A stretch of 64,000 nt of DNA, taken from Anaerolineaceae bacterium (GTDB taxonomy: Bacteria; Chloroflexota; Anaerolineae; Anaerolineales; Anaerolineaceae). Every line of letters starts with the position of its first letter. Position 1 is the first letter of the stretch. This document shows, piece after piece, positions 1-64,000 of this stretch. Under the pieces are notes generated by a model, which saw only the letters and a list, made by a program, of their open reading frames with translations, was not told where the DNA came from and made no database searches. The stretch spans positions 1 through 64,000 of the forward strand of contig PABH01000014.1 of the NCBI GenBank assembly GCA_002702705.1. Reading direction: 5' to 3'. The translations under genes and the position numbers were made by a program.

Positions 1-103
1 ACAGGTAAATGCCAGCAAGTTCCAGATCTTACAACAAACCGCGACCGCGATGTTAGCTCAGGCCAACGCCGCACCGCAATTCTTACTCTCACTGTTCCGA
101 TAA
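1..103 (+). CDS. fliC: flagellin, C-terminal end only
   Basis: Thirty-three codons (frame starts at base 2) and a TAA are visible. The peptide ends MLAQANAAPQFLLSLFR after a helix containing KFQILQQTATA, the typical D0-domain helix that closes flagellins and packs in the filament core. The gene runs off the left edge, so its length and variable domain are unknown. It is directly followed by fliD, flaG and fliS, the filament cap, accessory and chaperone genes, which supports the call. Confidence 0.82.
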   Translation, partial: QVNASKFQILQQTATAMLAQANAAPQFLLSLFR

Positions 104-133
104 TCGGTACTTTACAACCGCCGAAAGACGAAT

Positions 134-160
134 GCGGAGGGTGCCTAGTGCGCCCTCCGC
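134..160 (+). terminator. hairpin after flagellin gene, likely terminator
   Basis: GCGGAGGG (134-141) pairs perfectly with CCCTCCGC (153-160) around an 11-base loop, 31 bases after the flagellin stop. Only a weak T-rich stretch follows, so it could be an attenuating or mRNA-stabilising hairpin rather than a full stop. Confidence 0.5.
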
Positions 161-238
161 TCTACCATAATTAGAGATTAAATCTTTCGCTGAACAGTAA
201 CCCTTAAAAATGGATTTGAAAGAAAGTCGCAGGCTTTT

Positions 239-1966
239 ATGACAACAGATGCAATTAGTTCCTATAATTTAGATAGCTCCTACGTCAGCATGATTCGTGA
301 GATCATGTCGATGGAACGACAACCATTGAACCGTTTGGAAGAAAAACGAGATTCGGTGACTGTTCAAAAAGCAATCTATACGGATTTAAACGGCATGTTG
401 ACCAGTTTTCAAAGTTCAGTCAAAGGTTTGCTGAGCAGTGATGCAAGTTATAGTTTTAAACCAGGAAATACAGCTGCATTAAGTGGCCTGGCGGACGGCG
501 TTTCTTTTGGTTCTGTTTCGGCAGGAAGTTCCGCTATTCCCGGTAGTTATGAAATTCAGGTCACCAATTTGGCCCAAGCACACCGCGTCCGTTCGAAACA
601 ATTACAATACAGTAACCAACAATTAGGGTACACCGGCAGTTTTGTAGTTGGCGGTGCGGAATCTAGTAATGTTAACTTTACGGCTTCCGGATCAGTAACG
701 ACATCGACCACAACCGATATCGAATCTGGCAAAACGGGTTTGGGCAGCGGTTCGTATTTTGTCGAAACCCGCAACGATCCAGAAGATGGCTGGCAGTTCC
801 GTCTAGTGAATAATGACGGACAAGCCGTTAGCATAAAAAATGGAACCACTAGTGATTATACGACTGGCTGGCAATCTATCCCCACCGGTGGTGGCAGTTA
901 CGATACTGGCCGCGGTTTTTCGATGGAATTTGCAGATCCCAGTGGTTACACGGAAGCGAATGCGGGCACACGTGGTTATGGTGCTGCCGAGATTGATTTT
1001 ACGGCCAAAGGGACCACTATTGAAATCGAAACCTCAAATTCTTTGGTGGATATCGCATCGAAGATCAACGCTGCCAAATATACCGAAGGCAATGAAGTCA
1101 TCGCTACCATCGTGGACAATCAATTAATCCTTTCGGGAAAATATTCAGGAGATAATCGAAATATTCAAGTCAGCGATGTAACGGGTTCCATTCTGGCAGA
1201 TTTGGAGATTTATAACGGCAGCGCTTATGTTCATCAAATGCAGGCTGCATTGAGTGCCAATTTTAAAGTGAATGGCTTGGATGTAAAACGATCCCAAAAC
1301 AGCGGTTTAACCGATGTGATCCACGGTGTCACCCTTAACTTCGTAAAAGACGCCGAAGGAAAAACCGCTACGCTGAATGTAACCGCCAGTACCGATAGTA
1401 ACAAAAAACAAATCACTGGTTTTATCGGCGAGTTTAATAAATTAACCAAATATTTAACCGATAAAATTGCAACCACCAAAAAAGCGGATGATACTTATAC
1501 ACGCGGCGCGTTAGCTGGCGATATGGTGTTTTCCAGCCTACGGTACGATTTGTTACGTTTACCAAGTTCCAGTTTTTCTACCAGCGGCAGTTTATCCCGT
1601 TTGAGAGATATTGGGATCACGATGGACAAAGATTTAAAACTGGAGATCAGTGATTCCAGTAAATTGGAAACAGCTTTATTAAACAATCGTGAAGATGTGG
1701 TGTCTCTATTAGACGCCGCAATGAATCAGATGAATACAAAGGTCAGCCGTTTTCTCGGCACATCCGGTTATCTGACCACAAAATCAAACGCGGCAGACCG
1801 GGAATTGGAAAACACCAAAGACCGGATCACGACCCTCGAAGGTCGTTTGACCAAACGAGAAGCGTTTTTGTATCAACAATACGCTGAGATGCAAGCACAA
1901 ATTATGACAATGACGTATCAATCTCAGCAATTTGGTGCCATGTATGGCAGTAGTTATTATGGATAA
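239..1966 (+). CDS. fliD: flagellar filament cap protein FliD (HAP2)
   Basis: 575 residues, a usual FliD size. FliD forms the oligomeric cap at the growing filament tip and guides flagellin folding outside the cell. The N-terminus (roughly 15-110) carries the conserved helix with LDSSYVSMIREIMSMERQPL and the family-like start of the first domain; the middle is Ser/Thr/Gly-rich and variable; the C-terminal ~70 residues form a coiled helix with heptad pattern (REAFLYQQYAEMQAQIM), as expected for the leg region. It has no signal peptide, in line with export by the flagellar type III apparatus. It follows flagellin and precedes flaG and fliS. The ATG at 239 has only a weak AGG upstream. Confidence 0.88.
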   Translation: MTTDAISSYNLDSSYVSMIREIMSMERQPLNRLEEKRDSVTVQKAIYTDLNGMLTSFQSSVKGLLSSDASYSFKPGNTAALSGLADGVSFGSVSAGSSAIPGSYEIQVTNLAQAHRVRSKQLQYSNQQLGYTGSFVVGGAESSNVNFTASGSVTTSTTTDIESGKTGLGSGSYFVETRNDPEDGWQFRLVNNDGQAVSIKNGTTSDYTTGWQSIPTGGGSYDTGRGFSMEFADPSGYTEANAGTRGYGAAEIDFTAKGTTIEIETSNSLVDIASKINAAKYTEGNEVIATIVDNQLILSGKYSGDNRNIQVSDVTGSILADLEIYNGSAYVHQMQAALSANFKVNGLDVKRSQNSGLTDVIHGVTLNFVKDAEGKTATLNVTASTDSNKKQITGFIGEFNKLTKYLTDKIATTKKADDTYTRGALAGDMVFSSLRYDLLRLPSSSFSTSGSLSRLRDIGITMDKDLKLEISDSSKLETALLNNREDVVSLLDAAMNQMNTKVSRFLGTSGYLTTKSNAADRELENTKDRITTLEGRLTKREAFLYQQYAEMQAQIMTMTYQSQQFGAMYGSSYYG

Positions 1967-1998
1967 AACCCTAAGAGAAAAGGGAAGGTAGGTGTAGT

Positions 1999-2328
1999 AT
2001 GGCTGAAAATTCAGTAAACCCCATTTCCAGCATTGATTCCGAGTCTGGCGTAAGCCGTGTTTTGCAGATGGCTCAACAACATGCTGAAATTGAAGCTGCT
2101 CGATCGGTTGAGCAGTCTAAAGCGGTTAAACCTACCAGCGAAGACAAACCGGCACCCTCACCCGTAAAATCGGTTGGGGACATTCAATTGAAGTTCCAAG
2201 TGAACGAAGAAACGAAACAAGTCACGGTATACGTTGTTGACCGTGAATCAAAACGCGTTATTCGCAGTATTCCACCCGATGAACTGAACAATTTGCAGGC
2301 CGGTGATCTGGTAGAGTTATTAGCCTGA
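1999..2328 (+). CDS. flaG: FlaG family protein
   Basis: 109 residues. The C-terminal half (about 62-109) matches the FlaG pattern: a short amphipathic strand KFQVNEETKQVTVYVVD, then RVIRSIPPDEL and a hydrophobic end. The N-terminal half is a low-complexity linker rich in Ser, Pro and Glu. FlaG proteins sit between fliD and flagellin genes in many bacteria and affect filament length, though the mechanism is not settled. It starts 33 bases after fliD with AGGTAGGTG upstream of the ATG, so it is probably co-transcribed with fliD. Confidence 0.85.
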   Translation: MAENSVNPISSIDSESGVSRVLQMAQQHAEIEAARSVEQSKAVKPTSEDKPAPSPVKSVGDIQLKFQVNEETKQVTVYVVDRESKRVIRSIPPDELNNLQAGDLVELLA

Positions 2329-2425
2329 TCTTTAGGTGATTTTTACGGCGATTCATTCAAGTACGTCGTAACCTTGTCGATATTAATTGTATACAGACAA
2401 AAAATTATTTGTAAGGAGCGAAACC

Positions 2426-2803
2426 ATGTATCCAGGAACAGCATATCGAAATCAGGAATATCGTCAACAGGATGTGATGGGTGCCAGTCCAATCCGATTG
2501 GTTGTCATGGCTTATGATTTGGCAATTCGGGCTTGTGATAGCAAGGATTTCGCAAAAGCAACCAAAGCCATCAGTGTATTACGTGATGCACTCAACTTTG
2601 ATTTTCCGGAAGTTTCTGTTGGCCTTTTCCGCCTCTACCAATGGTGTTTGGACAGCTTGCGCCAGGGTGATTATGATGGGACTCGTAAGATTTTAGTAGA
2701 ACTTCGGGATGCCTGGCGCGAATCGGAAAAACAACTTTCCGCCAAACCCAACATGGCTTCGATCCCGGCAAATTACGTTGGTTCGGTTGCTCGGCCTGCA
2801 TAA
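2426..2803 (+). CDS. fliS: flagellar export chaperone FliS
   Basis: 125 residues from the ATG at 2426, which has a good GTAAGGAG Shine-Dalgarno; an upstream TTG at 2387 in frame has none and would add an atypical N-terminus. FliS binds the flagellin C-terminus in the cytoplasm and stops it polymerising before export. The sequence shows the typical YRNQEYRQQDVMGASPIRLVVMAYD start and all-helical body with FDFPEVSVGLFRLYQWCL. It lies beside flaG and fliD as in many filament-gene groups. No separate fliT is seen. Confidence 0.88.
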   Translation: MYPGTAYRNQEYRQQDVMGASPIRLVVMAYDLAIRACDSKDFAKATKAISVLRDALNFDFPEVSVGLFRLYQWCLDSLRQGDYDGTRKILVELRDAWRESEKQLSAKPNMASIPANYVGSVARPA

Positions 2804-2810
2804 AAAAACA

Positions 2811-2831
2811 TCACCCAGAACTTATGGGTGA
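2811..2831 (+). terminator. short hairpin after fliS
   Basis: TCACCCA (2811-2817) pairs with TGGGTGA (2825-2831), eight bases after the fliS stop. A second small hairpin, CGAGG/CCTCG, lies at 2841-2854. Neither has a clear T tract, so termination here is only likely. The 279-base gap between fliS and flgC otherwise holds the repeat at 2922-2948. Confidence 0.4.
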
Positions 2832-2921
2832 GAAATAAAGCGAGGTTTACCTCGACTCTACAAATTACGAATCCATCGGACATTGTTTTTATATACGTTC
2901 ACTTTTACAGATATACAAATC

Positions 2922-2948
2922 CCCTTCTCCCAAAAAATGGGAGAAGGG
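2922..2948. repeat. REP-like perfect hairpin
   Basis: CCCTTCTCCCA (2922-2932) and TGGGAGAAGGG (2938-2948) are perfect 11-bp arms around five bases, followed by TTAGGGATGAGG. This resembles a dispersed intergenic palindrome that I recall from many bacterial genomes. Only one copy lies in this window, so its repeat nature here is inferred from memory. Confidence 0.4.
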
Positions 2949-3082
2949 TTAGGGATGAGGAAAACGGGGGATAAATACCATCTTTAGGTTTTCTTCACGC
3001 AAAATTTATATGATGTTCACTTGCGTTTTACTGCACCGAAAAGCCTGGCATGATACCATCGTTTCAGATAAAGGAGCAGATT

Positions 3083-3526
3083 ATGAGTTTTTGGGAAACC
3101 ATGAAAATTGGCGCAAGTGGATTACAGGCTCAGCGATTACGTCTTGATGTAATTGCAAATAATATTGCGAATTCACAAACTACTCGTACTGAAGCTGGTG
3201 GAGCCTATCAGCGTCAGGATGTGATTTTCATGCCACAAGGCAGTCGTCCATTTATGCCGACATTTGTTGCAGAGCGGCGTGGTATTGATACTCGCACCGG
3301 CGGCGTTCAGGTTAACCAGATCATTACAGATGAAACCGAAGGTCCTCGGGTTTACGATCCGACTCATCCGGATGCGGATGAAGATGGTTTTGTGGAATAT
3401 CCGAATGTCAATCCGGTGGTAGAGATGACCAATATGTTATCCGCAACCCGTTCTTATGAAGCGAATTTATCTGTTGTAGAAGCCGCCAAACGGATGGCAT
3501 TAAAAGCATTGGAAATCGGGAGGTAA
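3083..3526 (+). CDS. flgC: flagellar basal-body rod protein FlgC
   Basis: 147 residues from the ATG at 3083 (AAGGAG seven bases upstream); the 11-codon upstream extension is unlikely. FlgC is one of the proximal rod subunits. The N-terminus shows the rod/hook signature LDVIANNIANSQTTRTE with preceding SGLQAQRLRL, and the C-terminus the family helix NPVVEMTNMLSATRSYEAN ending in MALKALEIGR. It is followed three bases later by fliE. Its usual partner flgB is not adjacent; it sits at 9941, beyond the export ATPase genes. Confidence 0.92.
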   Translation: MSFWETMKIGASGLQAQRLRLDVIANNIANSQTTRTEAGGAYQRQDVIFMPQGSRPFMPTFVAERRGIDTRTGGVQVNQIITDETEGPRVYDPTHPDADEDGFVEYPNVNPVVEMTNMLSATRSYEANLSVVEAAKRMALKALEIGR

Positions 3527-3529
3527 TAA

Positions 3530-3844
3530 ATGGAAATTCACGGGGTAACTCCAAATCCGATTAATGGAATCAAAGCCCTTGAGGAAATGCGCAAGAGCGG
3601 CGAATCATCTCAAAAATCAGCGATTGAAGGTGTGGGTGAATCATTTAGCGCAATTCTAAACGGATTAAATGAATCGCAGCTCAACACGGATTCACTTGTT
3701 CAACAAATGGCTGCTGGGGAAGACGTCGATTTGCATGAAGTAATGATTGCTTTGGAAGAAAATGACATAAATTTCAAAGTTGCAATGGGTATTCGCGATA
3801 AATTAGTTGATGCGTATCGCGAAGTGATGCGGATGCAAGTTTAG
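3530..3844 (+). CDS. fliE: flagellar hook-basal body protein FliE
   Basis: 104 residues, a normal FliE length. FliE joins the MS ring to the rod. The C-terminal two thirds holds the family pattern: SFSAILNGLNESQLNTDSL, then DVDLHEVMIALEENDINFK and RDKLVDAYREVMRMQV. It starts three bases after flgC and ends 41 bases before fliF, in the usual flgC-fliE-fliF order. Confidence 0.93.
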   Translation: MEIHGVTPNPINGIKALEEMRKSGESSQKSAIEGVGESFSAILNGLNESQLNTDSLVQQMAAGEDVDLHEVMIALEENDINFKVAMGIRDKLVDAYREVMRMQV

Positions 3845-3885
3845 GCAGTAATTAAATTTCAATTGGTTGAGTGAGAGAGAAAACA

Positions 3886-5565
3886 ATGTTAGCACCCTTA
3901 CAGCAGCAAGTAACAACTTTTTGGCAAAAACAAAGTAACCCACAGCGAATTACCATGGTAGCGCTTGGGTTGGCCTTAGCCATTTTGGTGCCCGTTTTGT
4001 TGATATGGGCCAATAAGCCCACTTATTCCGTTGCTTACAGTGGACTGAGCGAACAAGATGCGGCTGCGATCACTGAAAAAATGTCTGCTGCTAATATTCC
4101 TTATCAAATTAAAACAAGCGGTACGATTATGGTTCCCAGTGACCAGGTATATGAAGCCCGGTTACAAATGGCCCGCGAAGGCTACCCCAAAGAAAGTGCT
4201 GTTGGGTATGAACTGTTTGATGGTAATACCCTCGGTATGACCGAATTTACCCAAAAAATCAATTATCAACGTGCACTCGAAGGGGAACTCGAAAGAACTA
4301 TTGCAAGTATTGAATCTGTTAATAATGTCAGCGTCCATATTGTGCAACCGGAAAAATCTTTATTAACCAGCGACCAGGCTCCAACGACTGCATCCGTTAC
4401 GATTGAAGAAAATGGTGGCATGGCTTTGACGGCCAGTCAAGTGAAAGCCATTACCAATTTGGTTGCGAATAGTGTTGAGGGTTTAGCTGCCGATAAGGTT
4501 GTGATCGTTGATACAGAAGGTAGAATGCTTTCCGGTGGCGGTTTGGAAGGTGGCTTGGATGGGATTACCTCCATCTCCGACAGCCAACGAGCAATTGAAT
4601 TAAATGCAGCTGCCGAAATCAAACACAAAGTAGAAACGATGTTGGCAGATGTATTAGGCCCCGATAAAGCGGCAGTACAGGCCAGCGTAGACATGGATTG
4701 GGATCAGGTTGAAATTACCTCCAGTACCTATGACCCAACACCTGCTGCTGTGCGCAGTTCTCAGGTTGTAACTGAAAATTACAGTAGTGACGGTACCACC
4801 ATTGGTGGCGTACCCGGTGCTGAAACCAATCTCCCTGAACCGGGGGAATTGGTTAATGGCGGTGAAGGCAGTTCTACATATTCTCGCTCGGAAGAAACAA
4901 TTAACTACGAAATCAGCCAGGTTAATCAAACAGAAGTGGTCGCCCCTGGACAAATTGAAAAAATCACCTTATCCGTTATGGTGGATGGTATCACCGATGA
5001 CGCGGTTTTGGCATCTCTAACCTCAGCAGTTGCAGCGGCGGCTGGAATCGATCAGGCTCGGGGAGATCAGTTGGTTGTTGCTCCGATGGCGTTTGACCGC
5101 TCTTATTTGGAAGAACAAAATATTGTCGCTGAACAACAGGCTCAAACTGAGATGTATATTCAAATCGGGATTGGTGTAGCCGCTGTTTTATTATTAATCT
5201 TGATGGTCTGGTTTATCAGCCGCATGATCAAAAATGTGAGAATGGCTTCTGGGGAAGAGTGGAAACCGATATTAAAACCGGTTGGAGAAATGGCTTTAGA
5301 AGGTGCGGGTTTGGGTGGTTATGGCGCTTACCCACAAATGAGTGCTGGTTATAGTAACTCCGCACGGGTTGAAGCACCACCAAATTTAGAAAATATCCCT
5401 ATGCCTGAAGAAGATGAAGTTGTATTTGAGCCTTCGGCAAAACCATCAACTCGACCCGAAGATGACCAACGTCAACAAGCCATCTCTACGCTGACAGAAC
5501 AAAATCCGGCAGCAGTTGCAGAAATTATCCAAATTTGGTTAAGTGAGGATGAGCGCAATGGCTGA
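3886..5565 (+). CDS. fliF: flagellar MS-ring protein FliF
   Basis: 559 residues from the ATG at 3886; a GTG at 3871 is in frame but overlaps the purine-rich ribosome-binding stretch. FliF builds the membrane MS ring on which rod, C ring and export gate assemble. There is a TM segment near residues 22-43 (MVALGLALAILVPVLLIW), ring-building domains with YSVAYSGLSEQDAAAITEKM and FTQKINYQRALEGELERTI, a long Ser/Gly-rich loop, a second TM segment near 423-447, and a C-terminal tail with NPAAVAEIIQIWLSED that binds FliG. The last bases overlap the start of fliG. Confidence 0.94.
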   Translation: MLAPLQQQVTTFWQKQSNPQRITMVALGLALAILVPVLLIWANKPTYSVAYSGLSEQDAAAITEKMSAANIPYQIKTSGTIMVPSDQVYEARLQMAREGYPKESAVGYELFDGNTLGMTEFTQKINYQRALEGELERTIASIESVNNVSVHIVQPEKSLLTSDQAPTTASVTIEENGGMALTASQVKAITNLVANSVEGLAADKVVIVDTEGRMLSGGGLEGGLDGITSISDSQRAIELNAAAEIKHKVETMLADVLGPDKAAVQASVDMDWDQVEITSSTYDPTPAAVRSSQVVTENYSSDGTTIGGVPGAETNLPEPGELVNGGEGSSTYSRSEETINYEISQVNQTEVVAPGQIEKITLSVMVDGITDDAVLASLTSAVAAAAGIDQARGDQLVVAPMAFDRSYLEEQNIVAEQQAQTEMYIQIGIGVAAVLLLILMVWFISRMIKNVRMASGEEWKPILKPVGEMALEGAGLGGYGAYPQMSAGYSNSARVEAPPNLENIPMPEEDEVVFEPSAKPSTRPEDDQRQQAISTLTEQNPAAVAEIIQIWLSEDERNG

Positions 5566-6577
5566 GACAGCAATGAAATTACGCGGCATTGATAAAGCTT
5601 CTGCTTTGTTGTTGAGCCTGGGTGTGGAATTGTCATCCAATGTGCTTCAATATCTTAGTGAAGGTGAAATTGAACGGGTATTGTTGGAATTAGGCCAGGT
5701 TGGACCGGTAAATCCAGAGATTCGTCACATCGCGCTGATGGAAGCTTATGATTTTGCAATGGCAGATGCTTCCATGCGTGGTGGTGGGGTGGAATACAGC
5801 CGGCAGTTGTTATCACGTGCGGTAGGACCCCGCCGGGGTGCCGAAATTTTGGAAAGAATATCCGTTCACCAACAGTTATCCTCTTTTGAAATGTTACGGA
5901 ACGCAAACGCTGAAGAAGTTGCCGGCTTACTGCAAGATGAAATGCCACAAACAATTGCTTTGGTGCTTTCTTATCTGGAGGCCAAAGTCGCTGCTGATAT
6001 TATGACCAGCCTTCCTAAAGATCTTCAGATTGAAGTAACCCTGCGGCTGGCAGTTATGGACCGGGTTTCTCCTCAGGTTGTGCAGGTGGTAGAAAGAAGC
6101 TTAAAAAATAAATTATCCAGCGTTCTCAGCGAAGCAGATTTCAGAGCGACTGGTGGTGTAACCTTCCTTGTAAAAATGTTAAACATGGTGGATCGTGGTG
6201 TACAAAAAACGATTTTTGAAGCAATGGAAAAAACCAATCCAAAACTAGTGGAAGAAATTCGTGCCAACCTGTTTACATTTGATGACTTGATCAAATTAGA
6301 TGATCGTACCATTCAACGGGTGCTGCGAGATGTCAGCAAGGCTGATCTGGCCATGGCGCTCAAAGCTGCACCGGATAAATTACGAGAAAACATCTTTAAC
6401 AATTTATCAGAACGTGCCCGAGATAACTTAAAAGAAGAAATTGAAATTTTGGGTCCGCAGTTGGCGAAAAATGTTTACGCTTCACAGCGTAAGATCGTTG
6501 ATGCTGTGCGTGCTTTAGAAGAAGCAGGCGAAATTGTCCTTGGCGGTGGTGGAGATGAATATGAAGTCATCGTCTAG
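5558..6577 (+). CDS. fliG: flagellar motor switch protein FliG
   Basis: 339 residues. FliG couples the C ring to FliF and meets the stator to make torque. I use the ATG at 5558 because GAGG at 5545-5548 is nine bases away, whereas it touches the other in-frame ATG at 5549. The three FliG domains are evident: N-terminal LRGIDKASALLLSLG, middle LLQDEMPQTIALVLSYL (an EMPQ variant of the EHPQ motif), and C-terminal FTFDDLIKLDDRTIQRVLR with the charged torque helix. It overlaps fliF by eight bases and fliH by 17. Confidence 0.95.
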   Translation: MAETAMKLRGIDKASALLLSLGVELSSNVLQYLSEGEIERVLLELGQVGPVNPEIRHIALMEAYDFAMADASMRGGGVEYSRQLLSRAVGPRRGAEILERISVHQQLSSFEMLRNANAEEVAGLLQDEMPQTIALVLSYLEAKVAADIMTSLPKDLQIEVTLRLAVMDRVSPQVVQVVERSLKNKLSSVLSEADFRATGGVTFLVKMLNMVDRGVQKTIFEAMEKTNPKLVEEIRANLFTFDDLIKLDDRTIQRVLRDVSKADLAMALKAAPDKLRENIFNNLSERARDNLKEEIEILGPQLAKNVYASQRKIVDAVRALEEAGEIVLGGGGDEYEVIV

Positions 6578-7568
6578 CGCATTCTTGGGAAAAAACCCGC
6601 ATCGCTCGGTCGTCGGATGGCGTCCGGTCGAATTTGAACTGCCAAAAAACCAGGCTCCTCAAATTACGGTTGAAGAGATTTTGGATTTGTTCATTGGGGA
6701 AGAAACCAACCAACACAGTAAAAAACGATCCGGTGTACATAATCGTGCTGTGTTTACAGCAGATGAAACGTTGGATGTTTCCAGTTGGGAACCGGAACAA
6801 GAATATCAGGTACCGGAACCGGGTAAAAAACAACATTCAATGAATCAGTTTTCACAACAGCAAATTGGAAAACCGCATTTTCAAAAAGCTGATTCTCAAT
6901 TCTCCAATGGAATCCAAAACGAAACAGATCGCCGAAAGTCTGCTTCCCAGCTCAAAGCTGAAGCAAGTAAACAGGCTGAAAAAATAATCGCGAACGCACA
7001 AGAACAAGCCCGCCAGATGATAGAAGATGCTCAACAGGAATCTGAAACGATTATCATCCAGGCGCATGAACAATTAAATGAGGCAATGGAAAAGGCACAC
7101 CAAATGGGATTGTTAGAAGCGGAAGAAGAAACCCGCACCATTTTACAAACGGTTAATACCATGCTGGATCAGGTTTCCGCCTGGAAAGAAGAAGTGGTTA
7201 CCCAGAGTCAGGAAATCGTAATAGAGATTGTTCGGGAAATTTCCCAAACCATGTTTGGTTCCGGTTTGGTATTAAATAATGAAGCTTTACAACAAAACTT
7301 AAATCGAATTTTAGAAAACGCCAAAAATATCGGCAATTTGAAATTATATTTGAACCCCAATGACGCAGTAAATCTGGACCCCTATTGGCGGGAATTCCAG
7401 GCATCAATGACGGGTAATATGGTGCAGATTGTTCCCTCAGAGGGGATCACCCCTGGTGGTTGTTTTATTCATGGGGAAATGGGTAGTGTGGATGCCCGCA
7501 TTGAAACCCAAATGCGCACCATTATGGAAACATTACAGACCGATTTCTCGCAGGGAGAGGATTATTAA
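6561..7568 (+). CDS. fliH: flagellar assembly protein FliH
   Basis: 335 residues from the ATG at 6561 (GGAG six bases upstream). FliH holds the export ATPase FliI and links it to the C ring. Residues about 125-205 form a long Ala/Gln/Glu-rich coiled coil (AEKIIANAQEQARQMIEDAQ), like ATP synthase b subunit, followed by the FliH C-terminal domain with VVTQSQEIVIEIVREI and IVPSEGITPGGCFIHGEMG near the end. The first ~120 residues are polar and low in complexity, making it longer than common FliH proteins. It overlaps fliG by 17 bases and fliI by one (TAATG). Confidence 0.88.
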   Translation: MKSSSSAFLGKNPHRSVVGWRPVEFELPKNQAPQITVEEILDLFIGEETNQHSKKRSGVHNRAVFTADETLDVSSWEPEQEYQVPEPGKKQHSMNQFSQQQIGKPHFQKADSQFSNGIQNETDRRKSASQLKAEASKQAEKIIANAQEQARQMIEDAQQESETIIIQAHEQLNEAMEKAHQMGLLEAEEETRTILQTVNTMLDQVSAWKEEVVTQSQEIVIEIVREISQTMFGSGLVLNNEALQQNLNRILENAKNIGNLKLYLNPNDAVNLDPYWREFQASMTGNMVQIVPSEGITPGGCFIHGEMGSVDARIETQMRTIMETLQTDFSQGEDY

Positions 7569-8914
7569 TGGCTGTTCAATCCACTGATTTGACCAAATTG
7601 CGAAAAGCGTTAGGCCGTTTGAACCCGGTTCGTGTATCCGGCCGTGTGGTTCAAGTGGTGGGCTTAACCATTGAAGTAATTGGATTAAATTGTCAAATTG
7701 GTGAAATTTGTGAAATTCACAATAAAGACGAACAGGTTTTATTGGCTGAAGTGATTGGTTTCCGGGAAAACCGGATGCTGCTGATGCCTTTGGGTGAAAT
7801 GGAAGGTATTCAACCTGACAGCCCCGTTTATCCAGCAGCCCGTTCATTCCAAGCACCTGTTGGAACCGCTTTATTAGGCCGAGTTTTAGATGGGCTTGGC
7901 CGTCCGATTGATGGCCGCCCCCTTGATATTCAGGAGTGGTCTTCCACAAATCGTAATGCTCCGCATCCTTTGCAAAGACCTCCCATTACCGAACCTTTGG
8001 TAACCGGGGTGCGGGTGATTGACGGAATGTTAACCTGCGGAAAAGGCCAGCGTTTGGGTATTTTTGCTGGTAGTGGTGTTGGTAAAAGCACTTTGATGGG
8101 TTCTATCGCCAGAAACTCTTTCTCTGATATCAGTGTTATTGCGTTGATTGGTGAACGAGGCCGTGAAGTGCGAGAATTTTTGGAACGCGATTTGGGTCCA
8201 AAAGGTTTGGAACGTTCCGTTGTGGTCGTTTCCACCTCGGACCAGCCGGCTTTGGTTCGTTTGAAAGCAGCCCTGGTAGCAATGACGATTGCAGAAAATT
8301 TCCGTGAGAGCGGCATGGATGTCACCTTCTTGATGGACTCGGTTACTCGGTTTGCAATGGCGCAGCGCGAGATTGGTTTATCGATTGGTGAACCACCTGC
8401 CAGTAAAGGTTATACGCCATCCGTATTTGCGATGTTACCCAAATTATTGGAACGGGCTGGTACCAGTGCCAAGGGTTCGATCACAGGCTTTTTCACGGTT
8501 TTGGTGGAAGGTGATGATTTTAATGAACCCATCAGTGATGCCGTGCGTGGAATTCTAGATGGACATATTATCTTATCCCGAGCGTTGGCTGCCCGCAATC
8601 ATTATCCCGCCATTGATGTTTTGGGCAGTGTCAGCCGGGTTATGCCTGCAATCACATCACAAGATCACCGCAGAATTGCGGCAACCAGCCGAAAACACTT
8701 GGCAACATATGAAAAAGCACGCGATTTGGTAAATATTGGTGCTTATGTGCATGGATCTGATCCGGAAATTGATTCCGCCCTGGCTGTGATGTCAAAAATA
8801 AATGGGTTTTTACAACAGGGTGTTGATGAAGTATCCGATTTTGATGAAACGTTAGCTGGTTTACAGATGATTGATACCCATAAGGCTGTTGATAATAAAG
8901 GTAAAGAACGGTAA
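7568..8914 (+). CDS. fliI: flagellar type III export ATPase FliI
   Basis: 448 residues, standard length. FliI is the F1-beta-like ATPase of the flagellar export apparatus. Walker A is AGSGVGKST (about 167-175); Walker B is VTFLMDSVTRFA with the AQREIGLSIGEPPASKGYTP stretch typical of FliI/YscN; a catalytic glutamate follows in ALIGERGREV. The first 20 or so residues should bind FliH. The gene shares one base with fliH and is followed 14 bases later by fliJ, the conserved fliH-fliI-fliJ order. Confidence 0.96.
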   Translation: MAVQSTDLTKLRKALGRLNPVRVSGRVVQVVGLTIEVIGLNCQIGEICEIHNKDEQVLLAEVIGFRENRMLLMPLGEMEGIQPDSPVYPAARSFQAPVGTALLGRVLDGLGRPIDGRPLDIQEWSSTNRNAPHPLQRPPITEPLVTGVRVIDGMLTCGKGQRLGIFAGSGVGKSTLMGSIARNSFSDISVIALIGERGREVREFLERDLGPKGLERSVVVVSTSDQPALVRLKAALVAMTIAENFRESGMDVTFLMDSVTRFAMAQREIGLSIGEPPASKGYTPSVFAMLPKLLERAGTSAKGSITGFFTVLVEGDDFNEPISDAVRGILDGHIILSRALAARNHYPAIDVLGSVSRVMPAITSQDHRRIAATSRKHLATYEKARDLVNIGAYVHGSDPEIDSALAVMSKINGFLQQGVDEVSDFDETLAGLQMIDTHKAVDNKGKER

Positions 8915-8928
8915 AGGTGAGGTAAACA

Positions 8929-9393
8929 ATGCCCCCAAAATTTTCATTACAAAATGTACTCGATATCCGAAAAAGCAAAGTGGAAGGCCTGGAAGTGGAA
9001 TTAGGCAAACTAATCGCTGCTAAACAACAGATGGAAGAATTGTTAACCGCTTTGTATGAAAACAGAACCAGTTTATTGGAACAACTTTTTTTGGAACAAC
9101 AAGGTGAGATGGATTTATTCAATTTATCCATGCTGCGGGCCAATATCGTTGCAACCGATGAACGTATTCAACAGGTAATGAAATCATTGGCAGAGCAGGA
9201 AATTAAAGTAGATAAAAAACGTCAGGAAGTTGTAATTGCCAAACAAGAGGAAGAAATGTTGGTGATCTTAAAAAACAAACAACATGACGTATTTATGAAA
9301 GAACAAGCCGAAAAAGAAGCCAAACAACAAGATGACATTTATATTTCGCAGGCATTCCGGCAACGTCAAGAGGAGAGCCGTTATCATGGATGA
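8929..9393 (+). CDS. fliJ: flagellar export protein FliJ
   Basis: 154 residues, nearly all helical with heptads and very rich in Glu, Gln and Lys, as expected for FliJ, the two-helix coiled coil that sits in the FliI hexamer like the gamma subunit of F1. The start [21 protein letters not shown] is the typical FliJ opening. Identity rests on this opening and on position directly after fliI; coiled coils are hard to assign by sequence alone. Confidence 0.85.
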
Positions 9394-9934
9394 AATTTTT
9401 GCAGCACAATTCCAAAAAGTAATCTATACCACCATGATGGAAATGATGCAGCGAATGCAGTCCACTTCCATCCAAAACCAAGCCGATCAGGGTTTTGATA
9501 ACCCCTATCTGAATGGCGTGGGTGGAAATTATGTCGGTGGTGGTGATTTTGAAAGTTTGATCCAGCAGGCTTCGATGAAATATGGTGTTGATTCAAACCT
9601 GGTGAAAGCCGTCATCAAAAATGAATCAAATTTTAATCCACAAGCTGTTTCCGGAGCAGGTGCAATTGGTTTAATGCAGTTGATGCCAGGAACCGCCGAA
9701 TGGTTAGGTGTAGAAAACCCATACGATCCCGCCCAAAATGTAGATGGCGGTGTGCGTTTTTTACAACAGTTGTTAAACCGGTACGACGGGAATATCCAAT
9801 TAGCTCTGGCTGCCTATAATGCCGGACCAGGTGCAGTGGATAAATACAATGGAATTCCACCCTATCAAGAAACACAAACCTATGTGCAGCGGGTGATCAG
9901 TACTTATCAATCCAATAGTCAGTGGAAAGGATAA
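9386..9934 (+). CDS. lytic transglycosylase, SLT domain, in flagellar operon
   Basis: 182 residues from the ATG at 9386 (GAGGAGAG upstream). A short helical lead of ~52 residues precedes an SLT/goose-lysozyme fold: [14 protein letters not shown] with the catalytic Glu at 80, then [13 protein letters not shown] and [20 protein letters not shown]. It would cut peptidoglycan so the rod can pass, the job of the muramidase half of FlgJ in proteobacteria. There is no signal peptide, so export through the flagellar apparatus is probable (inference). It overlaps fliJ by eight bases and flgB starts seven bases later, which ties it to rod assembly. Confidence 0.9.
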
Positions 9935-9940
9935 TTATTT

Positions 9941-10351
9941 ATGCGGGATTCTCTTTTTAATGATAATGCCATGAATGTCTCCAAGATAGCGCTGAACGGC
10001 CTTTCAACAAGGCAGCAATTAATCAGCCGTAATCTATCGAATGTAGACACACCTGGTTATCGTGCGCAGCAGTTAGATTTTGAAAGTGTGCTTCGCAAAG
10101 CAGCACAACCGGAAACCAAATTGAGATTAGCTTCTTCCCACAGCGCTCATTTGGCTTCCCCATCGAAAGTTTCTGCATCTTCCTTTAGCGTGTCGTATCG
10201 ACCCGGTGGCAGTTTTCGGGCGGATGGCAACAACGTAGATATCGATACGGAATTGTTGGAGATGTCACAGACGGGCATTCAATATCAGGCTGTCAGTCAA
10301 TCGATTACCAAAAAATTGGCATTGTTAAAAAATATTGCAATGTCGGGGTAA
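9941..10351 (+). CDS. flgB: flagellar basal-body rod protein FlgB
   Basis: 136 residues. FlgB is the rod subunit next to the MS ring. It shows the signature ISRNLSNVDTPGYRAQQLDFESVL near residues 28-51 and the C-terminal helix SITKKLALLKNIAMSG. The ELLEMSQTGIQYQ stretch before it is typical. It lies between the lytic transglycosylase and fliK rather than beside flgC, an unusual order. Confidence 0.92.
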   Translation: MRDSLFNDNAMNVSKIALNGLSTRQQLISRNLSNVDTPGYRAQQLDFESVLRKAAQPETKLRLASSHSAHLASPSKVSASSFSVSYRPGGSFRADGNNVDIDTELLEMSQTGIQYQAVSQSITKKLALLKNIAMSG

Positions 10352-10354
10352 AAA

Positions 10355-11542
10355 ATGGACTTAATGATTTTTTCAACCAGTAAACCTGCTTCAAATGGTG
10401 AAATATCCAAAAATTCCAATCCAAAAAAAGGGTCGGAAGTGGAGACAAACCCATTTGATAAGGTTTTACAACAGGAAGAAGAAAAGATGTCCTCAGAAGC
10501 GGAAGCTTTAATGCTGGCAATGTTGCAAAAACCTCAACCCGGAACAGTTTCGGATCAACCAAAGGCAACCCAAGGCGCAGAAAGTCAATTGGCGTCAGGA
10601 CTTTCGCCGAATGGTTTGGTCGAAACAACACAGGCGGTAGGTGATTTGGCAACGGTTCAGACAGCAGTCGTGACTGAGCAAGTAGATGATGTGGGAACAT
10701 CTCAATCGGCAATTTCAGACTTAATTTCAACGGAGGTGGATTTAGAAACCAATCAAAAAGCAGCAGAAACAAAAACAGTAAATCAAGAGACAGTAAAAAA
10801 TCAGGAAGGTAATGATCCTATCAGTTTTATGGAATTATCTTCGGAAGCAGTAGATTTGCAAGATGTGGAGATTGACCCAAAAACGATCAAAACTGAAGCG
10901 GAAAAACAACAGCGGGTCGATCAGGTTGCTAAATCGGTTGTTGATATGGAAGGTTCTGCAAAAGGGAAAGATATCAAAATTGATACCCAGGATGGACTTT
11001 CTCAGACTGAAACAACTACCCAGAAACCAGCGGAAACTGCTGCTAAGGAGATCGAATTTGCCAAAGTACAGGTTGATCAAATGACAAAATCAAACACGAT
11101 GAATGAGCCGGCCCGCATGGCGGAAGCTCTACCTCGTCAAACGATCAACCAGATGTCAGAACAGATTGAAATGCTGATCCAACAAGGTCGTTCCTCTCTG
11201 CGTTTGCAGTTATCCCCGGAGCACCTGGGACGCATCGATATCCGGCTGGTAAACAGTGGTCATGGTTTGGGAGTAACCGTTTTAACCGAACAGGCTGAAA
11301 CAGGAAAAATGTTAGAAGCACAGTTAGATCAGTTACGCCAGACTTTGCAGGATGCTGGTATTCAATTATCCCATTTGAATGTTGGGCAGCAATCCTCTGG
11401 CAGCAAAAATGCCTGGTTAATGCAAGACCATAAAACACGTTTTTTGACGAGGGCTTCGCAAGTTCAATTGGTTGGTGAACAAGAAGTTTCTCCTACGCCA
11501 ACTCGCTTGCGAACGGAAACCGGTGTTGATTACCGGATATAG
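10355..11542 (+). CDS. fliK: flagellar hook-length control protein FliK
   Basis: 395 residues. FliK is secreted during hook growth, measures its length, and flips FlhB to late-substrate export. The first ~255 residues are low-complexity, rich in Glu, Gln, Thr and Lys, as in FliK rulers. The C-terminal Flg_hook domain (about 265-350) has RSSLRLQLSPEHLGRIDIRL, HGLGVTVLTEQAETGKML and LRQTLQDAGIQLSHLNV, the core family pattern. Four bases separate it from flgB, and flgD follows. Confidence 0.9.
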   Translation: MDLMIFSTSKPASNGEISKNSNPKKGSEVETNPFDKVLQQEEEKMSSEAEALMLAMLQKPQPGTVSDQPKATQGAESQLASGLSPNGLVETTQAVGDLATVQTAVVTEQVDDVGTSQSAISDLISTEVDLETNQKAAETKTVNQETVKNQEGNDPISFMELSSEAVDLQDVEIDPKTIKTEAEKQQRVDQVAKSVVDMEGSAKGKDIKIDTQDGLSQTETTTQKPAETAAKEIEFAKVQVDQMTKSNTMNEPARMAEALPRQTINQMSEQIEMLIQQGRSSLRLQLSPEHLGRIDIRLVNSGHGLGVTVLTEQAETGKMLEAQLDQLRQTLQDAGIQLSHLNVGQQSSGSKNAWLMQDHKTRFLTRASQVQLVGEQEVSPTPTRLRTETGVDYRI

Positions 11543-11578
11543 CTTTCTCCCTGTGGAGTCTTTAGAAAGGAAAATTCA

Positions 11579-11995
11579 ATGTATGTAAATCCAAGCTTAG
11601 ATATTTATAAAACCTATGAGCAAACCGGTGAAACCACACCCAAACAATATGCAGATTTTGGCTCTGTTGAGTTTATGCAATTGTTAATGGCGCAGCTTCA
11701 AAACCAAAACCCATTGGAACCCATGAACGATAGTGAGATGATGAACCAGATATCCTCGCTTAATTCTCTGGATGAACTTCGGGCAATCAAAATGATGCTG
11801 AGTGAATCGGCGGTATCCAGCCAGGCCAGTTATGGCGCCAGTTTGATTGGTAAATCAGTCAAAGTTGGTTTGGATAACGGTACGATCATTGAAGGTGTTG
11901 TCAGCGGTACTACGGTTGAAAGTGGACGGATGTATCTTCAAATCGGTGATCAATTAGCTCCTTTAGGAAATGTACTTTCCATCTATCAGGAGTAA
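11579..11995 (+). CDS. flgD: hook-capping protein FlgD
   Basis: 138 residues, a short FlgD. FlgD caps the growing hook as a scaffold and is later shed. The N-terminal motif FMQLLMAQLQNQNPLEPM followed by NQISSLNSLDELRAI is diagnostic. The rest (about 85-138) is a small beta domain with GKSVKVGLDNGTIIEGVVSG; the large FlgD Ig-like domain seen in proteobacteria is missing, as in many Firmicutes-type proteins. AGAAAGG precedes the ATG. Confidence 0.92.
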   Translation: MYVNPSLDIYKTYEQTGETTPKQYADFGSVEFMQLLMAQLQNQNPLEPMNDSEMMNQISSLNSLDELRAIKMMLSESAVSSQASYGASLIGKSVKVGLDNGTIIEGVVSGTTVESGRMYLQIGDQLAPLGNVLSIYQE

Positions 11996-11998
11996 CTC

Positions 11999-12442
11999 AT
12001 GTCTGAGTCAGTTAATTTTGATCCTAAGAATCAACCAAACCGTGTTCAACGTCAAAATCAGACTTATGGACCGAACCGACCGATAGGCGTACCCCAACCT
12101 GGTGTGCCCAGCTTCAGCGAGACATTACAGCAGGCACAGGAAATTCGTTTCTCAAACCATGCCCAGCAGCGTATCGAGAAACGTCAGATCAACCTCGGTG
12201 AAAATGGAATGAATCGCCTGGCGCAAGCAGTTGAAAAAGCTGAGCAAAAAGGCGGAAAATCCTCATTGGTTTTGATGGATGATATGGCTTTTATTGTGAA
12301 TGTGCAGGAGCGGATGGTTGTAACCGCGATGGATTCCAAAGCACGTGGAAAAGGTGTCTTCACACAGATTGACACAGTCGTATTTGCAGATGAATCGGAA
12401 AAGTCAAATTCCGGCACATCTACTATTGAAAAATCAGCATAG
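11999..12442 (+). CDS. TIGR02530-type flagellar operon protein
   Basis: 147 residues. A polar N-terminal tail of ~45 residues leads to FSNHAQQRIEKRQINL, then LAQAVEKAEQKGGKSSLVLMDDMAFIVNV and VTAMDSKARGKGVFTQIDTVVF. This matches the small protein usually found between flgD and flgE in Firmicutes-type flagellar operons (TIGR02530). Its molecular role is not established; a link to hook assembly follows from position only. It starts four bases after flgD. Confidence 0.82.
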   Translation: MSESVNFDPKNQPNRVQRQNQTYGPNRPIGVPQPGVPSFSETLQQAQEIRFSNHAQQRIEKRQINLGENGMNRLAQAVEKAEQKGGKSSLVLMDDMAFIVNVQERMVVTAMDSKARGKGVFTQIDTVVFADESEKSNSGTSTIEKSA

Positions 12443-12464
12443 TTTATAAAAAACAGGTATTAAA

Positions 12465-12502
12465 CCCACGCTTGGCCGGTCCTCTTGGAGGAAGCCTGTG
12501 GG
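12465..12502 (+). other. structured leader hairpin upstream of flgE
   Basis: CCCAC (12465-12469) pairs with GTGGG (12498-12502), GCTT (12470-12473) with AAGC (12492-12495), and an inner CCTC/GAGG hairpin (12481-12484, 12488-12491) closes over TTG. A GGCCGGT bulge (12474-12480) is left on one side. It lies 33 bases before the flgE start with no T tract, so an mRNA processing or stabilising element is more likely than a terminator. Confidence 0.45.
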
Positions 12503-12535
12503 AAATTTGAAAAAATTGTCTTCAGGAGGCAAAAA

Positions 12536-13756
12536 ATGTTACGCTCAATGTTTACTGCAATCAGTTCTTTAAATTTACATCAATCCTACTTGGATGTCGT
12601 TGCCAATAATTTAGCCAATGCAAATACAACGGGTTACAAAGCCAGTCGTGTCGTATTTCAAGATCAATTCTCTCAAATGTTAAGCCCAGGGGCTGGTCCT
12701 TCCGCTACTCAGGGTGGTGTGAATCCCATTCAAATCGGTTTGGGTACCCAATTGGGATATATCTCCCCTGTCTTTTCTCAGGGTATGCTGCAAGCGACCG
12801 GTCGAAATATGGACATGTCCATTCAAGGTGATGGTTTCTTTATCTATGATCAAGGTGTCAACCGTCGTTATTCACGAGAGGGTTCACTTTCTCTGGATTC
12901 TACCGGCAATATCGTGAACAGCAGCACTGGTTTACGGTTACAGGGTTGGTTAGTCGATGCCTCTGGTAATGTGGATCCCAATTTGCCTGCTGATGATATT
13001 AACTTAACCACAGATGGTACTGTTGCTCGGGCAACCTCAAACGCCATTATCGGTGGTAATTTAAGTGCTGATGCCGTTGCTATTGGTGGTACGGTTACCA
13101 ATACAATGGGCTTGTACGACTCCTTGGGTGCATTACATACCGCTGAAGTTACCTTTACCCGCACTGGCAACAACGCCTGGAGTTGGGCAGTTACTGATCC
13201 GGCAACAGGAGTTGGCGCAGGAACACTTACCTTTGATACCCAAGGACAATACAGCGCGAGCACCGTTACAACCGCGATTTCGATCCCAGGTGGCGCGGGT
13301 GCCAATGCCATTGGGCTGACAGCTGATTTTAGCAGCATGACCATGTTGGCGGGTGATACCTCTGTCTCTGTTACCAGCCAGGATGGTTTGCCCACTGGTA
13401 CCGTAACTGATTTGTATATTACCCCGAAAGATGGACAGGTATTTTTGGTCTACTCAAATGGTATGCGTGAACAGGTTGCCCAGGTTGCAGTGGCCCGGTT
13501 TAATAATCCAGCCGGTTTAATCAAATCCGGTAATACTATGTTCCAACAGGGTTTAAACTCTGGTGAACCGCAAATTGGTTTGGCAAATTCCGGTGGACGC
13601 GGCACAATCGCTGCTGGTTATTTGGAAGCATCCAATGTAGATATGGCACAGGAATTTACAAATATGATCCTGGCACAACGTGGTTTTCAAGCTTCTTCCC
13701 GTGTAATCACCACATCCGATGAAATTATGCAGGAACTGGTAAACCTGAAACGATAA
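12536..13756 (+). CDS. flgE: flagellar hook protein FlgE
   Basis: 406 residues from the ATG at 12536, which has the strong CAGGAGG five to seven bases upstream; the in-frame upstream extension runs through the leader hairpin. FlgE is the hook subunit. The N-terminus holds LDVVANNLANANTTGYKASRVVF, the middle has the D1/D2 beta regions with DGFFIYDQGVNRRYSREG, and the C-terminus the paired helix YLEASNVDMAQEFTNMILAQ plus SRVITTSDEIMQELVNLKR. All are hallmarks of FlgE. A terminator hairpin lies 12 bases after its stop, yet two more flagellar genes follow. Confidence 0.94.
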   Translation: MLRSMFTAISSLNLHQSYLDVVANNLANANTTGYKASRVVFQDQFSQMLSPGAGPSATQGGVNPIQIGLGTQLGYISPVFSQGMLQATGRNMDMSIQGDGFFIYDQGVNRRYSREGSLSLDSTGNIVNSSTGLRLQGWLVDASGNVDPNLPADDINLTTDGTVARATSNAIIGGNLSADAVAIGGTVTNTMGLYDSLGALHTAEVTFTRTGNNAWSWAVTDPATGVGAGTLTFDTQGQYSASTVTTAISIPGGAGANAIGLTADFSSMTMLAGDTSVSVTSQDGLPTGTVTDLYITPKDGQVFLVYSNGMREQVAQVAVARFNNPAGLIKSGNTMFQQGLNSGEPQIGLANSGGRGTIAAGYLEASNVDMAQEFTNMILAQRGFQASSRVITTSDEIMQELVNLKR

Positions 13757-13768
13757 GGTAAATAAAAT

Positions 13769-13798
13769 GGGGAGCAGATCTAATTTGATTTGCTCCCC
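13769..13798 (+). terminator. hairpin between flgE and the second FliK-like gene
   Basis: GGGGAGCAGATC (13769-13780) pairs with GATTTGCTCCCC (13787-13798), 12 bp with one G-T pair and a six-base loop. Only TT follows, so partial termination that lowers expression of the next two genes is plausible. Confidence 0.55.
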
Positions 13799-13814
13799 TT
13801 AAAGTGAGGCCGGC

Positions 13815-15167
13815 ATGTGTGCCATGATGACCACTGGTGCGGTAACGACTGCTCCGGTAGAAGCCCCCAATCTAAATAACCTGAACTTAAAACTTTACCA
13901 GCGTATTACAGCGCAGGTAATGGAGGTTCGTGGTGTGGAGGCAACGCTGGCAATTGAAGGCACACCAGTGGTGGCTAAAATGCCGAGTGCTCAGCAGGCA
14001 GCGGATCTCTTACAGCAAGGTTCTGCACAATTTATTGTGACTGGTCTATCAGGGGATGGCATTATCTTAAGGTTGGTTCGACAAGACCAGCAAACTGTTA
14101 ATCCTTCAATTATTCAACCCAGAGATTTGGCAACCCGTTTATTAGAAGCGCTTGGTCTGGCGAAATCTAGTGAAACAATGACCTTAGCCCAATCTGCTTT
14201 AAAGCAAGGTGTTTTAATTACCCCACATACCTTGTCCGAACTGGAAACTGCATTACAGCAGTTAGGGGAATGGGGTGAAGAAGAAGCGGATTTAGCAGTG
14301 GCTTTAAAAGCGGCCGGTTTACCTGTAACCCCTGGCAGTATTCAGATGATCAGTCAAAAACCGGATTTGATAGGGGATGCAATTGCAAAACTTTTGGTAC
14401 AGCTTCAATCTGCTTCAGGTAATAACCAGGCAACCCCTCAATTAACCCAGCTTTTGGCTGAAAGTGTCCGTTTATTAGAAAAATCGATGTTAAAATGGCA
14501 GCAGCCCGCTGATGGATTGGCTCAAGATTTGGAATTTATTGGAAAATTATTAGGCCGTTCATTTGAAAATGAACTGTCTCAACAAATTAAAGAAAACCAA
14601 CAAGCAGGAAAACAAGAAAGTTTGTCCGTGTTGGGAAAACTCCAACAATCTTTACAAAAAAATGGCCAACAGCGGTTAGCAGGTGAAGTGGAAAAATTCA
14701 TCGATACTGTGCGTCATAATCACTTAATGAACACAAAATCCGACCCGGCTAACGGGCGTGGTCATTGGGCACAGTTGGATATTCCGCTCACAATTAAAAC
14801 AGGGCAGGCACAGCAGCAACCGATACCTGCCCATATCCGTATTGCAAAACGGGAAAGTGGTGGGGAAGAAAAAATTGATCCGGAATATACCCGTCTGGTA
14901 ATCCAGGTCGAAATAGCGCCTGGTGTGCCAATGGAAGTGGATTTGGCTTTTGCCAGTGGACAGGTTCAGGCTGATGTCACAGTTCCGAATGGAACGATTG
15001 AACAGTTGGCAATTTCGGAATGGCCAGGATTAAATGAGGGATTGGTAGCGTTGGGCTATCAGGTAAAAACCAGCCGGGTGGATATCGGTAAAACCCGTTT
15101 GCCCGGTGGTTTGCCGGAAGTCAATAAGCGCACGCGACCTTTCCAGTCTGTTGATATGGCGGTATAA
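13815..15167 (+). CDS. second FliK-like protein (YlqG type), partner of FlhX
   Basis: 450 residues. The N-terminal ~90 residues form a small beta domain with ITAQVMEVRGVEATLAIEG and FIVTGLSGDGIILRLV. A helical, Gln/Leu-rich middle follows, and the last ~130 residues (HWAQLDIPLTIKTGQ, then LVIQVEIAPGVPMEVDLAFA and ISEWPGLNEGLVALGYQV) resemble the FliK Flg_hook fold with a later beta-alpha motif. Such proteins are encoded beside a free FlhB C-terminal domain, as in the Bacillus ylqG-ylqH pair, and here flhX starts one base after the stop. A role in tuning export is inference. GTGAGG precedes the ATG; two further ATGs lie at 13824 and 13827. Confidence 0.65.
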   Translation: MCAMMTTGAVTTAPVEAPNLNNLNLKLYQRITAQVMEVRGVEATLAIEGTPVVAKMPSAQQAADLLQQGSAQFIVTGLSGDGIILRLVRQDQQTVNPSIIQPRDLATRLLEALGLAKSSETMTLAQSALKQGVLITPHTLSELETALQQLGEWGEEEADLAVALKAAGLPVTPGSIQMISQKPDLIGDAIAKLLVQLQSASGNNQATPQLTQLLAESVRLLEKSMLKWQQPADGLAQDLEFIGKLLGRSFENELSQQIKENQQAGKQESLSVLGKLQQSLQKNGQQRLAGEVEKFIDTVRHNHLMNTKSDPANGRGHWAQLDIPLTIKTGQAQQQPIPAHIRIAKRESGGEEKIDPEYTRLVIQVEIAPGVPMEVDLAFASGQVQADVTVPNGTIEQLAISEWPGLNEGLVALGYQVKTSRVDIGKTRLPGGLPEVNKRTRPFQSVDMAV

Positions 15168-15168
15168 G

Positions 15169-15468
15169 ATGGTATTTAAACGGGTCGATTTAACAAAAAA
15201 ATCACCTCAGCGAAATCAAGCCGCAGCCCTAGCTTATATTCCTGATCAGGATAATGCGCCCAAAGTGGTTGCCAGCGGACAGGGTGTGCTTGCGGAGAAA
15301 ATCATCGCGCTTGCAAAAGAAAATAATATTCCAATTCATGAAGATCCTTTATTAACAGCAGCTCTATCTGCTGTGGATGTAGGGGGTGAAATACCTCCTG
15401 AATTATATCGAGTTGTGGCGGAAGTATTAGCCTACGTTTTTCGTATTCGGGATCAATATAAACCTTAA
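15169..15468 (+). CDS. stand-alone FlhB C-terminal domain protein (FlhX/YlqH type)
   Basis: 99 residues. It matches the cytoplasmic domain of FlhB: AALAYIPDQDNAPKVVASGQG, then EKIIALAKENNIPIHEDPLLTAAL and GGEIPPELYRVVAEVLAYVFRI. The FlhB TM region is absent, and the self-cleaving NPTH motif is replaced by NQAA, so autocleavage should not occur. In FlhB this domain sets the switch from rod/hook to filament export; a free copy could replace the cleaved fragment or bind FliK-like proteins. The ATG sits one base after the upstream stop, so the two are translated together. Confidence 0.85.
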   Translation: MVFKRVDLTKKSPQRNQAAALAYIPDQDNAPKVVASGQGVLAEKIIALAKENNIPIHEDPLLTAALSAVDVGGEIPPELYRVVAEVLAYVFRIRDQYKP

Positions 15469-15516
15469 TAAATGTTAATAACGCAGAATTAGAGGTAAGA
15501 GAACTGCGTTTAAGTA

Positions 15517-15547
15517 GAGGCAGCCTTATGAGCGGTAAGGCTGCCTC
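15517..15547 (+). terminator. terminator of the flagellar cluster
   Basis: GAGGCAGCCTTA (15517-15528) and TAAGGCTGCCTC (15536-15547) form a perfect 12-bp stem with a seven-base loop, followed by ATTATTGTTT. It separates the flagellar cluster from the convergent transporter gene. Confidence 0.8.
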
Positions 15548-15627
15548 ATTATTGTTTAGTAGTCGAAATTAAATGAAGCCAATCCAATTGGAAAAATACA
15601 AGGAAATATCGGAGAGGTTTGGCGTCT

Positions 15628-17043
15628 CTAAGACTCAGTTTGAGATTGTCTGGTTTCTAATTGTTCGTGTTTTTTGGCGTGCATTTTTAAAATTTTTATC
15701 TGGATTTGTTCGAGATAACTGCCTCGCAAAGGATACCAAATCAAGATAATCGCTGCCAATGCCATAGCCGTACCAGGTACCAACCCTGCAATGACCTTAA
15801 TCCCAAAAACCGCGGTTTCAGGTTGGGCAGTAAATATTTGCCCGCCGTTTTGTTCTCGGGTAACAAAGTTGGTTAACTCCAAAATAAAAGGGGACAAGGC
15901 CAATGCAGCGGATTGGGCGGGTTTTGTCAGCAAAGCATTGATACCGAAAAAAGCACCTTCACGGCGCACCCCGGAACGTACTTCATCTTCGTCGGCGACT
16001 TGGGCAAATAATACGTTTGTCAGGGTTTGCGGTCCGGCCAAACCGAAACCAGCCAGGGCCAGAGAGAAAGGAATCCAGGCGGTAGGAATGACCATCACAG
16101 CCAGCAGTCCAACAGCGGCAATCAATAACATGATTTGCTGGGCACCCACCACCCCAAACCGTTTGGTGAAAAGTTTGGTGCTGGGCACGCCGATAATTAA
16201 GGGAATAAACAAAAAAGCTAATAATACAATTGTGTTCATGTTTACGACATAATCTGCCAGGTAAAAAATTGCACCCATGATTAGGGAAGACATGAGAATG
16301 GACATAAAATTGGCAGCTACCAGGATCAGGAATGATTTGCTAGAAATGGTGTATTTTAATGCTTCTTTTATTCCAAGTGGTTTGTCAACTCGGGTAAATT
16401 CCGGGCGTTCTTTTACTTTTAATGATGTAGCAATGATCATTAATGCCGCTACAATACCTACCCCGATCATTGCCATTTGCAGCGGAATAAAATCTAGATG
16501 ACCTCCCGTTTTGGGTCGAAAAAGATCAGGAATAATAAAACCGAATAATGTGCCTGTTAAACCAAATAATGCGGCTGAGATTTGCAAATCATTCCGTTCC
16601 GTGTCTGATTCCGAGATTTCCGGTAACAATGCGGAGTAAACTAAACCAATGATGGTGTACGCTGTATCGTAAAGGATCATCGTTGCCAGCATCCACCAGA
16701 AGATGGCGGGTTGACTTGCCTCCGAAGGTGCGAACCAGACCAAAATAAAAGTTAGCGCGAGGAAAGGAGCCGTGAAACGCATATAGGGGATTCGGCGTCC
16801 CCATCTGGAGCGCGTATTATCCGTGATATAACCAAATAGGGGATCATTAATGGCATTCCAAACAGCATAGATGATTGAGGCAACCGCAATCCAACGTGCG
16901 GCTAAACCAAGATAATCCTGGTAAAAAATGGGTAAGAGCGCGCCATAAATGCCGGCAATGATCGATAAACCAAAAGATGCTATACCATAGATGGTTTTAT
17001 AACCAAGGGATAACCGTACGGGTTGGTACTTTATATTTGCCAT
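15628..17043 (-). CDS. GPH-family (MelB-like) sugar:cation symporter
   Basis: 471 residues with about 12 hydrophobic segments. The N-terminal half shows the glycoside-pentoside-hexuronide:cation symporter pattern: GIYGALLPIFYQDYLG, then WNAINDPLFGYITDNTRSRW and GRRIPYMRF with conserved Asp and Arg. These proteins import oligosaccharides or glycosides with Na+ or H+. The substrate cannot be told, and no glycosidase or sugar regulator is adjacent. It stands alone, divergent from the GTPase gene. A short Lys/Gln/Glu-rich tail ends the protein. Confidence 0.82.
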   Translation of the reverse strand: MANIKYQPVRLSLGYKTIYGIASFGLSIIAGIYGALLPIFYQDYLGLAARWIAVASIIYAVWNAINDPLFGYITDNTRSRWGRRIPYMRFTAPFLALTFILVWFAPSEASQPAIFWWMLATMILYDTAYTIIGLVYSALLPEISESDTERNDLQISAALFGLTGTLFGFIIPDLFRPKTGGHLDFIPLQMAMIGVGIVAALMIIATSLKVKERPEFTRVDKPLGIKEALKYTISSKSFLILVAANFMSILMSSLIMGAIFYLADYVVNMNTIVLLAFLFIPLIIGVPSTKLFTKRFGVVGAQQIMLLIAAVGLLAVMVIPTAWIPFSLALAGFGLAGPQTLTNVLFAQVADEDEVRSGVRREGAFFGINALLTKPAQSAALALSPFILELTNFVTREQNGGQIFTAQPETAVFGIKVIAGLVPGTAMALAAIILIWYPLRGSYLEQIQIKILKMHAKKHEQLETRQSQTES

Positions 17044-17247
17044 TGAAATCTCCGGAGAAAAAAGATTGTTAAATTATATAGTGGAAATTGAGAACAGAGT
17101 ATCTAATTTAATTCTTGATTTTTTTAACCTTCGCTGCCAGCATTCCATTTCACTACAGCTGAATTAATGGGCGCATTTACCTCTTATTGATTATTAATAT
17201 TTGTATGTTACTCTTTAACTGATCTATTTTTGATTATGGAGGAGTGC

Positions 17248-18531
17248 ATGGCAAATTTTGATGATCTGTTAAAAAACTTAACCCCGCAAACCAGGGCGAT
17301 TTTTGATGCGTTCTGGTCTGAATTACCGCTGCCAGATCGGAAAAATTTTGTGGAATTAATTCAGGCCTTCCCTTCTGAAGCTAATTTGGTCCAACTCCTT
17401 TTAAAAATGGGAACCAATCAATTAAAACTGACCTTTGGGCAAAAACAAAAAGTTGCCATTGTTGGTCCTGCCAACGTAGGAAAATCGACTTTATATAATC
17501 ATTTTGTACCCCAAAAATCTGATCATGCTGAGGTTAGTCCCTTACCGGGTACGACCAAGGCCATTCAGGAAGCCGATGCCGGTTTGTTTGCTGTTGTGGA
17601 TACGCCGGGAGCAGATGCAGTCGGGGAAGTAGGGCAGAAAGAACGGGATGCAGCGTTGGCTGCGGCTGCAAAGGCTGATTTTTTGATTATTGTTTTTGAT
17701 GCCATTCAAGGGATAAAACAAACAGAGTTAGAGTTATACCGCCACTTATCCACTTTAGGGAAACCATTTGTTGTTGTTTTAAATAAAAGTGACTTGATTA
17801 AAAAGGATATAAACGCAGTGTTGGAACATGCAGCCAATGCATTATCCATTCAAAAAGACCAGATCATTCCTATTTCTGCGAAAACAGGTGACCATTTACC
17901 TGAATTGTTGCGGACAATGGCCGTGGCGGAACCGGGTATCGTTGCCGCGTTGGGGCAGGCTTTACCGCAGTATCGTTGGCAGCTCGCTTGGCGGGCTATC
18001 GCTTCAGCTGCTTCTGTCTCAGCAGCGATTGCGCTAACCCCACTGCCAATGGTGGATTTTGTACCGTTGGTTGTTACGCAATCCGTGATGGTACTGGGAA
18101 TCGCTCGTATTTATAACTATAAAATTACCATGAATCGGGCACGAGAACTGGTGGTTTCATTTGGGCTTGGTTTTTTGGGCAGAACCTTGTTTTATGAACT
18201 CAGTAAATTGGGGGGGGTACCGGGCTGGTTGCTTTCTTCCGCTGTCGCCGCATCCACAACGGTTGTGATGGGTTATGCTGCCGTGATCTGGTTTGAGCGT
18301 GGTGAACGCCTTTCCAATGAAAATTTAAAAACCTTATCTCAAAATTTAACCAAAGTATTTTTACAAAATTTAAAATCAATTGGAAAACGAAAACCAAATA
18401 AAAAAGGCCTTAAAACAGCCGTTGAAGAAATGTTAAATGACTCACCTTTAGGTCAAAACAGGGAAGTGATTGATGGTCAATTTAGTGAACCTTCCTCTGA
18501 AATCAAAGAAGAAAAAAATGAACAAGCCTGA
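17248..18531 (+). CDS. Era-like GTPase with C-terminal DUF697 membrane domain
   Basis: 427 residues from the ATG at 17248 (GGAGGAG just upstream; the six-codon extension starts with TTG). After an ~65-residue helical lead comes a G domain: G1 GPANVGKS at 73-80, G3 DTPGAD, G4 NKSD, G5 SAKT. The C-terminal half holds hydrophobic stretches like those of DUF697/YcjF proteins (AWRAIASAASVSAAIALTP, LVVTQSVMVLGIARIY). Such GTPases probably act at the inner face of the membrane, but the function is not known. It is a single-gene unit with a terminator at its stop codon. Confidence 0.75.
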   Translation: MANFDDLLKNLTPQTRAIFDAFWSELPLPDRKNFVELIQAFPSEANLVQLLLKMGTNQLKLTFGQKQKVAIVGPANVGKSTLYNHFVPQKSDHAEVSPLPGTTKAIQEADAGLFAVVDTPGADAVGEVGQKERDAALAAAAKADFLIIVFDAIQGIKQTELELYRHLSTLGKPFVVVLNKSDLIKKDINAVLEHAANALSIQKDQIIPISAKTGDHLPELLRTMAVAEPGIVAALGQALPQYRWQLAWRAIASAASVSAAIALTPLPMVDFVPLVVTQSVMVLGIARIYNYKITMNRARELVVSFGLGFLGRTLFYELSKLGGVPGWLLSSAVAASTTVVMGYAAVIWFERGERLSNENLKTLSQNLTKVFLQNLKSIGKRKPNKKGLKTAVEEMLNDSPLGQNREVIDGQFSEPSSEIKEEKNEQA

Positions 18532-18552
18532 ACCAAGAGATCCAGGCTTGTT
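18521..18552. terminator. bidirectional terminator between GTPase and uppP
   Basis: AACAAGCCTG (18521-18530) pairs with CAGGCTTGTT (18543-18552). The stem includes the GTPase stop codon. It lies between convergent genes and is flanked by A/T-rich sequence on both sides, so it could serve both. Confidence 0.7.
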
Positions 18553-18561
18553 TGTAAAACC

Positions 18562-19380
18562 TTAAATATAATAAAACAGAAGTCCGATCAATCCCAGAAA
18601 AATACAATATACAGCAAACCCTTTTAAGCTGTTTTTTGTAAGAAATTTTAATAACCATTGGATAGAAATATAACCAACAACCATAGCGGTGAGAAAACCA
18701 ACCAGCATATTCGGTAAAAAGGCAGATAATTCCTGAATTTGAAAAAGATCAGGCAAGCTGAATAATCCCGCGCCGATCATAACAGGAATAGACATCAAAA
18801 AAGAAAATTTTGCAGAATCTTTTCGGTTGAAATTTCTAAAAATTCCCCCGGCAATGGTTGATCCAGATCGTGAGATGCCGGGGAAGATTGCAAGCATCTG
18901 AAAAAGTCCGATGGTTAAAGCATCCAGCCATTTTATTTGGCTTAATGGTTTCATCTGTTTTTGACGAGCCTCCGATAAAAATAATAAAACAGCCGTGACG
19001 AACAGGAATACAGAGGTCATAATTGGAGAATTAAATGTGCTTTCCACCATATCTTTAAATAATATTCCCGCAAAAACTGCCGGAAGGGTAGCAAGCACGA
19101 TTAACCATCCTAATTTTGCATTTTCTTGTTCAAATGGTTTTTTATTGATAACTCCTTGGATCACTGCTGTAAAAATTTGCCATAAATCTTTCCAAAAATA
19201 AACAATCACAGCAACCAGGGTACCCCATTGGACCAAAACATCAAACGGAAAGATCTGTTCCGGAGGAATGTGCCAGCCCAAAAGGGCTGGCGTAAGTACG
19301 AGATGACCTGAACTTGAAATCGGTAAAAATTCTGTAATACCTTGAATGATACCCAAGATGATTGCTTGTAGAAAACTCAT
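18562..19380 (-). CDS. uppP: undecaprenyl-diphosphatase UppP (BacA)
   Basis: 272 residues, the usual length. UppP removes one phosphate from undecaprenyl diphosphate at the outer face of the membrane, recycling the wall-precursor carrier that bacitracin binds. Both family motifs are present: GIIQGITEFLPISSSGHLVL near the N-terminus and PGISRSGSTIAGG in the middle, with about eight TM segments. It is the last gene of the minus-strand group that starts with a two-component system, 45 bases after the Bcr-like permease. That setting suggests induction by wall-active antibiotics. Confidence 0.95.
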   Translation of the reverse strand: MSFLQAIILGIIQGITEFLPISSSGHLVLTPALLGWHIPPEQIFPFDVLVQWGTLVAVIVYFWKDLWQIFTAVIQGVINKKPFEQENAKLGWLIVLATLPAVFAGILFKDMVESTFNSPIMTSVFLFVTAVLLFLSEARQKQMKPLSQIKWLDALTIGLFQMLAIFPGISRSGSTIAGGIFRNFNRKDSAKFSFLMSIPVMIGAGLFSLPDLFQIQELSAFLPNMLVGFLTAMVVGYISIQWLLKFLTKNSLKGFAVYCIFLGLIGLLFYYI

Positions 19381-19425
19381 ATCATTTTTCCTTTCATATC
19401 AATCAATTTTAAATTCAACAACATA

Positions 19426-20175
19426 CTAAAAGATTTGTTTTTTGGATAACCAAAAACTTCCAAAAATTGCAAAAAGTAAACTTCCGCCTAAAGCAATGGC
19501 ATATATCTGGATTAGATTAACATCTTCAACGGCATAAGCGTAGAAGGGTAAGGTCCAGGGGAAGATCGCGCCCCATTTTTCTGACATCATAATTGTCAGG
19601 TTACCAACCGCTGCTACCATACCACTCCCAATTGCAATAATGATATTTTTCCAATTCAGACTGATCCATGTATGTATGGAAATAATAAACAAGGAAGCAA
19701 GGAAAACTTTTCCGTTTACGGTGAGTGCGTAGGTCCATGGAAAATTGTGCACAAATCCGGTTTCAGGAAAGACATATCGCATAACAATACCTGCGCCAAT
19801 TGTTAAGATAAAACAAACAACACTACTGGATAACACCAAAAACAAATTCATCACCCATTTTGCGGAAAAAATTGACCAGCGGGGAATGGGTAAGGCGTAT
19901 AAATATTTCCAGATCTGATTATTGTGTTCACTATTCGCGGTGAGTGCTGTTTCAAGCGTAATGTACAATGGCAGCATCATCACACTCCACATACTTAAGA
20001 TGCTTTTTATTTCACCCTCCCAAGCGGATGGACCATAATAACTTTCGGGTGTTTTAAGCATGATCATTAAATATAAAAAACAAACGGCGAGGGGTGCGAT
20101 TAATACCATCCACATCGCTAAGGATCTTTTTAATTTTAATTGTTCTGCGGAAAGAGCACGAAAAAAATAAATCAT
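19426..20175 (-). CDS. ABC-2 type permease (Bcr/lantibiotic-immunity-like)
   Basis: 249 residues with about six TM segments: near 20-38, 55-75, 105-135, 145-170, 175-195 and 220-245. The opening, LSAEQLKLKRSLAMWMVLIAPL, is typical of ABC2 permeases such as BcrB and MutE-like immunity proteins. It partners with the ATPase whose stop lies nine bases upstream, and is followed by uppP. Substrate (peptide antibiotic or lipid) is inferred from neighbours only. Confidence 0.8.
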   Translation of the reverse strand: MIYFFRALSAEQLKLKRSLAMWMVLIAPLAVCFLYLMIMLKTPESYYGPSAWEGEIKSILSMWSVMMLPLYITLETALTANSEHNNQIWKYLYALPIPRWSIFSAKWVMNLFLVLSSSVVCFILTIGAGIVMRYVFPETGFVHNFPWTYALTVNGKVFLASLFIISIHTWISLNWKNIIIAIGSGMVAAVGNLTIMMSEKWGAIFPWTLPFYAYAVEDVNLIQIYAIALGGSLLFAIFGSFWLSKKQIF

Positions 20176-20183
20176 TTTTTACC

Positions 20184-21104
20184 TCACTTTTTTATTGTTG
20201 TTAATTGCAAGAATGTATCTTCCAGAGACGGTTGCTGAACGGTTAATTGAAAAACGTTGATGTTGGCCTGGTTTAATTTCCGGTTAATAAAAGCCACATC
20301 AGAATTGCCATTCACTTCAACCAATAACCCCGGTTTTCCGTTTTGCCGTACTTTCCATCCGGATTGTTTTAATAACTCGGCTGCTCGTTCGGGATGGTCA
20401 CTACCCAAATGTAAAATTGGATTACGTTCGCTTCTTAAGTTTTCCAGGCTGCCCTGGAACAACATATGGCCTTCGTGAATGATTCCAATGTGACTGGCGG
20501 TTTGTTCAACCTCACTTAATAAATGGCTGGATAAAAAGACGGTTACACCATTCTTTTTAGGAAGTTCACGGATCATATCGCGCATTTCCTGAATACCAGC
20601 TGGATCTAATCCATTGGTGGGTTCATCCAAAATTAACAAGGTTGGCTGGTTGATTAACGCTAAAGCCAATCCAAGCCTCTGGCGCATACCCATTGAATAT
20701 TCTTTTACAAGCCGGTTGGCGGCCTGAAGCATATTTACGTTATCTAATGCCATGTCGATATTGCTTTTCGGTAGGCCAATCAATCTTCGGGTCACTTCCA
20801 TGTTTTCCCTTCCAGTTAAGTTCGGGTATAAGCTGGGAGATTCAACCATGGTGCCAATCTGTTTAAGATATTGCCAATTCTGTGGTTCAAGGTCGTGGCC
20901 AAACATCTTGATTGAGCCAAATGTTGGGTGGATTAATCCCAAAAGCATACGGATCGTTGTGGTTTTTCCGGCTCCATTCGGCCCTAAAAAACCATATACA
21001 CTACCGGCTGGAACTTCCAGGTTTATCCGGTTTACCGCTGAAACCTTGCCAAAATTTCGACTAAGTTGGTTGGTTTGAATAATCCATTCGTGGTGGTTTT
21101 CCAT
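20184..21104 (-). CDS. ABC transporter ATPase (BcrA-like)
   Basis: 306 residues. Walker A GPNGAGKTTT, signature YSMGMRQRLGLAL (a variant without LSGGQ, frequent in this family), Walker B LLILDEPTNGLDP, and the switch His in FLSSHLLSEVE. The C-terminal ~80 residues form the extra domain common in drug- and lantibiotic-export ATPases such as BcrA. It pairs with the permease nine bases downstream. Its leader can fold so that the ribosome-binding site lies beside a stem (inverted repeat 21114-21145). Confidence 0.9.
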   Translation of the reverse strand: MENHHEWIIQTNQLSRNFGKVSAVNRINLEVPAGSVYGFLGPNGAGKTTTIRMLLGLIHPTFGSIKMFGHDLEPQNWQYLKQIGTMVESPSLYPNLTGRENMEVTRRLIGLPKSNIDMALDNVNMLQAANRLVKEYSMGMRQRLGLALALINQPTLLILDEPTNGLDPAGIQEMRDMIRELPKKNGVTVFLSSHLLSEVEQTASHIGIIHEGHMLFQGSLENLRSERNPILHLGSDHPERAAELLKQSGWKVRQNGKPGLLVEVNGNSDVAFINRKLNQANINVFQLTVQQPSLEDTFLQLTTIKK

Positions 21105-21113
21105 ATTGTTATC

Positions 21114-21145
21114 CTTTGTATTGAAATAAATTTAACAATACAAAG
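21114..21145 (-). promoter_or_regulatory. inverted repeat in the leader of the Bcr-like ATPase
   Basis: CTTTGTATTG (21114-21123) and CAATACAAAG (21136-21145) are perfect 10-bp arms with a 12-base spacer, ten bases from the ATPase start. On the minus strand the promoter-distal arm ends in AAAGG, part of the Shine-Dalgarno. It may be an operator for the response regulator or an RNA stem that hides the ribosome-binding site. Confidence 0.5.
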
Positions 21146-21195
21146 AATAACAAGCAGATGTCTGCTATTTGTCTGGAAAATGTCGCAAATTTGTT

Positions 21196-22770
21196 TCAAT
21201 TTTTTGAAACTGTCATAAGATCAAACCAAAAATGGCTACCTTCTTCGACTTTACTTTCCACCCCTACGTTTCCTTGCATCGCAGTTACCAGATCTTTGAC
21301 CAAAGCTAATCCTAAGCCACTTCCACGATGATGATTGTTTTTCCCGCGGTAATATCGATCCCATATAAATTCCAATTCTTCATCCGGAATTCCTTCACCC
21401 GTATCATAAACATGGACACGTACAAAATTGGTTTTATCTTCAGTTTTGATTTGAATTAAACCACCAGGCGGCGTGTGTCGTAGTGCATTAAACACAAGAT
21501 TTAAGATGACTTGTTCTGTTCGAACCGGGTCAATTAAAACAGCGGGTAAAGTTTCACTTGTTGTAATCGTTATTTCTACCCGTTGGTTTTTCCATGCCAG
21601 TTGTTTTATTGGGTTTAGCCACTTGGGTAGAGCTTCATATAGACTAATATTTTGAAGGTTTAAGTTCAACTGGTTGTTTTCTGTTTGAACCAGTGTGAAG
21701 AGGTCATTAATCATGGTGTGAAGTTTTTGGGTTTCATGGAACATGATCTCTAAATCTTGACGTAATGGAAACGGCAGTTCTTGATCTTTATTTAAATTGT
21801 TTTCCAAATAGGCACTTAATGTTGCAACGGGTGTTTTTAATTCGTGTGAAATGGTGGCTGTCATTTCCTTCTGGTTTTCTAATAAGCTGGATACTTTATC
21901 CTTTTCTATTTGCAGCGCCTGGGTTGTCTTTTGTAAGTTTTCAGCCATCTGATTAAAAGCAGTTTGAAGTTGTGCCACTTCATCAAACCCTTCAACATTT
22001 GCCCGGACAGAAAGATCTCCTTGTTTTAATTTTTTTGTGGCTGCTGTCAAATCGATTAATCTTTTTGTAAATTTCCAGGTCGAAAGATATGAAAATAATA
22101 CAAAAACAGGCGCGGTAACCAAGAGACTTATAAAGGCTAAAAAAACAAAAATCATAAAATGTGGAAAAATGACCTGGGTAATCTCTTGGAAAATTTGAGC
22201 TAATAATGAATTGTATTCATTTGAAGGAGAGTTGGGATAAAGATCCAATAAAACAACAATTAAATTAATCCCTAAAAAGAAAATTAATGCGGATATGATA
22301 ACAACAACAAAATTATGGGTTAAATTCCATTGAAAGTGTGTGGATCGCAAATGCTGCCATTTTTTCCATAACCATATAAATATTTTCCAGGCATAATATC
22401 CGGGTGCGCTGCAGAGGATCATGACCATGCTGAATATTTGAGTGTATCGTGATTCACCAAAAAATACCGGATTATTGGCAAACCGATAAATGATGACTGC
22501 CGTAAAAAACAATAATAAACCTAAGAGCCCGCCTTTTAAAAACTCCTCAAAAATTGACATATATTTTGATTTGGTGGAAGGTGGCAGCCGAAAGGCTAAA
22601 TAGGTTGCGGCAATAAAGCTGATCAAAGCAAATTCTTGAACGATCAGGTTTTCTGGTAATTCAGATCGGGTTACAACAACAATGATAAGAAATAAAATGG
22701 AGATGCTTAATGTTTCCAGATAAATACGAAGATAATCGTTCTTTCGTTTTTTTGTTGTCGTTTGAGACAT
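21196..22770 (-). CDS. membrane sensor histidine kinase
   Basis: 524 residues from the ATG at 22770, which overlaps the regulator stop by one base (TGATG). Six hydrophobic segments cover the first ~245 residues with little extracytoplasmic sequence, then a HAMP linker (LTAATKKLKQGDLSVRANVEG), HisKA with ISHELKTPVATL (phosphorylated His), N box NLVFNALRHTPPGG, G1 DTGEGIPDEE and G2 GSGLGLALVKDL. A sensor with so little outside the membrane often detects membrane changes or its ABC partner. It lies between its regulator gene and a Bcr-like transporter. Confidence 0.93.
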   Translation of the reverse strand: MSQTTTKKRKNDYLRIYLETLSISILFLIIVVVTRSELPENLIVQEFALISFIAATYLAFRLPPSTKSKYMSIFEEFLKGGLLGLLLFFTAVIIYRFANNPVFFGESRYTQIFSMVMILCSAPGYYAWKIFIWLWKKWQHLRSTHFQWNLTHNFVVVIISALIFFLGINLIVVLLDLYPNSPSNEYNSLLAQIFQEITQVIFPHFMIFVFLAFISLLVTAPVFVLFSYLSTWKFTKRLIDLTAATKKLKQGDLSVRANVEGFDEVAQLQTAFNQMAENLQKTTQALQIEKDKVSSLLENQKEMTATISHELKTPVATLSAYLENNLNKDQELPFPLRQDLEIMFHETQKLHTMINDLFTLVQTENNQLNLNLQNISLYEALPKWLNPIKQLAWKNQRVEITITTSETLPAVLIDPVRTEQVILNLVFNALRHTPPGGLIQIKTEDKTNFVRVHVYDTGEGIPDEELEFIWDRYYRGKNNHHRGSGLGLALVKDLVTAMQGNVGVESKVEEGSHFWFDLMTVSKN

Positions 22771-23468
22771 CACAAATCACCCCGAAATTTATATCCCATT
22801 CCCCAGACAGTTTCGATCATTTCACCATTTTCCCCCAGTTTTTTTCGTAACCGTAATATCGCATTATCAACCGATCGATCCCCTTCAATATAATTCTCAC
22901 CCCAAACTGCTTCTAATAAATATGTCCTGCTAAAAACGCGTTTTGGATTATTAACAAATAAATATAACAAATCAAATTCGGTTCGAGTTAATCCAAGGTC
23001 TTGGCCTTCTGATTCCGCTCTGAACTCGATTGGATTAATGACAATAGAATTCCACTGGATGGTCTGCTGGCCCGGAGAGCGGTCATTTTTTAAAAAGTCT
23101 TGAATACGTTGATTGCGCCGCATGATGGCGTGGATGCGGGCTAGGAGTTCACGCATACTGAAGGGTTTGGAAAGGTAATCATCTGCACCCATTTCAAGTC
23201 CGATAACACGATCTGCTTCATCACTTCGAGCAGTTAACATTAAAACAGGGGTAATTCGATCTTCACCAAGAGCACGTAACACGGACAAACCATCTTTTCC
23301 CGGTAACATCCAATCTAAAATGATGCAATCAGGAGAATGCTGACAAGCCATTTGTATTCCCGTGTTCCCATCAAACGCTTGCAGTACAAAATAATTTTCT
23401 TGTTCAAGTTCGCGTTTGATTACATTGGCAAGTTCTTTAGAATCTTCAATGATCAATATTGTAGTCAT
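22770..23468 (-). CDS. OmpR-family response regulator
   Basis: 232 residues from the ATG at 23468; the TTG two codons earlier is unlikely. Receiver domain 1-120 with acidic pocket IIEDS, phospho-acceptor Asp in DCIILDWMLPGKDG, and Lys in DDYLSKPFSMREL. The winged helix (about 140-232) has GLTRTEFDLLYLFVNNP and RSVDNAILRLRKKLGENG. Its partner kinase begins at its stop codon. Likely targets are the ABC-uppP genes downstream, by position. Confidence 0.95.
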   Translation of the reverse strand: MTTILIIEDSKELANVIKRELEQENYFVLQAFDGNTGIQMACQHSPDCIILDWMLPGKDGLSVLRALGEDRITPVLMLTARSDEADRVIGLEMGADDYLSKPFSMRELLARIHAIMRRNQRIQDFLKNDRSPGQQTIQWNSIVINPIEFRAESEGQDLGLTRTEFDLLYLFVNNPKRVFSRTYLLEAVWGENYIEGDRSVDNAILRLRKKLGENGEMIETVWGMGYKFRGDL

Positions 23469-23514
23469 GAGCAAAGTTTACAAGAGAACGATTTAAGCGT
23501 CAAATATTAAATCA

Positions 23515-23548
23515 AAAGACCCTGTGTTTATGTTTTCACAAGGTCTTT
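23515..23548 (-). terminator. terminator after the LiaF-like gene
   Basis: AAAGACCCTGTG (23515-23526) pairs with CACAAGGTCTTT (23537-23548), 12 bp with one C-A mismatch and a ten-base loop; on the minus strand TTTT follows. It separates the LiaF-like pair from the two-component system, so the latter needs its own promoter. Confidence 0.7.
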
Positions 23549-23555
23549 ATCATGA

Positions 23556-24245
23556 TTAATCTTTTAATGTTAATCCGCCAAATAAGACGGTACCCGTTAC
23601 AATCAGATCCGGGGTGGATTTTGTTGGCGATTTATGCGTTCGTTTATTATCTACACCACCAAATAAGGCTACTACCTCATTTCGCACATCCCAATCTAAC
23701 GGGACAAACAAATCACTACCACCAAATAATACCGTTGCTTGAATTCTTGCTGGGGGAGTGGTTATTTTCGCTTCCGTCAAATCGATTTCACAGCCTCCGA
23801 ACATGACCGTTATCTCGCCGTTGGAAAATTCAGGTGATATTATTTTTCGTTTTTGTCCACTGAAAGCAGCGAAGAGATTAAACAGTTTTTCTTGATCGAC
23901 GTTGTATTCACTTTCTACACCGGTTGATCTTCTGAAAACCAGGGATAAGCCTACAAATATTAAGATGGTAGGCCAAATCAAATTGCCAAAAGTGGACCAG
24001 CTAATGACATCTAACGAAGCCAAAAGTAAAAAACTGCCCAATAAAATAAAGATTACCGGGCCAACCCAAGCTCTGAATTGATTTGCAATGAGTTGGTAAA
24101 TCCCCAAAAGAATGATAACAACAGGCAGGTATTTCCAAAAATCAAAGTTTGCCACCAATCCCATCGTTTGAACAAGAAACAATACCCCTACCAGGATGAT
24201 GACCAAACCCCAAAAGATTTGGTTTAAATTGTTACGTGAATTCAT
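23556..24245 (-). CDS. LiaF-like membrane protein (DUF5668 plus cell-wall stress domain)
   Basis: 229 residues. The first ~105 residues have four hydrophobic segments in the paired-helix style of DUF5668 (FWGLVIILVGVLFLVQ, then LPVVIILLGIYQLI). The C-terminal half is a right-handed beta repeat with ITVMFGGCEIDLTEA, TVLFGGSDLFVP, VVALFGGVDNK and TGTVLFGGLTLKD: the repeated FGG turns typical of LiaF and related cell-wall-antibiotic response proteins. LiaF proteins restrain envelope-stress kinases, and a two-component system is encoded just downstream, which fits, though the kinase here is not a LiaS type. Confidence 0.75.
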   Translation of the reverse strand: MNSRNNLNQIFWGLVIILVGVLFLVQTMGLVANFDFWKYLPVVIILLGIYQLIANQFRAWVGPVIFILLGSFLLLASLDVISWSTFGNLIWPTILIFVGLSLVFRRSTGVESEYNVDQEKLFNLFAAFSGQKRKIISPEFSNGEITVMFGGCEIDLTEAKITTPPARIQATVLFGGSDLFVPLDWDVRNEVVALFGGVDNKRTHKSPTKSTPDLIVTGTVLFGGLTLKD

Positions 24246-24255
24246 GATTTATTCC

Positions 24256-24615
24256 TTATATTTTTAGTTTTCTAAATTTTGGTTTGATGAGCAGGGTAAA
24301 ACCAATCAAAACAAATAGAATAGGAAGAATGGGAAATGTTGCGTTTAAATATTCATTAAAGCCACTTGTAATTGCCAAGATCCCTAAAAAAGTGGTAAAT
24401 AAGCTGGCAGGTAAACGCTGGATAAATCGGATCATATTTAACCCTAAAAGGATCAAACCAGTTCCAACCAATAAACTTCCTGCTGGAATAAATTTCACCG
24501 GAATTAACGCAAGGAATCCGATCATGATTAAGAAAACACCCCAAGCCATCTTTTCCAGTTTTTGGTTAAATATCACTTCCGGTGGTTTTGTTTTTTGGTT
24601 ATTAAAATATTGCAT
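24256..24615 (-). CDS. small membrane protein upstream of LiaF-like gene
   Basis: 119 residues from the ATG at 24615 (GAGGTGAAA upstream). After a ~25-residue polar lead there are four hydrophobic segments (MAWGVFLIMIGFLALIPV, LLVGTGLILLGLNMI, LFTTFLGILAITSGF and LPILFVLIGFTLLIK). The layout mimics the N-terminal half of the LiaF-like protein ten bases downstream, so it may be a shortened paralogue or partner of it. I do not recognise a named family. Confidence 0.6.
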   Translation of the reverse strand: MQYFNNQKTKPPEVIFNQKLEKMAWGVFLIMIGFLALIPVKFIPAGSLLVGTGLILLGLNMIRFIQRLPASLFTTFLGILAITSGFNEYLNATFPILPILFVLIGFTLLIKPKFRKLKI

Positions 24616-24954
24616 TTTCACCTCAAATCTTATTATACGGGTTATTGGTGGTTTTATAATATGTATACGTAATTATTCACATGAAAGTTTCATATTTTAA
24701 TCGATCTTATCATAATAAGGAAAGGTAATGCTTATCCGTTTCATTGAGACAATTACAACCCGAAGCTAAATTGCGTTATGCCAACCCAAACTCATTCTCC
24801 ATTCGTATTTGAAGAATTAATCATGGTTTAGCTGATAATTGTAATTGTAGTGTCAAAAAAAATTTATCAAATTTCCGTAACGAAACATTATGTTAATGGT
24901 TTAAATCCGTTAAAGAGAAATGTAAAATAAAAAATGAATACGGAGAGGACGTCA
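24616..24954. other. 339-base divergent intergenic region
   Basis: AT-rich spacer between the minus-strand stress genes and the plus-strand lipid genes, so it should hold both promoters. The only structure I see is a distant inverted repeat, ACAATTACAA (24749-24758) with TTGTAATTGT (24839-24848). No open reading frame is convincing. Confidence 0.5.
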
Positions 24955-25860
24955 ATGAAGCTTCAGGATATTTTATTTTCGCCGTTTATGAATAAATTTG
25001 CACTATGGCTGGGTGAGCACATTTCTCCCAAGGTGGGATATTGGATCACTGAACAAATAGGGACCGTAATTGCCAGCAGAAAAAAAGCGGAACAAGTTCG
25101 GGCGGCACGTACGAACCAGTGGGTGGTGAGTGGAAAAACACTTTCTTCAGAAGCTTTAGATCGTAGAGTAAAACAGGTCTATATTAACAGCAGTCGCAGT
25201 ATGTATGATTATTATCATAGTATGCAAAAACCTGACCGGATTTTACAGAAAATAGAATTTGATGAAAGTTTTAATCAATTTATGGCTTTATCAAAGCAGA
25301 AAAAAAATGGGCTTTTAGGCTTGATTTTACATATGGGAAGTTTTGATCTGGCAGGTTATGCGATGACCTTAAATGATATGCACCCTTTGATCCTTTCTTA
25401 TCCCAGCCCAAATGAGGCATATCAATGGCAAAATGAATTAAGGCGTCGTTCGGGGTTAAATGTTACACCGCTCTCTATGCAATCTTTGTCACACGCCGCT
25501 CGTTTTTTGAGGCAAGGCGGCACGGTAATTACCGGAATCGACCGTCCCTGGCGTGATTTGAACCACAACCCACGCTTTTTTGGTCAACCCTCGGATATTC
25601 CGGTTACAATGATTCAGCTGGCACTTAAGACACAAGTGCCAATTTCGATCATTGCATGTATACGAAAAGAAACGGAACGAAGGTATTGTTTATTTGCTTC
25701 GCCACTCATAAATATGGTTTCGTATGAGGATCGTGATGAGGAATTAATCGTCAATGCGGAAGCTGTATTAAAAGTTGCTGAAGGATACCTAAAAAAAGCG
25801 CCAGAACAATGGGCCATGTTTTATCCGGTTTGGCCGCAAGTTTTGAATGAAACACCTTAA
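24955..25860 (+). CDS. HtrB/PatA-like lysophospholipid acyltransferase
   Basis: 301 residues from the ATG at 24955 (GGAGAGG upstream); an earlier ATG at 24934 lacks a site. The HX4D motif of the LpxL/HtrB/PatA group is HMGSFD (His126, Asp131), and further conserved stretches are RFLRQGGTVITGIDRP and EQWAMFYPVWP near the end. These enzymes move an acyl chain onto a lipid or glycolipid at the inner face of the membrane. The following gene is a CDP-alcohol phosphatidyltransferase, a pairing like the mycobacterial PgsA-PatA genes for phosphatidylinositol lipids. The exact substrate is not shown. Confidence 0.75.
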   Translation: MKLQDILFSPFMNKFALWLGEHISPKVGYWITEQIGTVIASRKKAEQVRAARTNQWVVSGKTLSSEALDRRVKQVYINSSRSMYDYYHSMQKPDRILQKIEFDESFNQFMALSKQKKNGLLGLILHMGSFDLAGYAMTLNDMHPLILSYPSPNEAYQWQNELRRRSGLNVTPLSMQSLSHAARFLRQGGTVITGIDRPWRDLNHNPRFFGQPSDIPVTMIQLALKTQVPISIIACIRKETERRYCLFASPLINMVSYEDRDEELIVNAEAVLKVAEGYLKKAPEQWAMFYPVWPQVLNETP

Positions 25861-25890
25861 CTTGATAAAATAGATGCGGAGGGTAATATC

Positions 25891-26577
25891 TTGGAAGAAA
25901 ATTCAAAATACAAACATGCACGTGTTAATCGAATTTTATTAGGTCCACTAGAACGCCCTGCATTAGCCTGGTTAGCGAAGCGAATGCCAGATTGGGTAAC
26001 ACCAGATTTATTAACCGCTACGGGCTTTGTCGCTACTATTTTGGTTGCGGCCAGTTACATATTGTCTTATCGCAGCCCTGCTTTTTTGTGGCTGGCTTGT
26101 GTAGGTATTATTCTCAATTGGTTTGGAGACAGCCTTGATGGAACGTTGGCCCGTTTTCGTAAAATTGAACGCCCGCGGTATGGGTTTTTTATTGACCATG
26201 CCATGGATGGTCTGGGTGAAGTGATTGTGATGATTGGAATCGGTCTTTCACCATATGTAGACTTTAGGGTGGCGTTAATTGCTCTGGTGGGGTATATGCT
26301 GATGGCGAACCTGGTTTATATCACCACATATGTTTCCGGTGAATTTCGGATTTCTTATTTGGGTTTAGGCCCAACTGAAGTACGGGTAATCTTAATTCTA
26401 ACCAATATCCTCGTATTTTTTATTGGTAATCCGATCATCCAAACCAAATTTGGAATATATTCAGTTTATGATGTGGTCATCTCATTAATAGCAATTTTAT
26501 TATTTGGGATCTATATTGTCATCACCTTCATCAATGCCCGGCGTTTGGCAAAGATTGAAGGGGGTACAAAAAAATAA
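25891..26577 (+). CDS. CDP-alcohol phosphatidyltransferase
   Basis: 228 residues from a TTG start at 25891 with GGAGGG eight bases upstream. The signature D-x2-D-G-x2-A-R-x8-G-x3-D-x3-D is complete: DSLDGTLARF, then GFFIDHAMD, with the Asp residues binding metal and CDP-diacylglycerol. About six TM segments surround it. The enzyme swaps CMP for an alcohol to make a phospholipid head group; inositol phosphate, glycerol phosphate or another alcohol cannot be told apart here. It lies 30 bases after the acyltransferase gene and ends at a terminator. Confidence 0.85.
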   Translation: MEENSKYKHARVNRILLGPLERPALAWLAKRMPDWVTPDLLTATGFVATILVAASYILSYRSPAFLWLACVGIILNWFGDSLDGTLARFRKIERPRYGFFIDHAMDGLGEVIVMIGIGLSPYVDFRVALIALVGYMLMANLVYITTYVSGEFRISYLGLGPTEVRVILILTNILVFFIGNPIIQTKFGIYSVYDVVISLIAILLFGIYIVITFINARRLAKIEGGTKK

Positions 26578-26602
26578 CCCCTGTTCGAAACAGGGAGTTA
26601 TT
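26573..26602. terminator. bidirectional terminator between convergent genes
   Basis: AATAACCCCTGTT (26573-26585) pairs with AACAGGGAGTTATT (26589-26602), 13 bp with one bulged A and a CGA loop. The phosphatidyltransferase stop codon is in the stem. Confidence 0.8.
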
Positions 26603-26604
26603 TA

Positions 26605-27603
26605 TCAATTACAAATTAAAACAATTTTTCCTATATGGTCACCATTTTCCATTGCTTGATTCGCGGCAGCTGCTTGTTCTAAAGGATAAGTGGCGCCGAT
26701 AACCGGATCAATTTTACCTTCATTTAATAATTGAATTAGCGATGTTAAATCTTCACGAAACTGTTGTATTTGTTTTTTTGCGTTGATAGCATAAAATGTT
26801 GTCTTTTTTCCGTTTGGAAGGATGTTATAAAAAATACTTTCAACGATTGATTTTCCCATTAACCCATTTACATACTTCCCGCTTTGGATTGAGGATCGAG
26901 CACCATAATAAACCAAAAGCCCGCCTTTTTTCAGAACCTTTAATGACTTTTGGATGTTTTTTCCGCCAATGCTTTCAAAAACCACATCAACCGGATTGTT
27001 TTTTAGAATCTCTTCAAAATCTTGCGTGCGATAATTTATGGGAGTTACTCCATATTTTTTCAAGAGGGCGTGATTTTTTTGTGAAGCGGTACCAACCATA
27101 TCTTGTTCCATTAACTTTCCAAGTTGCATTAATGCCGTGCCAACCCCGCCGCTGGCGCCGTGAATTAAAACTCGTTGTTTTGGTTTTACTTTACTGACAC
27201 GATGCAGCATTTGATAAGCTGTGACGTAGTTTAATACCAATGCTTCGCTTTTTATGGGGTCAATCTGTTGTGGGATTTTGACGAGTTGACTTGCGGGTAA
27301 ACTAATATATTTACTGTAGGCACCAAAAACAGTTAATGCCGCAACTTTGTCACCTACCACGAATGAAGAAACATCAGGACCTGTTTGTTCTATGATGCCA
27401 ATCAGATCGTACCCTGGTGTGACGGGTGGTTTGGGTACGCCGGGGTATTGCCCGTAGCGAATAGAGATATCCGCAAAAGCGACTCCTGTGGTCAAGATTT
27501 TAACGAGAACATCTGACCCGGAGGGTGATTTAATTTCTTCATCAACGACTTGCATTGTCTCGGGTGCCCCGATTTTTGTAATAACAATTTTTTGATTTTT
27601 CAT
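26605..27603 (-). CDS. zinc-independent MDR oxidoreductase (quinone reductase-like)
   Basis: 332 residues from the ATG at 27603 (AGGAG upstream). Medium-chain dehydrogenase/reductase: N-terminal GroES-like part with VLVKILTTGVAFADISIRYG and PGYDLIGIIEQ, then a Rossmann fold with VLIHGASGGVGTALMQLG for NADPH. The structural zinc cysteines are absent, pointing to a quinone- or enoyl-reductase type that handles reactive carbonyls or quinones. A 19-bp palindrome just upstream (27627-27645) matches sites at the tetR gene next door, so the enzyme is probably induced by the ligand of that regulator. Confidence 0.85.
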   Translation of the reverse strand: MKNQKIVITKIGAPETMQVVDEEIKSPSGSDVLVKILTTGVAFADISIRYGQYPGVPKPPVTPGYDLIGIIEQTGPDVSSFVVGDKVAALTVFGAYSKYISLPASQLVKIPQQIDPIKSEALVLNYVTAYQMLHRVSKVKPKQRVLIHGASGGVGTALMQLGKLMEQDMVGTASQKNHALLKKYGVTPINYRTQDFEEILKNNPVDVVFESIGGKNIQKSLKVLKKGGLLVYYGARSSIQSGKYVNGLMGKSIVESIFYNILPNGKKTTFYAINAKKQIQQFREDLTSLIQLLNEGKIDPVIGATYPLEQAAAANQAMENGDHIGKIVLICN

Positions 27604-27626
27604 TTTTTCTCCTAACACTCGTAAAT

Positions 27627-27645
27627 AACCTAACATTGTTCGGTT
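27627..27645. promoter_or_regulatory. TetR-type operator upstream of the oxidoreductase
   Basis: AACCTAACATTGTTCGGTT reads nearly the same on both strands (mismatch at two arm positions and the centre). It lies 24 bases before the oxidoreductase start. A close relative, ACCTAACAGTGTTC, lies before tetR at 28280-28293. Confidence 0.65.
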
Positions 27646-27660
27646 GTTTTTAAAAAAATA

Positions 27661-28275
27661 TTATATTAATCCTCTAATAAGGATCATTAATGCTTCCCGA
27701 TTAATTTTTTCTTGATCAATTTGTGCGTTCTTAAGGGCTGTATTTTGTAAAGAGGCTAATCCATGAACGATGCCCCAAAGAATTAAACCAAATTCTTCAA
27801 CAGAGAGTTGGTTTGGATTTTGGATAAAACCCTCTTTTAATCCTTTGTGAATGATGTCTGTAATTATCTCAAATGAAGAACCATCACAACCATTTTCAGG
27901 AGAATATAAACCAGGAGAAAATGGTTGGCTGCTAAACAAAGCATAATAGTTTGGGTGATTCAAAGCAAAGTTGATCACAGCTAACCCTGCTTGTAAAAGT
28001 TGTTCTTCCGGATCGCTTATTCCATCCAAACGAGCTTTCATTTCACGCGTTAACTGGTCGCTGATAATTTCGGTCATCGCAGCCAATAAATCTTCTTTAT
28101 TATTAAAATACTCATATAATGCGGCTGCGCTGTAATTGATTTTTCGAGCGATCGCTCGCAGTGAAATATTTTCGAATCCTTCCGTTTTTAAGAGGGCTAG
28201 CCCGGAATCCAAAATGGATTGGCGGGTGCGGGCGGATCGAATTTCTCTAGTGGATTTGTTTTGTGTATTTTCCAT
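27661..28275 (-). CDS. TetR-family regulator of the adjacent oxidoreductase
   Basis: 204 residues. The N-terminal HTH has RQSILDSGLALLKTEGFENISLRAIARKINYSAAALYEYFNNKEDLLAAM, with the expected ISLRAIA and YEYFNNKEDL recognition region; the C-terminal part (60-204) is helical with a TetR WHG-like FALNHPNYYALFSSQPF segment. It is encoded immediately before the oxidoreductase on the same strand. Palindromic sites occur in front of both genes, suggesting autorepression and control of the enzyme. Confidence 0.9.
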   Translation of the reverse strand: MENTQNKSTREIRSARTRQSILDSGLALLKTEGFENISLRAIARKINYSAAALYEYFNNKEDLLAAMTEIISDQLTREMKARLDGISDPEEQLLQAGLAVINFALNHPNYYALFSSQPFSPGLYSPENGCDGSSFEIITDIIHKGLKEGFIQNPNQLSVEEFGLILWGIVHGLASLQNTALKNAQIDQEKINREALMILIRGLI

Positions 28276-28278
28276 AAT

Positions 28279-28319
28279 TACCTAACAGTGTTCAAATAAT
28301 AACTAATGTTAGGTTTGTT
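28279..28319. promoter_or_regulatory. operator sites upstream of tetR
   Basis: TACCTAACAGTGTTCAAAT (28279-28297) matches the palindrome at 27627-27645 at most positions, four bases before the tetR start. A further half site, AATGTTAGGTTT, lies at 28305-28316. Two sites so close to the start fit autorepression. Confidence 0.6.
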
Positions 28320-28352
28320 GTCAAGGTTTTTATTGAAAAAAGCACATGTTTT

Positions 28353-28778
28353 TTAGCGAATATCTTTTGACAATAAAGCCAGCTCAGGCCTTAAAAACCA
28401 ACCGTTTTTTTTCCAAAATGCTAAACCCAACTTGTTTTCTGCATAAACATGAATATGGCAGCGTTCGATCCCTGCTTGTTGTAACCCATACAGGCAGTGT
28501 TCCACCAATTGTTGACCGATGCCGTTTCCCCTATAACCCTGATCTACAGCAAGATGGTAAATAGCACCCCTTCTGCCATCGTGTCCGCATAACACTGCGC
28601 CAACCAGTTTATCTTCTTTCCAGGCACAAAAACACAAATCAGGATTTCGTTGAAGGAAATACGCGATGTTTTCCTTTGAATCTGCTTTGCTGAAGCCCAT
28701 GTTTTCGGTATGCTGCCAGAGTGCCATGACAGAATCGTAATCTGTGAGCGTCATTTCTTTAATAATTAAATTTTGCAT
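28353..28778 (-). CDS. GNAT family N-acetyltransferase
   Basis: 141 residues, a single compact GNAT domain. The core acetyl-CoA binding motif is in GYRGNGIGQQLVEHCL, preceded by AIYHLAVDQ (motif A strand) and followed by CHIHVYAENKLGLAFWKKNGW. The RimI-like layout suggests a small-molecule or protein amine as acceptor, which cannot be told. The upstream gene for a DUF4013 protein ends nine bases before its start, so the two may be one unit. Confidence 0.85.
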   Translation of the reverse strand: MQNLIIKEMTLTDYDSVMALWQHTENMGFSKADSKENIAYFLQRNPDLCFCAWKEDKLVGAVLCGHDGRRGAIYHLAVDQGYRGNGIGQQLVEHCLYGLQQAGIERCHIHVYAENKLGLAFWKKNGWFLRPELALLSKDIR

Positions 28779-28787
28779 AAAAACCTG

Positions 28788-29546
28788 TTAGGATAGATCT
28801 TCTTGTTTGGTTTCCAGATGGTCATTGCCTTCGTAGTAAGCCTGGGCCATCAACGGGAAGATGATTAAAACCAGGTAAAACCCAAGGAATGCAGATAGGA
28901 AAGGAGAAATAATAGCGAGAATGAAGGTGTAAATACTGATCACGACCGCAAAATACAAGAGATAGGTCAGGCCAAACATAAAGATAAACGCTACAACAAA
29001 ACCGGCTAAATTATTGCGAAAAATTGTCCACCATTGTTTTATTTGGAACCCTGCCGCAAAACTTTCTTTTTGAATAGCATGCATGATCGCCGAAGGTAAA
29101 AAGATACTTTCCACCAGGCTCAGTAATAATCCGACACCGATTGAAAGAAATAGAGCACTCATTCCAAATAGGATGGATACAACTGCCAATCCACTGGATT
29201 CATTTATGGTGACCGGAATGATCGAACCAAAATAGAGGATAAATCCAACCCCAAATACGATGATGGCTGGCAGGCTGTAAACCAGATAGATACCAAACAA
29301 ACGTGCACCATCTTTAAATAGGATGTCCCAATCTTTCCATTCTGGCAGGGTTAATTTCCCATCGCCACTGGTGATCCTTTTTGATATCTTGGTTGCGTAA
29401 CCAAGCACAAAAAAGAAAGGAATAATTGGAATAATAAAACCTGCTAAAACGAATAAACTGCCGATCAGGATTTTTTTATTTGCATCTTCTGCCTTAAAAG
29501 GATAGGTGAGTAGTTGACTTAATTTTTTGGTTGAAAACATTTGCAT
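28788..29546 (-). CDS. DUF4013-type membrane protein
   Basis: 252 residues with six or more hydrophobic segments and few charges. The N-terminal LSQLLTYPFKAEDANKKILIGSL and the GDGKLTLPEWKDWDILFKDG stretch between the first two TM segments fit the DUF4013 family of unknown function. AGGAGG lies just upstream of the ATG. It precedes the GNAT gene by nine bases. No enzymatic motif is visible. Confidence 0.75.
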   Translation of the reverse strand: MQMFSTKKLSQLLTYPFKAEDANKKILIGSLFVLAGFIIPIIPFFFVLGYATKISKRITSGDGKLTLPEWKDWDILFKDGARLFGIYLVYSLPAIIVFGVGFILYFGSIIPVTINESSGLAVVSILFGMSALFLSIGVGLLLSLVESIFLPSAIMHAIQKESFAAGFQIKQWWTIFRNNLAGFVVAFIFMFGLTYLLYFAVVISIYTFILAIISPFLSAFLGFYLVLIIFPLMAQAYYEGNDHLETKQEDLS

Positions 29547-29621
29547 TTAAAAACCTCCTGAAAGTGTTATTGGTTTTATCCATATTTTCCATTATAAATA
29601 TTTTACAATGGATCTTACTTG

Positions 29622-30518
29622 TTATGTGAATAGCTGGTCGAGTTCCCTGGCCGTTAAAAACCCTTCTGCGGCCCCAATGCTGCCTATTTTATAGGAAGCA
29701 AAGGTAATTGCCTTTTGAATTGCAAGGATTGGGTTTTGAGTTTCCAAATAGGTATGAATGAATGCGGAAAATAAAGCATCGCCTGCACCAATCGTATTTA
29801 CGATGCGCCGCGTTTTAACAGCAGGAAAACGCGTTAGAATACCCTCTTTGCGGATTCCTAATAAAGCACCTTCGCTGCCCATTCCTACCACGATAATCGG
29901 TGTGTTAAATTTACGCCAAATTGCACAGGCCCACTCTTCGGGAGAAACAGGCAGGTTTTCATGACTCATAAAAAGAATATCCGCATTTGCCATAAAATCC
30001 TGGTTGTACTCATCCTCAAGCGATGAGATGGCGTGTACATCGGTGGCGATTAATTTGCCTGCTTGTTTTGTTATTTCCAGAAGTGATCGAGAAAAATTAA
30101 TATTACACAAAACACATAAGTCGCTATCCTCGAGTGCTTTTTTAAATGGTTCAATCGGGTAAGTTTTTTCTTGGATATCCTTAAGATCCGTATAAATTTG
30201 GCGTTTTCCATCAGGGTCGTAGAGAATAACTGACTGGGCGGTTTCAGAAATATCCGGTTGTATGTACTCGCTGGAGATATTTAGAGCCTTAAGTTCGTTT
30301 AATATCATGGGCTGATAAATATCATTTCCAATGATAGAAAGAAAATCAATCTTGTTGCTTAATGTGGTTAGTGCTTTAGCCAGGTTATAACCTACACCAG
30401 AAACCGTACTTCGGATTCCAAAAAAGGGGTATGTAACCGGGAAATAATTTATTGGAAATTCTTCTATTTTGAGTGTGGTTTCGATATTTATTAATCCAGA
30501 TACAAGAATTTTTGCCAT
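29622..30518 (-). CDS. PfkB-family (ribokinase-like) carbohydrate kinase
   Basis: 298 residues. PfkB signature 2 with the catalytic Asp is NTIGAGDALFSAFIHTYL, and the first signature region is STVSGVGYNLAKALTTL with a Gly-rich turn. These enzymes phosphorylate a sugar, nucleoside or similar alcohol with ATP. Neighbours (GntR-type regulator upstream, DUF4013 protein downstream) give no clear substrate. It appears monocistronic with gaps of 75 and 111 bases on its sides. Confidence 0.88.
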   Translation of the reverse strand: MAKILVSGLINIETTLKIEEFPINYFPVTYPFFGIRSTVSGVGYNLAKALTTLSNKIDFLSIIGNDIYQPMILNELKALNISSEYIQPDISETAQSVILYDPDGKRQIYTDLKDIQEKTYPIEPFKKALEDSDLCVLCNINFSRSLLEITKQAGKLIATDVHAISSLEDEYNQDFMANADILFMSHENLPVSPEEWACAIWRKFNTPIIVVGMGSEGALLGIRKEGILTRFPAVKTRRIVNTIGAGDALFSAFIHTYLETQNPILAIQKAITFASYKIGSIGAAEGFLTARELDQLFT

Positions 30519-30629
30519 GAGTTTAAACTAATCTTCCCAATTCGTATTTATCCGTCATCATTAAAATCTGTAGATTGATGCCACCCTAAATCATACACAA
30601 AAAACAATAGACGTCATTGTCAATATTTT

Positions 30630-31724
30630 TTATTGAACCCAGCGCAGTTCACCGGTTTTTTTTGTGTTATATCCATTTAATGTCTTGAAAGCGGTTTTTG
30701 CCTGTGAGGTAGAAAACCAATCAATTAATTTCTTAAAATTCGGATTTTGATAGGTTTCCTCAAAAAAGGCTAGTTCGTAAAGTTCAGTGGTTAAAGGAAT
30801 AAAATCGAGATCATAAATATCCGCAGCGGCTTCTAATCCCAACCCCAGATTTCCTTCTCCGGCAGTGATTGCCCGGGCAACATCATTATGGGTGTTTTTT
30901 TCATTTGCGAAACCACGAATATTTTCTGGCGACAAATTCGCTTCGTGCAATCTTGCTTCCAACCAAACCCGTGTGCCTGAGCCGGACTGGCGGTTTACGA
31001 AACAAATTTCGGGACGAATTAAATCTTCAAGCTGATGACAATCATGCGGATTACCAGCCGGTAAAATTAAACCCAGCCGACGTTCTGCCAGTGTCACCAA
31101 GCCAATTTTTTTACCAGGTAAAATGCGTTTGATGTATGCCGTATTATAGTCTTGCCGATCTTCATCCCACAGGTGACAGCCGGCAAAATCAACCCGATTT
31201 TCAGCCAGTTTGATCAGTCCACTCAAACTGCCCCCAAACTGCAGCGTTAGTTCATAACCAGGCAGAATTTTATCAAAATGGGCTGCCATCCAACTGATCG
31301 CCAGATCATTACTACCCGCAAAACGAATAAAATTCTCCCCTTTGATTTCTGGTTCTTGCTGAATGACTCGCCAGTGATCTAACGCCAGACGGATGGATTG
31401 TTCAATTTCTGCCTGGCTGTATCCCGAATTTAAAGCTTCCAGTAAAAATGCTTCCGCTTTGTTAATTAAGGTTGCTTTGCGAATCGATTTAAGGGGTTGG
31501 GTATCGGGGGCTGCGGATACGCGGGTGCCCTGTCCAGCCCGGCTGATGATAAGCCCTTGATCGGACAAAGCTTTATAAGCGCGTTGAACGGTGCCGGGAG
31601 TACAGTTCCAGCTTTCAGTTAACTTACGTACCGAAGGTAACTTTTCCCCGGGTTTGATGATGCCATCTAAAATATCATTACGGATTTTTTCGGCTATTTG
31701 TTGGTAAAGGTGTTCTTTTTCCAC
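30630..31724 (-). CDS. GntR regulator fused to a PBP-like sensing domain
   Basis: 364 residues from a GTG start at 31724 with AAGGAT upstream. Residues 1-70 form a GntR winged helix (YQQIAEKIRNDILDGIIKPG, LPSVRKLTESWNCTPGTVQR). A linker of ~55 residues leads to a type 2 periplasmic-binding-protein fold (about 125-355) with FIRFAGSNDLAISWMAAHF, VDFAGCHLWDE, FVNRQSGSGTRVWLE and AITAGEGNLGLGLEAAA, the COG1910 type seen in molybdate- or tungstate-related sensors. It probably binds an anion or small ligand in the cytoplasm and switches DNA binding. No mod transporter genes are adjacent, so the ligand is open. Confidence 0.8.
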   Translation of the reverse strand: MEKEHLYQQIAEKIRNDILDGIIKPGEKLPSVRKLTESWNCTPGTVQRAYKALSDQGLIISRAGQGTRVSAAPDTQPLKSIRKATLINKAEAFLLEALNSGYSQAEIEQSIRLALDHWRVIQQEPEIKGENFIRFAGSNDLAISWMAAHFDKILPGYELTLQFGGSLSGLIKLAENRVDFAGCHLWDEDRQDYNTAYIKRILPGKKIGLVTLAERRLGLILPAGNPHDCHQLEDLIRPEICFVNRQSGSGTRVWLEARLHEANLSPENIRGFANEKNTHNDVARAITAGEGNLGLGLEAAADIYDLDFIPLTTELYELAFFEETYQNPNFKKLIDWFSTSQAKTAFKTLNGYNTKKTGELRWVQ

Positions 31725-31772
31725 TTGATTATCCTTACATCCAAAGGCATCTGCGCCTGGAGGGTTAAGCTT

Positions 31773-32420
31773 TTATGGTACAGGCACCAACCAGTAATTT
31801 TCCTGGTCCCCTTCTGCTGTCCAGCCGATCAAACTACCGGATTGTGCTTCCACCTTCCACCATACCCAGTCTTGATCACAAGCGGGGCCGTCAATAATGG
31901 TAACGCTTTCCCCCGGATCGACATAACCATTGATGGCGGCTGATGTGTTGGGATCTTGGCGAACCCGATTGGGTAGCGGAGGATCAAGAGCGACTTGAGC
32001 AGTTGCTCCTATATGTAAACGCGATGGAAGAGATGCATTTTCACAGGCTTCCCAGGTTGTGGCGGTTGGTTCGTTGGTTTGTGTTGTGCCTTGCTGTGGC
32101 GTTTCGTTATTTTGAGGGGTAATGACAACGAATCTGGTTTCCAATGGCGGTAGGGTTAATGTAGGTACCGTAAATGGTGGTTCAACGACCGTGGGTGGTT
32201 GGTTTTGAAATGCGGGGAGAATCACAAAAAATAATATAAGCCAAAAACTGATTAATACAAAAGCAGCTCCAGCACCGCCAATAAGCCAAGTTTTTTTATC
32301 AATTTTTGTAACAGGTGATTTTCTTTTGGTTCGGTAGATGGGCAATCCTTTAACAGGGCAGTGGGTCATATCAGCGCTGTGCTTTTGACCACAGTGAGGG
32401 CATTGAACAAAATTCTCCAT
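31773..32420 (-). CDS. zinc-ribbon, single-TM, SH3-like domain protein
   Basis: 215 residues from the ATG at 32420 (AGGAAGTAAG upstream); the longer frame passes through untranslated leader. A zinc ribbon, CPHCGQKHSADMTHCP, is at the N-terminus, a TM helix at about 50-72 (LIGGAGAAFVLISFWLILFF), a Pro/Thr-rich stalk, and a C-terminal SH3b-like domain with GATAQVALDPPLPNRVR, GESVTIIDGPACDQDWVWWKV and LIGWTAEG. The SH3b part should lie outside the membrane and may bind the wall. The function is not known. Confidence 0.75.
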   Translation of the reverse strand: MENFVQCPHCGQKHSADMTHCPVKGLPIYRTKRKSPVTKIDKKTWLIGGAGAAFVLISFWLILFFVILPAFQNQPPTVVEPPFTVPTLTLPPLETRFVVITPQNNETPQQGTTQTNEPTATTWEACENASLPSRLHIGATAQVALDPPLPNRVRQDPNTSAAINGYVDPGESVTIIDGPACDQDWVWWKVEAQSGSLIGWTAEGDQENYWLVPVP

Positions 32421-32484
32421 CTTACTTCCTTCATTAATGAATTTATTAATAATGGTTACACTTATTATGCCTATCATATACAAA

Positions 32485-32516
32485 AACCAGCGATTGGTCT
32501 AGGCCAATCGCTGGTT
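32485..32516 (-). terminator. terminator downstream of RNase J
   Basis: AACCAGCGATTGG (32485-32497) and CCAATCGCTGGTT (32504-32516) form a perfect 13-bp stem with a six-base loop. On the minus strand TTTTTGTATA follows, a good intrinsic terminator 18 bases after the RNase J stop. Confidence 0.85.
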
Positions 32517-32534
32517 AATCACTTCATTTGTTAT

Positions 32535-34175
32535 TTATATTTCGTTGACGTTTACCAGAACCAAGGGACGCCGCCGTGTTTCCGTATACAGTACATTCCG
32601 AACCACTTTTTCAACGTCTTTATTTAGATTTCCATTGGCGTGTACAACGGTTTCCTGGATTTTTGATTGAGCAAGGGATTTTAACTCTTCCTCATCTTTT
32701 GACATTAAGAATCCTCTGGAAATAATATTGGGTTTGGTAATTAAACGACCTTTTTTATCAATTGTAAGTTGAACGATGACCACGCCTTCTTGAGACATCA
32801 TTTCACGTTCTCGCATGATGTTGGGGCTGATATCACCAACATTGCTTCCATCCACAAAGATGTAACTGGCTGGGACACTGTCTCCCGCTTTCATAACGCC
32901 GTTTAAAAACTCCGCTGATTGACCATTTTGTAGGACCAAAATGTTTTTGGAATCGATGCCAACTTGTTCCGCTAATTTGACGTGGTGTTTTAGATGTTTT
33001 AATTCACCATGAACGGGAATAAAGAATTTTGGCCGGGTCAGGTGTAATAAAAGTTTCATCTCTTCCTGGCTGGCGTGTCCGGAAACATGCACCGGCGCTA
33101 TTGCTTCGTGAATGACATTGGCACCCCGTTCAAATAAACGGTTGATGGTACGATTTACTGCTTCTTCATTTCCGGGAATTGGATGTGAAGAAAGCACAAT
33201 CGTATCGCCAGGAATAACATCAAACAAGCGGTTCCGGCCAACAGATAACCGGCCCAAAATGGAGGTGGGTTCACCTTGTGAACCGGTACACATGATGACC
33301 GTTTTGGATTTCGGTTGATTTAACGCCTGGTCTAATGGAATAATCAAATCTTCCGGCACATCCAAATAACCTAGTTTTGTGGCTATTTTGGCGTTATCTT
33401 GCATGCTTAATCCTGCAAAAGCCATCTTACGATTGAATTTTAAGGCTGCGTTTGCAACTTGCTGCATTCGAGAAATGAGTGAGGCAAAGCTGGCAACGAT
33501 GATCCGGTCTTTTGCTTCTGCGAAGACTTTTTCTAATGCGCCGTCAATCACACTTTCTGATTTTGTCCAACCGGGGCGTTCTGCATTGGTTGAATCAGCC
33601 AATAAGGCCAATACACCTTTTTCTGCAAATTTTGCCAATTTTGAATAGTCAGTCGGCCAATTATCGACTGGTGTGTGATCAAATTTATAATCTCCGGAAT
33701 GGACAATTAATCCTTCCGGTGTTTCAATTCCGAGTCCGATGGCATCAGGTATGGAATGGCAAACGTGAAAGGTTTCGACCTTAAAATGTTTACCAACCTC
33801 TATCGTATCTCCGGCTTGAATGGTGTGTAGTTCAGCACGGTCCAACATACCGCCTCGACTGAGTTTATTTTCTAACAAACCCATTGTGAGCGGGGTGGCG
33901 TAAATGGGGGCTTGAATTTCTTCCAGCACATGGCGAATGGCTCCCGTGTGATCTTCGTGACCATGGGTTATAACAATCCCTTTGACCCAATCCTTCTTAT
34001 TTTTCAGGTAGGTAAAATCCGGGATGATGTAATCGATTCCAAGCATATCATTTTCGGGAAACATTAAGCCGGTATCTACAATCAAAATTTCGTGATCGTA
34101 TTCATATACCATCATGTTTCTGCCAACTTCCCCTAATCCACCCAGGGGAATGATCTTTAATGTTCTGTTTTTCAT
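32535..34175 (-). CDS. rnj: ribonuclease J
   Basis: 546 residues, normal size. RNase J is a metallo-beta-lactamase/beta-CASP enzyme with 5' exonuclease and endonuclease action on RNA. The metal-binding motif HGHEDH is at 71-76 after KGIVITHGHEDH, the second His site is in FHVCHSIPDAIG and HSGDYKFDHTP, and beta-CASP motifs are MCTGSQGEP and SSHPIPGNE, with HVSGHASQEE near the C-terminal third. It stands one gene downstream of dnaA, separated by 391 bases and a terminator. Confidence 0.94.
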   Translation of the reverse strand: MKNRTLKIIPLGGLGEVGRNMMVYEYDHEILIVDTGLMFPENDMLGIDYIIPDFTYLKNKKDWVKGIVITHGHEDHTGAIRHVLEEIQAPIYATPLTMGLLENKLSRGGMLDRAELHTIQAGDTIEVGKHFKVETFHVCHSIPDAIGLGIETPEGLIVHSGDYKFDHTPVDNWPTDYSKLAKFAEKGVLALLADSTNAERPGWTKSESVIDGALEKVFAEAKDRIIVASFASLISRMQQVANAALKFNRKMAFAGLSMQDNAKIATKLGYLDVPEDLIIPLDQALNQPKSKTVIMCTGSQGEPTSILGRLSVGRNRLFDVIPGDTIVLSSHPIPGNEEAVNRTINRLFERGANVIHEAIAPVHVSGHASQEEMKLLLHLTRPKFFIPVHGELKHLKHHVKLAEQVGIDSKNILVLQNGQSAEFLNGVMKAGDSVPASYIFVDGSNVGDISPNIMREREMMSQEGVVIVQLTIDKKGRLITKPNIISRGFLMSKDEEELKSLAQSKIQETVVHANGNLNKDVEKVVRNVLYTETRRRPLVLVNVNEI

Positions 34176-34566
34176 ATTGTTTATTTTGTTTCCTTAACTA
34201 AATTAATTATTTCTTTTTTATCACAGGTATCCTGTGTATGGGTCTTGTCTGTTTTAGAGAAAAAATCCCCGCTAGGAATTCAGCTGGGGATTTAAATTGA
34301 TTTGTGAATCACAAACACTAAACTTATTTTCTCTGCATAAAGCTGGGTAACCAGCATAAATTCCGAACTTTTTACTATTAATTACTATAACTAAGAAAAT
34401 TTTATCACAGGCTTATGATATAGTCAAAACAATTGCATAAACCGGATGGTGCTGCTTTGCGAACCACAGTGATCTATCAGGAAAACAGTTCTGTTTTTCA
34501 CACAGAAATACGGGGATACAGAGAAGAGACTAATAAGGATACATCTGTGCGTATTAATTTGAAGAA
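34176..34566. other. 391-base intergenic region between dnaA and RNase J
   Basis: AT-rich spacer downstream of dnaA. It holds the dnaA terminator hairpin (34263-34293), two copies of TTTTATCACAGG (34216-34227 and 34400-34411), and one nine-base match to the relaxed DnaA box TTWTNCACA (TTTTTCACA, 34494-34502). No cluster of DnaA boxes is seen, so I do not call an origin. Confidence 0.45.
34263..34293 (-). terminator. terminator downstream of dnaA
   Basis: AAATCCCCGCT (34263-34273) pairs with AGCTGGGGATTT (34282-34293), with one bulged T; on the minus strand a run of six T follows. It lies about 270 bases after the dnaA stop, leaving a long 3' region. Confidence 0.7.
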
Positions 34567-35922
34567 TTAGATCACAACAGGGTGTTTGCCGTACAGTTGA
34601 TCACGAATCTGGATCACTTTACGGCGGAAGCGGTCATCTCGTTCGATCATGTCAGCTACTTTTTCACAGGCATACATGACTGTTGTGTGGTCTCTTCCAC
34701 CCAATGTTTCTCCAATTTGGGGTAAGGAAATATTGGCTTCCTCGCGTAATAAGTACATTGCCACTTGCCTGGGCAGGGCAATATCTCGTGAACGTTCGCG
34801 ACCTAACATCCGACCCTGGTCCACACCAAACTCGTTGGCAACAAGAGAAAGAATGTGATTCGGTTCCAAGTTTTCTCGTTTTGGTAATAAATCCGCCAAA
34901 GCGACGTTTACTAGATCTACCGATAAGGTTTGATTACTGAGGTCTGCATAAGCCAGCACGCGGGTTAATGCGCCTTCTAATTCACGGATGTTGGATTGAA
35001 TTTGACGTGCAATCACATCCAATATTTCATTCGGTACTTTTCGACCCGTCCGTTCTGCTTTGGAACGCAAAATGGCAGTTCGGGTTTCCAGGTCAGGAGG
35101 TTGAATATCAACAATTAAACCCCATTCAAACCGAGAACGCAGCCGTTCTTCGAGTGTGTTCATTGCTTTCGGAGGACGATCAGAAGAAATGACGATCTGT
35201 TTATCCTGACCGTGTAGGGTGTTAAAGGTGTGGAAAAATTCTTCCTGGGTGGATTCTTTTCCGGCGATGAATTGGATGTCATCAATTAACATGACATCGA
35301 TGCTGCGATACCGCTCCCGAAAAGATTGTGTGTTGTGAGAACGAATTGCATTAATCAGATCATTGGTGAATTCTTCGGAAGAAACGTACAAGACTCGTAA
35401 GCCATTATTAATAGCGGTGTTCCCAATGGCATGTAATAAGTGGGTTTTCCCTAATCCGACACCCCCATATAAAAACAATGGGTTGTAGGCTCTGGCTGGA
35501 TTTTCTGCCACAGCCATACAGGCGGCATGCGCCAGTCGATTGGAGGCACCCACCACAAAATTGTTAAATGAATATCGTGAATTGATCGGGTTACTGAGAA
35601 TTAAATCGTTCTTATTAAGGAAGGAGGTATTTGTTTGTGGAATTTCGGTTTGAATGTTTTTTTCAATTTGAGTTTCTTTGTGCCAAACCGTAAATTGAAC
35701 CGTTATTGGTGTGTTCATCATCCCGGTGAGCAAGCGGGTAATGGTACTGGATAACCGGCTTTCTAACCAATCTCTGGCGTATGCGTTTTGTACACCGATG
35801 GTAAAGACTTCATTTTCGAATGAGACTAGTTCAGCACTCCGTACCCATGTATCAAATGCCGCTTTTGACATCTCTTTTTGAAGTTGGCTGATGAGATTCT
35901 GCCATGCTTGTTGAGGGTTCAT
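34567..35922 (-). CDS. dnaA: chromosomal replication initiator DnaA
   Basis: 451 residues. DnaA binds origin boxes and opens the DNA for replication. Domain I (1-85) has AWQNLISQLQKEMSKAAFD and WVRSAELVSFENEVF. After a short linker (86-115) come the AAA+ domain with Walker A LYGGVGLGKT (151-160), Walker B VMLIDDIQFI and sensor stretch NTLEERLRSRFEWGL, and the DNA-binding domain with SRDIALPRQVAMYLLRE and the box-recognition GGRDHTTVMYACEKV. Domain II is notably short. GGAG lies 11 bases before the ATG. The usual neighbours dnaN, recF and gyrB are absent on both sides. Confidence 0.97.
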   Translation of the reverse strand: MNPQQAWQNLISQLQKEMSKAAFDTWVRSAELVSFENEVFTIGVQNAYARDWLESRLSSTITRLLTGMMNTPITVQFTVWHKETQIEKNIQTEIPQTNTSFLNKNDLILSNPINSRYSFNNFVVGASNRLAHAACMAVAENPARAYNPLFLYGGVGLGKTHLLHAIGNTAINNGLRVLYVSSEEFTNDLINAIRSHNTQSFRERYRSIDVMLIDDIQFIAGKESTQEEFFHTFNTLHGQDKQIVISSDRPPKAMNTLEERLRSRFEWGLIVDIQPPDLETRTAILRSKAERTGRKVPNEILDVIARQIQSNIRELEGALTRVLAYADLSNQTLSVDLVNVALADLLPKRENLEPNHILSLVANEFGVDQGRMLGRERSRDIALPRQVAMYLLREEANISLPQIGETLGGRDHTTVMYACEKVADMIERDDRFRRKVIQIRDQLYGKHPVVI

Positions 35923-36433
35923 AAATCCACAATTCTCCTTCCGTCATTAGTTCAATGCCAATTAGCATACAGGTAAGCAAGCCCACTGCTAATAGGCAGT
36001 GGGTGAGTCATCAGAATGAATTTTTATGCCTTCAATGAGAAGAAAAAATAATTACACCTGGTTTTGCCCAATGAAACGATATGTTTGATTCTAACAGAAA
36101 AAATTAGCACAAACAAGTTATATCGCTCTTGAGAGCTTTAAAGATTCACAATCTTTAAGATTTTTTATGTTAAAAAAAAGGATGAATCAGAAAAAGTTTG
36201 AAAAATCCGTTAGAAAGAACAAACCCCTATATATTGGGGTTTAATTTCGTTTTTAATCACCATATATGGGGTGTAGAATTGATTTTTCAAAAAGACACCC
36301 AAATATGGAACAAACCCAAAAAAATTGAAGGCGGTTAAATAAAAACTTTGTCCGGTTGTTAACATGGTTTTTGAATCTTATTCCATTTCGAAAATTTTAA
36401 GTTTCCAATCGTCCAAAAAATAATTTTCAATTG
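35923..36433. other. 511-base region upstream of dnaA
   Basis: AT-rich, with no convincing ORF. From the dnaA side: hairpin CCCACTGC/GCAGTGGG (35982-36003) in the probable dnaA leader; TAAAGATT/AATCTTTA stem (36139-36157) followed by a T run on +; AAACCCC/GGGGTTT dyad (36221-36242); and two CC(A/T)6GG boxes, CCATATATGG (36260-36269) and CCAAATATGG (36299-36308). It must contain the dnaA promoter. No DnaA-box cluster is evident by eye. Confidence 0.5.
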
Positions 36434-37726
36434 TCAATTATCCCGCATTATTTTTGCCGCTTTACGTCCGATCTCAACCGCGAAATTTGTGCCGCGATCC
36501 CAGGGGTAAACTTGGCTCATACTGGCAAAAAATAAACCATGAATGGGCGTTTGAATGGAAGGAATATTTTTCGAGTGATTTTTTAATGGAATTGGTTGAG
36601 CATATTTGGTTTGAAATTTCCAACTCTTGTTAATCCAATCTTTCGAGAAGTTTGGATTAATTCTTTTAAAACTGGGAATGAACTTTTCTAATAACTCTTC
36701 TTTTGACAAGTCGAAATTCTCGTGATCCGGGTTAAGATAATCACCACAATAAATAATATGTTCGTTCCCAAAATGCTCGGGTGAAAGGTAATTGGTGTGT
36801 TCTACCAATGCCAGGAAGGGAAAACCTGCTTTTTTAGGAAGATTGTACCAATAATACCCTTCGGTTGAGAGTTGGTGTTTTAAGGAAATGACCATTACAA
36901 CGGCGCCCATACTTTTTAGATTCAACAACCCTTGCAGATATCCTTGTGGTAATTCCGGTGTTAGGCGCGCCATTAACGCCGGAGAAACAGTAGAGAGGAC
37001 CTGGTCAAAGATGGTTTCATTATCATTTATAAGCAAATTTATTTTTTGATCTTCTGTGCTGCTGATTCCTTCAATAGAGGTGTTGAGGTGGATGGTGACA
37101 CCCATTTCTCGTAATTTTTCCGCAAACTGATCACAAAAGGCTTGAAACCCACCTTTAAAGGTACCCAAGCGTGTGGTACGCGCTTTAAGGCGTGCCCAAA
37201 ACCAGGCCATGTTAACTTCTTTACTATAGGTTTCACCGAATTTACCGATCATCATGGGTTCCCACATTTCTTCGTAAACCTTGTTACCGGCCCATTTTCG
37301 CATCCACTGGTTAACAGTGTGTTTTTCTAATGCTTTCCAATTGTTGGTGAGTCGTAAATAAAGTCCGATTAAGCCAAATCGAATTTTGTTTATGCCCCAA
37401 CCTAGTCCGGGATACATCAGCGCAGCTAGAATAGAATCAAAGGGGTAAAATTTCTCTTGATGATACATGACGGTAACTGGGCGAGGGAAAATCACTTTAT
37501 CACTTAACCCAAGTTCGTTAATGATGCCCAACATGGCGGAATCACTTTGAAACCAGTGATGGTAAAATTTTTCAACCGACCAATTCCAATTCGGTTCTTT
37601 AAAACCGGAAGCCAGACCCCCAACCTGATTGGCTGCTTCGAATATCGTAACCTGGTGTCCTGCTTTGACCAGGTCATAAGCAGCGGACATGCCGGATAAA
37701 CCAGCGCCAATGATACCGATTTCCAT
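36434..37726 (-). CDS. FAD-dependent oxidoreductase (amine oxidase/PPOX fold)
   Basis: 430 residues. The N-terminus is a dinucleotide-binding fold IGIIGAGLSGMSAAYDLVKAG with an E at the end of the second strand (TIFEAANQVGGLASGF), the usual FAD site of amine-oxidase/protoporphyrinogen-oxidase-like flavoproteins. The C-terminus carries a second FAD contact, FFASMSQVYPWDRGTNFAVEIG. Substrate is not known; homologues often lie among glycolipid or polyprenoid genes. It starts two bases after the stop of the UPF0104-type gene, so they are one unit. Confidence 0.8.
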   Translation of the reverse strand: MEIGIIGAGLSGMSAAYDLVKAGHQVTIFEAANQVGGLASGFKEPNWNWSVEKFYHHWFQSDSAMLGIINELGLSDKVIFPRPVTVMYHQEKFYPFDSILAALMYPGLGWGINKIRFGLIGLYLRLTNNWKALEKHTVNQWMRKWAGNKVYEEMWEPMMIGKFGETYSKEVNMAWFWARLKARTTRLGTFKGGFQAFCDQFAEKLREMGVTIHLNTSIEGISSTEDQKINLLINDNETIFDQVLSTVSPALMARLTPELPQGYLQGLLNLKSMGAVVMVISLKHQLSTEGYYWYNLPKKAGFPFLALVEHTNYLSPEHFGNEHIIYCGDYLNPDHENFDLSKEELLEKFIPSFKRINPNFSKDWINKSWKFQTKYAQPIPLKNHSKNIPSIQTPIHGLFFASMSQVYPWDRGTNFAVEIGRKAAKIMRDN

Positions 37727-37728
37727 GA

Positions 37729-38769
37729 TTATCCTCCAGATGGTGTTTTATTTTCAGTTAATGGTTCACGTTGAATAGATTTAACTTCTTTAGAGCCCCA
37801 GCGTAAAGGTTGGCGCAGGTAATAATATGCTCCCAAAGCTGTAATTGGGAACCACAGGGCTGCGTGCAGCACCAGGGTATACCCGGCTGCGATTTCACTT
37901 GAAACCCCATATGCACCCAGCAGCGCAATTCCCGGGGCATCAAATGTGCCCAAATAACCGGGCGCTGACGGGATGGTTGTTGCAAGATTGACAATGCCAT
38001 TCATTAACATCAGTGCAAAGAAGCTGACTTGAAAATCAAAGGCGTGCATCACAAACCAATATTTTGCAGTTTCTAAAAGCCAAATAATAACGGATGTGAG
38101 AAAGATCATTAAGGCTTCCTGTGGAGAGCGCAAGGCTTCCAAACCACTGAGGAATCGTATGACGATGGGGCGAATTTTTTCCCGGAAACGTGCCGGGATA
38201 AACCGGTCAATGAACCAACTGCTGACTTTTTCAGTAACATGCGGGAACATGGCTGCCAATAAAAATACAGCCAGCGCACCAATAAAAACAATAGCGCCCC
38301 ACAAGGCGATTTGCTGAATACTGCCAACATACCCTGAATCATCGGTAAGATTGGCCAGTTCGCCGAGATTTAAGAAGATAAAAGATAACATGACGACACC
38401 GTCAAAAATACGTTCAACGATGACTGTTGCTAAAGAAGCAGACACGGGGACTTCTTCCCGTTGTTTTAGAATGACGGCTCGCAGCACTTCACCAGCGCGG
38501 GCCGGGTAGATATTGTTTCCCATATATCCGATGGTGACGATTGGAAACATGGTTTTGGTGGGAATCTTTTTTAAAGGACGCAGCATATAATGCCAACGCC
38601 AGGACCGGACCCATACCCCCATAAAATAAACGGCAATTCCAGGAAGAAGCCACACATAGCGCGCTGTTTTTAATGCATTCCAGACCAGTTTCAGTTCTAA
38701 TCCTTTGAGCGCAAAATAAAGGAGAACTGCACTAATGAGAATGCCAATCCAAAGCTGCCAGCGTTTCAT
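37729..38769 (-). CDS. UPF0104/LPG-synthase-TM family membrane protein
   Basis: 346 residues with about eight TM segments. Recognisable family stretches are LYFALKGLELKLVWNALK, VWVRSWRWHYML and PARAGEVLRAVILKQREEVPVSASLATVIVERI (first 20 residues or so of it being the most typical), and SAPGYLGTFDAPGIALLGAYGVS. Such proteins resemble the flippase part of lysylphosphatidylglycerol synthase and are thought to move or protect lipids. There is no synthase domain. It is paired with the FAD oxidoreductase gene two bases downstream. Confidence 0.8.
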   Translation of the reverse strand: MKRWQLWIGILISAVLLYFALKGLELKLVWNALKTARYVWLLPGIAVYFMGVWVRSWRWHYMLRPLKKIPTKTMFPIVTIGYMGNNIYPARAGEVLRAVILKQREEVPVSASLATVIVERIFDGVVMLSFIFLNLGELANLTDDSGYVGSIQQIALWGAIVFIGALAVFLLAAMFPHVTEKVSSWFIDRFIPARFREKIRPIVIRFLSGLEALRSPQEALMIFLTSVIIWLLETAKYWFVMHAFDFQVSFFALMLMNGIVNLATTIPSAPGYLGTFDAPGIALLGAYGVSSEIAAGYTLVLHAALWFPITALGAYYYLRQPLRWGSKEVKSIQREPLTENKTPSGG

Positions 38770-38813
38770 TCCTGGAATTTTACCATGTTCCTTAAGGCTT
38801 GTCTTTTATTTCA

Positions 38814-40397
38814 TTAATCTATCCAGCGGTATCCACAATAAAAGATTTCGCCATCCAAGACCACACTATTTTCTCGAGCATCCGGTTGATATGTTAACCA
38901 ATCTGCTTCATTTTTCAACAAGATTTTTTCAGCGGCTGCCTGGCTGAGGTTGTAACCCTGCCAGTCTTTTTGGTCCTGATCAGGCAAATCTAACCAGCGG
39001 CAGGCTAAATCCGCACCTAAAGCAGCCTGCAAGCTGCCATTGGTATGTTGATATGAATCAAATATAACGGGCACAGCATCGTTACTTAATTCGGATAGGT
39101 AGTAGGAATCCAGACGATAACCTTCCTGATCGGATATCTGGGCTCTCATAATGTTTTGCTGGGCGATAAACCCGTCGATATTGGAAATAATTAAGGTAAC
39201 AATAAACCCCACGGAACAAAAACCAACAACCAGAGCGGCATGTCCTTGTTTTTGTAAAACCTCCAGCACAATGACAGTGATGATTAACGCTGCTAACCAG
39301 GGAATGAATAAATGCGAGTAGGTGCGCAGGCGGGAAAAGCCATAAACTGATTCGTATAGGGTAAGCCGCTGGTAGCTCGAAACCAGAATAACCAAAACTT
39401 CAACAAAAATGAGGATGCTGAGAACCGAAAATAATCGCCGCTGTGTTTGAGCGTGTTTTTTGGTTATGGTGTGAAAGACAAGATAAATTCCCAAACTAAG
39501 TACGGCTACAATGACCAATTCTCCAAAACCACGGCGGGCATATTCGGCGTAAGTAAATCCTTCTATAGAAATATTTTCCGTTCCACCGAAAAAATATTGG
39601 ATTTGAATCAGAACAAAAGCACCAAACAGGAAGGCAATCGAGCCCAAAACGATGCTGGTTTCGATATTCCCTAAAAAAGGTTTCAGCCAGGTTTTGTTTG
39701 GATCTGGTTTCTCTTTGTTTGCATCCGGAAAAAATGCGAATAAAAAGCTGCTGGTGAAGATATATGCAAATATCAGAATGTAAATTACACGAAAGAAATA
39801 TTCTGCCCAGTTTTCAACTTTAAATAACGCAAAGAAATTCTGCAGGCCCTTATCAAAAATGGGATCCGCCGAAGCCAATAAGGCAGAGAGAATAAAAAGA
39901 ATGGGGACTGCAACCAGTAATCCGCGTAAAATCGCCCAGAGCGGTTTCGGTGCAGATACTTTTGGTGTGTTTTCCTCTGAATCGGTTTCAATCTTGGGAC
40001 GTTTGAAGAGCGCAGCGGCTTTGGTAACAACACCACCCAGATAGATTAGAAAATTTAATAAATAATCTATAAAACGATACCAGAGCCAGAATCCATTTTT
40101 AAATGTGATGACGAGTAAGATGCTGATTAATAAAGAGGCTGAAACGGACGTAAACCGCGTAAGTGGTTCCAACCGGAAAAAGTTCGCGGTAGATAAACCG
40201 AAAGCAGCCAGCCCGAGCAAGTATGACAATTTGGCTGGTTTAATATTTTCAATCTTCGCGAGAAAAAATAAGGTTAAGATGGAAATCAGCACCCAAAGTG
40301 GGTAAGCGATTCCAATTGTTTTTTTATAAAACAAAAAGTCAACTAACCAGGCGATTAATAAGCCTGCTGCCAAATATCGGGAAGAATGTTTTTTCAT
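38814..40397 (-). CDS. large polytopic membrane protein (DUF4153/DUF4173 type)
   Basis: 527 residues with about 12 hydrophobic segments over the first 420, then a soluble C-terminal part (about 430-527). The TM order with a loop of PKIETDSEENTPKV, RRGFGELVIVAVLSLGIYL, and the end SYYLSELSNDAVPVIFDSY fits DUF4153/DUF4173-type proteins of unknown role. It lies 23 bases after a newly found 46-residue membrane protein and 44 bases before the UPF0104-type gene. Nothing in it suggests an enzymatic centre. Confidence 0.6.
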   Translation of the reverse strand: MKKHSSRYLAAGLLIAWLVDFLFYKKTIGIAYPLWVLISILTLFFLAKIENIKPAKLSYLLGLAAFGLSTANFFRLEPLTRFTSVSASLLISILLVITFKNGFWLWYRFIDYLLNFLIYLGGVVTKAAALFKRPKIETDSEENTPKVSAPKPLWAILRGLLVAVPILFILSALLASADPIFDKGLQNFFALFKVENWAEYFFRVIYILIFAYIFTSSFLFAFFPDANKEKPDPNKTWLKPFLGNIETSIVLGSIAFLFGAFVLIQIQYFFGGTENISIEGFTYAEYARRGFGELVIVAVLSLGIYLVFHTITKKHAQTQRRLFSVLSILIFVEVLVILVSSYQRLTLYESVYGFSRLRTYSHLFIPWLAALIITVIVLEVLQKQGHAALVVGFCSVGFIVTLIISNIDGFIAQQNIMRAQISDQEGYRLDSYYLSELSNDAVPVIFDSYQHTNGSLQAALGADLACRWLDLPDQDQKDWQGYNLSQAAAEKILLKNEADWLTYQPDARENSVVLDGEIFYCGYRWID

Positions 40398-40420
40398 ATT
40401 TTCCTTTCAGTGGAAAGCTG

Positions 40421-40561
40421 CTACAGGTTCAATAGCATTGATGCAACCATTGAAACGATCAGAATCAGTGAGAAGACATAAATAATAATTTGCTGTCGTC
40501 TTCGACTGCGATCTGCTGCAGTTTTCTGTTGTGGTTTTTTAGATTTCGTGTTTTTTGCCAC
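40421..40561 (-). CDS. 46-residue basic single-TM protein
   Basis: Short ORF starting with GTG at 40561 and preceded by a perfect AGGAGG six bases upstream, ending TAG at 40421. The first 24 residues are highly basic and polar (AKNTKSKKPQQKTAADRSRR), followed by one TM helix (IIIYVFSLILIVSMVASMLL). By the positive-inside rule the basic end is cytoplasmic. The strong ribosome-binding site, clean amphipathic split and position 23 bases before the large membrane-protein gene make it credible. Family not known to me; SecE-like or small regulatory membrane peptides are possible analogues. Confidence 0.7.
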   Translation of the reverse strand: MAKNTKSKKPQQKTAADRSRRRQQIIIYVFSLILIVSMVASMLLNL

Positions 40562-40675
40562 AGGTTACCTCCTCATAAAGTTATCGTTTTTCTTCCCGCA
40601 TTCGCTATCAAACCAAGATAAAAAAACTATCAAATCCTATCTTTTTGTGTCAAAACCTTCCCGATCAATCAAATT

Positions 40676-42010
40676 TTAACAAAGACCATAGATATCAGAC
40701 GCTTTTTTGGGAAAAAGGATATCTAAAATTTCCGAACAACCAGATTTAAACCAGCAATCCGGAAAAGCATATTTTAGTTCAGTGCAGTTTCGATATCCAA
40801 AAATAAGCTGTAAAAAGACCAATGGGGGAAAAGCTGCGTCTGCTTTTTCCCAAACCGGTAATTCTAGTTCTTCGATATTAACAATTTTACCCTGTTTTAT
40901 TTCGAACTTTAAACTATATCTATAAAAACTAATCGTCAACTCGCGATTAATATTGAAAAAAGGAGAGTTTTCCAAATTGTTGTTGAGAATATTTTTGATA
41001 TGTTTTAAAAACTCAGCAATATGAGGAACTCTGATATACCACGCATATGGGGGTTGAACGATGGGTAGATTGGTCTTTACGGCTGTGTATGCAGGATGTT
41101 CTGCTCCAAGAGCAAACCCGACTGAATCACATTTTTGTGGCGGATATGCAGGTTTTGTCTGGCCGGTTTTCCAGAGAAACCGGAGCACAGCCGGGCTAAC
41201 ATCTTCCCAAGATGCCAAATCATTCAATTCAAATAAGTTTGCAAAAAAAGTGGAACCAGATAGGTTGATGTATGTGCCAATAAACCCAACGGACTGGTTT
41301 TTTTCATTTTTAATAACGTAAAAAATAGTGCGATTTATGTTTTGATCGTGCTTTCCGCTTATTTCATAGATCCAATCATTGTTATCACGAACACAGGAGA
41401 TTAAACTTCGCTGATTCGCCGCTTGTGTGAGGTGCTTTATCAATCCGGCATCTTCGTTTGTAGCTGGGACAAAAAAGAAAGTTTCCTTTTGATCATTTTT
41501 TAGCGAAGGGATTTGTTGTGGGGCCATTCCTTTTCGTGATCCACCTAAGTTTACAGCCATTTCATAACCAAAAATACGGTAATAATAAGGAATTCCGGTG
41601 ATGGATAATAACTGAGTTCCATTTTGCTCACCCAATTGATGGAAAATCTCAAACTGTTTGCGTATTAATCCCTTGTTTCGGTATTCTGGAAGGGTGCCGA
41701 CTAACTCCGGGCGATCTACACGGAAAGGAATACCTGCATACGACCAGGTTTGGGGAATAACCAACATCGAGGAAACGATTTTTTTCGTTTTGATCTCTTC
41801 CACGATGGTACAGTGTTTTTGAGGATTAAATTTTGGATATTTTCCGGTTAAGAGATCTTTTGTCCAGGCGAACAAACGAATATCATTTTCCGAATCCTCT
41901 TCGTGGATTCTTTGATTAAACATTCCCAATGCTTCAGCATCTTCCGGTACTGCAAAACGAATTTGTAGTTGTTCATTGATTTGATGAGGAAAATTTGAGG
42001 GAGACTCCAT
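40676..42010 (-). CDS. Eis-like GNAT acetyltransferase
   Basis: 444 residues. The N-terminal GNAT region (about 15-170) has LQIRFAVPEDAEALGMFNQR and VGTLPEYRNKGLIRKQFEIF, the acetyl-CoA loop (here P-E-Y-R-N-K-G-L). A second GNAT-like half and a C-terminal sterol-carrier-like part (about 320-430, LTISFYRYSLKFEIKQGKIVN) give the three-part Eis layout. Eis proteins acetylate amines including aminoglycosides or peptides; the real substrate here is unknown. No signal peptide. It stands 86 bases after the fmdB-like gene, with a hairpin between. Confidence 0.7.
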   Translation of the reverse strand: MESPSNFPHQINEQLQIRFAVPEDAEALGMFNQRIHEEDSENDIRLFAWTKDLLTGKYPKFNPQKHCTIVEEIKTKKIVSSMLVIPQTWSYAGIPFRVDRPELVGTLPEYRNKGLIRKQFEIFHQLGEQNGTQLLSITGIPYYYRIFGYEMAVNLGGSRKGMAPQQIPSLKNDQKETFFFVPATNEDAGLIKHLTQAANQRSLISCVRDNNDWIYEISGKHDQNINRTIFYVIKNEKNQSVGFIGTYINLSGSTFFANLFELNDLASWEDVSPAVLRFLWKTGQTKPAYPPQKCDSVGFALGAEHPAYTAVKTNLPIVQPPYAWYIRVPHIAEFLKHIKNILNNNLENSPFFNINRELTISFYRYSLKFEIKQGKIVNIEELELPVWEKADAAFPPLVFLQLIFGYRNCTELKYAFPDCWFKSGCSEILDILFPKKASDIYGLC

Positions 42011-42035
42011 CTATTAAAATCCTTTTTTCATAGAA

Positions 42036-42057
42036 ACACCCGGGATATCCCGGGTGT
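42036..42057. terminator. perfect palindromic hairpin after fmdB-like gene
   Basis: ACACCCGGGAT followed directly by ATCCCGGGTGT, a perfect 22-base palindrome 39 bases past the fmdB-like stop. On the minus strand only a broken T stretch follows; a terminator is likely, an operator for the GNAT gene possible. Confidence 0.6.
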
Positions 42058-42095
42058 ATTTCTAACTTTGGTTGTTTCTCCAGCTTTTAGGAAAT

Positions 42096-42434
42096 TTACT
42101 TTTCAGAAGTTTTTGTGTTGGATGATGTAGATGATTCATTTTTGCTGGAATCAGATGTGTTTGTTTTTGTCGAATCAGTTTTTGTTGTACTGTTGTCTGA
42201 TTCGGATGTGCTCGTAGATTCGTGCGAAGACTTTTTGCTAGATTGTCCTGAAGGGGAGCGGTTGTCTGTTGCGTAAAAACCTGAACCTTTAAAAACAATT
42301 CCAACCGGGGTGTAAACTTTATGGAGCGCTTTTTCAGAACACTCTGGACATACTTCTAAGACAGGGTCAGAAAAAGATTGCCGATGATCAAATTGTACAC
42401 CACAGTTATCACATCGATAAGTATATACTGGCAT
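42096..42434 (-). CDS. FmdB-family zinc-ribbon protein with Ser/Thr-rich tail
   Basis: 112 residues. The first ~55 are an FmdB regulatory-type zinc ribbon: YTYRCDNCGVQFDH and VCPECSEKALHKVYTPVG give CX2C pairs for one zinc. The last ~50 residues are almost only Ser, Thr, Lys, Asn and Asp, a disordered tail. FmdB-like proteins are widespread and small; a role in regulation was proposed from the fmd operon, but most members have none known. Confidence 0.85.
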   Translation of the reverse strand: MPVYTYRCDNCGVQFDHRQSFSDPVLEVCPECSEKALHKVYTPVGIVFKGSGFYATDNRSPSGQSSKKSSHESTSTSESDNSTTKTDSTKTNTSDSSKNESSTSSNTKTSEK

Positions 42435-42629
42435 AACGAACCTCTATTTCCATTTCTATTACTTTCATTCGGTATTTTATCACTTTAAAAGGAAAAAACA
42501 AGTCAGGGGTGACGATTTTAATAAAACTCTGATACTTTACCTTTAACTGGAAAATGAGGTTTGGTGAGTGACGATGTGTTTATGAAAATAATCTCGAATC
42601 TGCATACTTTAGCGAGGCATTAACATTGG

Positions 42630-42657
42630 TTGTAGAATAAGTCCTACATAGTATACT
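42630..42657 (+). promoter_or_regulatory. probable promoter of dppA with a dyad
   Basis: TTGTAG (42630-42635) and TATACT (42652-42657) with a 16-base spacer. The dyad TGTAG/CTACA (42631-42635, 42644-42648) covers the -35 box and spacer, so a repressor could block it. The dppA start is 71 bases on. The 294-base gap before dppA otherwise shows nothing. Confidence 0.45.
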
Positions 42658-42728
42658 TAAAAGTGGATATTGAATAAAAATGCCAGTTTTGGGTGATAAA
42701 TGCTTATTTGTGAAGGAGAAAGAAACGG

Positions 42729-43550
42729 ATGAAGGTATTACTTGTTGCAGATATGGAAGGCATTAGCGGGGTAACACTTTGGGAGCAAGTAACACCTGGC
42801 CAATCCGAATGGCAGCGTTTTCGGCGTTTGATGACAGAAGATGTTAATGCTGTTGTAGATGGACTGATGAGCGCAGGAGCGGACGAAGTTGTCGTTGTTG
42901 ATGCCCATTGGAAAAGTAATAATATTTTAATTGAACAACTGGATGAGCGAGCGGTACTCCAAAGTGGTACACCGGCTCCCTTATCGATGTTGGAAGGCAT
43001 TCAAGAGGATGTGGATGCGGCTGTGTTTATTGGTGCGCATGCCCGCGTTGGCACAGCTCAAGCAATTTTAGATCATACCTGGTCAAGTAATGTGGTTTCT
43101 GATGTGTGGTTAAATGACATGCCAATTGGTGAGTTCGGTTTGAATGCGCTTTTAAGTGGCGAATTTGATGTCCCTGTTTTGATGGTAAGCGGTGATCAGG
43201 CTGTGGCAAAAGAAGCGAAAGATTGGATTCCCGATATTTATACGGCTGTAGTAAAACAAGCAAAAGGGCGTTATGCTGCGGCTTGTTTATCTCCAAAACA
43301 ATCCCATACGCTTTTACGAGAAACCGCTGCTTCTGCGTTAACACAATGGAAAAAAAGCCACAGACCTTTACCTATTAAAACCACATTTCCGGTTAAAATC
43401 CAATTATCATTACGCCATACCGCCATGGCAGACCGGGTTCAGTTTTTCCCCGGTGTAACCCGCCTTGATGGCAGAATGGTATCTTTTGAGACAGAAACGA
43501 TGTTAGATATTTACCGATTGTTTCGAGCGGTAGTGGCATTGGCAGGATAA
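42729..43550 (+). CDS. dppA: D-aminopeptidase DppA (M55)
   Basis: 273 residues. DppA is a zinc enzyme that frees N-terminal D-amino acids, such as D-Ala from wall-derived peptides. Zinc ligands by family comparison are Asp8 and Glu10 (VADMEGISG), His60 (VVVDAHW), His104 (IGAHARVG) and Glu135 (PIGEFGLNA); all are present. AAGGAG is present upstream. The next gene, a NUDIX hydrolase, starts one base after the stop. No dipeptide transporter is encoded here, unlike the Bacillus dpp operon. Confidence 0.92.
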   Translation: MKVLLVADMEGISGVTLWEQVTPGQSEWQRFRRLMTEDVNAVVDGLMSAGADEVVVVDAHWKSNNILIEQLDERAVLQSGTPAPLSMLEGIQEDVDAAVFIGAHARVGTAQAILDHTWSSNVVSDVWLNDMPIGEFGLNALLSGEFDVPVLMVSGDQAVAKEAKDWIPDIYTAVVKQAKGRYAAACLSPKQSHTLLRETAASALTQWKKSHRPLPIKTTFPVKIQLSLRHTAMADRVQFFPGVTRLDGRMVSFETETMLDIYRLFRAVVALAG

Positions 43551-43551
43551 G

Positions 43552-44163
43552 ATGATTGAAAAGGTGACGGCCCTTATTTTAAGAGAGAATGAAGATCAAA
43601 AAGAAATTTTGACCTTTAAACACCCAACGGCTGGAAGACAACTGCCAGCCGGAACGGTGGAAGAAAATGAGCAGCCAGAATCTGCGCTTTTAAGGGAAAT
43701 AAAAGAAGAAACCGGATTAACCCGGATTGAAATTGTAAAAAAATTGGGCGAAGTTATCTCGTTTACGAAGGAAGATGAATTTATTTTATTAAAACCGGTG
43801 CGTTTTTACGCCTGGCCAGTCCAGCGTGCCGCTCGGGTTGGACCATTGTTCACCCGTGGTTTTCGGGTGACGTTGATCGAGAGAAAAGCCGGTTTTATGA
43901 AAGTGGTATATAAAGATATTGATTTTAACCAAGACCCGCCAAAAGAATTATCCAAAGTGGAAGGCTGGCTGCCTGGTGAATTATTAACTCGTGAGTTTAC
44001 ACGTCACTTTTATCTGGTGCATGTTTTGGAAAATACAAAAACAAGCTGGAAACAGAATTCGGACTTAGGACATGTTTTTCAATTGGAATGGGTATCGCTA
44101 GACCCCAAGCCAGAATTAATCGGAGAGCAAGGGGATTGGTTAGATTATTTGGAAGGAATTTAA
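43552..44163 (+). CDS. NUDIX hydrolase
   Basis: 203 residues. A full Nudix box GX5EX7REUXEEXGU is present: GTVEENEQPESALL then REIKEETGL (about 35-57). The rest, with LLKPVRFYAWPVQR and a late GHVFQLEWVSLD, does not point to a known substrate class. It overlaps nothing but begins one base after dppA and ends seven bases before another NUDIX gene, so the three are likely co-expressed. Substrates could be nucleotide sugars, CoA or oxidised nucleotides. Confidence 0.88.
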   Translation: MIEKVTALILRENEDQKEILTFKHPTAGRQLPAGTVEENEQPESALLREIKEETGLTRIEIVKKLGEVISFTKEDEFILLKPVRFYAWPVQRAARVGPLFTRGFRVTLIERKAGFMKVVYKDIDFNQDPPKELSKVEGWLPGELLTREFTRHFYLVHVLENTKTSWKQNSDLGHVFQLEWVSLDPKPELIGEQGDWLDYLEGI

Positions 44164-44170
44164 ATCAAAT

Positions 44171-44713
44171 TTGGAATTTGATGATGGTGATCGACTAAAC
44201 TGGCAGGTGAAGCATGAAGCAGTCGAACGTTTAGGTTTTCGGCGCATCTTAAAACGTTTGTATCAATTGCCGGATGGGCGTGAAGTCCAATTTGATTTGA
44301 AGTTAGAACAGCAGTGTGTTGCTATTTTGGCGATCACAGCGGATCACCAGGTTGTTTTGGTTCGGCAATTTCGTCCTGGACCCAACCGTATTTTATTAGA
44401 GATGCCCGGCGGAGGAATCGAAGATGGAGAAGGTCCACAAGAAGCGGCTGCCCGTGAACTGTTAGAAGAAACGGGTTACCAAGGGGACTTACAATTCGTT
44501 ACCAGCAGCGTGGATTGTGCTTATTCAACCATGGTGCGGTTTAATTTTGTGGCTTTGGATTGCAAAAAGATTTCTGAACCAACCCCTGATGAAAATGAAT
44601 TTGTTGAAGTAGTAACAATTTCAGTTAGGCAATATCGTGATCTATTAAGATCGGGCGAATTATCGGATGTTGAAAGCGGATATTTGGGTTTGGATTTTTT
44701 GGGATTATTGTAA
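44171..44713 (+). CDS. NUDIX hydrolase, ADP-ribose pyrophosphatase-like
   Basis: 180 residues from a TTG at 44171; GGAAGGA lies 13 bases upstream, a little far, and a GTG at 44207 is a second option. The N-terminal beta part (VQFDLKLEQQCVAILAITAD) and QVVLVRQFRPGPNRILLEMPGG before the Nudix box GGIEDGEGPQEAAA-RELLEETGY match the ADP-ribose pyrophosphatase (NudF-type) subgroup: Arg-Gln-Phe-Arg before the box and the acidic GY end. It would hydrolyse ADP-ribose to AMP and ribose phosphate. AraC regulator gene starts one base after its stop. Confidence 0.85.
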   Translation: MEFDDGDRLNWQVKHEAVERLGFRRILKRLYQLPDGREVQFDLKLEQQCVAILAITADHQVVLVRQFRPGPNRILLEMPGGGIEDGEGPQEAAARELLEETGYQGDLQFVTSSVDCAYSTMVRFNFVALDCKKISEPTPDENEFVEVVTISVRQYRDLLRSGELSDVESGYLGLDFLGLL

Positions 44714-44714
44714 A

Positions 44715-45611
44715 ATGACAACCGTACCGAATTATTATTATCAATTGGAACAAGTGGTTGATACAATGCAGCAAAATTTGATGGCTGATCTTGATTTGGA
44801 AAAGCTGTCTGAAATTGCTGGGTTTTCACCATTTCATTTCCACCGCATCTTTTCCGCATTATATGGAGAAACACCGCATGATATGTTAACTCGTTTGCGT
44901 TTGGAAAAAGCCGCAAACTTGTTAGTTAAGAACACCAATATAAGCTTGACAGAGATCGCTTACTTGTGTGGTTTTTCATCTTCTTCTGTGTTTTCTCGAT
45001 CTTTTAAACAAAGATATACCATCTCACCAAGTGTTTTTCGCCGTTTATCCATTCAATCCATAAAAACAGCCGCACCTATCCTCTCGCCGTTAAAAAATAG
45101 ACCCATTAATACGGATCAATGGATGCCCTTTATTGATAGGCTTCAAATTCAACAAAAACCACCATACGACGTGGTTTATGCTGTTAGCCGCGGATACCAA
45201 TCTCGGAAGATTAATAAAGCCTGGCAGTATTTGGCGAATTGGTACCAATCGCAGGACAATATAAAACAAGATCCAATATGGATTGGCGTATCGTTTGATG
45301 ATCCTCTCATAACCAAGATCGAGAAATGTCGTTATTACGCCTGTGTTGCAATGTCATCCGCTCCAAAACAATTACCCACCAATTTATATCATGGTCACAT
45401 ACCTGGTGGTTTGTTTGCCGTATGTCCCGTTGATTGCAGTCCGCACCAAATCCATGAAGTATATATGACTTTGTATCGTAATTGGCTGCCTCAAAGTGGT
45501 TTTTATCCTGCGGATCAACCACCTTATGACGTCTATCATTCTTCAAACAACACCATGGATGAGAACGTTGAAATGGATATTTGCATACCAATTCAACGAA
45601 ATATAAATTAA
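44715..45611 (+). CDS. AraC-family regulator with GyrI-like effector domain
   Basis: 298 residues from the ATG at 44715. The N-terminal ~110 residues hold two HTH motifs: DLDLEKLSEIAGFSPFHFHR and ISLTEIAYLCGFSSSSVFSR with SFKQRYTISPSVFRR. The C-terminal ~150 residues (YDVVYAVSRGYQSRKI, WIGVSFDDPLITKIEKCRYYACVA, HIPGGLFAVCPVDC) form a GyrI/SHOCT-like small-ligand domain, as in Rob/BmrR-type regulators. It shares an operon with two NUDIX genes, one base after the previous stop. Confidence 0.88.
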   Translation: MTTVPNYYYQLEQVVDTMQQNLMADLDLEKLSEIAGFSPFHFHRIFSALYGETPHDMLTRLRLEKAANLLVKNTNISLTEIAYLCGFSSSSVFSRSFKQRYTISPSVFRRLSIQSIKTAAPILSPLKNRPINTDQWMPFIDRLQIQQKPPYDVVYAVSRGYQSRKINKAWQYLANWYQSQDNIKQDPIWIGVSFDDPLITKIEKCRYYACVAMSSAPKQLPTNLYHGHIPGGLFAVCPVDCSPHQIHEVYMTLYRNWLPQSGFYPADQPPYDVYHSSNNTMDENVEMDICIPIQRNIN

Positions 45612-45710
45612 ACCGCAAGATTTGCAAAATGAAACGCAACCAATGCAAAGGTTGGATTGGATAGACCAAGTACACTTTCCTTATCAAAAGTTTTGTTAAG
45701 GAGATTTGTG

Positions 45711-46826
45711 ATGCAAGAAAAATCAATTACCCGTTCCTATCATTGTTTTCAATTAAAAGGAGATTCTTATTCTGTAGGAAAACAACAAAGTGAAATTATT
45801 AAAAGTGTCCCTGGTCTAGCTCATTTTTTTGTTAATCCAGTGATTCCCATGAGCCCATCAGATCTAACGGAAGAAATAAGACTTTTGAATGAATTTGGGC
45901 CGACGTTAGTAGAAGAACTTCAAGGCATAGCAGATGGCTTAGAAATCCCATTACAACAATTGGTTTTTTTGAGTGAATCCTATTTGCCCGCCGGAAATTG
46001 CAGCCAGTTCATCACACCGTATGGTGAAAATTTTTATCATGTGAGAAGTTATGAATTTTCACCAGACCGGGATGATTTTCGATTAGTAAATACATCGATT
46101 GACGGATGTTACCGGCATCTGGGTTTTTCCGTCATGTTTTCCGGGCGGTATGAAGGAATGAATGAACACGGATTGGTGATTACAATGACGGCAAGTGGTA
46201 TTCCGGTTGGTCCATATGAAGGAATGTCAAAACCAAAGAATGCTGGTTTACAATTTTGGGTTTTGGTGCGCCTGGTGCTTGAACAGTGTAAAAATATAGC
46301 TGAAGCACTGGAAATCATCCGAGATTTTCCACTTTGTTCTAATACCAACTTTTTGATATCCGATCATAGCGGAAATATTGTCCTGGTTGAAACTTGTGGA
46401 AAGAAAAAAGAAATAAAAAAATTTCACTCATCGGATGGGATCGTTTCCACTAATCACTATACGATCGAAGAAATGAAAGCGTATTTACCGATGGCGATGG
46501 AAAATTCTTATCTTCGGTATCAACGTATTATGGAGTTTCTGACCTCGAATAAAAAGAAAACATCCCTAAATGATTTGAAATCGTTTTTAAAGAAGACTTA
46601 CCCTGAGGGGGTTGCCTGTCCTTACTACGATGAGTTTTTTGGCACCTTACGCTCCATGATATTTGAGCCTAAGGAGAAGTGGGTTGAGATTTGTTTTGGT
46701 TTGCCGGGTACAAATCAATGGTATCGCTTTTGTGTTGGTGATGATATAGAACCTGCTGCCATCCAAACAATATTTGTAAATGAACAAGCAAAACCCTCAT
46801 TTTGGAAATTTGTTCCTAATAGTTAA
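45711..46826 (+). CDS. C45/linear-amide Ntn-type amidohydrolase
   Basis: 371 residues from the ATG at 45711 (AAGGAG upstream). Family features of acyl-CoA:6-aminopenicillanate acyltransferase-like (C45) proteins: LVEELQGIADGLEI ahead, then AGNCSQF with the candidate nucleophile Cys97, later FYHVRSYEFSPD and YEGMNEHGLVITMTA, and NTNFLISDHSGNIVLVE. These enzymes cut linear amides such as N-acyl amino acids or phenylacyl penicillins; some mature by self-cleavage before the Cys. The natural substrate here is not known. It follows AraC by 99 bases, on the same strand. Confidence 0.75.
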   Translation: MQEKSITRSYHCFQLKGDSYSVGKQQSEIIKSVPGLAHFFVNPVIPMSPSDLTEEIRLLNEFGPTLVEELQGIADGLEIPLQQLVFLSESYLPAGNCSQFITPYGENFYHVRSYEFSPDRDDFRLVNTSIDGCYRHLGFSVMFSGRYEGMNEHGLVITMTASGIPVGPYEGMSKPKNAGLQFWVLVRLVLEQCKNIAEALEIIRDFPLCSNTNFLISDHSGNIVLVETCGKKKEIKKFHSSDGIVSTNHYTIEEMKAYLPMAMENSYLRYQRIMEFLTSNKKKTSLNDLKSFLKKTYPEGVACPYYDEFFGTLRSMIFEPKEKWVEICFGLPGTNQWYRFCVGDDIEPAAIQTIFVNEQAKPSFWKFVPNS

Positions 46827-46847
46827 CCAACCGAACCTGGAGAATAA

Positions 46848-47531
46848 TCAATTCTCAAGATTTTGATAATAATCACATAAATCGGTCAGTGGGCACCGAT
46901 CACAGAGCGGCTTACGGGCTTTGCAAATTTCACGCCCCAAGCGGATGATATTGAGGTGCCCCGGACCGTACATTTCCGGTTCAAACAGGTTGGCAAGATG
47001 TTCATGCGCCTGATCAGCACTCATCGAATCCGGTCGTAATCCCAATCTTCCAGTGACACGGTAGACATGCGTATCCACCGGAAAGGCGGGAATGTCCAAA
47101 GCGAACTGCAATACAATCGAAGCGGTTTTCGGACCGACACCTTTAAATCGGGTTAACCATGCTTGAGCCTCTGCAGCTGAATAATCCTTTAAAAAATCGA
47201 GTGAGAGCTCTCCTCGTTCTGCGCTAATTTGTTTTAATACAGCTTGCAGACGGGGGCCTTTTTGGTTTGCCAATCCGGCTGGTCGAATTAAGTCCATAAC
47301 CGTTTCGGGATCAGCATCTCGAACAGCTTCCCAGGTTGGAAATTCCTCTTTTAATGCATAAAAAGCAATATCTCGGTTGCGGTCATTTGTGTTTTGCGAA
47401 AGGATGGTTGAGATCAGTTCATCAATCGGAGGTAAAGGATCACGCCATTCCGGTAAACCAAAAAAATCTACCAATCTTTCATAGACAGTATGGGCTTTTT
47501 GGGTTAATTCTTCTTGTTGGTTTGTCTTCAT
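46848..47531 (-). CDS. nth: endonuclease III-like DNA glycosylase/AP lyase
   Basis: 227 residues. An HhH-GPD base-excision repair enzyme: RFKGVGPKTASIVLQFAL holds the HhH and catalytic Lys135, and AFPVDTHVYRVTGRL the Asp153. The [4Fe-4S] cluster pattern CX6CX2CX5C is ICKARKPLCDRCPLTDLC near the end. The opening is shifted from classical Nth in being shorter in front, but all key residues are there. It begins inside the stop codon of the asparaginase gene (ATGA), so the pair is translated together. Confidence 0.9.
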   Translation of the reverse strand: MKTNQQEELTQKAHTVYERLVDFFGLPEWRDPLPPIDELISTILSQNTNDRNRDIAFYALKEEFPTWEAVRDADPETVMDLIRPAGLANQKGPRLQAVLKQISAERGELSLDFLKDYSAAEAQAWLTRFKGVGPKTASIVLQFALDIPAFPVDTHVYRVTGRLGLRPDSMSADQAHEHLANLFEPEMYGPGHLNIIRLGREICKARKPLCDRCPLTDLCDYYQNLEN

Positions 47532-48592
47532 CGTTTATTGTCTTTTACAAAGGTTAGTTCAAAACAGGGTTTGATTTCTCCAATTTCCAATTCACGTTGA
47601 TTGGTAATTTTTCGGGTATAAAATTCGGATAGTTCTGATATCTGATTATTGTTTAAAACACCAAGTTGTTTCAGGATTTCAATACCAATAATTGGACGAG
47701 CACGCCCAGAGATATCCCCATCGGATACTTTATATACTATACCAAGGGCGGGGCTGTTTGGACCCGCTGCTCCAGGTAATAATGCGATGGATTGATAACC
47801 TTCTGCGCCGCCTTTAACAACAATTTTTCCTTGCCCAACTTCCATTAAGCGGGTATCAAATTGTCCCGGACCGGATACCATATCCGGATGTGTGGTCATC
47901 GCCGTGGTAATCACTTGGCAGGCTTCTGCCCGGGTAGAAGGCAAATCACTTGGGTCAGCCAGACGGGCAAAACCCCAGGCGGCATGTACCAAGGGAATCC
48001 CAAATACCGGTGCTGAACAACCATCAATCCCGATGTGGATATAATCCGGTGCGATTTGGCACATCTCGGCAAAGGTTTTTAATACACGCTGCTGTACCGG
48101 ATGATCTGGATTGATATAATCTGCTAAAGGCAGGCTGCGTAAAAGGGCCTGACTTAAAAAACCGGTGTGTTTGCCGGAACAATTGTGTCTGCGGGGGCCT
48201 GGCTTTTCACCACGAAGCAACATAGCATCCGCAGTAGGTTTGTGATAAGGGGTATGTGTACCACACAACAAATCACTTTCCTTCAGGTTCAAGCGATCTT
48301 GTAATTGGCTAATTACTTCCACATGATGATCTGTGCCAATATGGGAAGCACACATGATCGCAATTTCTTGCAGACTTAAATTAAACTCTTTTACACCGCC
48401 TGATTCAATTAATGGCAAAAGTTGAAAAGGTTTTGATGAAGACCTCAAATATGTTGTCAGGTTTGGGTCACCGGCTGAGGCAACCAGATTCCCGTTTTTA
48501 TCCACGATCGCGATTGCTCCAAAATGGACAGATTCCACGATATTTCCGCGTGTGGCTTCAATCAGGGGAGTATAGGCAGAAGAAAATGACAT
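47528..48592 (-). CDS. asparaginase, Rhizobium etli type (class 3)
   Basis: 354 residues. This is not the bacterial type I/II threonine amidohydrolase; it is the thermolabile R. etli-type family with S-x-x-K catalysis: RSSSKPFQLLPL (Ser51, Lys54), zinc-site residues HNCSGKHTGF (Cys138, Lys141) and GIDGCSAPVF (Cys192). It should convert asparagine to aspartate and ammonia. It is the first gene of a two-gene unit with nth, overlapping by four bases. A hairpin (48610-48634) separates it from the MBL protein gene upstream. Confidence 0.85.
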   Translation of the reverse strand: MSFSSAYTPLIEATRGNIVESVHFGAIAIVDKNGNLVASAGDPNLTTYLRSSSKPFQLLPLIESGGVKEFNLSLQEIAIMCASHIGTDHHVEVISQLQDRLNLKESDLLCGTHTPYHKPTADAMLLRGEKPGPRRHNCSGKHTGFLSQALLRSLPLADYINPDHPVQQRVLKTFAEMCQIAPDYIHIGIDGCSAPVFGIPLVHAAWGFARLADPSDLPSTRAEACQVITTAMTTHPDMVSGPGQFDTRLMEVGQGKIVVKGGAEGYQSIALLPGAAGPNSPALGIVYKVSDGDISGRARPIIGIEILKQLGVLNNNQISELSEFYTRKITNQRELEIGEIKPCFELTFVKDNKR

Positions 48593-48609
48593 TTTTATCC
48601 TTAAAAAAA

Positions 48610-48634
48610 TACCCTCTTTATTAATCAGAGGGTA
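48610..48634 (-). terminator. terminator after the MBL-fold gene
   Basis: TACCCTCT (48610-48617) pairs with AGAGGGTA (48627-48634) with a nine-base loop; on the minus strand seven T follow. It ends the unit that starts upstream with the MBL-fold gene, 10 bases after its stop. Confidence 0.8.
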
Positions 48635-48644
48635 AATAAAAAAA

Positions 48645-49487
48645 TTAGTTTTCCAAAATGTGGGTTTGATAATAAGCGTTAATACCCCATACCAAACGAC
48701 GACGATAATTTTCGTAATAATTAGGGTCCATATTGGAAATCAAATTTAATAGTTTGCTGGCTAACTGTTCAATGACATGGTTTGTAACTTTTTGACCCGC
48801 CAAATTTTGAATTTCTTCATTTGCGGTTATCAAGAATTTTTGTTGCTGGAGTACATTTTCCTGAGTTAAAAACCCATTTCGTCCACCAATCAAAAAATAA
48901 TCCTGATAAGTATCGGTTAATAAGGTGTTGAGATGTTCGATCCAAAGCGGTAGGTTGCTGTGCCCTAAAAAGGGAGGCTGTTTCATAACAACCGAATCTC
49001 CCAAAAAGAGGATTTTATCATCCGGGATAGCAACCCAAATTGATCCCTCGGCAATCCCGGGTTTGCTGGTTAAGACAATCGGGTTATTATCCCAATGGAC
49101 CTGGACTTCATCACTAAAGGTGATTTGCGAAGAGGCCCAACGAATGCTGCCCAAACCGTTATAAGCCTCCCACATGGCGCCTGCATCACTTACCTGGGCT
49201 TTTATAGAAGCCGGGCGATTTTGAAATGCTTCAGCTGTATCGTTGTGACATAAAACCGTGCAGTCTAAGGATTTGGCACCCATTGTACGGTCCATGTGGC
49301 CGTCCAGATTAATCATCAATCGGGCAATGCCGCCGCTGAGATTTAATAAAGAAGATCGCCAAGATTTTCCATCATCAGGGCGAAAAGGGGCGTCAATTAA
49401 AACCAGCCCATGTTTTCGGCTGATGGCACCCAGGGTGACCCCGGGGTATTGGGTTTCCATAAAAACTCGGTTCGTTATTTCTTGCAT
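48645..49487 (-). CDS. MBL-fold protein with degraded metal site
   Basis: 280 residues from the ATG at 49487 (AGAGGT upstream); the longer frame overlaps the kinase gene. Fold cues of metallo-beta-lactamases are present (YPGVTLGAISRKHGLVLIDAP, IPDDKILFLGDSVVMKQPP). The HxHxDH motif has become NLDGHMDRTMG at 60-70: the first His is Asp62 and the last is Arg67, while His64 and Asp66 remain. Either it binds one metal or is not a hydrolase. Downstream of an orphan histidine kinase by 23 bases, it may be a partner or a sensor, but nothing proves it. Confidence 0.7.
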   Translation of the reverse strand: MQEITNRVFMETQYPGVTLGAISRKHGLVLIDAPFRPDDGKSWRSSLLNLSGGIARLMINLDGHMDRTMGAKSLDCTVLCHNDTAEAFQNRPASIKAQVSDAGAMWEAYNGLGSIRWASSQITFSDEVQVHWDNNPIVLTSKPGIAEGSIWVAIPDDKILFLGDSVVMKQPPFLGHSNLPLWIEHLNTLLTDTYQDYFLIGGRNGFLTQENVLQQQKFLITANEEIQNLAGQKVTNHVIEQLASKLLNLISNMDPNYYENYRRRLVWGINAYYQTHILEN

Positions 49488-49509
49488 AGTACCTCTAGGT
49501 TGTTTTAGA

Positions 49510-51072
49510 TTATTTTTGTTCGAAGGGCAGTAACACATTAAAACAGCTGCCGGATTCCTGGCTGCTTTCTACCCAGATTTTACCATTATGTGCGTTAACT
49601 GCCAGTTTACAAAATGCCAGGCCCAATCCAATCCCTTTAGGAAATTGTTTGGCTTGTAAGCGTGTAAATTTATTAAAGATGCGGTTTTTCGCTTCATCGG
49701 GGATGCCAGGACCGCTATCAGCTACCCATACCAAAAGTTCGTTATTTTCCTGACGGCTGCCAATAAAAATATCTCCATCCAGGGGTGTAAATTTTATCGC
49801 ATTTTCAAGTAAATTAATTAATACCCTGCGCAGCATGCCTTCATCGGCAATAATGGTGGGGATATTATCTTCTATTTGGATATGCAGTTTTTGACGTTTG
49901 CTGGAGATGACTGGTTTTACCGCATCTTTCGCATCTTCGATGAGATCGTGAATGTGAAATTCCTTTAAATTGGTTATCGGTTGACCAGCTTCCAGCCGTT
50001 TAATATCCAATAAGGAATTGATTAATCGTTGTAACCTGTCTGTTGAACGTACAGCAATTTGAAAAACAGGCATTACGTTTTCATCATTTTCAGGTAGTAA
50101 GGTTTTTAAGATGTCAAGACTGGAAATGATATTAGCAAGGGGGGAGCGCAGATCATGATAAATCATTGCCATCAGATCTTCCCGTAGGGTATCTAAAGCT
50201 TTTTTCTCGGAAATATCACGCACAATCCATTGTAAAACTTCACTTTCATTAATTTGCACTTTACGGACATGGATTTCAACCGGAATAGTGCGCTGGTCTT
50301 TACAACGCATTTCGGCTTCATAACTTGCAACTTTTCCGGCGCGGATATGGATAAAGTTTTCACCTACTTCGTCCCAGTTTACTGTATGGTAATCTTGCAT
50401 TAAGTAAACTTGGGTGGTGCCGGATTCAAAATCAAAACATAAGGAGCCCTGACGGTTTACTTCTGTAATAACTCCAAACCAATCGGTGATAAATATCGGA
50501 TCAATACTATCTTCAAATAACTCTAAATACCGTTGGTTGCTGGATTGTAAGGATTCATAAAGTGAAGCATTATGGATTGCAATGCCAGCCAGATCTGCAA
50601 TGGTTAATAATAAGGTATATTGGTCCTGGGTGAAAAAATTCGGTTCCGGATGAACAATGGTTAGCACTCCTACCAATTGATCTCTGGCTTTTAAGGGGAG
50701 ACAGATGGCAGATTTTGATCCGCTTTGATCTTGTGCATCATCTGGCCTGCGCAGCCAACGTGGATCTTTGCTGGTGTCATGAATCCAGACCGGTTCCTGG
50801 GTTTTCACCACTTTGCCCGCTAATCCATGTTCTAAAATGGTTTGGAGTTGAGTGATGGTGTGGTTGATAAACTTATGGTCAGTAAAAATGGCCGCTTCAA
50901 TAGGGCGTTGATTTTCATTAATAGCGATCAGGCTTCCTCGTTCTGCTCCAACATTTTGTGTGGAAAGAGAAATTACTTTAGCCAAAGCCTCTTTTAAGTC
51001 CAGCGTTGTGGCTAACTCACGGCTGATGGTAAGTAATAATTCCAATGAGGATTTTGTCTTGTCACCTGTCAT
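49510..51072 (-). CDS. cytoplasmic GAF-PAS sensor histidine kinase
   Basis: 520 residues without TM segments. GAF domain at about 10-165 (LATTLDLKEALAKVISLS, SAICLPLKARDQLVGVLTI), PAS at about 170-290 (RYLELFEDSIDPIFITDWFG and IVRDISEKKALDTL), then HisKA with MIYHDLRSPLANIISSLD (phospho-His) and HATPase with NLLENAIKFTP, ADSGPGIP and GIGLGLAFCKL. It lacks a response regulator gene next to it, so it is an orphan that likely senses a soluble ligand or redox cue. It is followed 23 bases later by the MBL-fold gene. Confidence 0.92.
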   Translation of the reverse strand: MTGDKTKSSLELLLTISRELATTLDLKEALAKVISLSTQNVGAERGSLIAINENQRPIEAAIFTDHKFINHTITQLQTILEHGLAGKVVKTQEPVWIHDTSKDPRWLRRPDDAQDQSGSKSAICLPLKARDQLVGVLTIVHPEPNFFTQDQYTLLLTIADLAGIAIHNASLYESLQSSNQRYLELFEDSIDPIFITDWFGVITEVNRQGSLCFDFESGTTQVYLMQDYHTVNWDEVGENFIHIRAGKVASYEAEMRCKDQRTIPVEIHVRKVQINESEVLQWIVRDISEKKALDTLREDLMAMIYHDLRSPLANIISSLDILKTLLPENDENVMPVFQIAVRSTDRLQRLINSLLDIKRLEAGQPITNLKEFHIHDLIEDAKDAVKPVISSKRQKLHIQIEDNIPTIIADEGMLRRVLINLLENAIKFTPLDGDIFIGSRQENNELLVWVADSGPGIPDEAKNRIFNKFTRLQAKQFPKGIGLGLAFCKLAVNAHNGKIWVESSQESGSCFNVLLPFEQK

Positions 51073-51187
51073 TTTTGTATCCTATGAAAAACGAATTCAT
51101 TTCAGGGTTTGGTGAAATCGAGTGTACCTTTGAAAAAGGATTTTTTTAATAAAAACAGTTCTTTTTGTAGTATAGCATAAAGATTTT

Positions 51188-51979
51188 TTATTGAATCGAT
51201 GTGCGGACAGCACTGCATTGTTCACAATCTGGGTTATCACATAACAAGGCCAAGGGGTCTTCATGGATGGCGTTTATTACTGCGCTGACGAGTGGTTTTA
51301 GTGGAATAGCCTGGATCACTGCATTACCGATATGGGTTGTTTGGCAAATACCATTGATGACATCCTGGATTTGGTTAAATCCATTTGAACATCCAGGATA
51401 ATTTGGACATTCATAAACACCGCGTGTAGTGAGAGCCCAACGGGTGAAGGTTTTTCTGCCACTTAATCCTTCTGCTGCATGAATACTGGTGTTGACCGTT
51501 TGATCCACACCGATCAATATAACCCAACCGTCTTGTTCTTTTATATGAAGAATTGGTGCAAAAGGTTCTTCCAATGTCTGGGATTCGAGTGCTTCTTGCA
51601 CACCTAAACCAACAAAGGATAAAATGGGATGAACGGAACGAATAGCTTGGGGGTGTTGGCGCATAGTCTCTGGTAAACAACCCATCAATTTATCTGCTGG
51701 CATCGTGGCCAAATAAAATTCAGCCATTTGATTGAGGCTTTTCCCGTTACCATACTGAATACCATTATTTTCGGGCCCAGCTTCCGGAATGAGCATGGTT
51801 TTAAAGGTAAAACTTGGCATCATTACTGATTGAAAATTTGCCAACAGGGCACCCAAAACTGTCTCACTCCCACCGCGAATTTCCCCAATTTTGGAAAGGG
51901 AAGCATGCACGATAACAGGGACATTTTGCGGGATTTCTAATTTTTTAAATCCGGCTGCTAAGTCACGGTACGATATCAT
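51188..51979 (-). CDS. AAC(3)-like aminoglycoside N-acetyltransferase family protein
   Basis: 263 residues, the usual length for the Antibiotic_NAT/AAC(3) family. Shared stretches are VPVIVHASLSKIGEIRGG, MMPSFTFKT, SVHPILSFVGLG and IGVDQTVNTSIHAAE; such proteins use acetyl-CoA. Towards the end are Cys clusters (ECPNYPGC and LLCDNPDCEQC) that may bind zinc and are not part of clinical AAC(3) enzymes. So an antibiotic-resistance role should not be assumed; a housekeeping acetylation is at least as probable. Confidence 0.8.
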   Translation of the reverse strand: MISYRDLAAGFKKLEIPQNVPVIVHASLSKIGEIRGGSETVLGALLANFQSVMMPSFTFKTMLIPEAGPENNGIQYGNGKSLNQMAEFYLATMPADKLMGCLPETMRQHPQAIRSVHPILSFVGLGVQEALESQTLEEPFAPILHIKEQDGWVILIGVDQTVNTSIHAAEGLSGRKTFTRWALTTRGVYECPNYPGCSNGFNQIQDVINGICQTTHIGNAVIQAIPLKPLVSAVINAIHEDPLALLCDNPDCEQCSAVRTSIQ

Positions 51980-52198
51980 TTAGAATCCTTGTTTTAAATC
52001 TGTTACCGGAGATTTATGGGAATCTTTCCCCCGGTATATTCAATTTTAATTATACGCTAGAAATTAAAAACCGACGAATTTCATCAAAGATTCTAAACCG
52101 GGCTGTTCGCAAAGTAGCCCTGAAAAAAGATTTTGGGGGTCATGTATAACAATGCTGGTCAATCTGCTTTACGAATTAACGTGGAAATCTATAGGTTA

Positions 52199-52903
52199 TT
52201 ACTTTCCACAAACCGGAATATCATCCGGGTTTTCATTGGCATTCACAGCTACACCCAAATATGGAGAAGGATCGAGGGTGTTTTTTATTTCCAGTTCATT
52301 TAAAAACTTGCCCTGTCCATCATCTTTAACGATTGAAAAATGCAGATGGACGCCGGTGGGATTACCTGGTGTGCCGGAAAAATTACCTTGATACCCTAAT
52401 AAGGTGCCGGCAGGCACAAAAACTTCGATCGTGTTTGGAGGAAATTCCGAGGCAATGCTGGAGTTACCATCCTTATCCGCCATATGGGTGTAATATGTCC
52501 AGATTTGTGTATTTGGGTTTAATGGGTCGCTGGGGATGCGGATAATGACGGTGGATTTCCAATCCGGTAAGCGGCTTAGATAACCATCATAGGCTGCGTA
52601 GATTGGTGTAATTCCCGGTTCGGTACCGCCAAAAATATCCAACCCCTGGTGGCGATGTCCGGGGCGAAATGAATCATCCCATACAAAACCGATGAATCCG
52701 TTCGTTGGCATTTGAAAAGGAGCATCTCCACAGGTTTCACCGGCATGGATTTCCCATTCCGGGTATTTTTCAGGATTTCGAATATAAGCGCCGACTTTCA
52801 TTGAGCGATTTCCGGTATCCCCTCGAGCAACAAAATAAAAATAACCAACCCCAGCGGCGAGGATGACAACCAGAACTAATAATCCGAATACAACTTTTTT
52901 CAT
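52199..52903 (-). CDS. membrane-anchored M23 metallopeptidase
   Basis: 234 residues. One N-terminal TM helix or uncleaved signal (VVFGLLVLVVILAAGVGYFYF) then an M23 domain: zinc ligands are in RHQGLDIFGG (HxxxD) and GVHLHFSI (HxH). The domain should lie outside the membrane and cut peptide cross-links of peptidoglycan, or act as an inactive wall-binding relative. It starts at the miaB stop (TAATG), so translation is coupled. Confidence 0.88.
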   Translation of the reverse strand: MKKVVFGLLVLVVILAAGVGYFYFVARGDTGNRSMKVGAYIRNPEKYPEWEIHAGETCGDAPFQMPTNGFIGFVWDDSFRPGHRHQGLDIFGGTEPGITPIYAAYDGYLSRLPDWKSTVIIRIPSDPLNPNTQIWTYYTHMADKDGNSSIASEFPPNTIEVFVPAGTLLGYQGNFSGTPGNPTGVHLHFSIVKDDGQGKFLNELEIKNTLDPSPYLGVAVNANENPDDIPVCGK

Positions 52904-54219
52904 TAAACCAATTCAGCAAGCATCGACCACGGACCAGTCCAGGTGATTTTTACTGGTTTTAACTTACCACGTAAATCTTGGTCGCTTTCAACAAAGACCA
53001 ATTTGTTGGTTTCTGTTCTGCCACGCCAGCGTCCTTTGCGGCCTTTTTCTTCAAATAATACCGGAACGGTTTGGTTCGGGTAGGTGGCATGGATTTGCGT
53101 GACGATCCCTTCCTGCAGTTCTTCTAACAAACGGAATCGTTCCCACTTTTCTTCATCGGGTACATTGTCTTCCATTCGCCGTTCAGAAACCGTTCCTGTA
53201 CGAGGAGAATAGCGGGCTAAGTGGGCGACATCTAATTTTAGGTCAGCTAACAGGTCGTAGGTATCTTGAAATTGAGCTTGTGTTTCACCCGGAAATCCAA
53301 CAATAATATCGGTAGCAATGGATACTCCGGGAATTCGTTCTCGAATCTTGTGGACCAGTTCCCGATATTGGCTGTTGGTATACCCACGGCGCATATTTTC
53401 TAACACCTGATCATTTCCGGCCTGAATAGGAACTTCAATATGGGGCATGACTTTTGGAAATTCAGCTACAGTGTCGAGCAGCTCGTCTGTCATGTAGCTG
53501 GGGTGGGAAGTTAAAAAGCGAATACGTTCCAGGCCATCAATGGTGTGCATCCGGCGCATTAAACCGCCCAGGGTCGGATAATCACCGTTGTCTTTGCCGT
53601 AACGGTCAACAATTTGCCCCAAGAGCGTGATTTCTTTTACGCCTTGTTTTACAAGTGATTCGCTTTCGGCCAGAATTTCTATCGGTGGACGGCTTTTTTC
53701 AATACCACGCCGGTATGGAATGATACAGTAGGTGCAGGCATGTGAACAGCCCAAAACCACCGGCACAAAACTGGAAATGAGGTTTCCCTTGTCTCCATCC
53801 GGTAAGACCAGATCGCCATCCATAAAAGCGAACCGCATTTCCGTGGTATCGATTTCATGGCTGCGGCCTTCTTTTTCGAGCAAGTGGGTGATGAGTGGTT
53901 CGGGATCAGATGGCGGGGAAAATACATCTACATATGGAAAACGTTTTTCCAAGACCGGATTGTTTTTAACACCCACTAAACAGCCCATTAAATTAATTAC
54001 AAGATTGGGGTTTTGTTTTTTGAGTGGTTGTAAGGAACTTAATCGCCCAATGGCTTTATCTTCCGCACTTTGGCGAACGACACAAGTATTTAAAATAATA
54101 ACGTCTGCGTTTGCCGGTTTTTCGGTATCTTCGTAGCCCAGTTTTTCCAGGGCAGAAGCAACCCGTTGGGAATCCGCAACGTTCATTTGACAGCCTTCAG
54201 TCCAGATATGGTATTTCAT
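52903..54219 (-). CDS. miaB: tRNA-2-methylthio-N6-dimethylallyladenosine synthase MiaB
   Basis: 438 residues from the ATG at 54219. MiaB adds a methylthio group to i6A37 of tRNAs using two iron-sulfur clusters and SAM. N-terminal UPF0004 cysteines are in TEGCQMN, LNTCVVR and NLMGCLVG; the radical SAM motif is CSHACTYCIIPYRRG (CX3CX2C); the C-terminal TRAM domain is about 370-438. GQIVDRYG replaces the GQNVNSYG usual in MiaB, so the related MtaB or RimO is a weak alternative, but GC(Q)MN and the overall layout favour MiaB. Confidence 0.88.
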   Translation of the reverse strand: MKYHIWTEGCQMNVADSQRVASALEKLGYEDTEKPANADVIILNTCVVRQSAEDKAIGRLSSLQPLKKQNPNLVINLMGCLVGVKNNPVLEKRFPYVDVFSPPSDPEPLITHLLEKEGRSHEIDTTEMRFAFMDGDLVLPDGDKGNLISSFVPVVLGCSHACTYCIIPYRRGIEKSRPPIEILAESESLVKQGVKEITLLGQIVDRYGKDNGDYPTLGGLMRRMHTIDGLERIRFLTSHPSYMTDELLDTVAEFPKVMPHIEVPIQAGNDQVLENMRRGYTNSQYRELVHKIRERIPGVSIATDIIVGFPGETQAQFQDTYDLLADLKLDVAHLARYSPRTGTVSERRMEDNVPDEEKWERFRLLEELQEGIVTQIHATYPNQTVPVLFEEKGRKGRWRGRTETNKLVFVESDQDLRGKLKPVKITWTGPWSMLAELV

Positions 54220-54321
54220 GTGGCGTATTATATCAAAAATTTGCAAAAAAAGTATACCGTTTTACTCCAATTTAGCTGTACGAACTATCAACAAGTAACA
54301 GAATCCTGATAAAATCGAAGG

Positions 54322-55575
54322 ATGAAAAATTATAAAAACAAACAAATCGGATTAATTCTGATTGGATTAATGATTGTTATGGCTATCATAATGGCATCCG
54401 TACCGGGGATACGGAATCGTTTGTTATGGCGTTGGGAAATTGCTCGGGCTTATATGGGTGGGGTAGTCAACCCGGTAGAAGCCATACCAACGGCAAAACC
54501 CGCTGTTAATACCGAGGAAGTGATCAAACAGCCGACTTACACTGTTACGCCTACCGTCACCCTTAAATCAACCCTGACAGCTGAACCAACAGCTACCCCT
54601 CAGCCTAGCCCTACCCCCCTGCCGGAACAAGTCCGTTTAAACTCTCCAGCCTATGAATTGCAGGATATTAATAACTGCGGTCCGGCTACCCTGGCAATGT
54701 ATCTCCGGTATTACGGTTGGGAGGGTGATCAGTTTACCATTTCCGATATCATTAAACCCATTCCGCAGGATCGAAATGTAAATATTGAGGAATTGGATTA
54801 TTACGTCAAGAACTATGCCGGATGGTTAAATACAATTTACCGGGTGGGGGGTGATCTGGAATTGTTAAAACAATTAACGGCAGCGGGTTTCCCGGTATTA
54901 ATCGAAGAAACTTTTCGTTTTGAGGAAACTTATTGGCCGAATGATGATCGCTGGGCGGGGCATTATTTACTGGTAAATGGGTATGATGATCAAAACCAGG
55001 TTTTTTTGACCCAAGATTCTTATAAAGGAGCTGATTTATGGGTTCCTTATGAGGAATTGGATCGCAACTGGCAGGCCTTTAATCGCGTATATACACTTGT
55101 ATACTTACCTGAGCAGGAGGAGCAGTTAAAAGCGATTTTAGGAAAAAACTGGGATGCGGATGCCAACCGGCAACATGCCTTAGAAGTGGCTGAAATGGAA
55201 ACAGAAAATGACCCACAAAATACATTTGCCTGGTTTAATCTTGGCTCAAATTTGGTTTATTTTGAAGAATATGATGATGCAGGACTTGCGTATGACAAAG
55301 CCCGGAATATTGGGTGGCCGCAGCGTATGCTGCGTTATCAATTTGGCCCCTTTTTAGCCTATTTTCACGATTTACGAAATGAAGACTTAATGAGCCTGGT
55401 AGAATATGCTCTGGAACGCACCCCCAATTCAGAAGAAGCACTCCTGTGGCAGGGTTGGGGCCTTTACCGTGCAGGAGATAAGCAAGCCGCAATCGAGTCA
55501 TTTCAAAAGGCGATTGAAGCTCATCCGGACTATGTGGATGCGATTTATGGCTTAAATTACGTGTTGGAGAATTAG
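54322..55575 (+). CDS. C39-like peptidase with TPR repeats, membrane-anchored
   Basis: 417 residues. An N-terminal TM helix (LILIGLMIVMAIIMASVPG), a Pro/Thr-rich stalk to about 105, then a C39-like papain fold with NNCGPATLAMYLRYYGW (Cys119) and WAGHYLLVNGYDD (His214, Asp222). From about 265 there are two or more TPR-type units (NTFAWFNLGSNLVYFEEYDDAGLAYDKA first part of it, then ALLWQGWGLYRAGDKQAA). C39 enzymes cleave double-Gly leaders when fused to transporters, but this one has none, so a peptide- or wall-related substrate is more likely. Confidence 0.8.
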   Translation: MKNYKNKQIGLILIGLMIVMAIIMASVPGIRNRLLWRWEIARAYMGGVVNPVEAIPTAKPAVNTEEVIKQPTYTVTPTVTLKSTLTAEPTATPQPSPTPLPEQVRLNSPAYELQDINNCGPATLAMYLRYYGWEGDQFTISDIIKPIPQDRNVNIEELDYYVKNYAGWLNTIYRVGGDLELLKQLTAAGFPVLIEETFRFEETYWPNDDRWAGHYLLVNGYDDQNQVFLTQDSYKGADLWVPYEELDRNWQAFNRVYTLVYLPEQEEQLKAILGKNWDADANRQHALEVAEMETENDPQNTFAWFNLGSNLVYFEEYDDAGLAYDKARNIGWPQRMLRYQFGPFLAYFHDLRNEDLMSLVEYALERTPNSEEALLWQGWGLYRAGDKQAAIESFQKAIEAHPDYVDAIYGLNYVLEN

Positions 55576-55608
55576 AGAAATTATTTAAGAAATAGGAGCT
55601 TGGAACGA

Positions 55609-57051
55609 ATGGATAAACGTGTTATCTGGGTGATTGTCGCTGTCATTGGGATTGTGACCATTTTATGTTGTTGTTTGATCTTGGTTTCGGGCGGATTAAG
55701 TGCTCTTTTTTTGTCGGCTAATTCAAGCAGTCAAAGCAACCAGCCGGTAATTACAGTTCAGGTTGAAGAACGCGAACCGGTGCAGCTGCCGACCCTATCT
55801 CCTGATGATCCTTCGCCTTTGCCCGATCAAAATGAAGCTGAGGGTGAAATAAGATTAACCGATGAATTGGTTTCTCAAATGGACCAAATTCAAGCTGAAG
55901 TGGAATCCTTTCGGGATTTACCTTCAAACCCATTGATTGACCGTAAGCTCCTTTCCACCGAAGATTTACAAAGAAGGGTTTTAGAAGATTTTTTTGATGA
56001 TTATGACGAAGAAGAAATGTTTCTGGATCTGGTTGAATTAGATTTGCTTGGATTATTAAACCGCGACTATGATTTATATGAATTGTATGTTGCTTTATAC
56101 AGTGAACAAATTTCCGGTTTTTATGATAATGAAACCACGGAAATGGTGGTAGTTCAGGGCAAAACTTTTGGTGGCTCGGAGCGAATGACTTATGCGCATG
56201 AATATACACACGCGCTGCAGGATGCCGCCTATGATTTGGATGATGGTTTGAACATAAATGAAGAAGACTGCGAATTGAGTGGAGAATATTGTTTGGCGGT
56301 ACAGGCTCTGATTGAAGGGGATGCAACCCTGACCGAACTGCTCTGGTTCCAACAGTTTTCCAGTGATCAAGACCAAAAAGATGTGATGGATTTTTATGAT
56401 AGTTATGAAAGTCCGATTTACGATTCCGCTCCCCTGTTTCTGCAGGAGGATTTTGTATTCCCTTATAATCAGGGATTTGAATTTGCTCAATTTTTATTTG
56501 AAAAAGGTGGGTATGCGGCCATAAATGATGCCTATCTTAACCCGCCCCAAAGCTCGGAACAAATTTTACACCCCGAAATGTATCCAAATGAATCTCCGGT
56601 TCAGGTTGATTTACCCGATCTTTCCACAATATTAGGAGAAAACTGGCAGGATCTGGGTGCAAGTCCCCTCGGAGAATGGGGTTGGTATTTGCTGTTGGCA
56701 AAACCGGATCAACCCCAATGGGCTTTGTCTGAGAATAAAGCTAAAGATGCTGCCGCCGGATGGGGTGGTGATGCTTATACTGTTTATTACCAGGAAGAAT
56801 TGGATCAAGCGATTTTGGTTAGTTTGAGTGTTTGGGATTCCGAAAAAGAGGCCAACGAGTTTTGGGATAATATCTTGTTATATGGCGATCAGCGATGGGG
56901 CTCTAATTACGAGGTGCTGAACAATCAAAGAGTATGGCAGTTGGAAGATCAGGTTGTGCTGCTCGAAAAAGACAATGATCAGGTTGCATGGGTGATTGCA
57001 CCAGATATGGAAACATTGGAATCAATTAAACTGGAAATTGAGGGTTTGTAG
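55609..57051 (+). CDS. membrane-anchored HEXXH metalloprotease-like protein
   Basis: 480 residues from the ATG at 55609 (AGGAG ten bases before). An N-terminal TM helix with CCC (about 7-36) is followed by a Pro/Asp/Glu-rich stalk and a large acidic domain. HEYTH at 197-201 (MTYAHEYTHALQDA) and EGDA with Glu236 (VQALIEGDATLTEL) give a gluzincin-like zinc site, HEXXH plus a distant Glu. It is 33 bases after the C39/TPR gene and may share its promoter. Function is unknown; an extracellular peptidase is the natural guess. Confidence 0.75.
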   Translation: MDKRVIWVIVAVIGIVTILCCCLILVSGGLSALFLSANSSSQSNQPVITVQVEEREPVQLPTLSPDDPSPLPDQNEAEGEIRLTDELVSQMDQIQAEVESFRDLPSNPLIDRKLLSTEDLQRRVLEDFFDDYDEEEMFLDLVELDLLGLLNRDYDLYELYVALYSEQISGFYDNETTEMVVVQGKTFGGSERMTYAHEYTHALQDAAYDLDDGLNINEEDCELSGEYCLAVQALIEGDATLTELLWFQQFSSDQDQKDVMDFYDSYESPIYDSAPLFLQEDFVFPYNQGFEFAQFLFEKGGYAAINDAYLNPPQSSEQILHPEMYPNESPVQVDLPDLSTILGENWQDLGASPLGEWGWYLLLAKPDQPQWALSENKAKDAAAGWGGDAYTVYYQEELDQAILVSLSVWDSEKEANEFWDNILLYGDQRWGSNYEVLNNQRVWQLEDQVVLLEKDNDQVAWVIAPDMETLESIKLEIEGL

Positions 57052-57056
57052 GAAAA

Positions 57057-57734
57057 ATGGGTATTGATGTTTCTCGCATAAAAGCCATTTGTTTTGATGT
57101 GGATGGTACGTTGAGTGATACTGATGATATGTGGGTCAGCCAATTCACAAAAAGAATGGCTCGATTAAAATTTTTATTCCCTAACAAAGATATTGTTCCA
57201 TTTGCCCGTTGGGCGGTGATGGCGATGGAATCACCTGGCAATCTGGTTTATGAATTATTTGACCGGTTACATCTGGATGATGATGTGGCTGGCTTATACA
57301 GCAAAATAGCAAAAAGCCGCCTGGGGAAAAAGCCAAAACATTTTTGGTTAATTCCACGGGTGGAGGAAATGCTGCATCATTTAAAACTGAAGTACCCATT
57401 GGCTGTTGTCAGCGCAAGAGATGCACACGGTACCGGCTTATTTTTGGAACAATTCTTTTTGCATCCCATTTTTACTGCGATTGCTACCTCACAGACTTGT
57501 ATTTATACAAAACCTTTCCCGGACCCGGTTATATGGGCTGCCCAACAGATGCAGGTCAGACCCGAAGAGTGTTTGATGGTGGGAGATACAACGGTTGATA
57601 TCCGGGCAGGAAAATCTGCCGGCGCGCAGACGGTGGGCGTTTTATGTGGTTTTGGCACAGAAAGAGAGCTGCGCCGAGCCGGGGCGGATTTAATTCTCAA
57701 TACGACCCATGAATTATTAGACCATTTGGAATAA
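57057..57734 (+). CDS. HAD-family phosphatase-like hydrolase
   Basis: 225 residues. HAD motif I DVDGTLSD (15-22, nucleophile Asp), motif II VVSARD, motif III Lys in TKPFPDPVIWAA and motif IV MVGDTTVDIRAGKSAG are all in place. A helical cap lies between motif I and II. This is the phosphoglycolate phosphatase/beta-phosphoglucomutase-like subgroup, though the substrate cannot be set. It starts five bases after the HEXXH gene and ends at a strong terminator. Confidence 0.88.
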   Translation: MGIDVSRIKAICFDVDGTLSDTDDMWVSQFTKRMARLKFLFPNKDIVPFARWAVMAMESPGNLVYELFDRLHLDDDVAGLYSKIAKSRLGKKPKHFWLIPRVEEMLHHLKLKYPLAVVSARDAHGTGLFLEQFFLHPIFTAIATSQTCIYTKPFPDPVIWAAQQMQVRPEECLMVGDTTVDIRAGKSAGAQTVGVLCGFGTERELRRAGADLILNTTHELLDHLE

Positions 57735-57755
57735 AGTTTCAAATTCCAGAACTAG

Positions 57756-57790
57756 AAAAAAGCATCGTCCACATAAGGCGATGCTTTTTT
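57756..57790. terminator. bidirectional terminator
   Basis: AAAAAAGCATCG (57756-57767) pairs with CGATGCTTTTTT (57779-57790), and the tract of A and T on each side fits termination in both directions. It lies between the convergent HAD gene and a four-TM protein gene. Confidence 0.88.
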
Positions 57791-57814
57791 TATAATGGTT
57801 TTTTTGGTCTTTAT

Positions 57815-58297
57815 CTAAAAATCAATGCCAAACAAACGGAGAAGTGGGCGTCCTGCTGCCATTCCGGGCCAGGGAATTGCTGCCAGAACCAGGATGATGG
57901 ATAAGCTAATCCAGATGGCGGTTCTGCGGTATTTTTTGAGGGACTCGCCAACCTTTTTGGCTTGGCTGCTGCCTATATGGGCAACAATAACAGCTAACAG
58001 CATCAAGACCCAATGTTCTACCGCAAAGAATCGTAATGCACTGTTACTCATAACTTCTGAACCACCGTTGATCATCACACCACCCCAACCTTTGGTGAAA
58101 AAGAGGATGATCCCAAACAAAACTTGTAAATCAAAAACGCTGGTGTACATCATTAAAAATCGACGATCCTGATCCTGATACGTTTTTTTCCCAAACCAAC
58201 CGCTGAAGGCGCGGATCAATACCAGCAGCGCAAAAATTAAAACGAGCCAGCGCGTCAGGTTGTGAAGGGTTAATAAGATAAGGTTTACTGTCTGCAT
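57815..58297 (-). CDS. four-TM membrane protein with conserved-looking histidines
   Basis: 160 residues, four TM segments (about 7-28, 50-68, 88-108, 128-146). Histidines lie in or near helices: LHNLTRW, FAVEHWVLMLL and VAHIG. This layout recalls small cytochrome b-like proteins found beside other genes, but there is no haem signature I can prove, so cytochrome identity is only a suggestion. It stands alone after the HAD terminator. Confidence 0.6.
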   Translation of the reverse strand: MQTVNLILLTLHNLTRWLVLIFALLVLIRAFSGWFGKKTYQDQDRRFLMMYTSVFDLQVLFGIILFFTKGWGGVMINGGSEVMSNSALRFFAVEHWVLMLLAVIVAHIGSSQAKKVGESLKKYRRTAIWISLSIILVLAAIPWPGMAAGRPLLRLFGIDF

Positions 58298-58667
58298 AGA
58301 TGTTGTTCTCCCTGTATTAAGTCAGCCGCATGTTGTTGAGCTGCCTTTTTTGTTTAATTGTAGCCAAAATCAGATTTGTGCTAAAGAGAACAGGTTGTAC
58401 AGGTACTAGCCCCCGCCCGTTTTTTAAATTTCCCCTTTAAAAGTCAAACGCCGGGATGAGGGGGGCATCCAGGCGATTGACTTCTGTATAATACCAAACC
58501 ACCCAAAAAAGCACAAGGGTTTTAAAATTAAAAAAAGATTAGAAAATGTTCGTTTTTGGTTGTTTGAGGGTTATAAAAATAAACTTAGATCATTCCGTTC
58601 CCTTCTTTTTTTCGGTATACTTAAATTGGATATTTATTGGTTGATTTATTGGTCGAAAGGTCTTCGT
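58298..58667. other. 370-base divergent intergenic region before the RelA/SpoT gene
   Basis: No convincing ORF. There are two -10-like hexamers, TATAAT (58487-58492) and TATACT (58616-58621), without good -35 partners. The C/G-rich part near 58411-58421 stands out in the AT-rich surroundings. No terminator or named RNA is seen. Confidence 0.45.
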
Positions 58668-60524
58668 ATGGCACAAATTGAGTCTGTTAAGGAAATTCGC
58701 CCCGCATTTGACCCCGTTTTTGATCCGGGAAATTTTGTGCCGCGCACCAAAGCCATTGAGGCTGCTTATCATTGGGGAAAAGAATTACACAAAGGGCAAT
58801 TAAGAATGAGTGGGGAACCTTATTTTGAAACCCATTGTGTTTGGGTAGCAAATTTTATTGATAAATTGGTTGGTAATGAGGCTTGGACAATAGCAGCTCT
58901 TTTGCATGACAGCGTAGAAGATCAGGATAGTGACTTTGAACAAATCCGAGAATTTTTTCCCGGTGACCTAGGCAAGGAGATTGCCCATATTGTTGATGGG
59001 GTTACCAAGATCAGTAATCCAAGGGATGGGCGATCTCGCCAATTGGAAACTTTACGCAAAATTGCCATGTTTCGGGATCCTGGTGTATTTTTGGTAAAAC
59101 TGGCGGATAAAAGCCACAATGTGTTAACCCTCCAGCACATGTCTGAGAAAAAGAGAATCGATAAAGCCAGTGAAGCCATTCGGGCATATGGAAAACTGGC
59201 TGGGATTTTAAATTGTTACCGTTGGCGGCGTTGGTTGGAAGATATGTCGTTTCCATTTGCTGACCCGGAAACTTATGAATTTGTGCGTACGAAAGTCGAT
59301 AGTGATCCACGATTAAATGTAAGTTTCATTAATAATATGCTGCAAGATTTAAGTAAATTAATGGAAAAAACAGGGATTGAAGGAACGGTATCGGTTACGG
59401 TTAATGGCTATTGGCAGGCCTGGCAGAAACTTCGCCGCATGGCCCGTATGCGCCTGGCTTCCATGAATACATTCGAATCCTTAAATGACTTAATTAGCTT
59501 CAGAATGATTATTGACAGCAATAACTTAACGGAGTGTTATGCCTTGTTAGGTCAGGTCAACCGGTTTTTTGGTCCCTATTTGGATCAAAACCGATTTGAT
59601 GATTACATTGCTTGTCCTCAAAATGGGTATCAAGCCATTCAGGTCACAGCCTGGATGCCAGATCTGGGAGCGATTGAAGTGGCGATTGCAACGGAAGAGA
59701 TGGAAGGTGAGAACCGTTGGGGAATTATTTATGCGCTAAAAAATAATAAAGATATTAGCCGTTACCGCCCGGTTGAAATCTTCACACCAACCGGAGGGGC
59801 TCGATTTTTGCCGGAGGGTTCTTCCGTGTTGGATGCGGTTGCTTCTATCCAGCAAGAATTTTTGTTGGATAAAATCAGTGCGGTGGAAGTAAATGGTAAC
59901 CTGGCAAAACTTTCTGATCGGGTTAATCCAGGCGATGTAGTTGAAGTCATTACAACCGAAAAAAGGTTAATTCCGGAACCTGGTTGGTTAACATTTGTAA
60001 ATCCAAATACAGCACGGTTACTGCGGTCTGTATTGGCGCTCGAAGGTCTAAAACATACGGCTGAACAGGGACGGAAAAAATTAAAGGATTTATTGGTTGG
60101 CCGAGGGGTTCTGGCGTTAGAAGATGTTCAGGCTCTGTATCCCGAAAGGGTGGATAATTTATTGGAAACATTGGGTGCTGCCAATTTGGAAGACTTATAT
60201 GCTGCGTTGGGCAGCGGAGCCATTCGTGAGAGTGAGTTAACGACTGCATTGGATGAGGTGGAAATTTCATTCAGTGCATTGAACTGGACGACCATCCATA
60301 TCACAGGCAACAAATCGTCTAATAAGCCGGGTGTCTTGGCGCGGTTAGCTGGTTTAATCTCTGATGCAGGGGGGAATATCGTTCGTTCTGTGAACAATAC
60401 TTCGACCGATGGTAGTTTTTATCTGCGCTTGGTTGTGGAAGGCCTGGATAAGGACAAACAGCAGTTCATTCAGGACGCCTACTGGGTATCCGGCATTCGA
60501 TTTGAAGTGATTGAATTAGCTTAA
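58668..60524 (+). CDS. RelA/SpoT homologue, hydrolase intact, synthetase degenerate
   Basis: 618 residues from the ATG at 58668 (AAAGG upstream). HD hydrolase domain: His56 (ETHCVWVANF), His80-Asp81 and Glu84-Asp85 (ALLHDSVEDQD), Asp147 (LVKLADKSHNV) all match ppGpp hydrolases. The synthetase region (about 235-360) is recognisable (SLNDLISFRMIIDS, FDDYIACPQNGYQAIQ) but the ATP-binding GRPKHIYSIYKKM is replaced by GYWQAWQKLRRM and the EIQIRTKEMH stretch by EVAIATEEME. A TGS domain (about 368-430) and a C-terminal ACT domain (about 545-618) follow. The first ORF start, 36 codons earlier, has no site. Likely a (p)ppGpp hydrolase. Confidence 0.82.
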   Translation: MAQIESVKEIRPAFDPVFDPGNFVPRTKAIEAAYHWGKELHKGQLRMSGEPYFETHCVWVANFIDKLVGNEAWTIAALLHDSVEDQDSDFEQIREFFPGDLGKEIAHIVDGVTKISNPRDGRSRQLETLRKIAMFRDPGVFLVKLADKSHNVLTLQHMSEKKRIDKASEAIRAYGKLAGILNCYRWRRWLEDMSFPFADPETYEFVRTKVDSDPRLNVSFINNMLQDLSKLMEKTGIEGTVSVTVNGYWQAWQKLRRMARMRLASMNTFESLNDLISFRMIIDSNNLTECYALLGQVNRFFGPYLDQNRFDDYIACPQNGYQAIQVTAWMPDLGAIEVAIATEEMEGENRWGIIYALKNNKDISRYRPVEIFTPTGGARFLPEGSSVLDAVASIQQEFLLDKISAVEVNGNLAKLSDRVNPGDVVEVITTEKRLIPEPGWLTFVNPNTARLLRSVLALEGLKHTAEQGRKKLKDLLVGRGVLALEDVQALYPERVDNLLETLGAANLEDLYAALGSGAIRESELTTALDEVEISFSALNWTTIHITGNKSSNKPGVLARLAGLISDAGGNIVRSVNNTSTDGSFYLRLVVEGLDKDKQQFIQDAYWVSGIRFEVIELA

Positions 60525-60529
60525 AACAC

Positions 60530-60557
60530 TTGACAAGGTAAAAATTCATGATAATAT
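60530..60557 (+). promoter_or_regulatory. promoter of the ABC transporter operon
   Basis: TTGACA (60530-60535), a perfect -35, and TAATAT (60552-60557), with a 16-base spacer. It lies just after the RelA/SpoT stop. Transcription would begin near 60564, at the first of two palindromes. Confidence 0.7.
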
Positions 60558-60560
60558 TTT

Positions 60561-60592
60561 TGTAAACAAGTTTGTATCGCAAACCAGTTTGC
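60561..60592. promoter_or_regulatory. two tandem operator palindromes
   Basis: TGTAAACAAGTTTGTA (60561-60576) and GCAAACCAGTTTGC (60579-60592) share the core AAAC-NN-GTTT, with 17 bases between the cores. They cover the probable transcription start. The winged-helix regulator at 61236 is the natural candidate to bind. Confidence 0.6.
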
Positions 60593-60604
60593 AAGGAGAG
60601 TATT

Positions 60605-61243
60605 GTGAATCAGGAAAATTTAAATATCAACGAAATTATGCGAAACACCAAAAAGTATTGGTATGTGGATGGTTTATCTGAACTTGCCGGTGGTGTTTTG
60701 ATTGTTATGATTGGGGTAACCTATTACTTAAGTTCTTTGATCCCCAATGTGGTTGTCCGGAGTTTAATGTTGGGTCTTGGGCAGCCCGTAATCATCATTT
60801 TTGGTAGTGTGTTAATTGGGAAGGCTGTAAAAAAGATAAAAGAAACCCTTACCTATCCCCGGACAGGGTATCTTAGTTTTCGTCGTCAGAAATCAAAAAA
60901 GGTGAGTCGGGTTTTATTTATTATCATTTTTGCTATTGCAGTCAGTGTAATGGTTGGTTTTGTTGCATCCAATTTACCGGATCAGTTCATACCGTTAGTG
61001 GTGGGACTTTTTATGTCAATTTTAATTATTTTTATTGGCTACCAAAACAACGTACCCCGTTTTTATTTGATTGCAGTATTAACTGTCGGTTTGGGTTTGC
61101 TCATTAGTTTATGGTATCCAGAAGGTGTTTTGCCATTTGTTTTTATGTTTGTTGGATCGGGTATTTTATGGTTGATTTCCGGTGGATGGACACTCTTTAA
61201 TTACCTGCGAAATACCAATCCGGTGGAGGTTTTGGATGAATGA
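60605..61243 (+). CDS. six-TM membrane protein, first gene of ABC operon
   Basis: 212 residues from a GTG at 60605 with AAGGAGAG four bases upstream; the longer frame reads through the operator palindromes. After a ~20-residue lead come six hydrophobic segments, with basic loops (RTGYLSFRRQKSKK) on the inner side. No family is known to me. Its gene overlaps that of the winged-helix regulator by eight bases, and an ABC transporter is encoded further on, so it may be part of the same membrane complex. Confidence 0.7.
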   Translation: MNQENLNINEIMRNTKKYWYVDGLSELAGGVLIVMIGVTYYLSSLIPNVVVRSLMLGLGQPVIIIFGSVLIGKAVKKIKETLTYPRTGYLSFRRQKSKKVSRVLFIIIFAIAVSVMVGFVASNLPDQFIPLVVGLFMSILIIFIGYQNNVPRFYLIAVLTVGLGLLISLWYPEGVLPFVFMFVGSGILWLISGGWTLFNYLRNTNPVEVLDE

Positions 61244-61541
61244 TAAACAACCCATCTTTGATGTTGATCGTATCCTTCATGAACCAGCCCGTTTGATGAT
61301 TACGACCATTCTGTACACTGCTGAAGAAGCTGATTTTTTATTCTTACTACAACAGACTGGTTTAACCAAAGGTAATTTATCAGCCCATCTTTCCAAATTA
61401 GAGAAAGAGGATTACGTAGAAATTGAAAAAACGTACCGCGGAAAAGTACCGCAAACACTATGCCGATTGACAAAAACAGGCAGGAAAGCCTTTGAAGATT
61501 ATCGCCGCCAATTGAATAAAATATTAAAAGAAATGAAATAA
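61236..61541 (+). CDS. winged-helix transcriptional regulator (HTH_34/PF13601-like)
   Basis: 101 residues from the ATG at 61236 (GGAGG upstream), one winged helix: RILHEPARLMITTILYTAEEA, recognition helix TKGNLSAHLSKLEKEDYVEI and wing KTYRGKVPQTLCRLTKTGRK. This matches small ArsR/MarR-like repressors that contain only the DNA-binding fold. It lies in the operon it probably controls, and its likely sites are the palindromes at 60561-60592. Confidence 0.88.
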   Translation: MNDKQPIFDVDRILHEPARLMITTILYTAEEADFLFLLQQTGLTKGNLSAHLSKLEKEDYVEIEKTYRGKVPQTLCRLTKTGRKAFEDYRRQLNKILKEMK

Positions 61542-61551
61542 AGGAGAAGTT

Positions 61552-62490
61552 ATGCTGCACAATGCAATTGAAACCAATGGTTTATCACGGACTTTTGGCA
61601 GCTTAAAAGCCGTGAATCAGATTACATTTAGCGTTGATAAAGGATCGATTTTTGGATTTTTAGGCCCGAATGGGTCCGGTAAAACGACAACCATCCGTTT
61701 GTTATTGGGCTTGTTAGAGCCAACCTCCGGCAGTGCAAGCGTTTTGGGTTATGATCCCATTCGCGATGGACAGCAAATTCGAGAAAACTGCGGGGCTTTA
61801 TTGGAACACACAGGTTTGTACGAACGGCTAACGGCTTATGATAACCTCGATTTTTATGGACGGGTTTGGCGCATGCCGGCAGCAGATCGAAAAGCACGGA
61901 TTAAAGAATTGTTAGAGCATATTCATTTATATGACCGTCGAGACGAAATTGTTAAAGGCTGGAGCCGGGGTATGAAACAAAAACTGGCAGCCGCCCGGGC
62001 GATGATGCACCGTCCACAGTTGATTTTTTTAGATGAACCAACCGCGGGGCTTGATCCGGTTGCCTCGGTTGCATTTCGCGATGATTTATTGAATCTGGTA
62101 GAAAAAAATGGTGTCACGGTTTTCTTAACAACTCATAACCTGGCAGAAGCGGAAAAATTATGTCACCGGGTGGGTGTTATCCGGGAAGGACAATTGTTAT
62201 CCGTTGGATCTCCGGATGAACTGCGTCATAAACAGGGCAATTCACAGGTTGAAGTGATTGGTTCCGGATTTACAGAAACAACCTTGCAGCAGTTGCAGCT
62301 GCATCCGCAGGTGCGGGGAGTAACTGTGAAGGGGAATCATTTGACCGTTCAATTAAATGGTGACTCGGATTCGGCGTTTTTGGTGCCATTTTTGGTAACC
62401 CAAGATGTGCAGATTGATGAAGTTCGAAAAGGAAAAGCCAGTTTAGAAGAGGTGTTTATGACATTGATGGAGGAAGAAAATGTTAACTGA
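61552..62490 (+). CDS. ABC transporter ATPase
   Basis: 312 residues. Walker A GPNGSGKTTT, signature WSRGMKQKLAAARAM (non-canonical), Walker B LIFLDEPTAGLDP and switch His TTHNLAEAE. The C-terminal ~85 residues form the extra beta domain of the drug/antibiotic-export subgroup. The permease gene starts 11 bases inside its end, and the pair follows a winged-helix regulator and a six-TM protein. Such transporters usually expel lipophilic compounds or peptides; the ligand is unknown. Confidence 0.9.
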   Translation: MLHNAIETNGLSRTFGSLKAVNQITFSVDKGSIFGFLGPNGSGKTTTIRLLLGLLEPTSGSASVLGYDPIRDGQQIRENCGALLEHTGLYERLTAYDNLDFYGRVWRMPAADRKARIKELLEHIHLYDRRDEIVKGWSRGMKQKLAAARAMMHRPQLIFLDEPTAGLDPVASVAFRDDLLNLVEKNGVTVFLTTHNLAEAEKLCHRVGVIREGQLLSVGSPDELRHKQGNSQVEVIGSGFTETTLQQLQLHPQVRGVTVKGNHLTVQLNGDSDSAFLVPFLVTQDVQIDEVRKGKASLEEVFMTLMEEENVN

Positions 62491-63220
62491 TATGATGACC
62501 ATTATCCGGAAGGATTTAAAAGAAGTTCTGACAGCCCGTGGTACAGGAAAACGCGGTGGTTGGATGAGCGTCTTAATTTTTATTGGTTTGCTGGGTATAT
62601 TGATGCCATTACAAACCGGTGTGGAATGGTTAACCAACCCGATTCTGCCGATTTTATGGTCTTGGATTCCCGTGTTTTTAGTGGTGAGTGTCGTCACCGA
62701 TTCGTTTGCTGGTGAACGGGAACGGAACACTTTAGAAACCTTATTGGCCAGCCGTTTAACCGACCAGTCCATTTTATTTGGCAAAATTGGTGCAGCGGTA
62801 TTGTATGGTTGGGGATTAGGCATGGTTGGCAACCTTTTGGGCGCGGTTACTGTGAATGTGGTTTTTTGGCAGGGTCGATTGATGTTTTACCAACCTGTAC
62901 CATATTTGGCCTTTGTTTTTGCTTCTTTTTTGGTCAGCTTACTGATGGGGTCCATTGGCGTCTTGGTCTCTTTGAATGCGCCAACTGCGCGAGCGGCTTA
63001 TCAAAAATTATCCATTGTCATGCTTGTGGTTTGGTTTCTTCCAACAATTGGCATTACTGCCTTACCAATAAATATTCGCGAGAATATTGGCAAAGTGCTT
63101 GAAAATATTAATTTACCGATGGTAGGGGTTGGCCTTCTGGCTGTCATCTTGATCGCGGATTTGGTTTTGATCTTTGTTGCCAGACAGCGCTTTAAACGGG
63201 CAAAATTGATCTTGAATTAA
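62480..63220 (+). CDS. ABC-2 type permease
   Basis: 246 residues with six TM segments. MTIIRKDLKEVLTARGTGKRGG precedes the first TM segment, SFAGERERNTLETLLAS is the classic conserved loop of ABC2 permeases (GERE..TLE.LL), and four more TM segments follow. It is encoded overlapping the ATPase by 11 bases with GGAGGAAG upstream of the ATG. Export partner and direction as for the ATPase. Confidence 0.88.
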   Translation: MLTDMMTIIRKDLKEVLTARGTGKRGGWMSVLIFIGLLGILMPLQTGVEWLTNPILPILWSWIPVFLVVSVVTDSFAGERERNTLETLLASRLTDQSILFGKIGAAVLYGWGLGMVGNLLGAVTVNVVFWQGRLMFYQPVPYLAFVFASFLVSLLMGSIGVLVSLNAPTARAAYQKLSIVMLVVWFLPTIGITALPINIRENIGKVLENINLPMVGVGLLAVILIADLVLIFVARQRFKRAKLILN

Positions 63221-63317
63221 CGATCAACGATAAACAAATACCCCTGGCGGGGCACAGGCAGTGAAAAATCAAGAAATAAATCACTTAAAAGAGGATTTAC
63301 ACGAATATTGTTAAAGC

Positions 63318-63406
63318 GGTGCGACGCACTTTTTTTGACAGGGAAACTGTCTATTCCAAACAACTTGATAATTGGTTAGATGGGTGACAAGGAAGTGCGT
63401 TGCACC
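63318..63406. repeat. imperfect 14-bp inverted repeat
   Basis: GGTGCGACGCACTT (63318-63331) and AAGTGCGTTGCACC (63393-63406) differ at one position as inverted copies with a 61-base spacer. Each arm is itself near-palindromic (GTGCG/CGCAC). It may be a small mobile repeat, or part of a terminator, since seven T follow the first arm. Confidence 0.45.
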
Positions 63407-63435
63407 TGGCTTTATGGGGGATATTTTTTGTTTGT

Positions 63436-63479
63436 TGTTAAACAAATGATAATGTTTTGTTAAACAAACATTAATCTTT
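63436..63479 (+). promoter_or_regulatory. Pho-box-like 11-bp repeat array
   Basis: Four consecutive 11-bp units: TGTTAAACAAA (63436-63446), TGATAATGTTT, TGTTAAACAAA (63458-63468), CATTAATCTTT. Units 1 and 3 are identical, units 2 and 4 share seven of 11, so 18 of 22 bases repeat. PhoB/PhoP-type regulators bind direct repeats of 11 bp with TGTCA- or TTAACA-like cores, and the gene downstream is PhoU-related. Confidence 0.55.
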
Positions 63480-63539
63480 ATGGTAATATTAAAAGTTACA
63501 TACCTTATCATTGTGGCGAAAAGAGGAAGGTGGTGCCGT

Positions 63540-64000
63540 ATGTCAATTAAGGATATTTTTAAGAAAAAACCCAATAAGTTTTTAATGTTATTGGTTCGCC
63601 AAACCGAATTAACCATGCAAGGTTTGGATCTATTAAAACAATATTGCAAAAAACGTAATCGAAATATTGCAAAACAAATCGCCGCAACCGAAAAAGAAGC
63701 AGATGAAGTTCGACGCGTTCTGATTGAAGAACTGATGCGTACGTTTATTACCCCCTTTGACCGGGAAGATATTTTTTCTCTTTCCCGAGAAATTGATGAT
63801 ATTCTGGATTATACCCACACCACTGTGGAAGAAATGGAAATTTTGGATGTCAAGCCAAACTCGTATATGTTTCGGATGGCTTCCTTATTATATGACGCTG
63901 CTTTAGAGATCAATCTGGCCGTGCAGCGTTTGCAGAGTAATCACCTAACTGTGGCGAACGAACATGCCCAACGGGCAAAGAGTTTAGAAAACCGGGTAGA
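63540..64000 (+). CDS. DUF47/PhoU-like protein (5' part)
   Basis: 153 codons visible; the gene runs off the right edge. It opens SIKDIFKKKPNKFLML and shows the DUF47 pattern: a helix with RNRNIAKQIAATEKEADEV (metal-linked acidic motif EKEAD), then ITPFDREDIFSLSREIDDILDYTHTT. DUF47 proteins are PhoU-like helical bundles usually encoded beside a PiT phosphate transporter, which I expect just beyond the window. GAGGAAGG lies before the ATG. The 11-bp repeat array upstream fits control by phosphate starvation. Confidence 0.85.
   Translation, partial: MSIKDIFKKKPNKFLMLLVRQTELTMQGLDLLKQYCKKRNRNIAKQIAATEKEADEVRRVLIEELMRTFITPFDREDIFSLSREIDDILDYTHTTVEEMEILDVKPNSYMFRMASLLYDAALEINLAVQRLQSNHLTVANEHAQRAKSLENRV

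What the first reader, a model, noticed from the sequence alone, without database searches (positions are those of the whole stretch)
13815..15468. A second FliK-like protein coupled to a free FlhB C-terminal domain that lacks NPTH
One base separates the two genes. Seen: the small protein aligns by eye with the FlhB cytoplasmic domain but has NQAA where NPTH cleaves, and no TM part; the larger one ends in a FliK-like fold. A true FliK is also present at 10355. Known: FliK acts on the FlhB domain to switch export, and Bacillus has a similar ylqG-ylqH pair of unclear role. Inference: this is a second, cleavage-free switch module, perhaps tuning a different substrate class or export state, and it lies behind a leaky terminator, so it may be made in low amounts.
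Basis: partly seen in the sequence, partly recalled or inferred. Interest (0 to 1): 0.6.

Follow-up and report, generated by a model that had tools for sequence, protein, structure and literature searches.

The report
Spare flagellar export-switch gene pair
Two neighbouring genes at the end of a flagellar operon encode a free, pre-cut copy of the switch domain of the flagellar export gate and a protein shaped to act on it but apparently not to be exported; the pair is old and widespread, and its job in the cell is still untested.

Summary
Confirmed and extended. ORF2 (15169-15468, 99 aa) is a free FlhB C-terminal domain (FlhX/YlqH type). ORF1 (13815-15167, 450 aa) ends in a FliK-type switch (T3S4) domain. 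The genome also has a complete FlhB with NPTH and a true FliK, so this is not a split FlhB. FlhX proteins from nine phyla form one clade apart from FlhB (99/95) and share a one-residue deletion. The upstream ORF matches Flg_hook in 69 of 79 loci. In Evansella (Bacillaceae) the pair sits at the ylqG-ylqH position.

FliK2 does not look like a second ruler. It has an S1/OB-like N-domain and a helical middle, and mostly lacks the FxxxΦ export signal (2 of 15 have it, against 9 of 10 FliK1). It keeps FliK's switching tail, [ILVFM][DN]xx[AVI]-COOH (71 of 82). FlhX keeps the early-substrate pocket (66 of 83) but lacks the cleavage motif and the hydrophobic stretch before it (0 of 83).

Best reading: FlhX is a ready-made replacement for FlhB's cleaved domain, which a 2026 study reports as an ejectable early-mode lock; FliK2 is its cytoplasmic partner. 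Identity is firm, mechanism inferred (about 0.45). My fusion model of the complex failed. 'NQAA' is misaligned (PQRN); the 'terminator' is a hairpin without a T tract.

The parts
13815..15167 (+). fliK2: 450-aa protein with a FliK-type switch (T3S4) domain, not a canonical FliK
13866..14090 (+). FliK2 residues 18-92: predicted S1/OB-type fold
   Evidence: VIA-align rows over about residues 18-92, Z 5.3-6.7, such as ribosomal protein S1 and exosome subunits; middling Z, fold only
14118..14726 (+). FliK2 residues 102-304: predicted helical middle part
   Evidence: AF2 model
14763..15086 (+). FliK2 residues 317-424: T3S4 (FliK C-terminal) fold
   Evidence: the homologous segment of L006 was modelled at pLDDT block means 83-98, with 5cuk and 2rrl as the top two VIA rows
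15150..15164 (+). FliK2 last five residues VDMAV, matching the FliK tail motif [ILVFM][DN]xx[AVI]
   Evidence: 71 of 82 distinct FliK2; 10 of 10 FliK1 tails of the same kind; E. coli FliK ends GVDIFA
15169..15468 (+). flhX: free FlhB C-terminal domain, 99 aa, no NPTH, no membrane part
15205..15216 (+). FlhX residues 13-16 (PQRN) at the position of the FlhB cleavage motif NPTH
15256..15261 (+). FlhX A30-P31, equivalent to Salmonella FlhB A286-P287 of the early-substrate pocket
   Evidence: pocket residues from PMC9307174
15418..15429 (+). FlhX A84 to L87, equivalent to FlhB A341 and L344 of the pocket
13769..13798 (+). RNA hairpin between flgE and fliK2, conserved in position but not in sequence
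   Evidence: z -5.05; z <= -3 in 11 of 13 measurable loci, window included
15517..15547 (+). terminator-like hairpin after flhX
   Evidence: 13-pair stem
10355..11542 (+). fliK1, the canonical FliK, with FxxxΦ motif FDKVL at residues 34-38 and tail VDYRI (context)

Best explanation
The pair is the Chloroflexota form of a widespread two-gene module, FliK2-FlhX (the YlqG-YlqH type). Shown by sequence: FlhX is a free FlhB C-terminal domain that needs no cleavage, keeps the early-substrate docking pocket, lacks the hydrophobic stretch before the NPTH site, and belongs to one clade separate from FlhB. FliK2 carries a FliK-type switch domain and the FliK switching tail, but no recognisable FxxxΦ export signal and, by prediction, no disordered ruler. 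Inferred: FlhX takes the place of FlhB's own cleaved C-domain at export gates that lack it, supplying early (rod/hook) docking and the early-mode lock. FliK2 stays in the cytoplasm, binds FlhX through its T3S4 domain and tail, and controls its loading or removal. The cell could thus hold or restore early mode without new FlhB cleavage.
For: Linkage: the ORF upstream of flhX matches Flg_hook at E <= 0.01 in 69 of 79 loci tested from the named-genome scan. In 400 Chloroflexota the FliK2 profile finds FliK2 in 15 of 19 genomes with FlhX and in 0 of 27 with FlhB but no FlhX (Fisher 7.6e-9); a closer look at the other four FlhX loci found a FliK2-like ORF upstream in each. FlhX: NP[T/V/L/I]H in 46 of 47 FlhB and 0 of 83 FlhX at the aligned site; pocket within the functional set of PMC9307174 in 66 of 83; residues 261-263 before NPTH all hydrophobic in 41 of 41 FlhB and 0 of 83 FlhX; one clade, 99/95, one change in 100% of 200 bootstrap trees. 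FliK2: T3S4 fold; tail motif in 71 of 82, and in 17 of 19 whose flhX starts 15 nt or more downstream, so it is not only a ribosome-binding site for flhX; FxxxΦ in the first 100 residues in 2 of 15 against 9 of 10 FliK1, Fisher 2.4e-4. Literature: FlhB_CCD is an ejectable early-mode lock and early-substrate docking site, with the last five FliK residues proposed to act on it (PMC13344023, abstract and sections 7, 11, 14, 15). H. pylori HP1575 is reported as a 'spare part' when FlhB_CC is deleted (title only, in the reference lists of PMC3040844 and PMC2923134).
Against: No direct evidence of binding. The AF2 read-through fusion of a relative's T3S4 domain and FlhX left roughly the first 70 of 99 FlhX residues under pLDDT 60 and gave no usable interface. 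A mirror-tree check gave no excess co-evolution: FliK2-FlhX rho 0.41, FliK2-FlhB 0.42, FlhX-FlhB 0.36. 27 of 44 FlhB-bearing Chloroflexota in the sample lack FlhX, so flagellar gene sets do without the pair. 17 of 83 FlhX fall outside the functional pocket set. 11 of 82 FliK2 lack the tail motif, betaproteobacterial ones among them. In G255 the two proteins were found on different contigs. The family profile found no FliK in a sequence search of the PDB, hhalign of FliK2 against FliK1 gave only 22% probability (E 0.00096), and no Foldseek hit passes E 0.001. One FliK1 of ten (L058) also lacks FxxxΦ.
Confidence: 0.45

Rival explanations
1. Decoy or timer: FlhX stays in the cytoplasm and titrates FliK1's tail or early substrates, delaying the switch; FliK2 regulates how much free FlhX is available.
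For: FlhX keeps the pocket. FliK1 and FliK2 share the same tail motif, so both could bind the same site.
Against: A pure decoy would not explain the H. pylori 'spare part' result (title only). The hairpin after flgE suggests low output, which would make a poor sink (output unmeasured).
Confidence: 0.2
2. Second switch for a separate substrate class or export state.
For: A second FliK-like and FlhB-C-like set in a genome with FliK1 and FlhB.
Against: Only one full FlhB in the genome. FlhX keeps the early pocket. FliK2 has no FxxxΦ export signal.
Confidence: 0.15
3. A non-flagellar role; the resemblance to FlhB and FliK is historical.
For: In Evansella the pair lies among housekeeping genes.
Against: FlhX occurs with FlhB: 17 of 19 FlhX genomes in the phylum sample have FlhB, both exceptions under 90% complete; 28 of 30 FlhX genomes of the wider sample have an FlhB match over at least 310 of 335 positions. 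In the window the pair lies directly after flgE in the fli/flg cluster.
Confidence: 0.1
4. A broken-off or decaying piece of FlhB.
For: ORF2 covers only PF01312 positions 262-335.
Against: Complete FlhB with NPTH elsewhere in the genome. One conserved clade across nine phyla with a shared deletion.
Confidence: 0.02

Closest known systems
FlhX / YlqH / HP1575 (FlhB C-terminal homologues; NCBIfam TIGR00789 flhB_rel)
   Same: Free FlhB C-domain without membrane part or NPTH; in one clade with the Bacillaceae copy at the ylqH position; flhX-fliK is named as lying outside the main cluster in Nitratiruptor (PMC9321776, passage).
   Different: 94.3 bits, below the TIGR00789 cut-off of 117.35. HP1575 itself was not compared here.
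YlqG (B. subtilis gene upstream of ylqH; recalled) and its Evansella equivalent L123 3367-4983
   Same: Found by the FliK2 profile (E 1.7e-13), directly upstream of flhX.
   Different: Lies among housekeeping genes there, in the fli/flg cluster here.
FliK, hook-length ruler and switch catalyst (PF02120)
   Same: T3S4 fold and the C-terminal switching tail.
   Different: No FxxxΦ signal in the window's FliK2; folded S1/OB and helical N-part predicted where a ruler would be; the PExLG-type motif of FliK1 is absent from the Chloroflexota FliK2 aligned.
FlhB / SctU C-terminal domain
   Same: Sequence family and early-substrate pocket.
   Different: No NPTH, no hydrophobic stretch before it, one-residue deletion at FlhB 318; Arg315 (36 of 41 FlhB) is not among the five commonest residues of FlhX.

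Membership tests
FlhX clade (free FlhB C-domains) | Free C-domain of about 80-110 aa without FlhB's membrane part | tested here: met
   99 aa, PF01312 262-335 only
FlhX clade (free FlhB C-domains) | No NPTH-type cleavage motif at the aligned site | tested here: met
   PQRN in the window; 0 of 83
FlhX clade (free FlhB C-domains) | Groups with other FlhX and not with FlhB in a tree | tested here: met
   83 FlhX on one side, 40 FlhB on the other, 99/95; only 78 columns
FlhX clade (free FlhB C-domains) | Replaces FlhB_CC in vivo | not testable with these tools
   needs genetics
TIGR00789 (flhB_rel) | Curated score of 117.35 bits | tested here: not met
   94.3 bits, E 3.8e-27, though the best-scoring NCBIfam model
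FlhB (TIGR00328) | N-terminal membrane domain and NPTH | tested here: not met
FliK (PF02120) | Curated Flg_hook score of 29.8 bits | tested here: not met
   window protein 14.9 bits; relatives in five genomes reach it
FliK (PF02120) | T3S4 switch fold | tested here: met
   Foldseek 5cuk prob 1.00 (E 0.011), 2rrl prob 0.99 (E 0.079); 5cuk and 2rrl top two VIA rows, Z 4.5 and 4.3, for a relative's domain
FliK (PF02120) | C-terminal switching tail | tested here: met
   VDMAV; 71 of 82 FliK2
FliK (PF02120) | Early export signal FxxxΦ near the N-terminus | tested here: not met
   absent in the window's FliK2; present in 2 of 15 FliK2 and 9 of 10 FliK1
FliK (PF02120) | Disordered ruler region | tested here: not met
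   predicted folded OB and helical parts, most residues pLDDT 70-90; a prediction, not a measurement
YlqG | Homology to the gene upstream of flhX at the ylqG position | tested here: met
   Evansella locus L123; B. subtilis YlqG itself not compared

The most novel reading that the evidence does not exclude
A resettable export switch working by strand exchange. FlhX lacks the hydrophobic stretch (a strand in FlhB structures, recalled) that in FlhB precedes the cleavage site. The FliK2 tail, a short alternating hydrophobic stretch, donates that strand and keeps FlhX folded in the cytoplasm; FlhX is then handed to the FlhB stump of a gate that has lost its own C-domain, restoring early mode. By the same logic FliK1's tail ejects FlhB's own C-domain by strand displacement. 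The switch, described as irreversible in Salmonella, would be reversible in bacteria that carry the pair.
Probability: 0.12. Interest if true: 0.85.

Novelty: new member of a known kind. Interest (0 to 1): 0.5.

Why it matters
How FliK flips the export gate was a long-open question, and a 2026 study answers it with physical removal of FlhB's cleaved C-domain. A natural, old, free copy of exactly that domain, encoded next to a protein that has FliK's switch parts but apparently lacks its ruler and export signal, is a ready genetic test of the ejection model: can the lock be reloaded? FlhX is present in many Bacillota of the scan, and B. subtilis (ylqG-ylqH, recalled) is a standard laboratory organism.

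Tried and rejected
Split or decayed FlhB: rejected, complete flhB with NPTH elsewhere. Chance pairing: rejected. Tail motif as a mere Shine-Dalgarno for flhX: rejected, since 17 of 19 FliK2 with a gap of 15 nt or more keep it and ten FliK1 have it too. Link of the pair to FlgM: FlgM is found in genomes with and without the pair, no discrimination. Mirror-tree co-evolution: no excess. AF2 of a T3S4-FlhX fusion: FlhX half failed, complex inconclusive; a first alignment for it (A4) put FliK rows on the FlhX half and was dropped for A5. FliK in the PDB by sequence profile: none. Natural FliK2-FlhX fusions: long open frames around eight phylum-sample FlhX were checked; in each the FliK2-like ORF, where present, is in another frame, so no fusion. 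A nucleic-acid role for the S1-type N-domain was considered and is untested; a fold shows no function. Paper searches, all in the held open-access library, ten in total: FlhX+FlhB, YlqH+FlhB (12), HP1575 (13), FlhB+spare part+Helicobacter (26), YlqG+YlqH (28, none), FliK+FlhB+C-terminal+last five residues (50), FlhB+gate recognition motif+hydrophobic+FliK (51), FlhB+A286+P287 (57), FlhB-like+FliK (94, none), flagell+Chloroflexi+FlhB+FliK (95). Subscription papers are mostly not covered.

Limits: the named-genome scan used one peptide pattern, IPPELY[ARS]VV, and kept the best 80 of 89, so conservation at those residues is by selection; the tree rests on 78 columns; many loci are MAG contigs and related, so counts and P values are not independent. 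Six of 47 FlhB without exact NPTH were left out of the FlhX/FlhB alignment (41 used) and one more short FlhB row out of the tree (40 used). FlhX were reduced from 96 to 83 distinct. Of the 80 scan loci, L125 has no upstream sequence; L061, whose upstream ORF is seryl-tRNA synthetase, is counted in the 79 but was dropped from the tail count; L087 and L098 were re-read in the frame found by the profile. The 44, 19 and 27 of the phylum sample were counted by hand: FlhX means a PF01312 match to the last positions only; G144 and G271 C182 were taken as FlhB fragments, G320 and G362 left out. The FliK2 search of the 27 used the first-look A2 profile only, less sensitive than the closer look at the four.

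Full report
Observation. ORF1 (13815-15167, 450 aa) and ORF2 (15169-15468, 99 aa) lie one base apart. They end a run of fli/flg genes on the + strand (gene names read from the ORFs, mostly by recalled resemblance) and are followed by a terminator-like hairpin at 15517-15547. ORF2 is an FlhB C-domain: PF01312 262-335 at E 6.5e-21, best NCBIfam model TIGR00789 at E 3.8e-27 but under its cut-off, PDB FlhB chains down to E 4.4e-17.

The genome. The own genome (5.89 Mb, 74 contigs) holds one other PF01312 gene, a complete FlhB with NPTH, and one Flg_hook match, fliK1. So ORF2 is not the missing half of FlhB.

FliK2. Alone, the window protein is below the Flg_hook cut-off, but all 15 members of its family alignment match Flg_hook at E <= 0.1 and relatives in five genomes reach the cut-off. 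The AF2 model (mean pLDDT 74.7, pTM 0.61) has a beta domain at 30-87, helices at 102-304 and a C-terminal beta-alpha domain at 317-424. Foldseek ranks the PscP T3S4 domain first (5cuk, prob 1.00, E 0.011) and FliK-C 14th (2rrl, prob 0.99, E 0.079). The N-domain resembles S1/OB folds, Z 5.3-6.7. For a relative's T3S4 domain, 5cuk and 2rrl are the top two of 992 chains by VIA-align, Z 4.5 and 4.3. Against: a PDB sequence-profile search found no FliK and hhalign with FliK1 gave 22%.

Not a ruler. After trimming to the first Met, 9 of 10 FliK1 carry F-x-x-x-hydrophobic in the first 100 residues, each with one copy at residues 23-37; FliK2 has it in 2 of 15, both inside the OB region (Fisher 2.4e-4). 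This motif is the early-substrate signal for FlhB docking (PMC10965912 passage; PMC8983047 passages). FliK2 is therefore probably not an early export substrate; this is inference from a short motif.

The tail. The last five residues of Salmonella FliK are important for switching (PMC10965912 passage; PMC13344023 section 14). E. coli FliK ends GVDIFA. The ten Chloroflexota FliK1 checked end hydrophobic-D-x-x-[VIA]. Of 82 distinct FliK2, 71 end in [ILVFM][DN]xx[AVI]; the same pattern occurs at 311 of 47001 internal positions. Because this codon stretch can double as a ribosome-binding site for flhX, I looked at 19 pairs with a gap of 15 nt or more: 17 keep the motif.

FlhX against FlhB. In an alignment of 83 FlhX and 41 FlhB, FlhX has a deletion at FlhB 318 in 83 of 83 and Asp at 310 in 74, where FlhB has mostly Asn (34 of 41). 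NP[T/V/L/I]H is present in 46 of 47 FlhB and in no FlhX at that site; one FlhX has a chance NPLH in a loop. Residues 261-263 before it are all hydrophobic in 41 of 41 FlhB and 0 of 83 FlhX. The substrate pocket (Salmonella A286, P287, A341, L344; PMC9307174 passages) is within the functional residue set in 66 of 83 FlhX and 39 of 41 FlhB. The tree puts FlhX and FlhB on two sides of one branch (99/95). The FlhX rows come from nine named phyla; this argues for one old origin, on 78 columns only.

Distribution. Among 101 relatives, FlhX is found in 16 genomes, all with FliK2; FliK2 is in 17 (the extra one, G059, is cut off at a contig end); three genomes with FlhB have neither. Among 400 Chloroflexota, 44 have FlhB over most of its length and 17 of these have FlhX; the FliK2 profile finds FliK2 in 15 of 19 FlhX genomes and in none of the 27 FlhB genomes without FlhX. 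A closer look at the other four FlhX loci (G200, G267, G380, G394) found a FliK2-like ORF upstream in each, E 3.8e-11 to 5e-48 with the wider profile; in G255, conversely, the two lie on different contigs and no FliK2 stands in the stretch read beside flhX. Thirty genomes of the wider sample, chosen because they have FlhX, include 28 with FlhB over at least 310 of 335 positions, one with it in two pieces and one without; 25 of 30 have two or more Flg_hook matches. Of 80 scan loci, 79 gave an upstream ORF to test; 69 match Flg_hook at E <= 0.01 and one is seryl-tRNA synthetase. In 14 of 15 near relatives measured, the window included, the two genes are -4 to 14 nt apart.

Expression. The flgE-fliK2 gap holds a hairpin (z -5.05). 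In 13 loci with a gap of at least 20 nt measured among the near relatives, window included, 11 have z <= -3, with different stem sequences; two more had no flgE end found and two had too short a gap. This fits a device that lowers read-through or protects the flgE message; neither is shown.

Mechanism. Chevance et al. 2026 (PMC13344023; abstract, sections 7, 11, 14, 15 and passages seen) report that FlhB's cleaved C-domain holds the gate in early mode, is the early docking site, and is lost in a FliK-dependent way, the last five FliK residues being proposed to act on it. The main text does not contain the word FlhX. H. pylori HP1575 is reported as a spare part for a deleted FlhB_CC (title only). 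Put together: FlhX is most likely a replaceable lock and docking domain, and FliK2 its cytoplasmic handler. The identity of the parts is shown; the binding, loading and reset steps are inferred. My complex model failed and co-evolution gave nothing.

Verdict. A well-supported member of a known but little-characterised module, with distinguishing features: no FxxxΦ signal, S1/OB-like domain, conserved switching tail, lost stretch before the cleavage site, kept pocket. I saw no description of these features for the pair in what I read from the ten paper searches listed, which cover open-access papers only.

Noticed in passing
window 13769-13798: Strong hairpin between flgE and fliK2; 11 of 13 loci measured (window included) have one at the same place with unrelated stem sequences.
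   Followed up: partly
window 11999-12442: ORF of 147 aa between flgD and flgE with no Pfam match at E 0.001.
   Followed up: no
window 9332-9934: SLT transglycosylase gene between fliJ and flgB.
   Followed up: no
L038 (FlhB of G074): The one FlhB of 47 without an NP[T/V/L/I]H match; its genome also lacks the pair.
   Followed up: no
L016 1345-2502: FliK2 of G065 appears to lack the N-terminal S1/OB domain and is 296 nt away from flhX.
   Followed up: no
L019 and L021: FliK2 of G062 is split over two contigs, the first continuing into an unrelated-looking sequence; possibly a chimeric contig.
   Followed up: no
G126 C1:3166441-3166659: Second FlhX-like match in the Evansella genome, away from the ylqG-ylqH position.
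   Followed up: no
L061 3621-5276: flhX directly after a seryl-tRNA synthetase-like ORF, without a FliK2 neighbour.
   Followed up: no
L173 (G255 C551:4000-6500): flhX without a FliK2-like ORF in the stretch read, while FliK2 was found on contig C237 of the same genome.
   Followed up: partly
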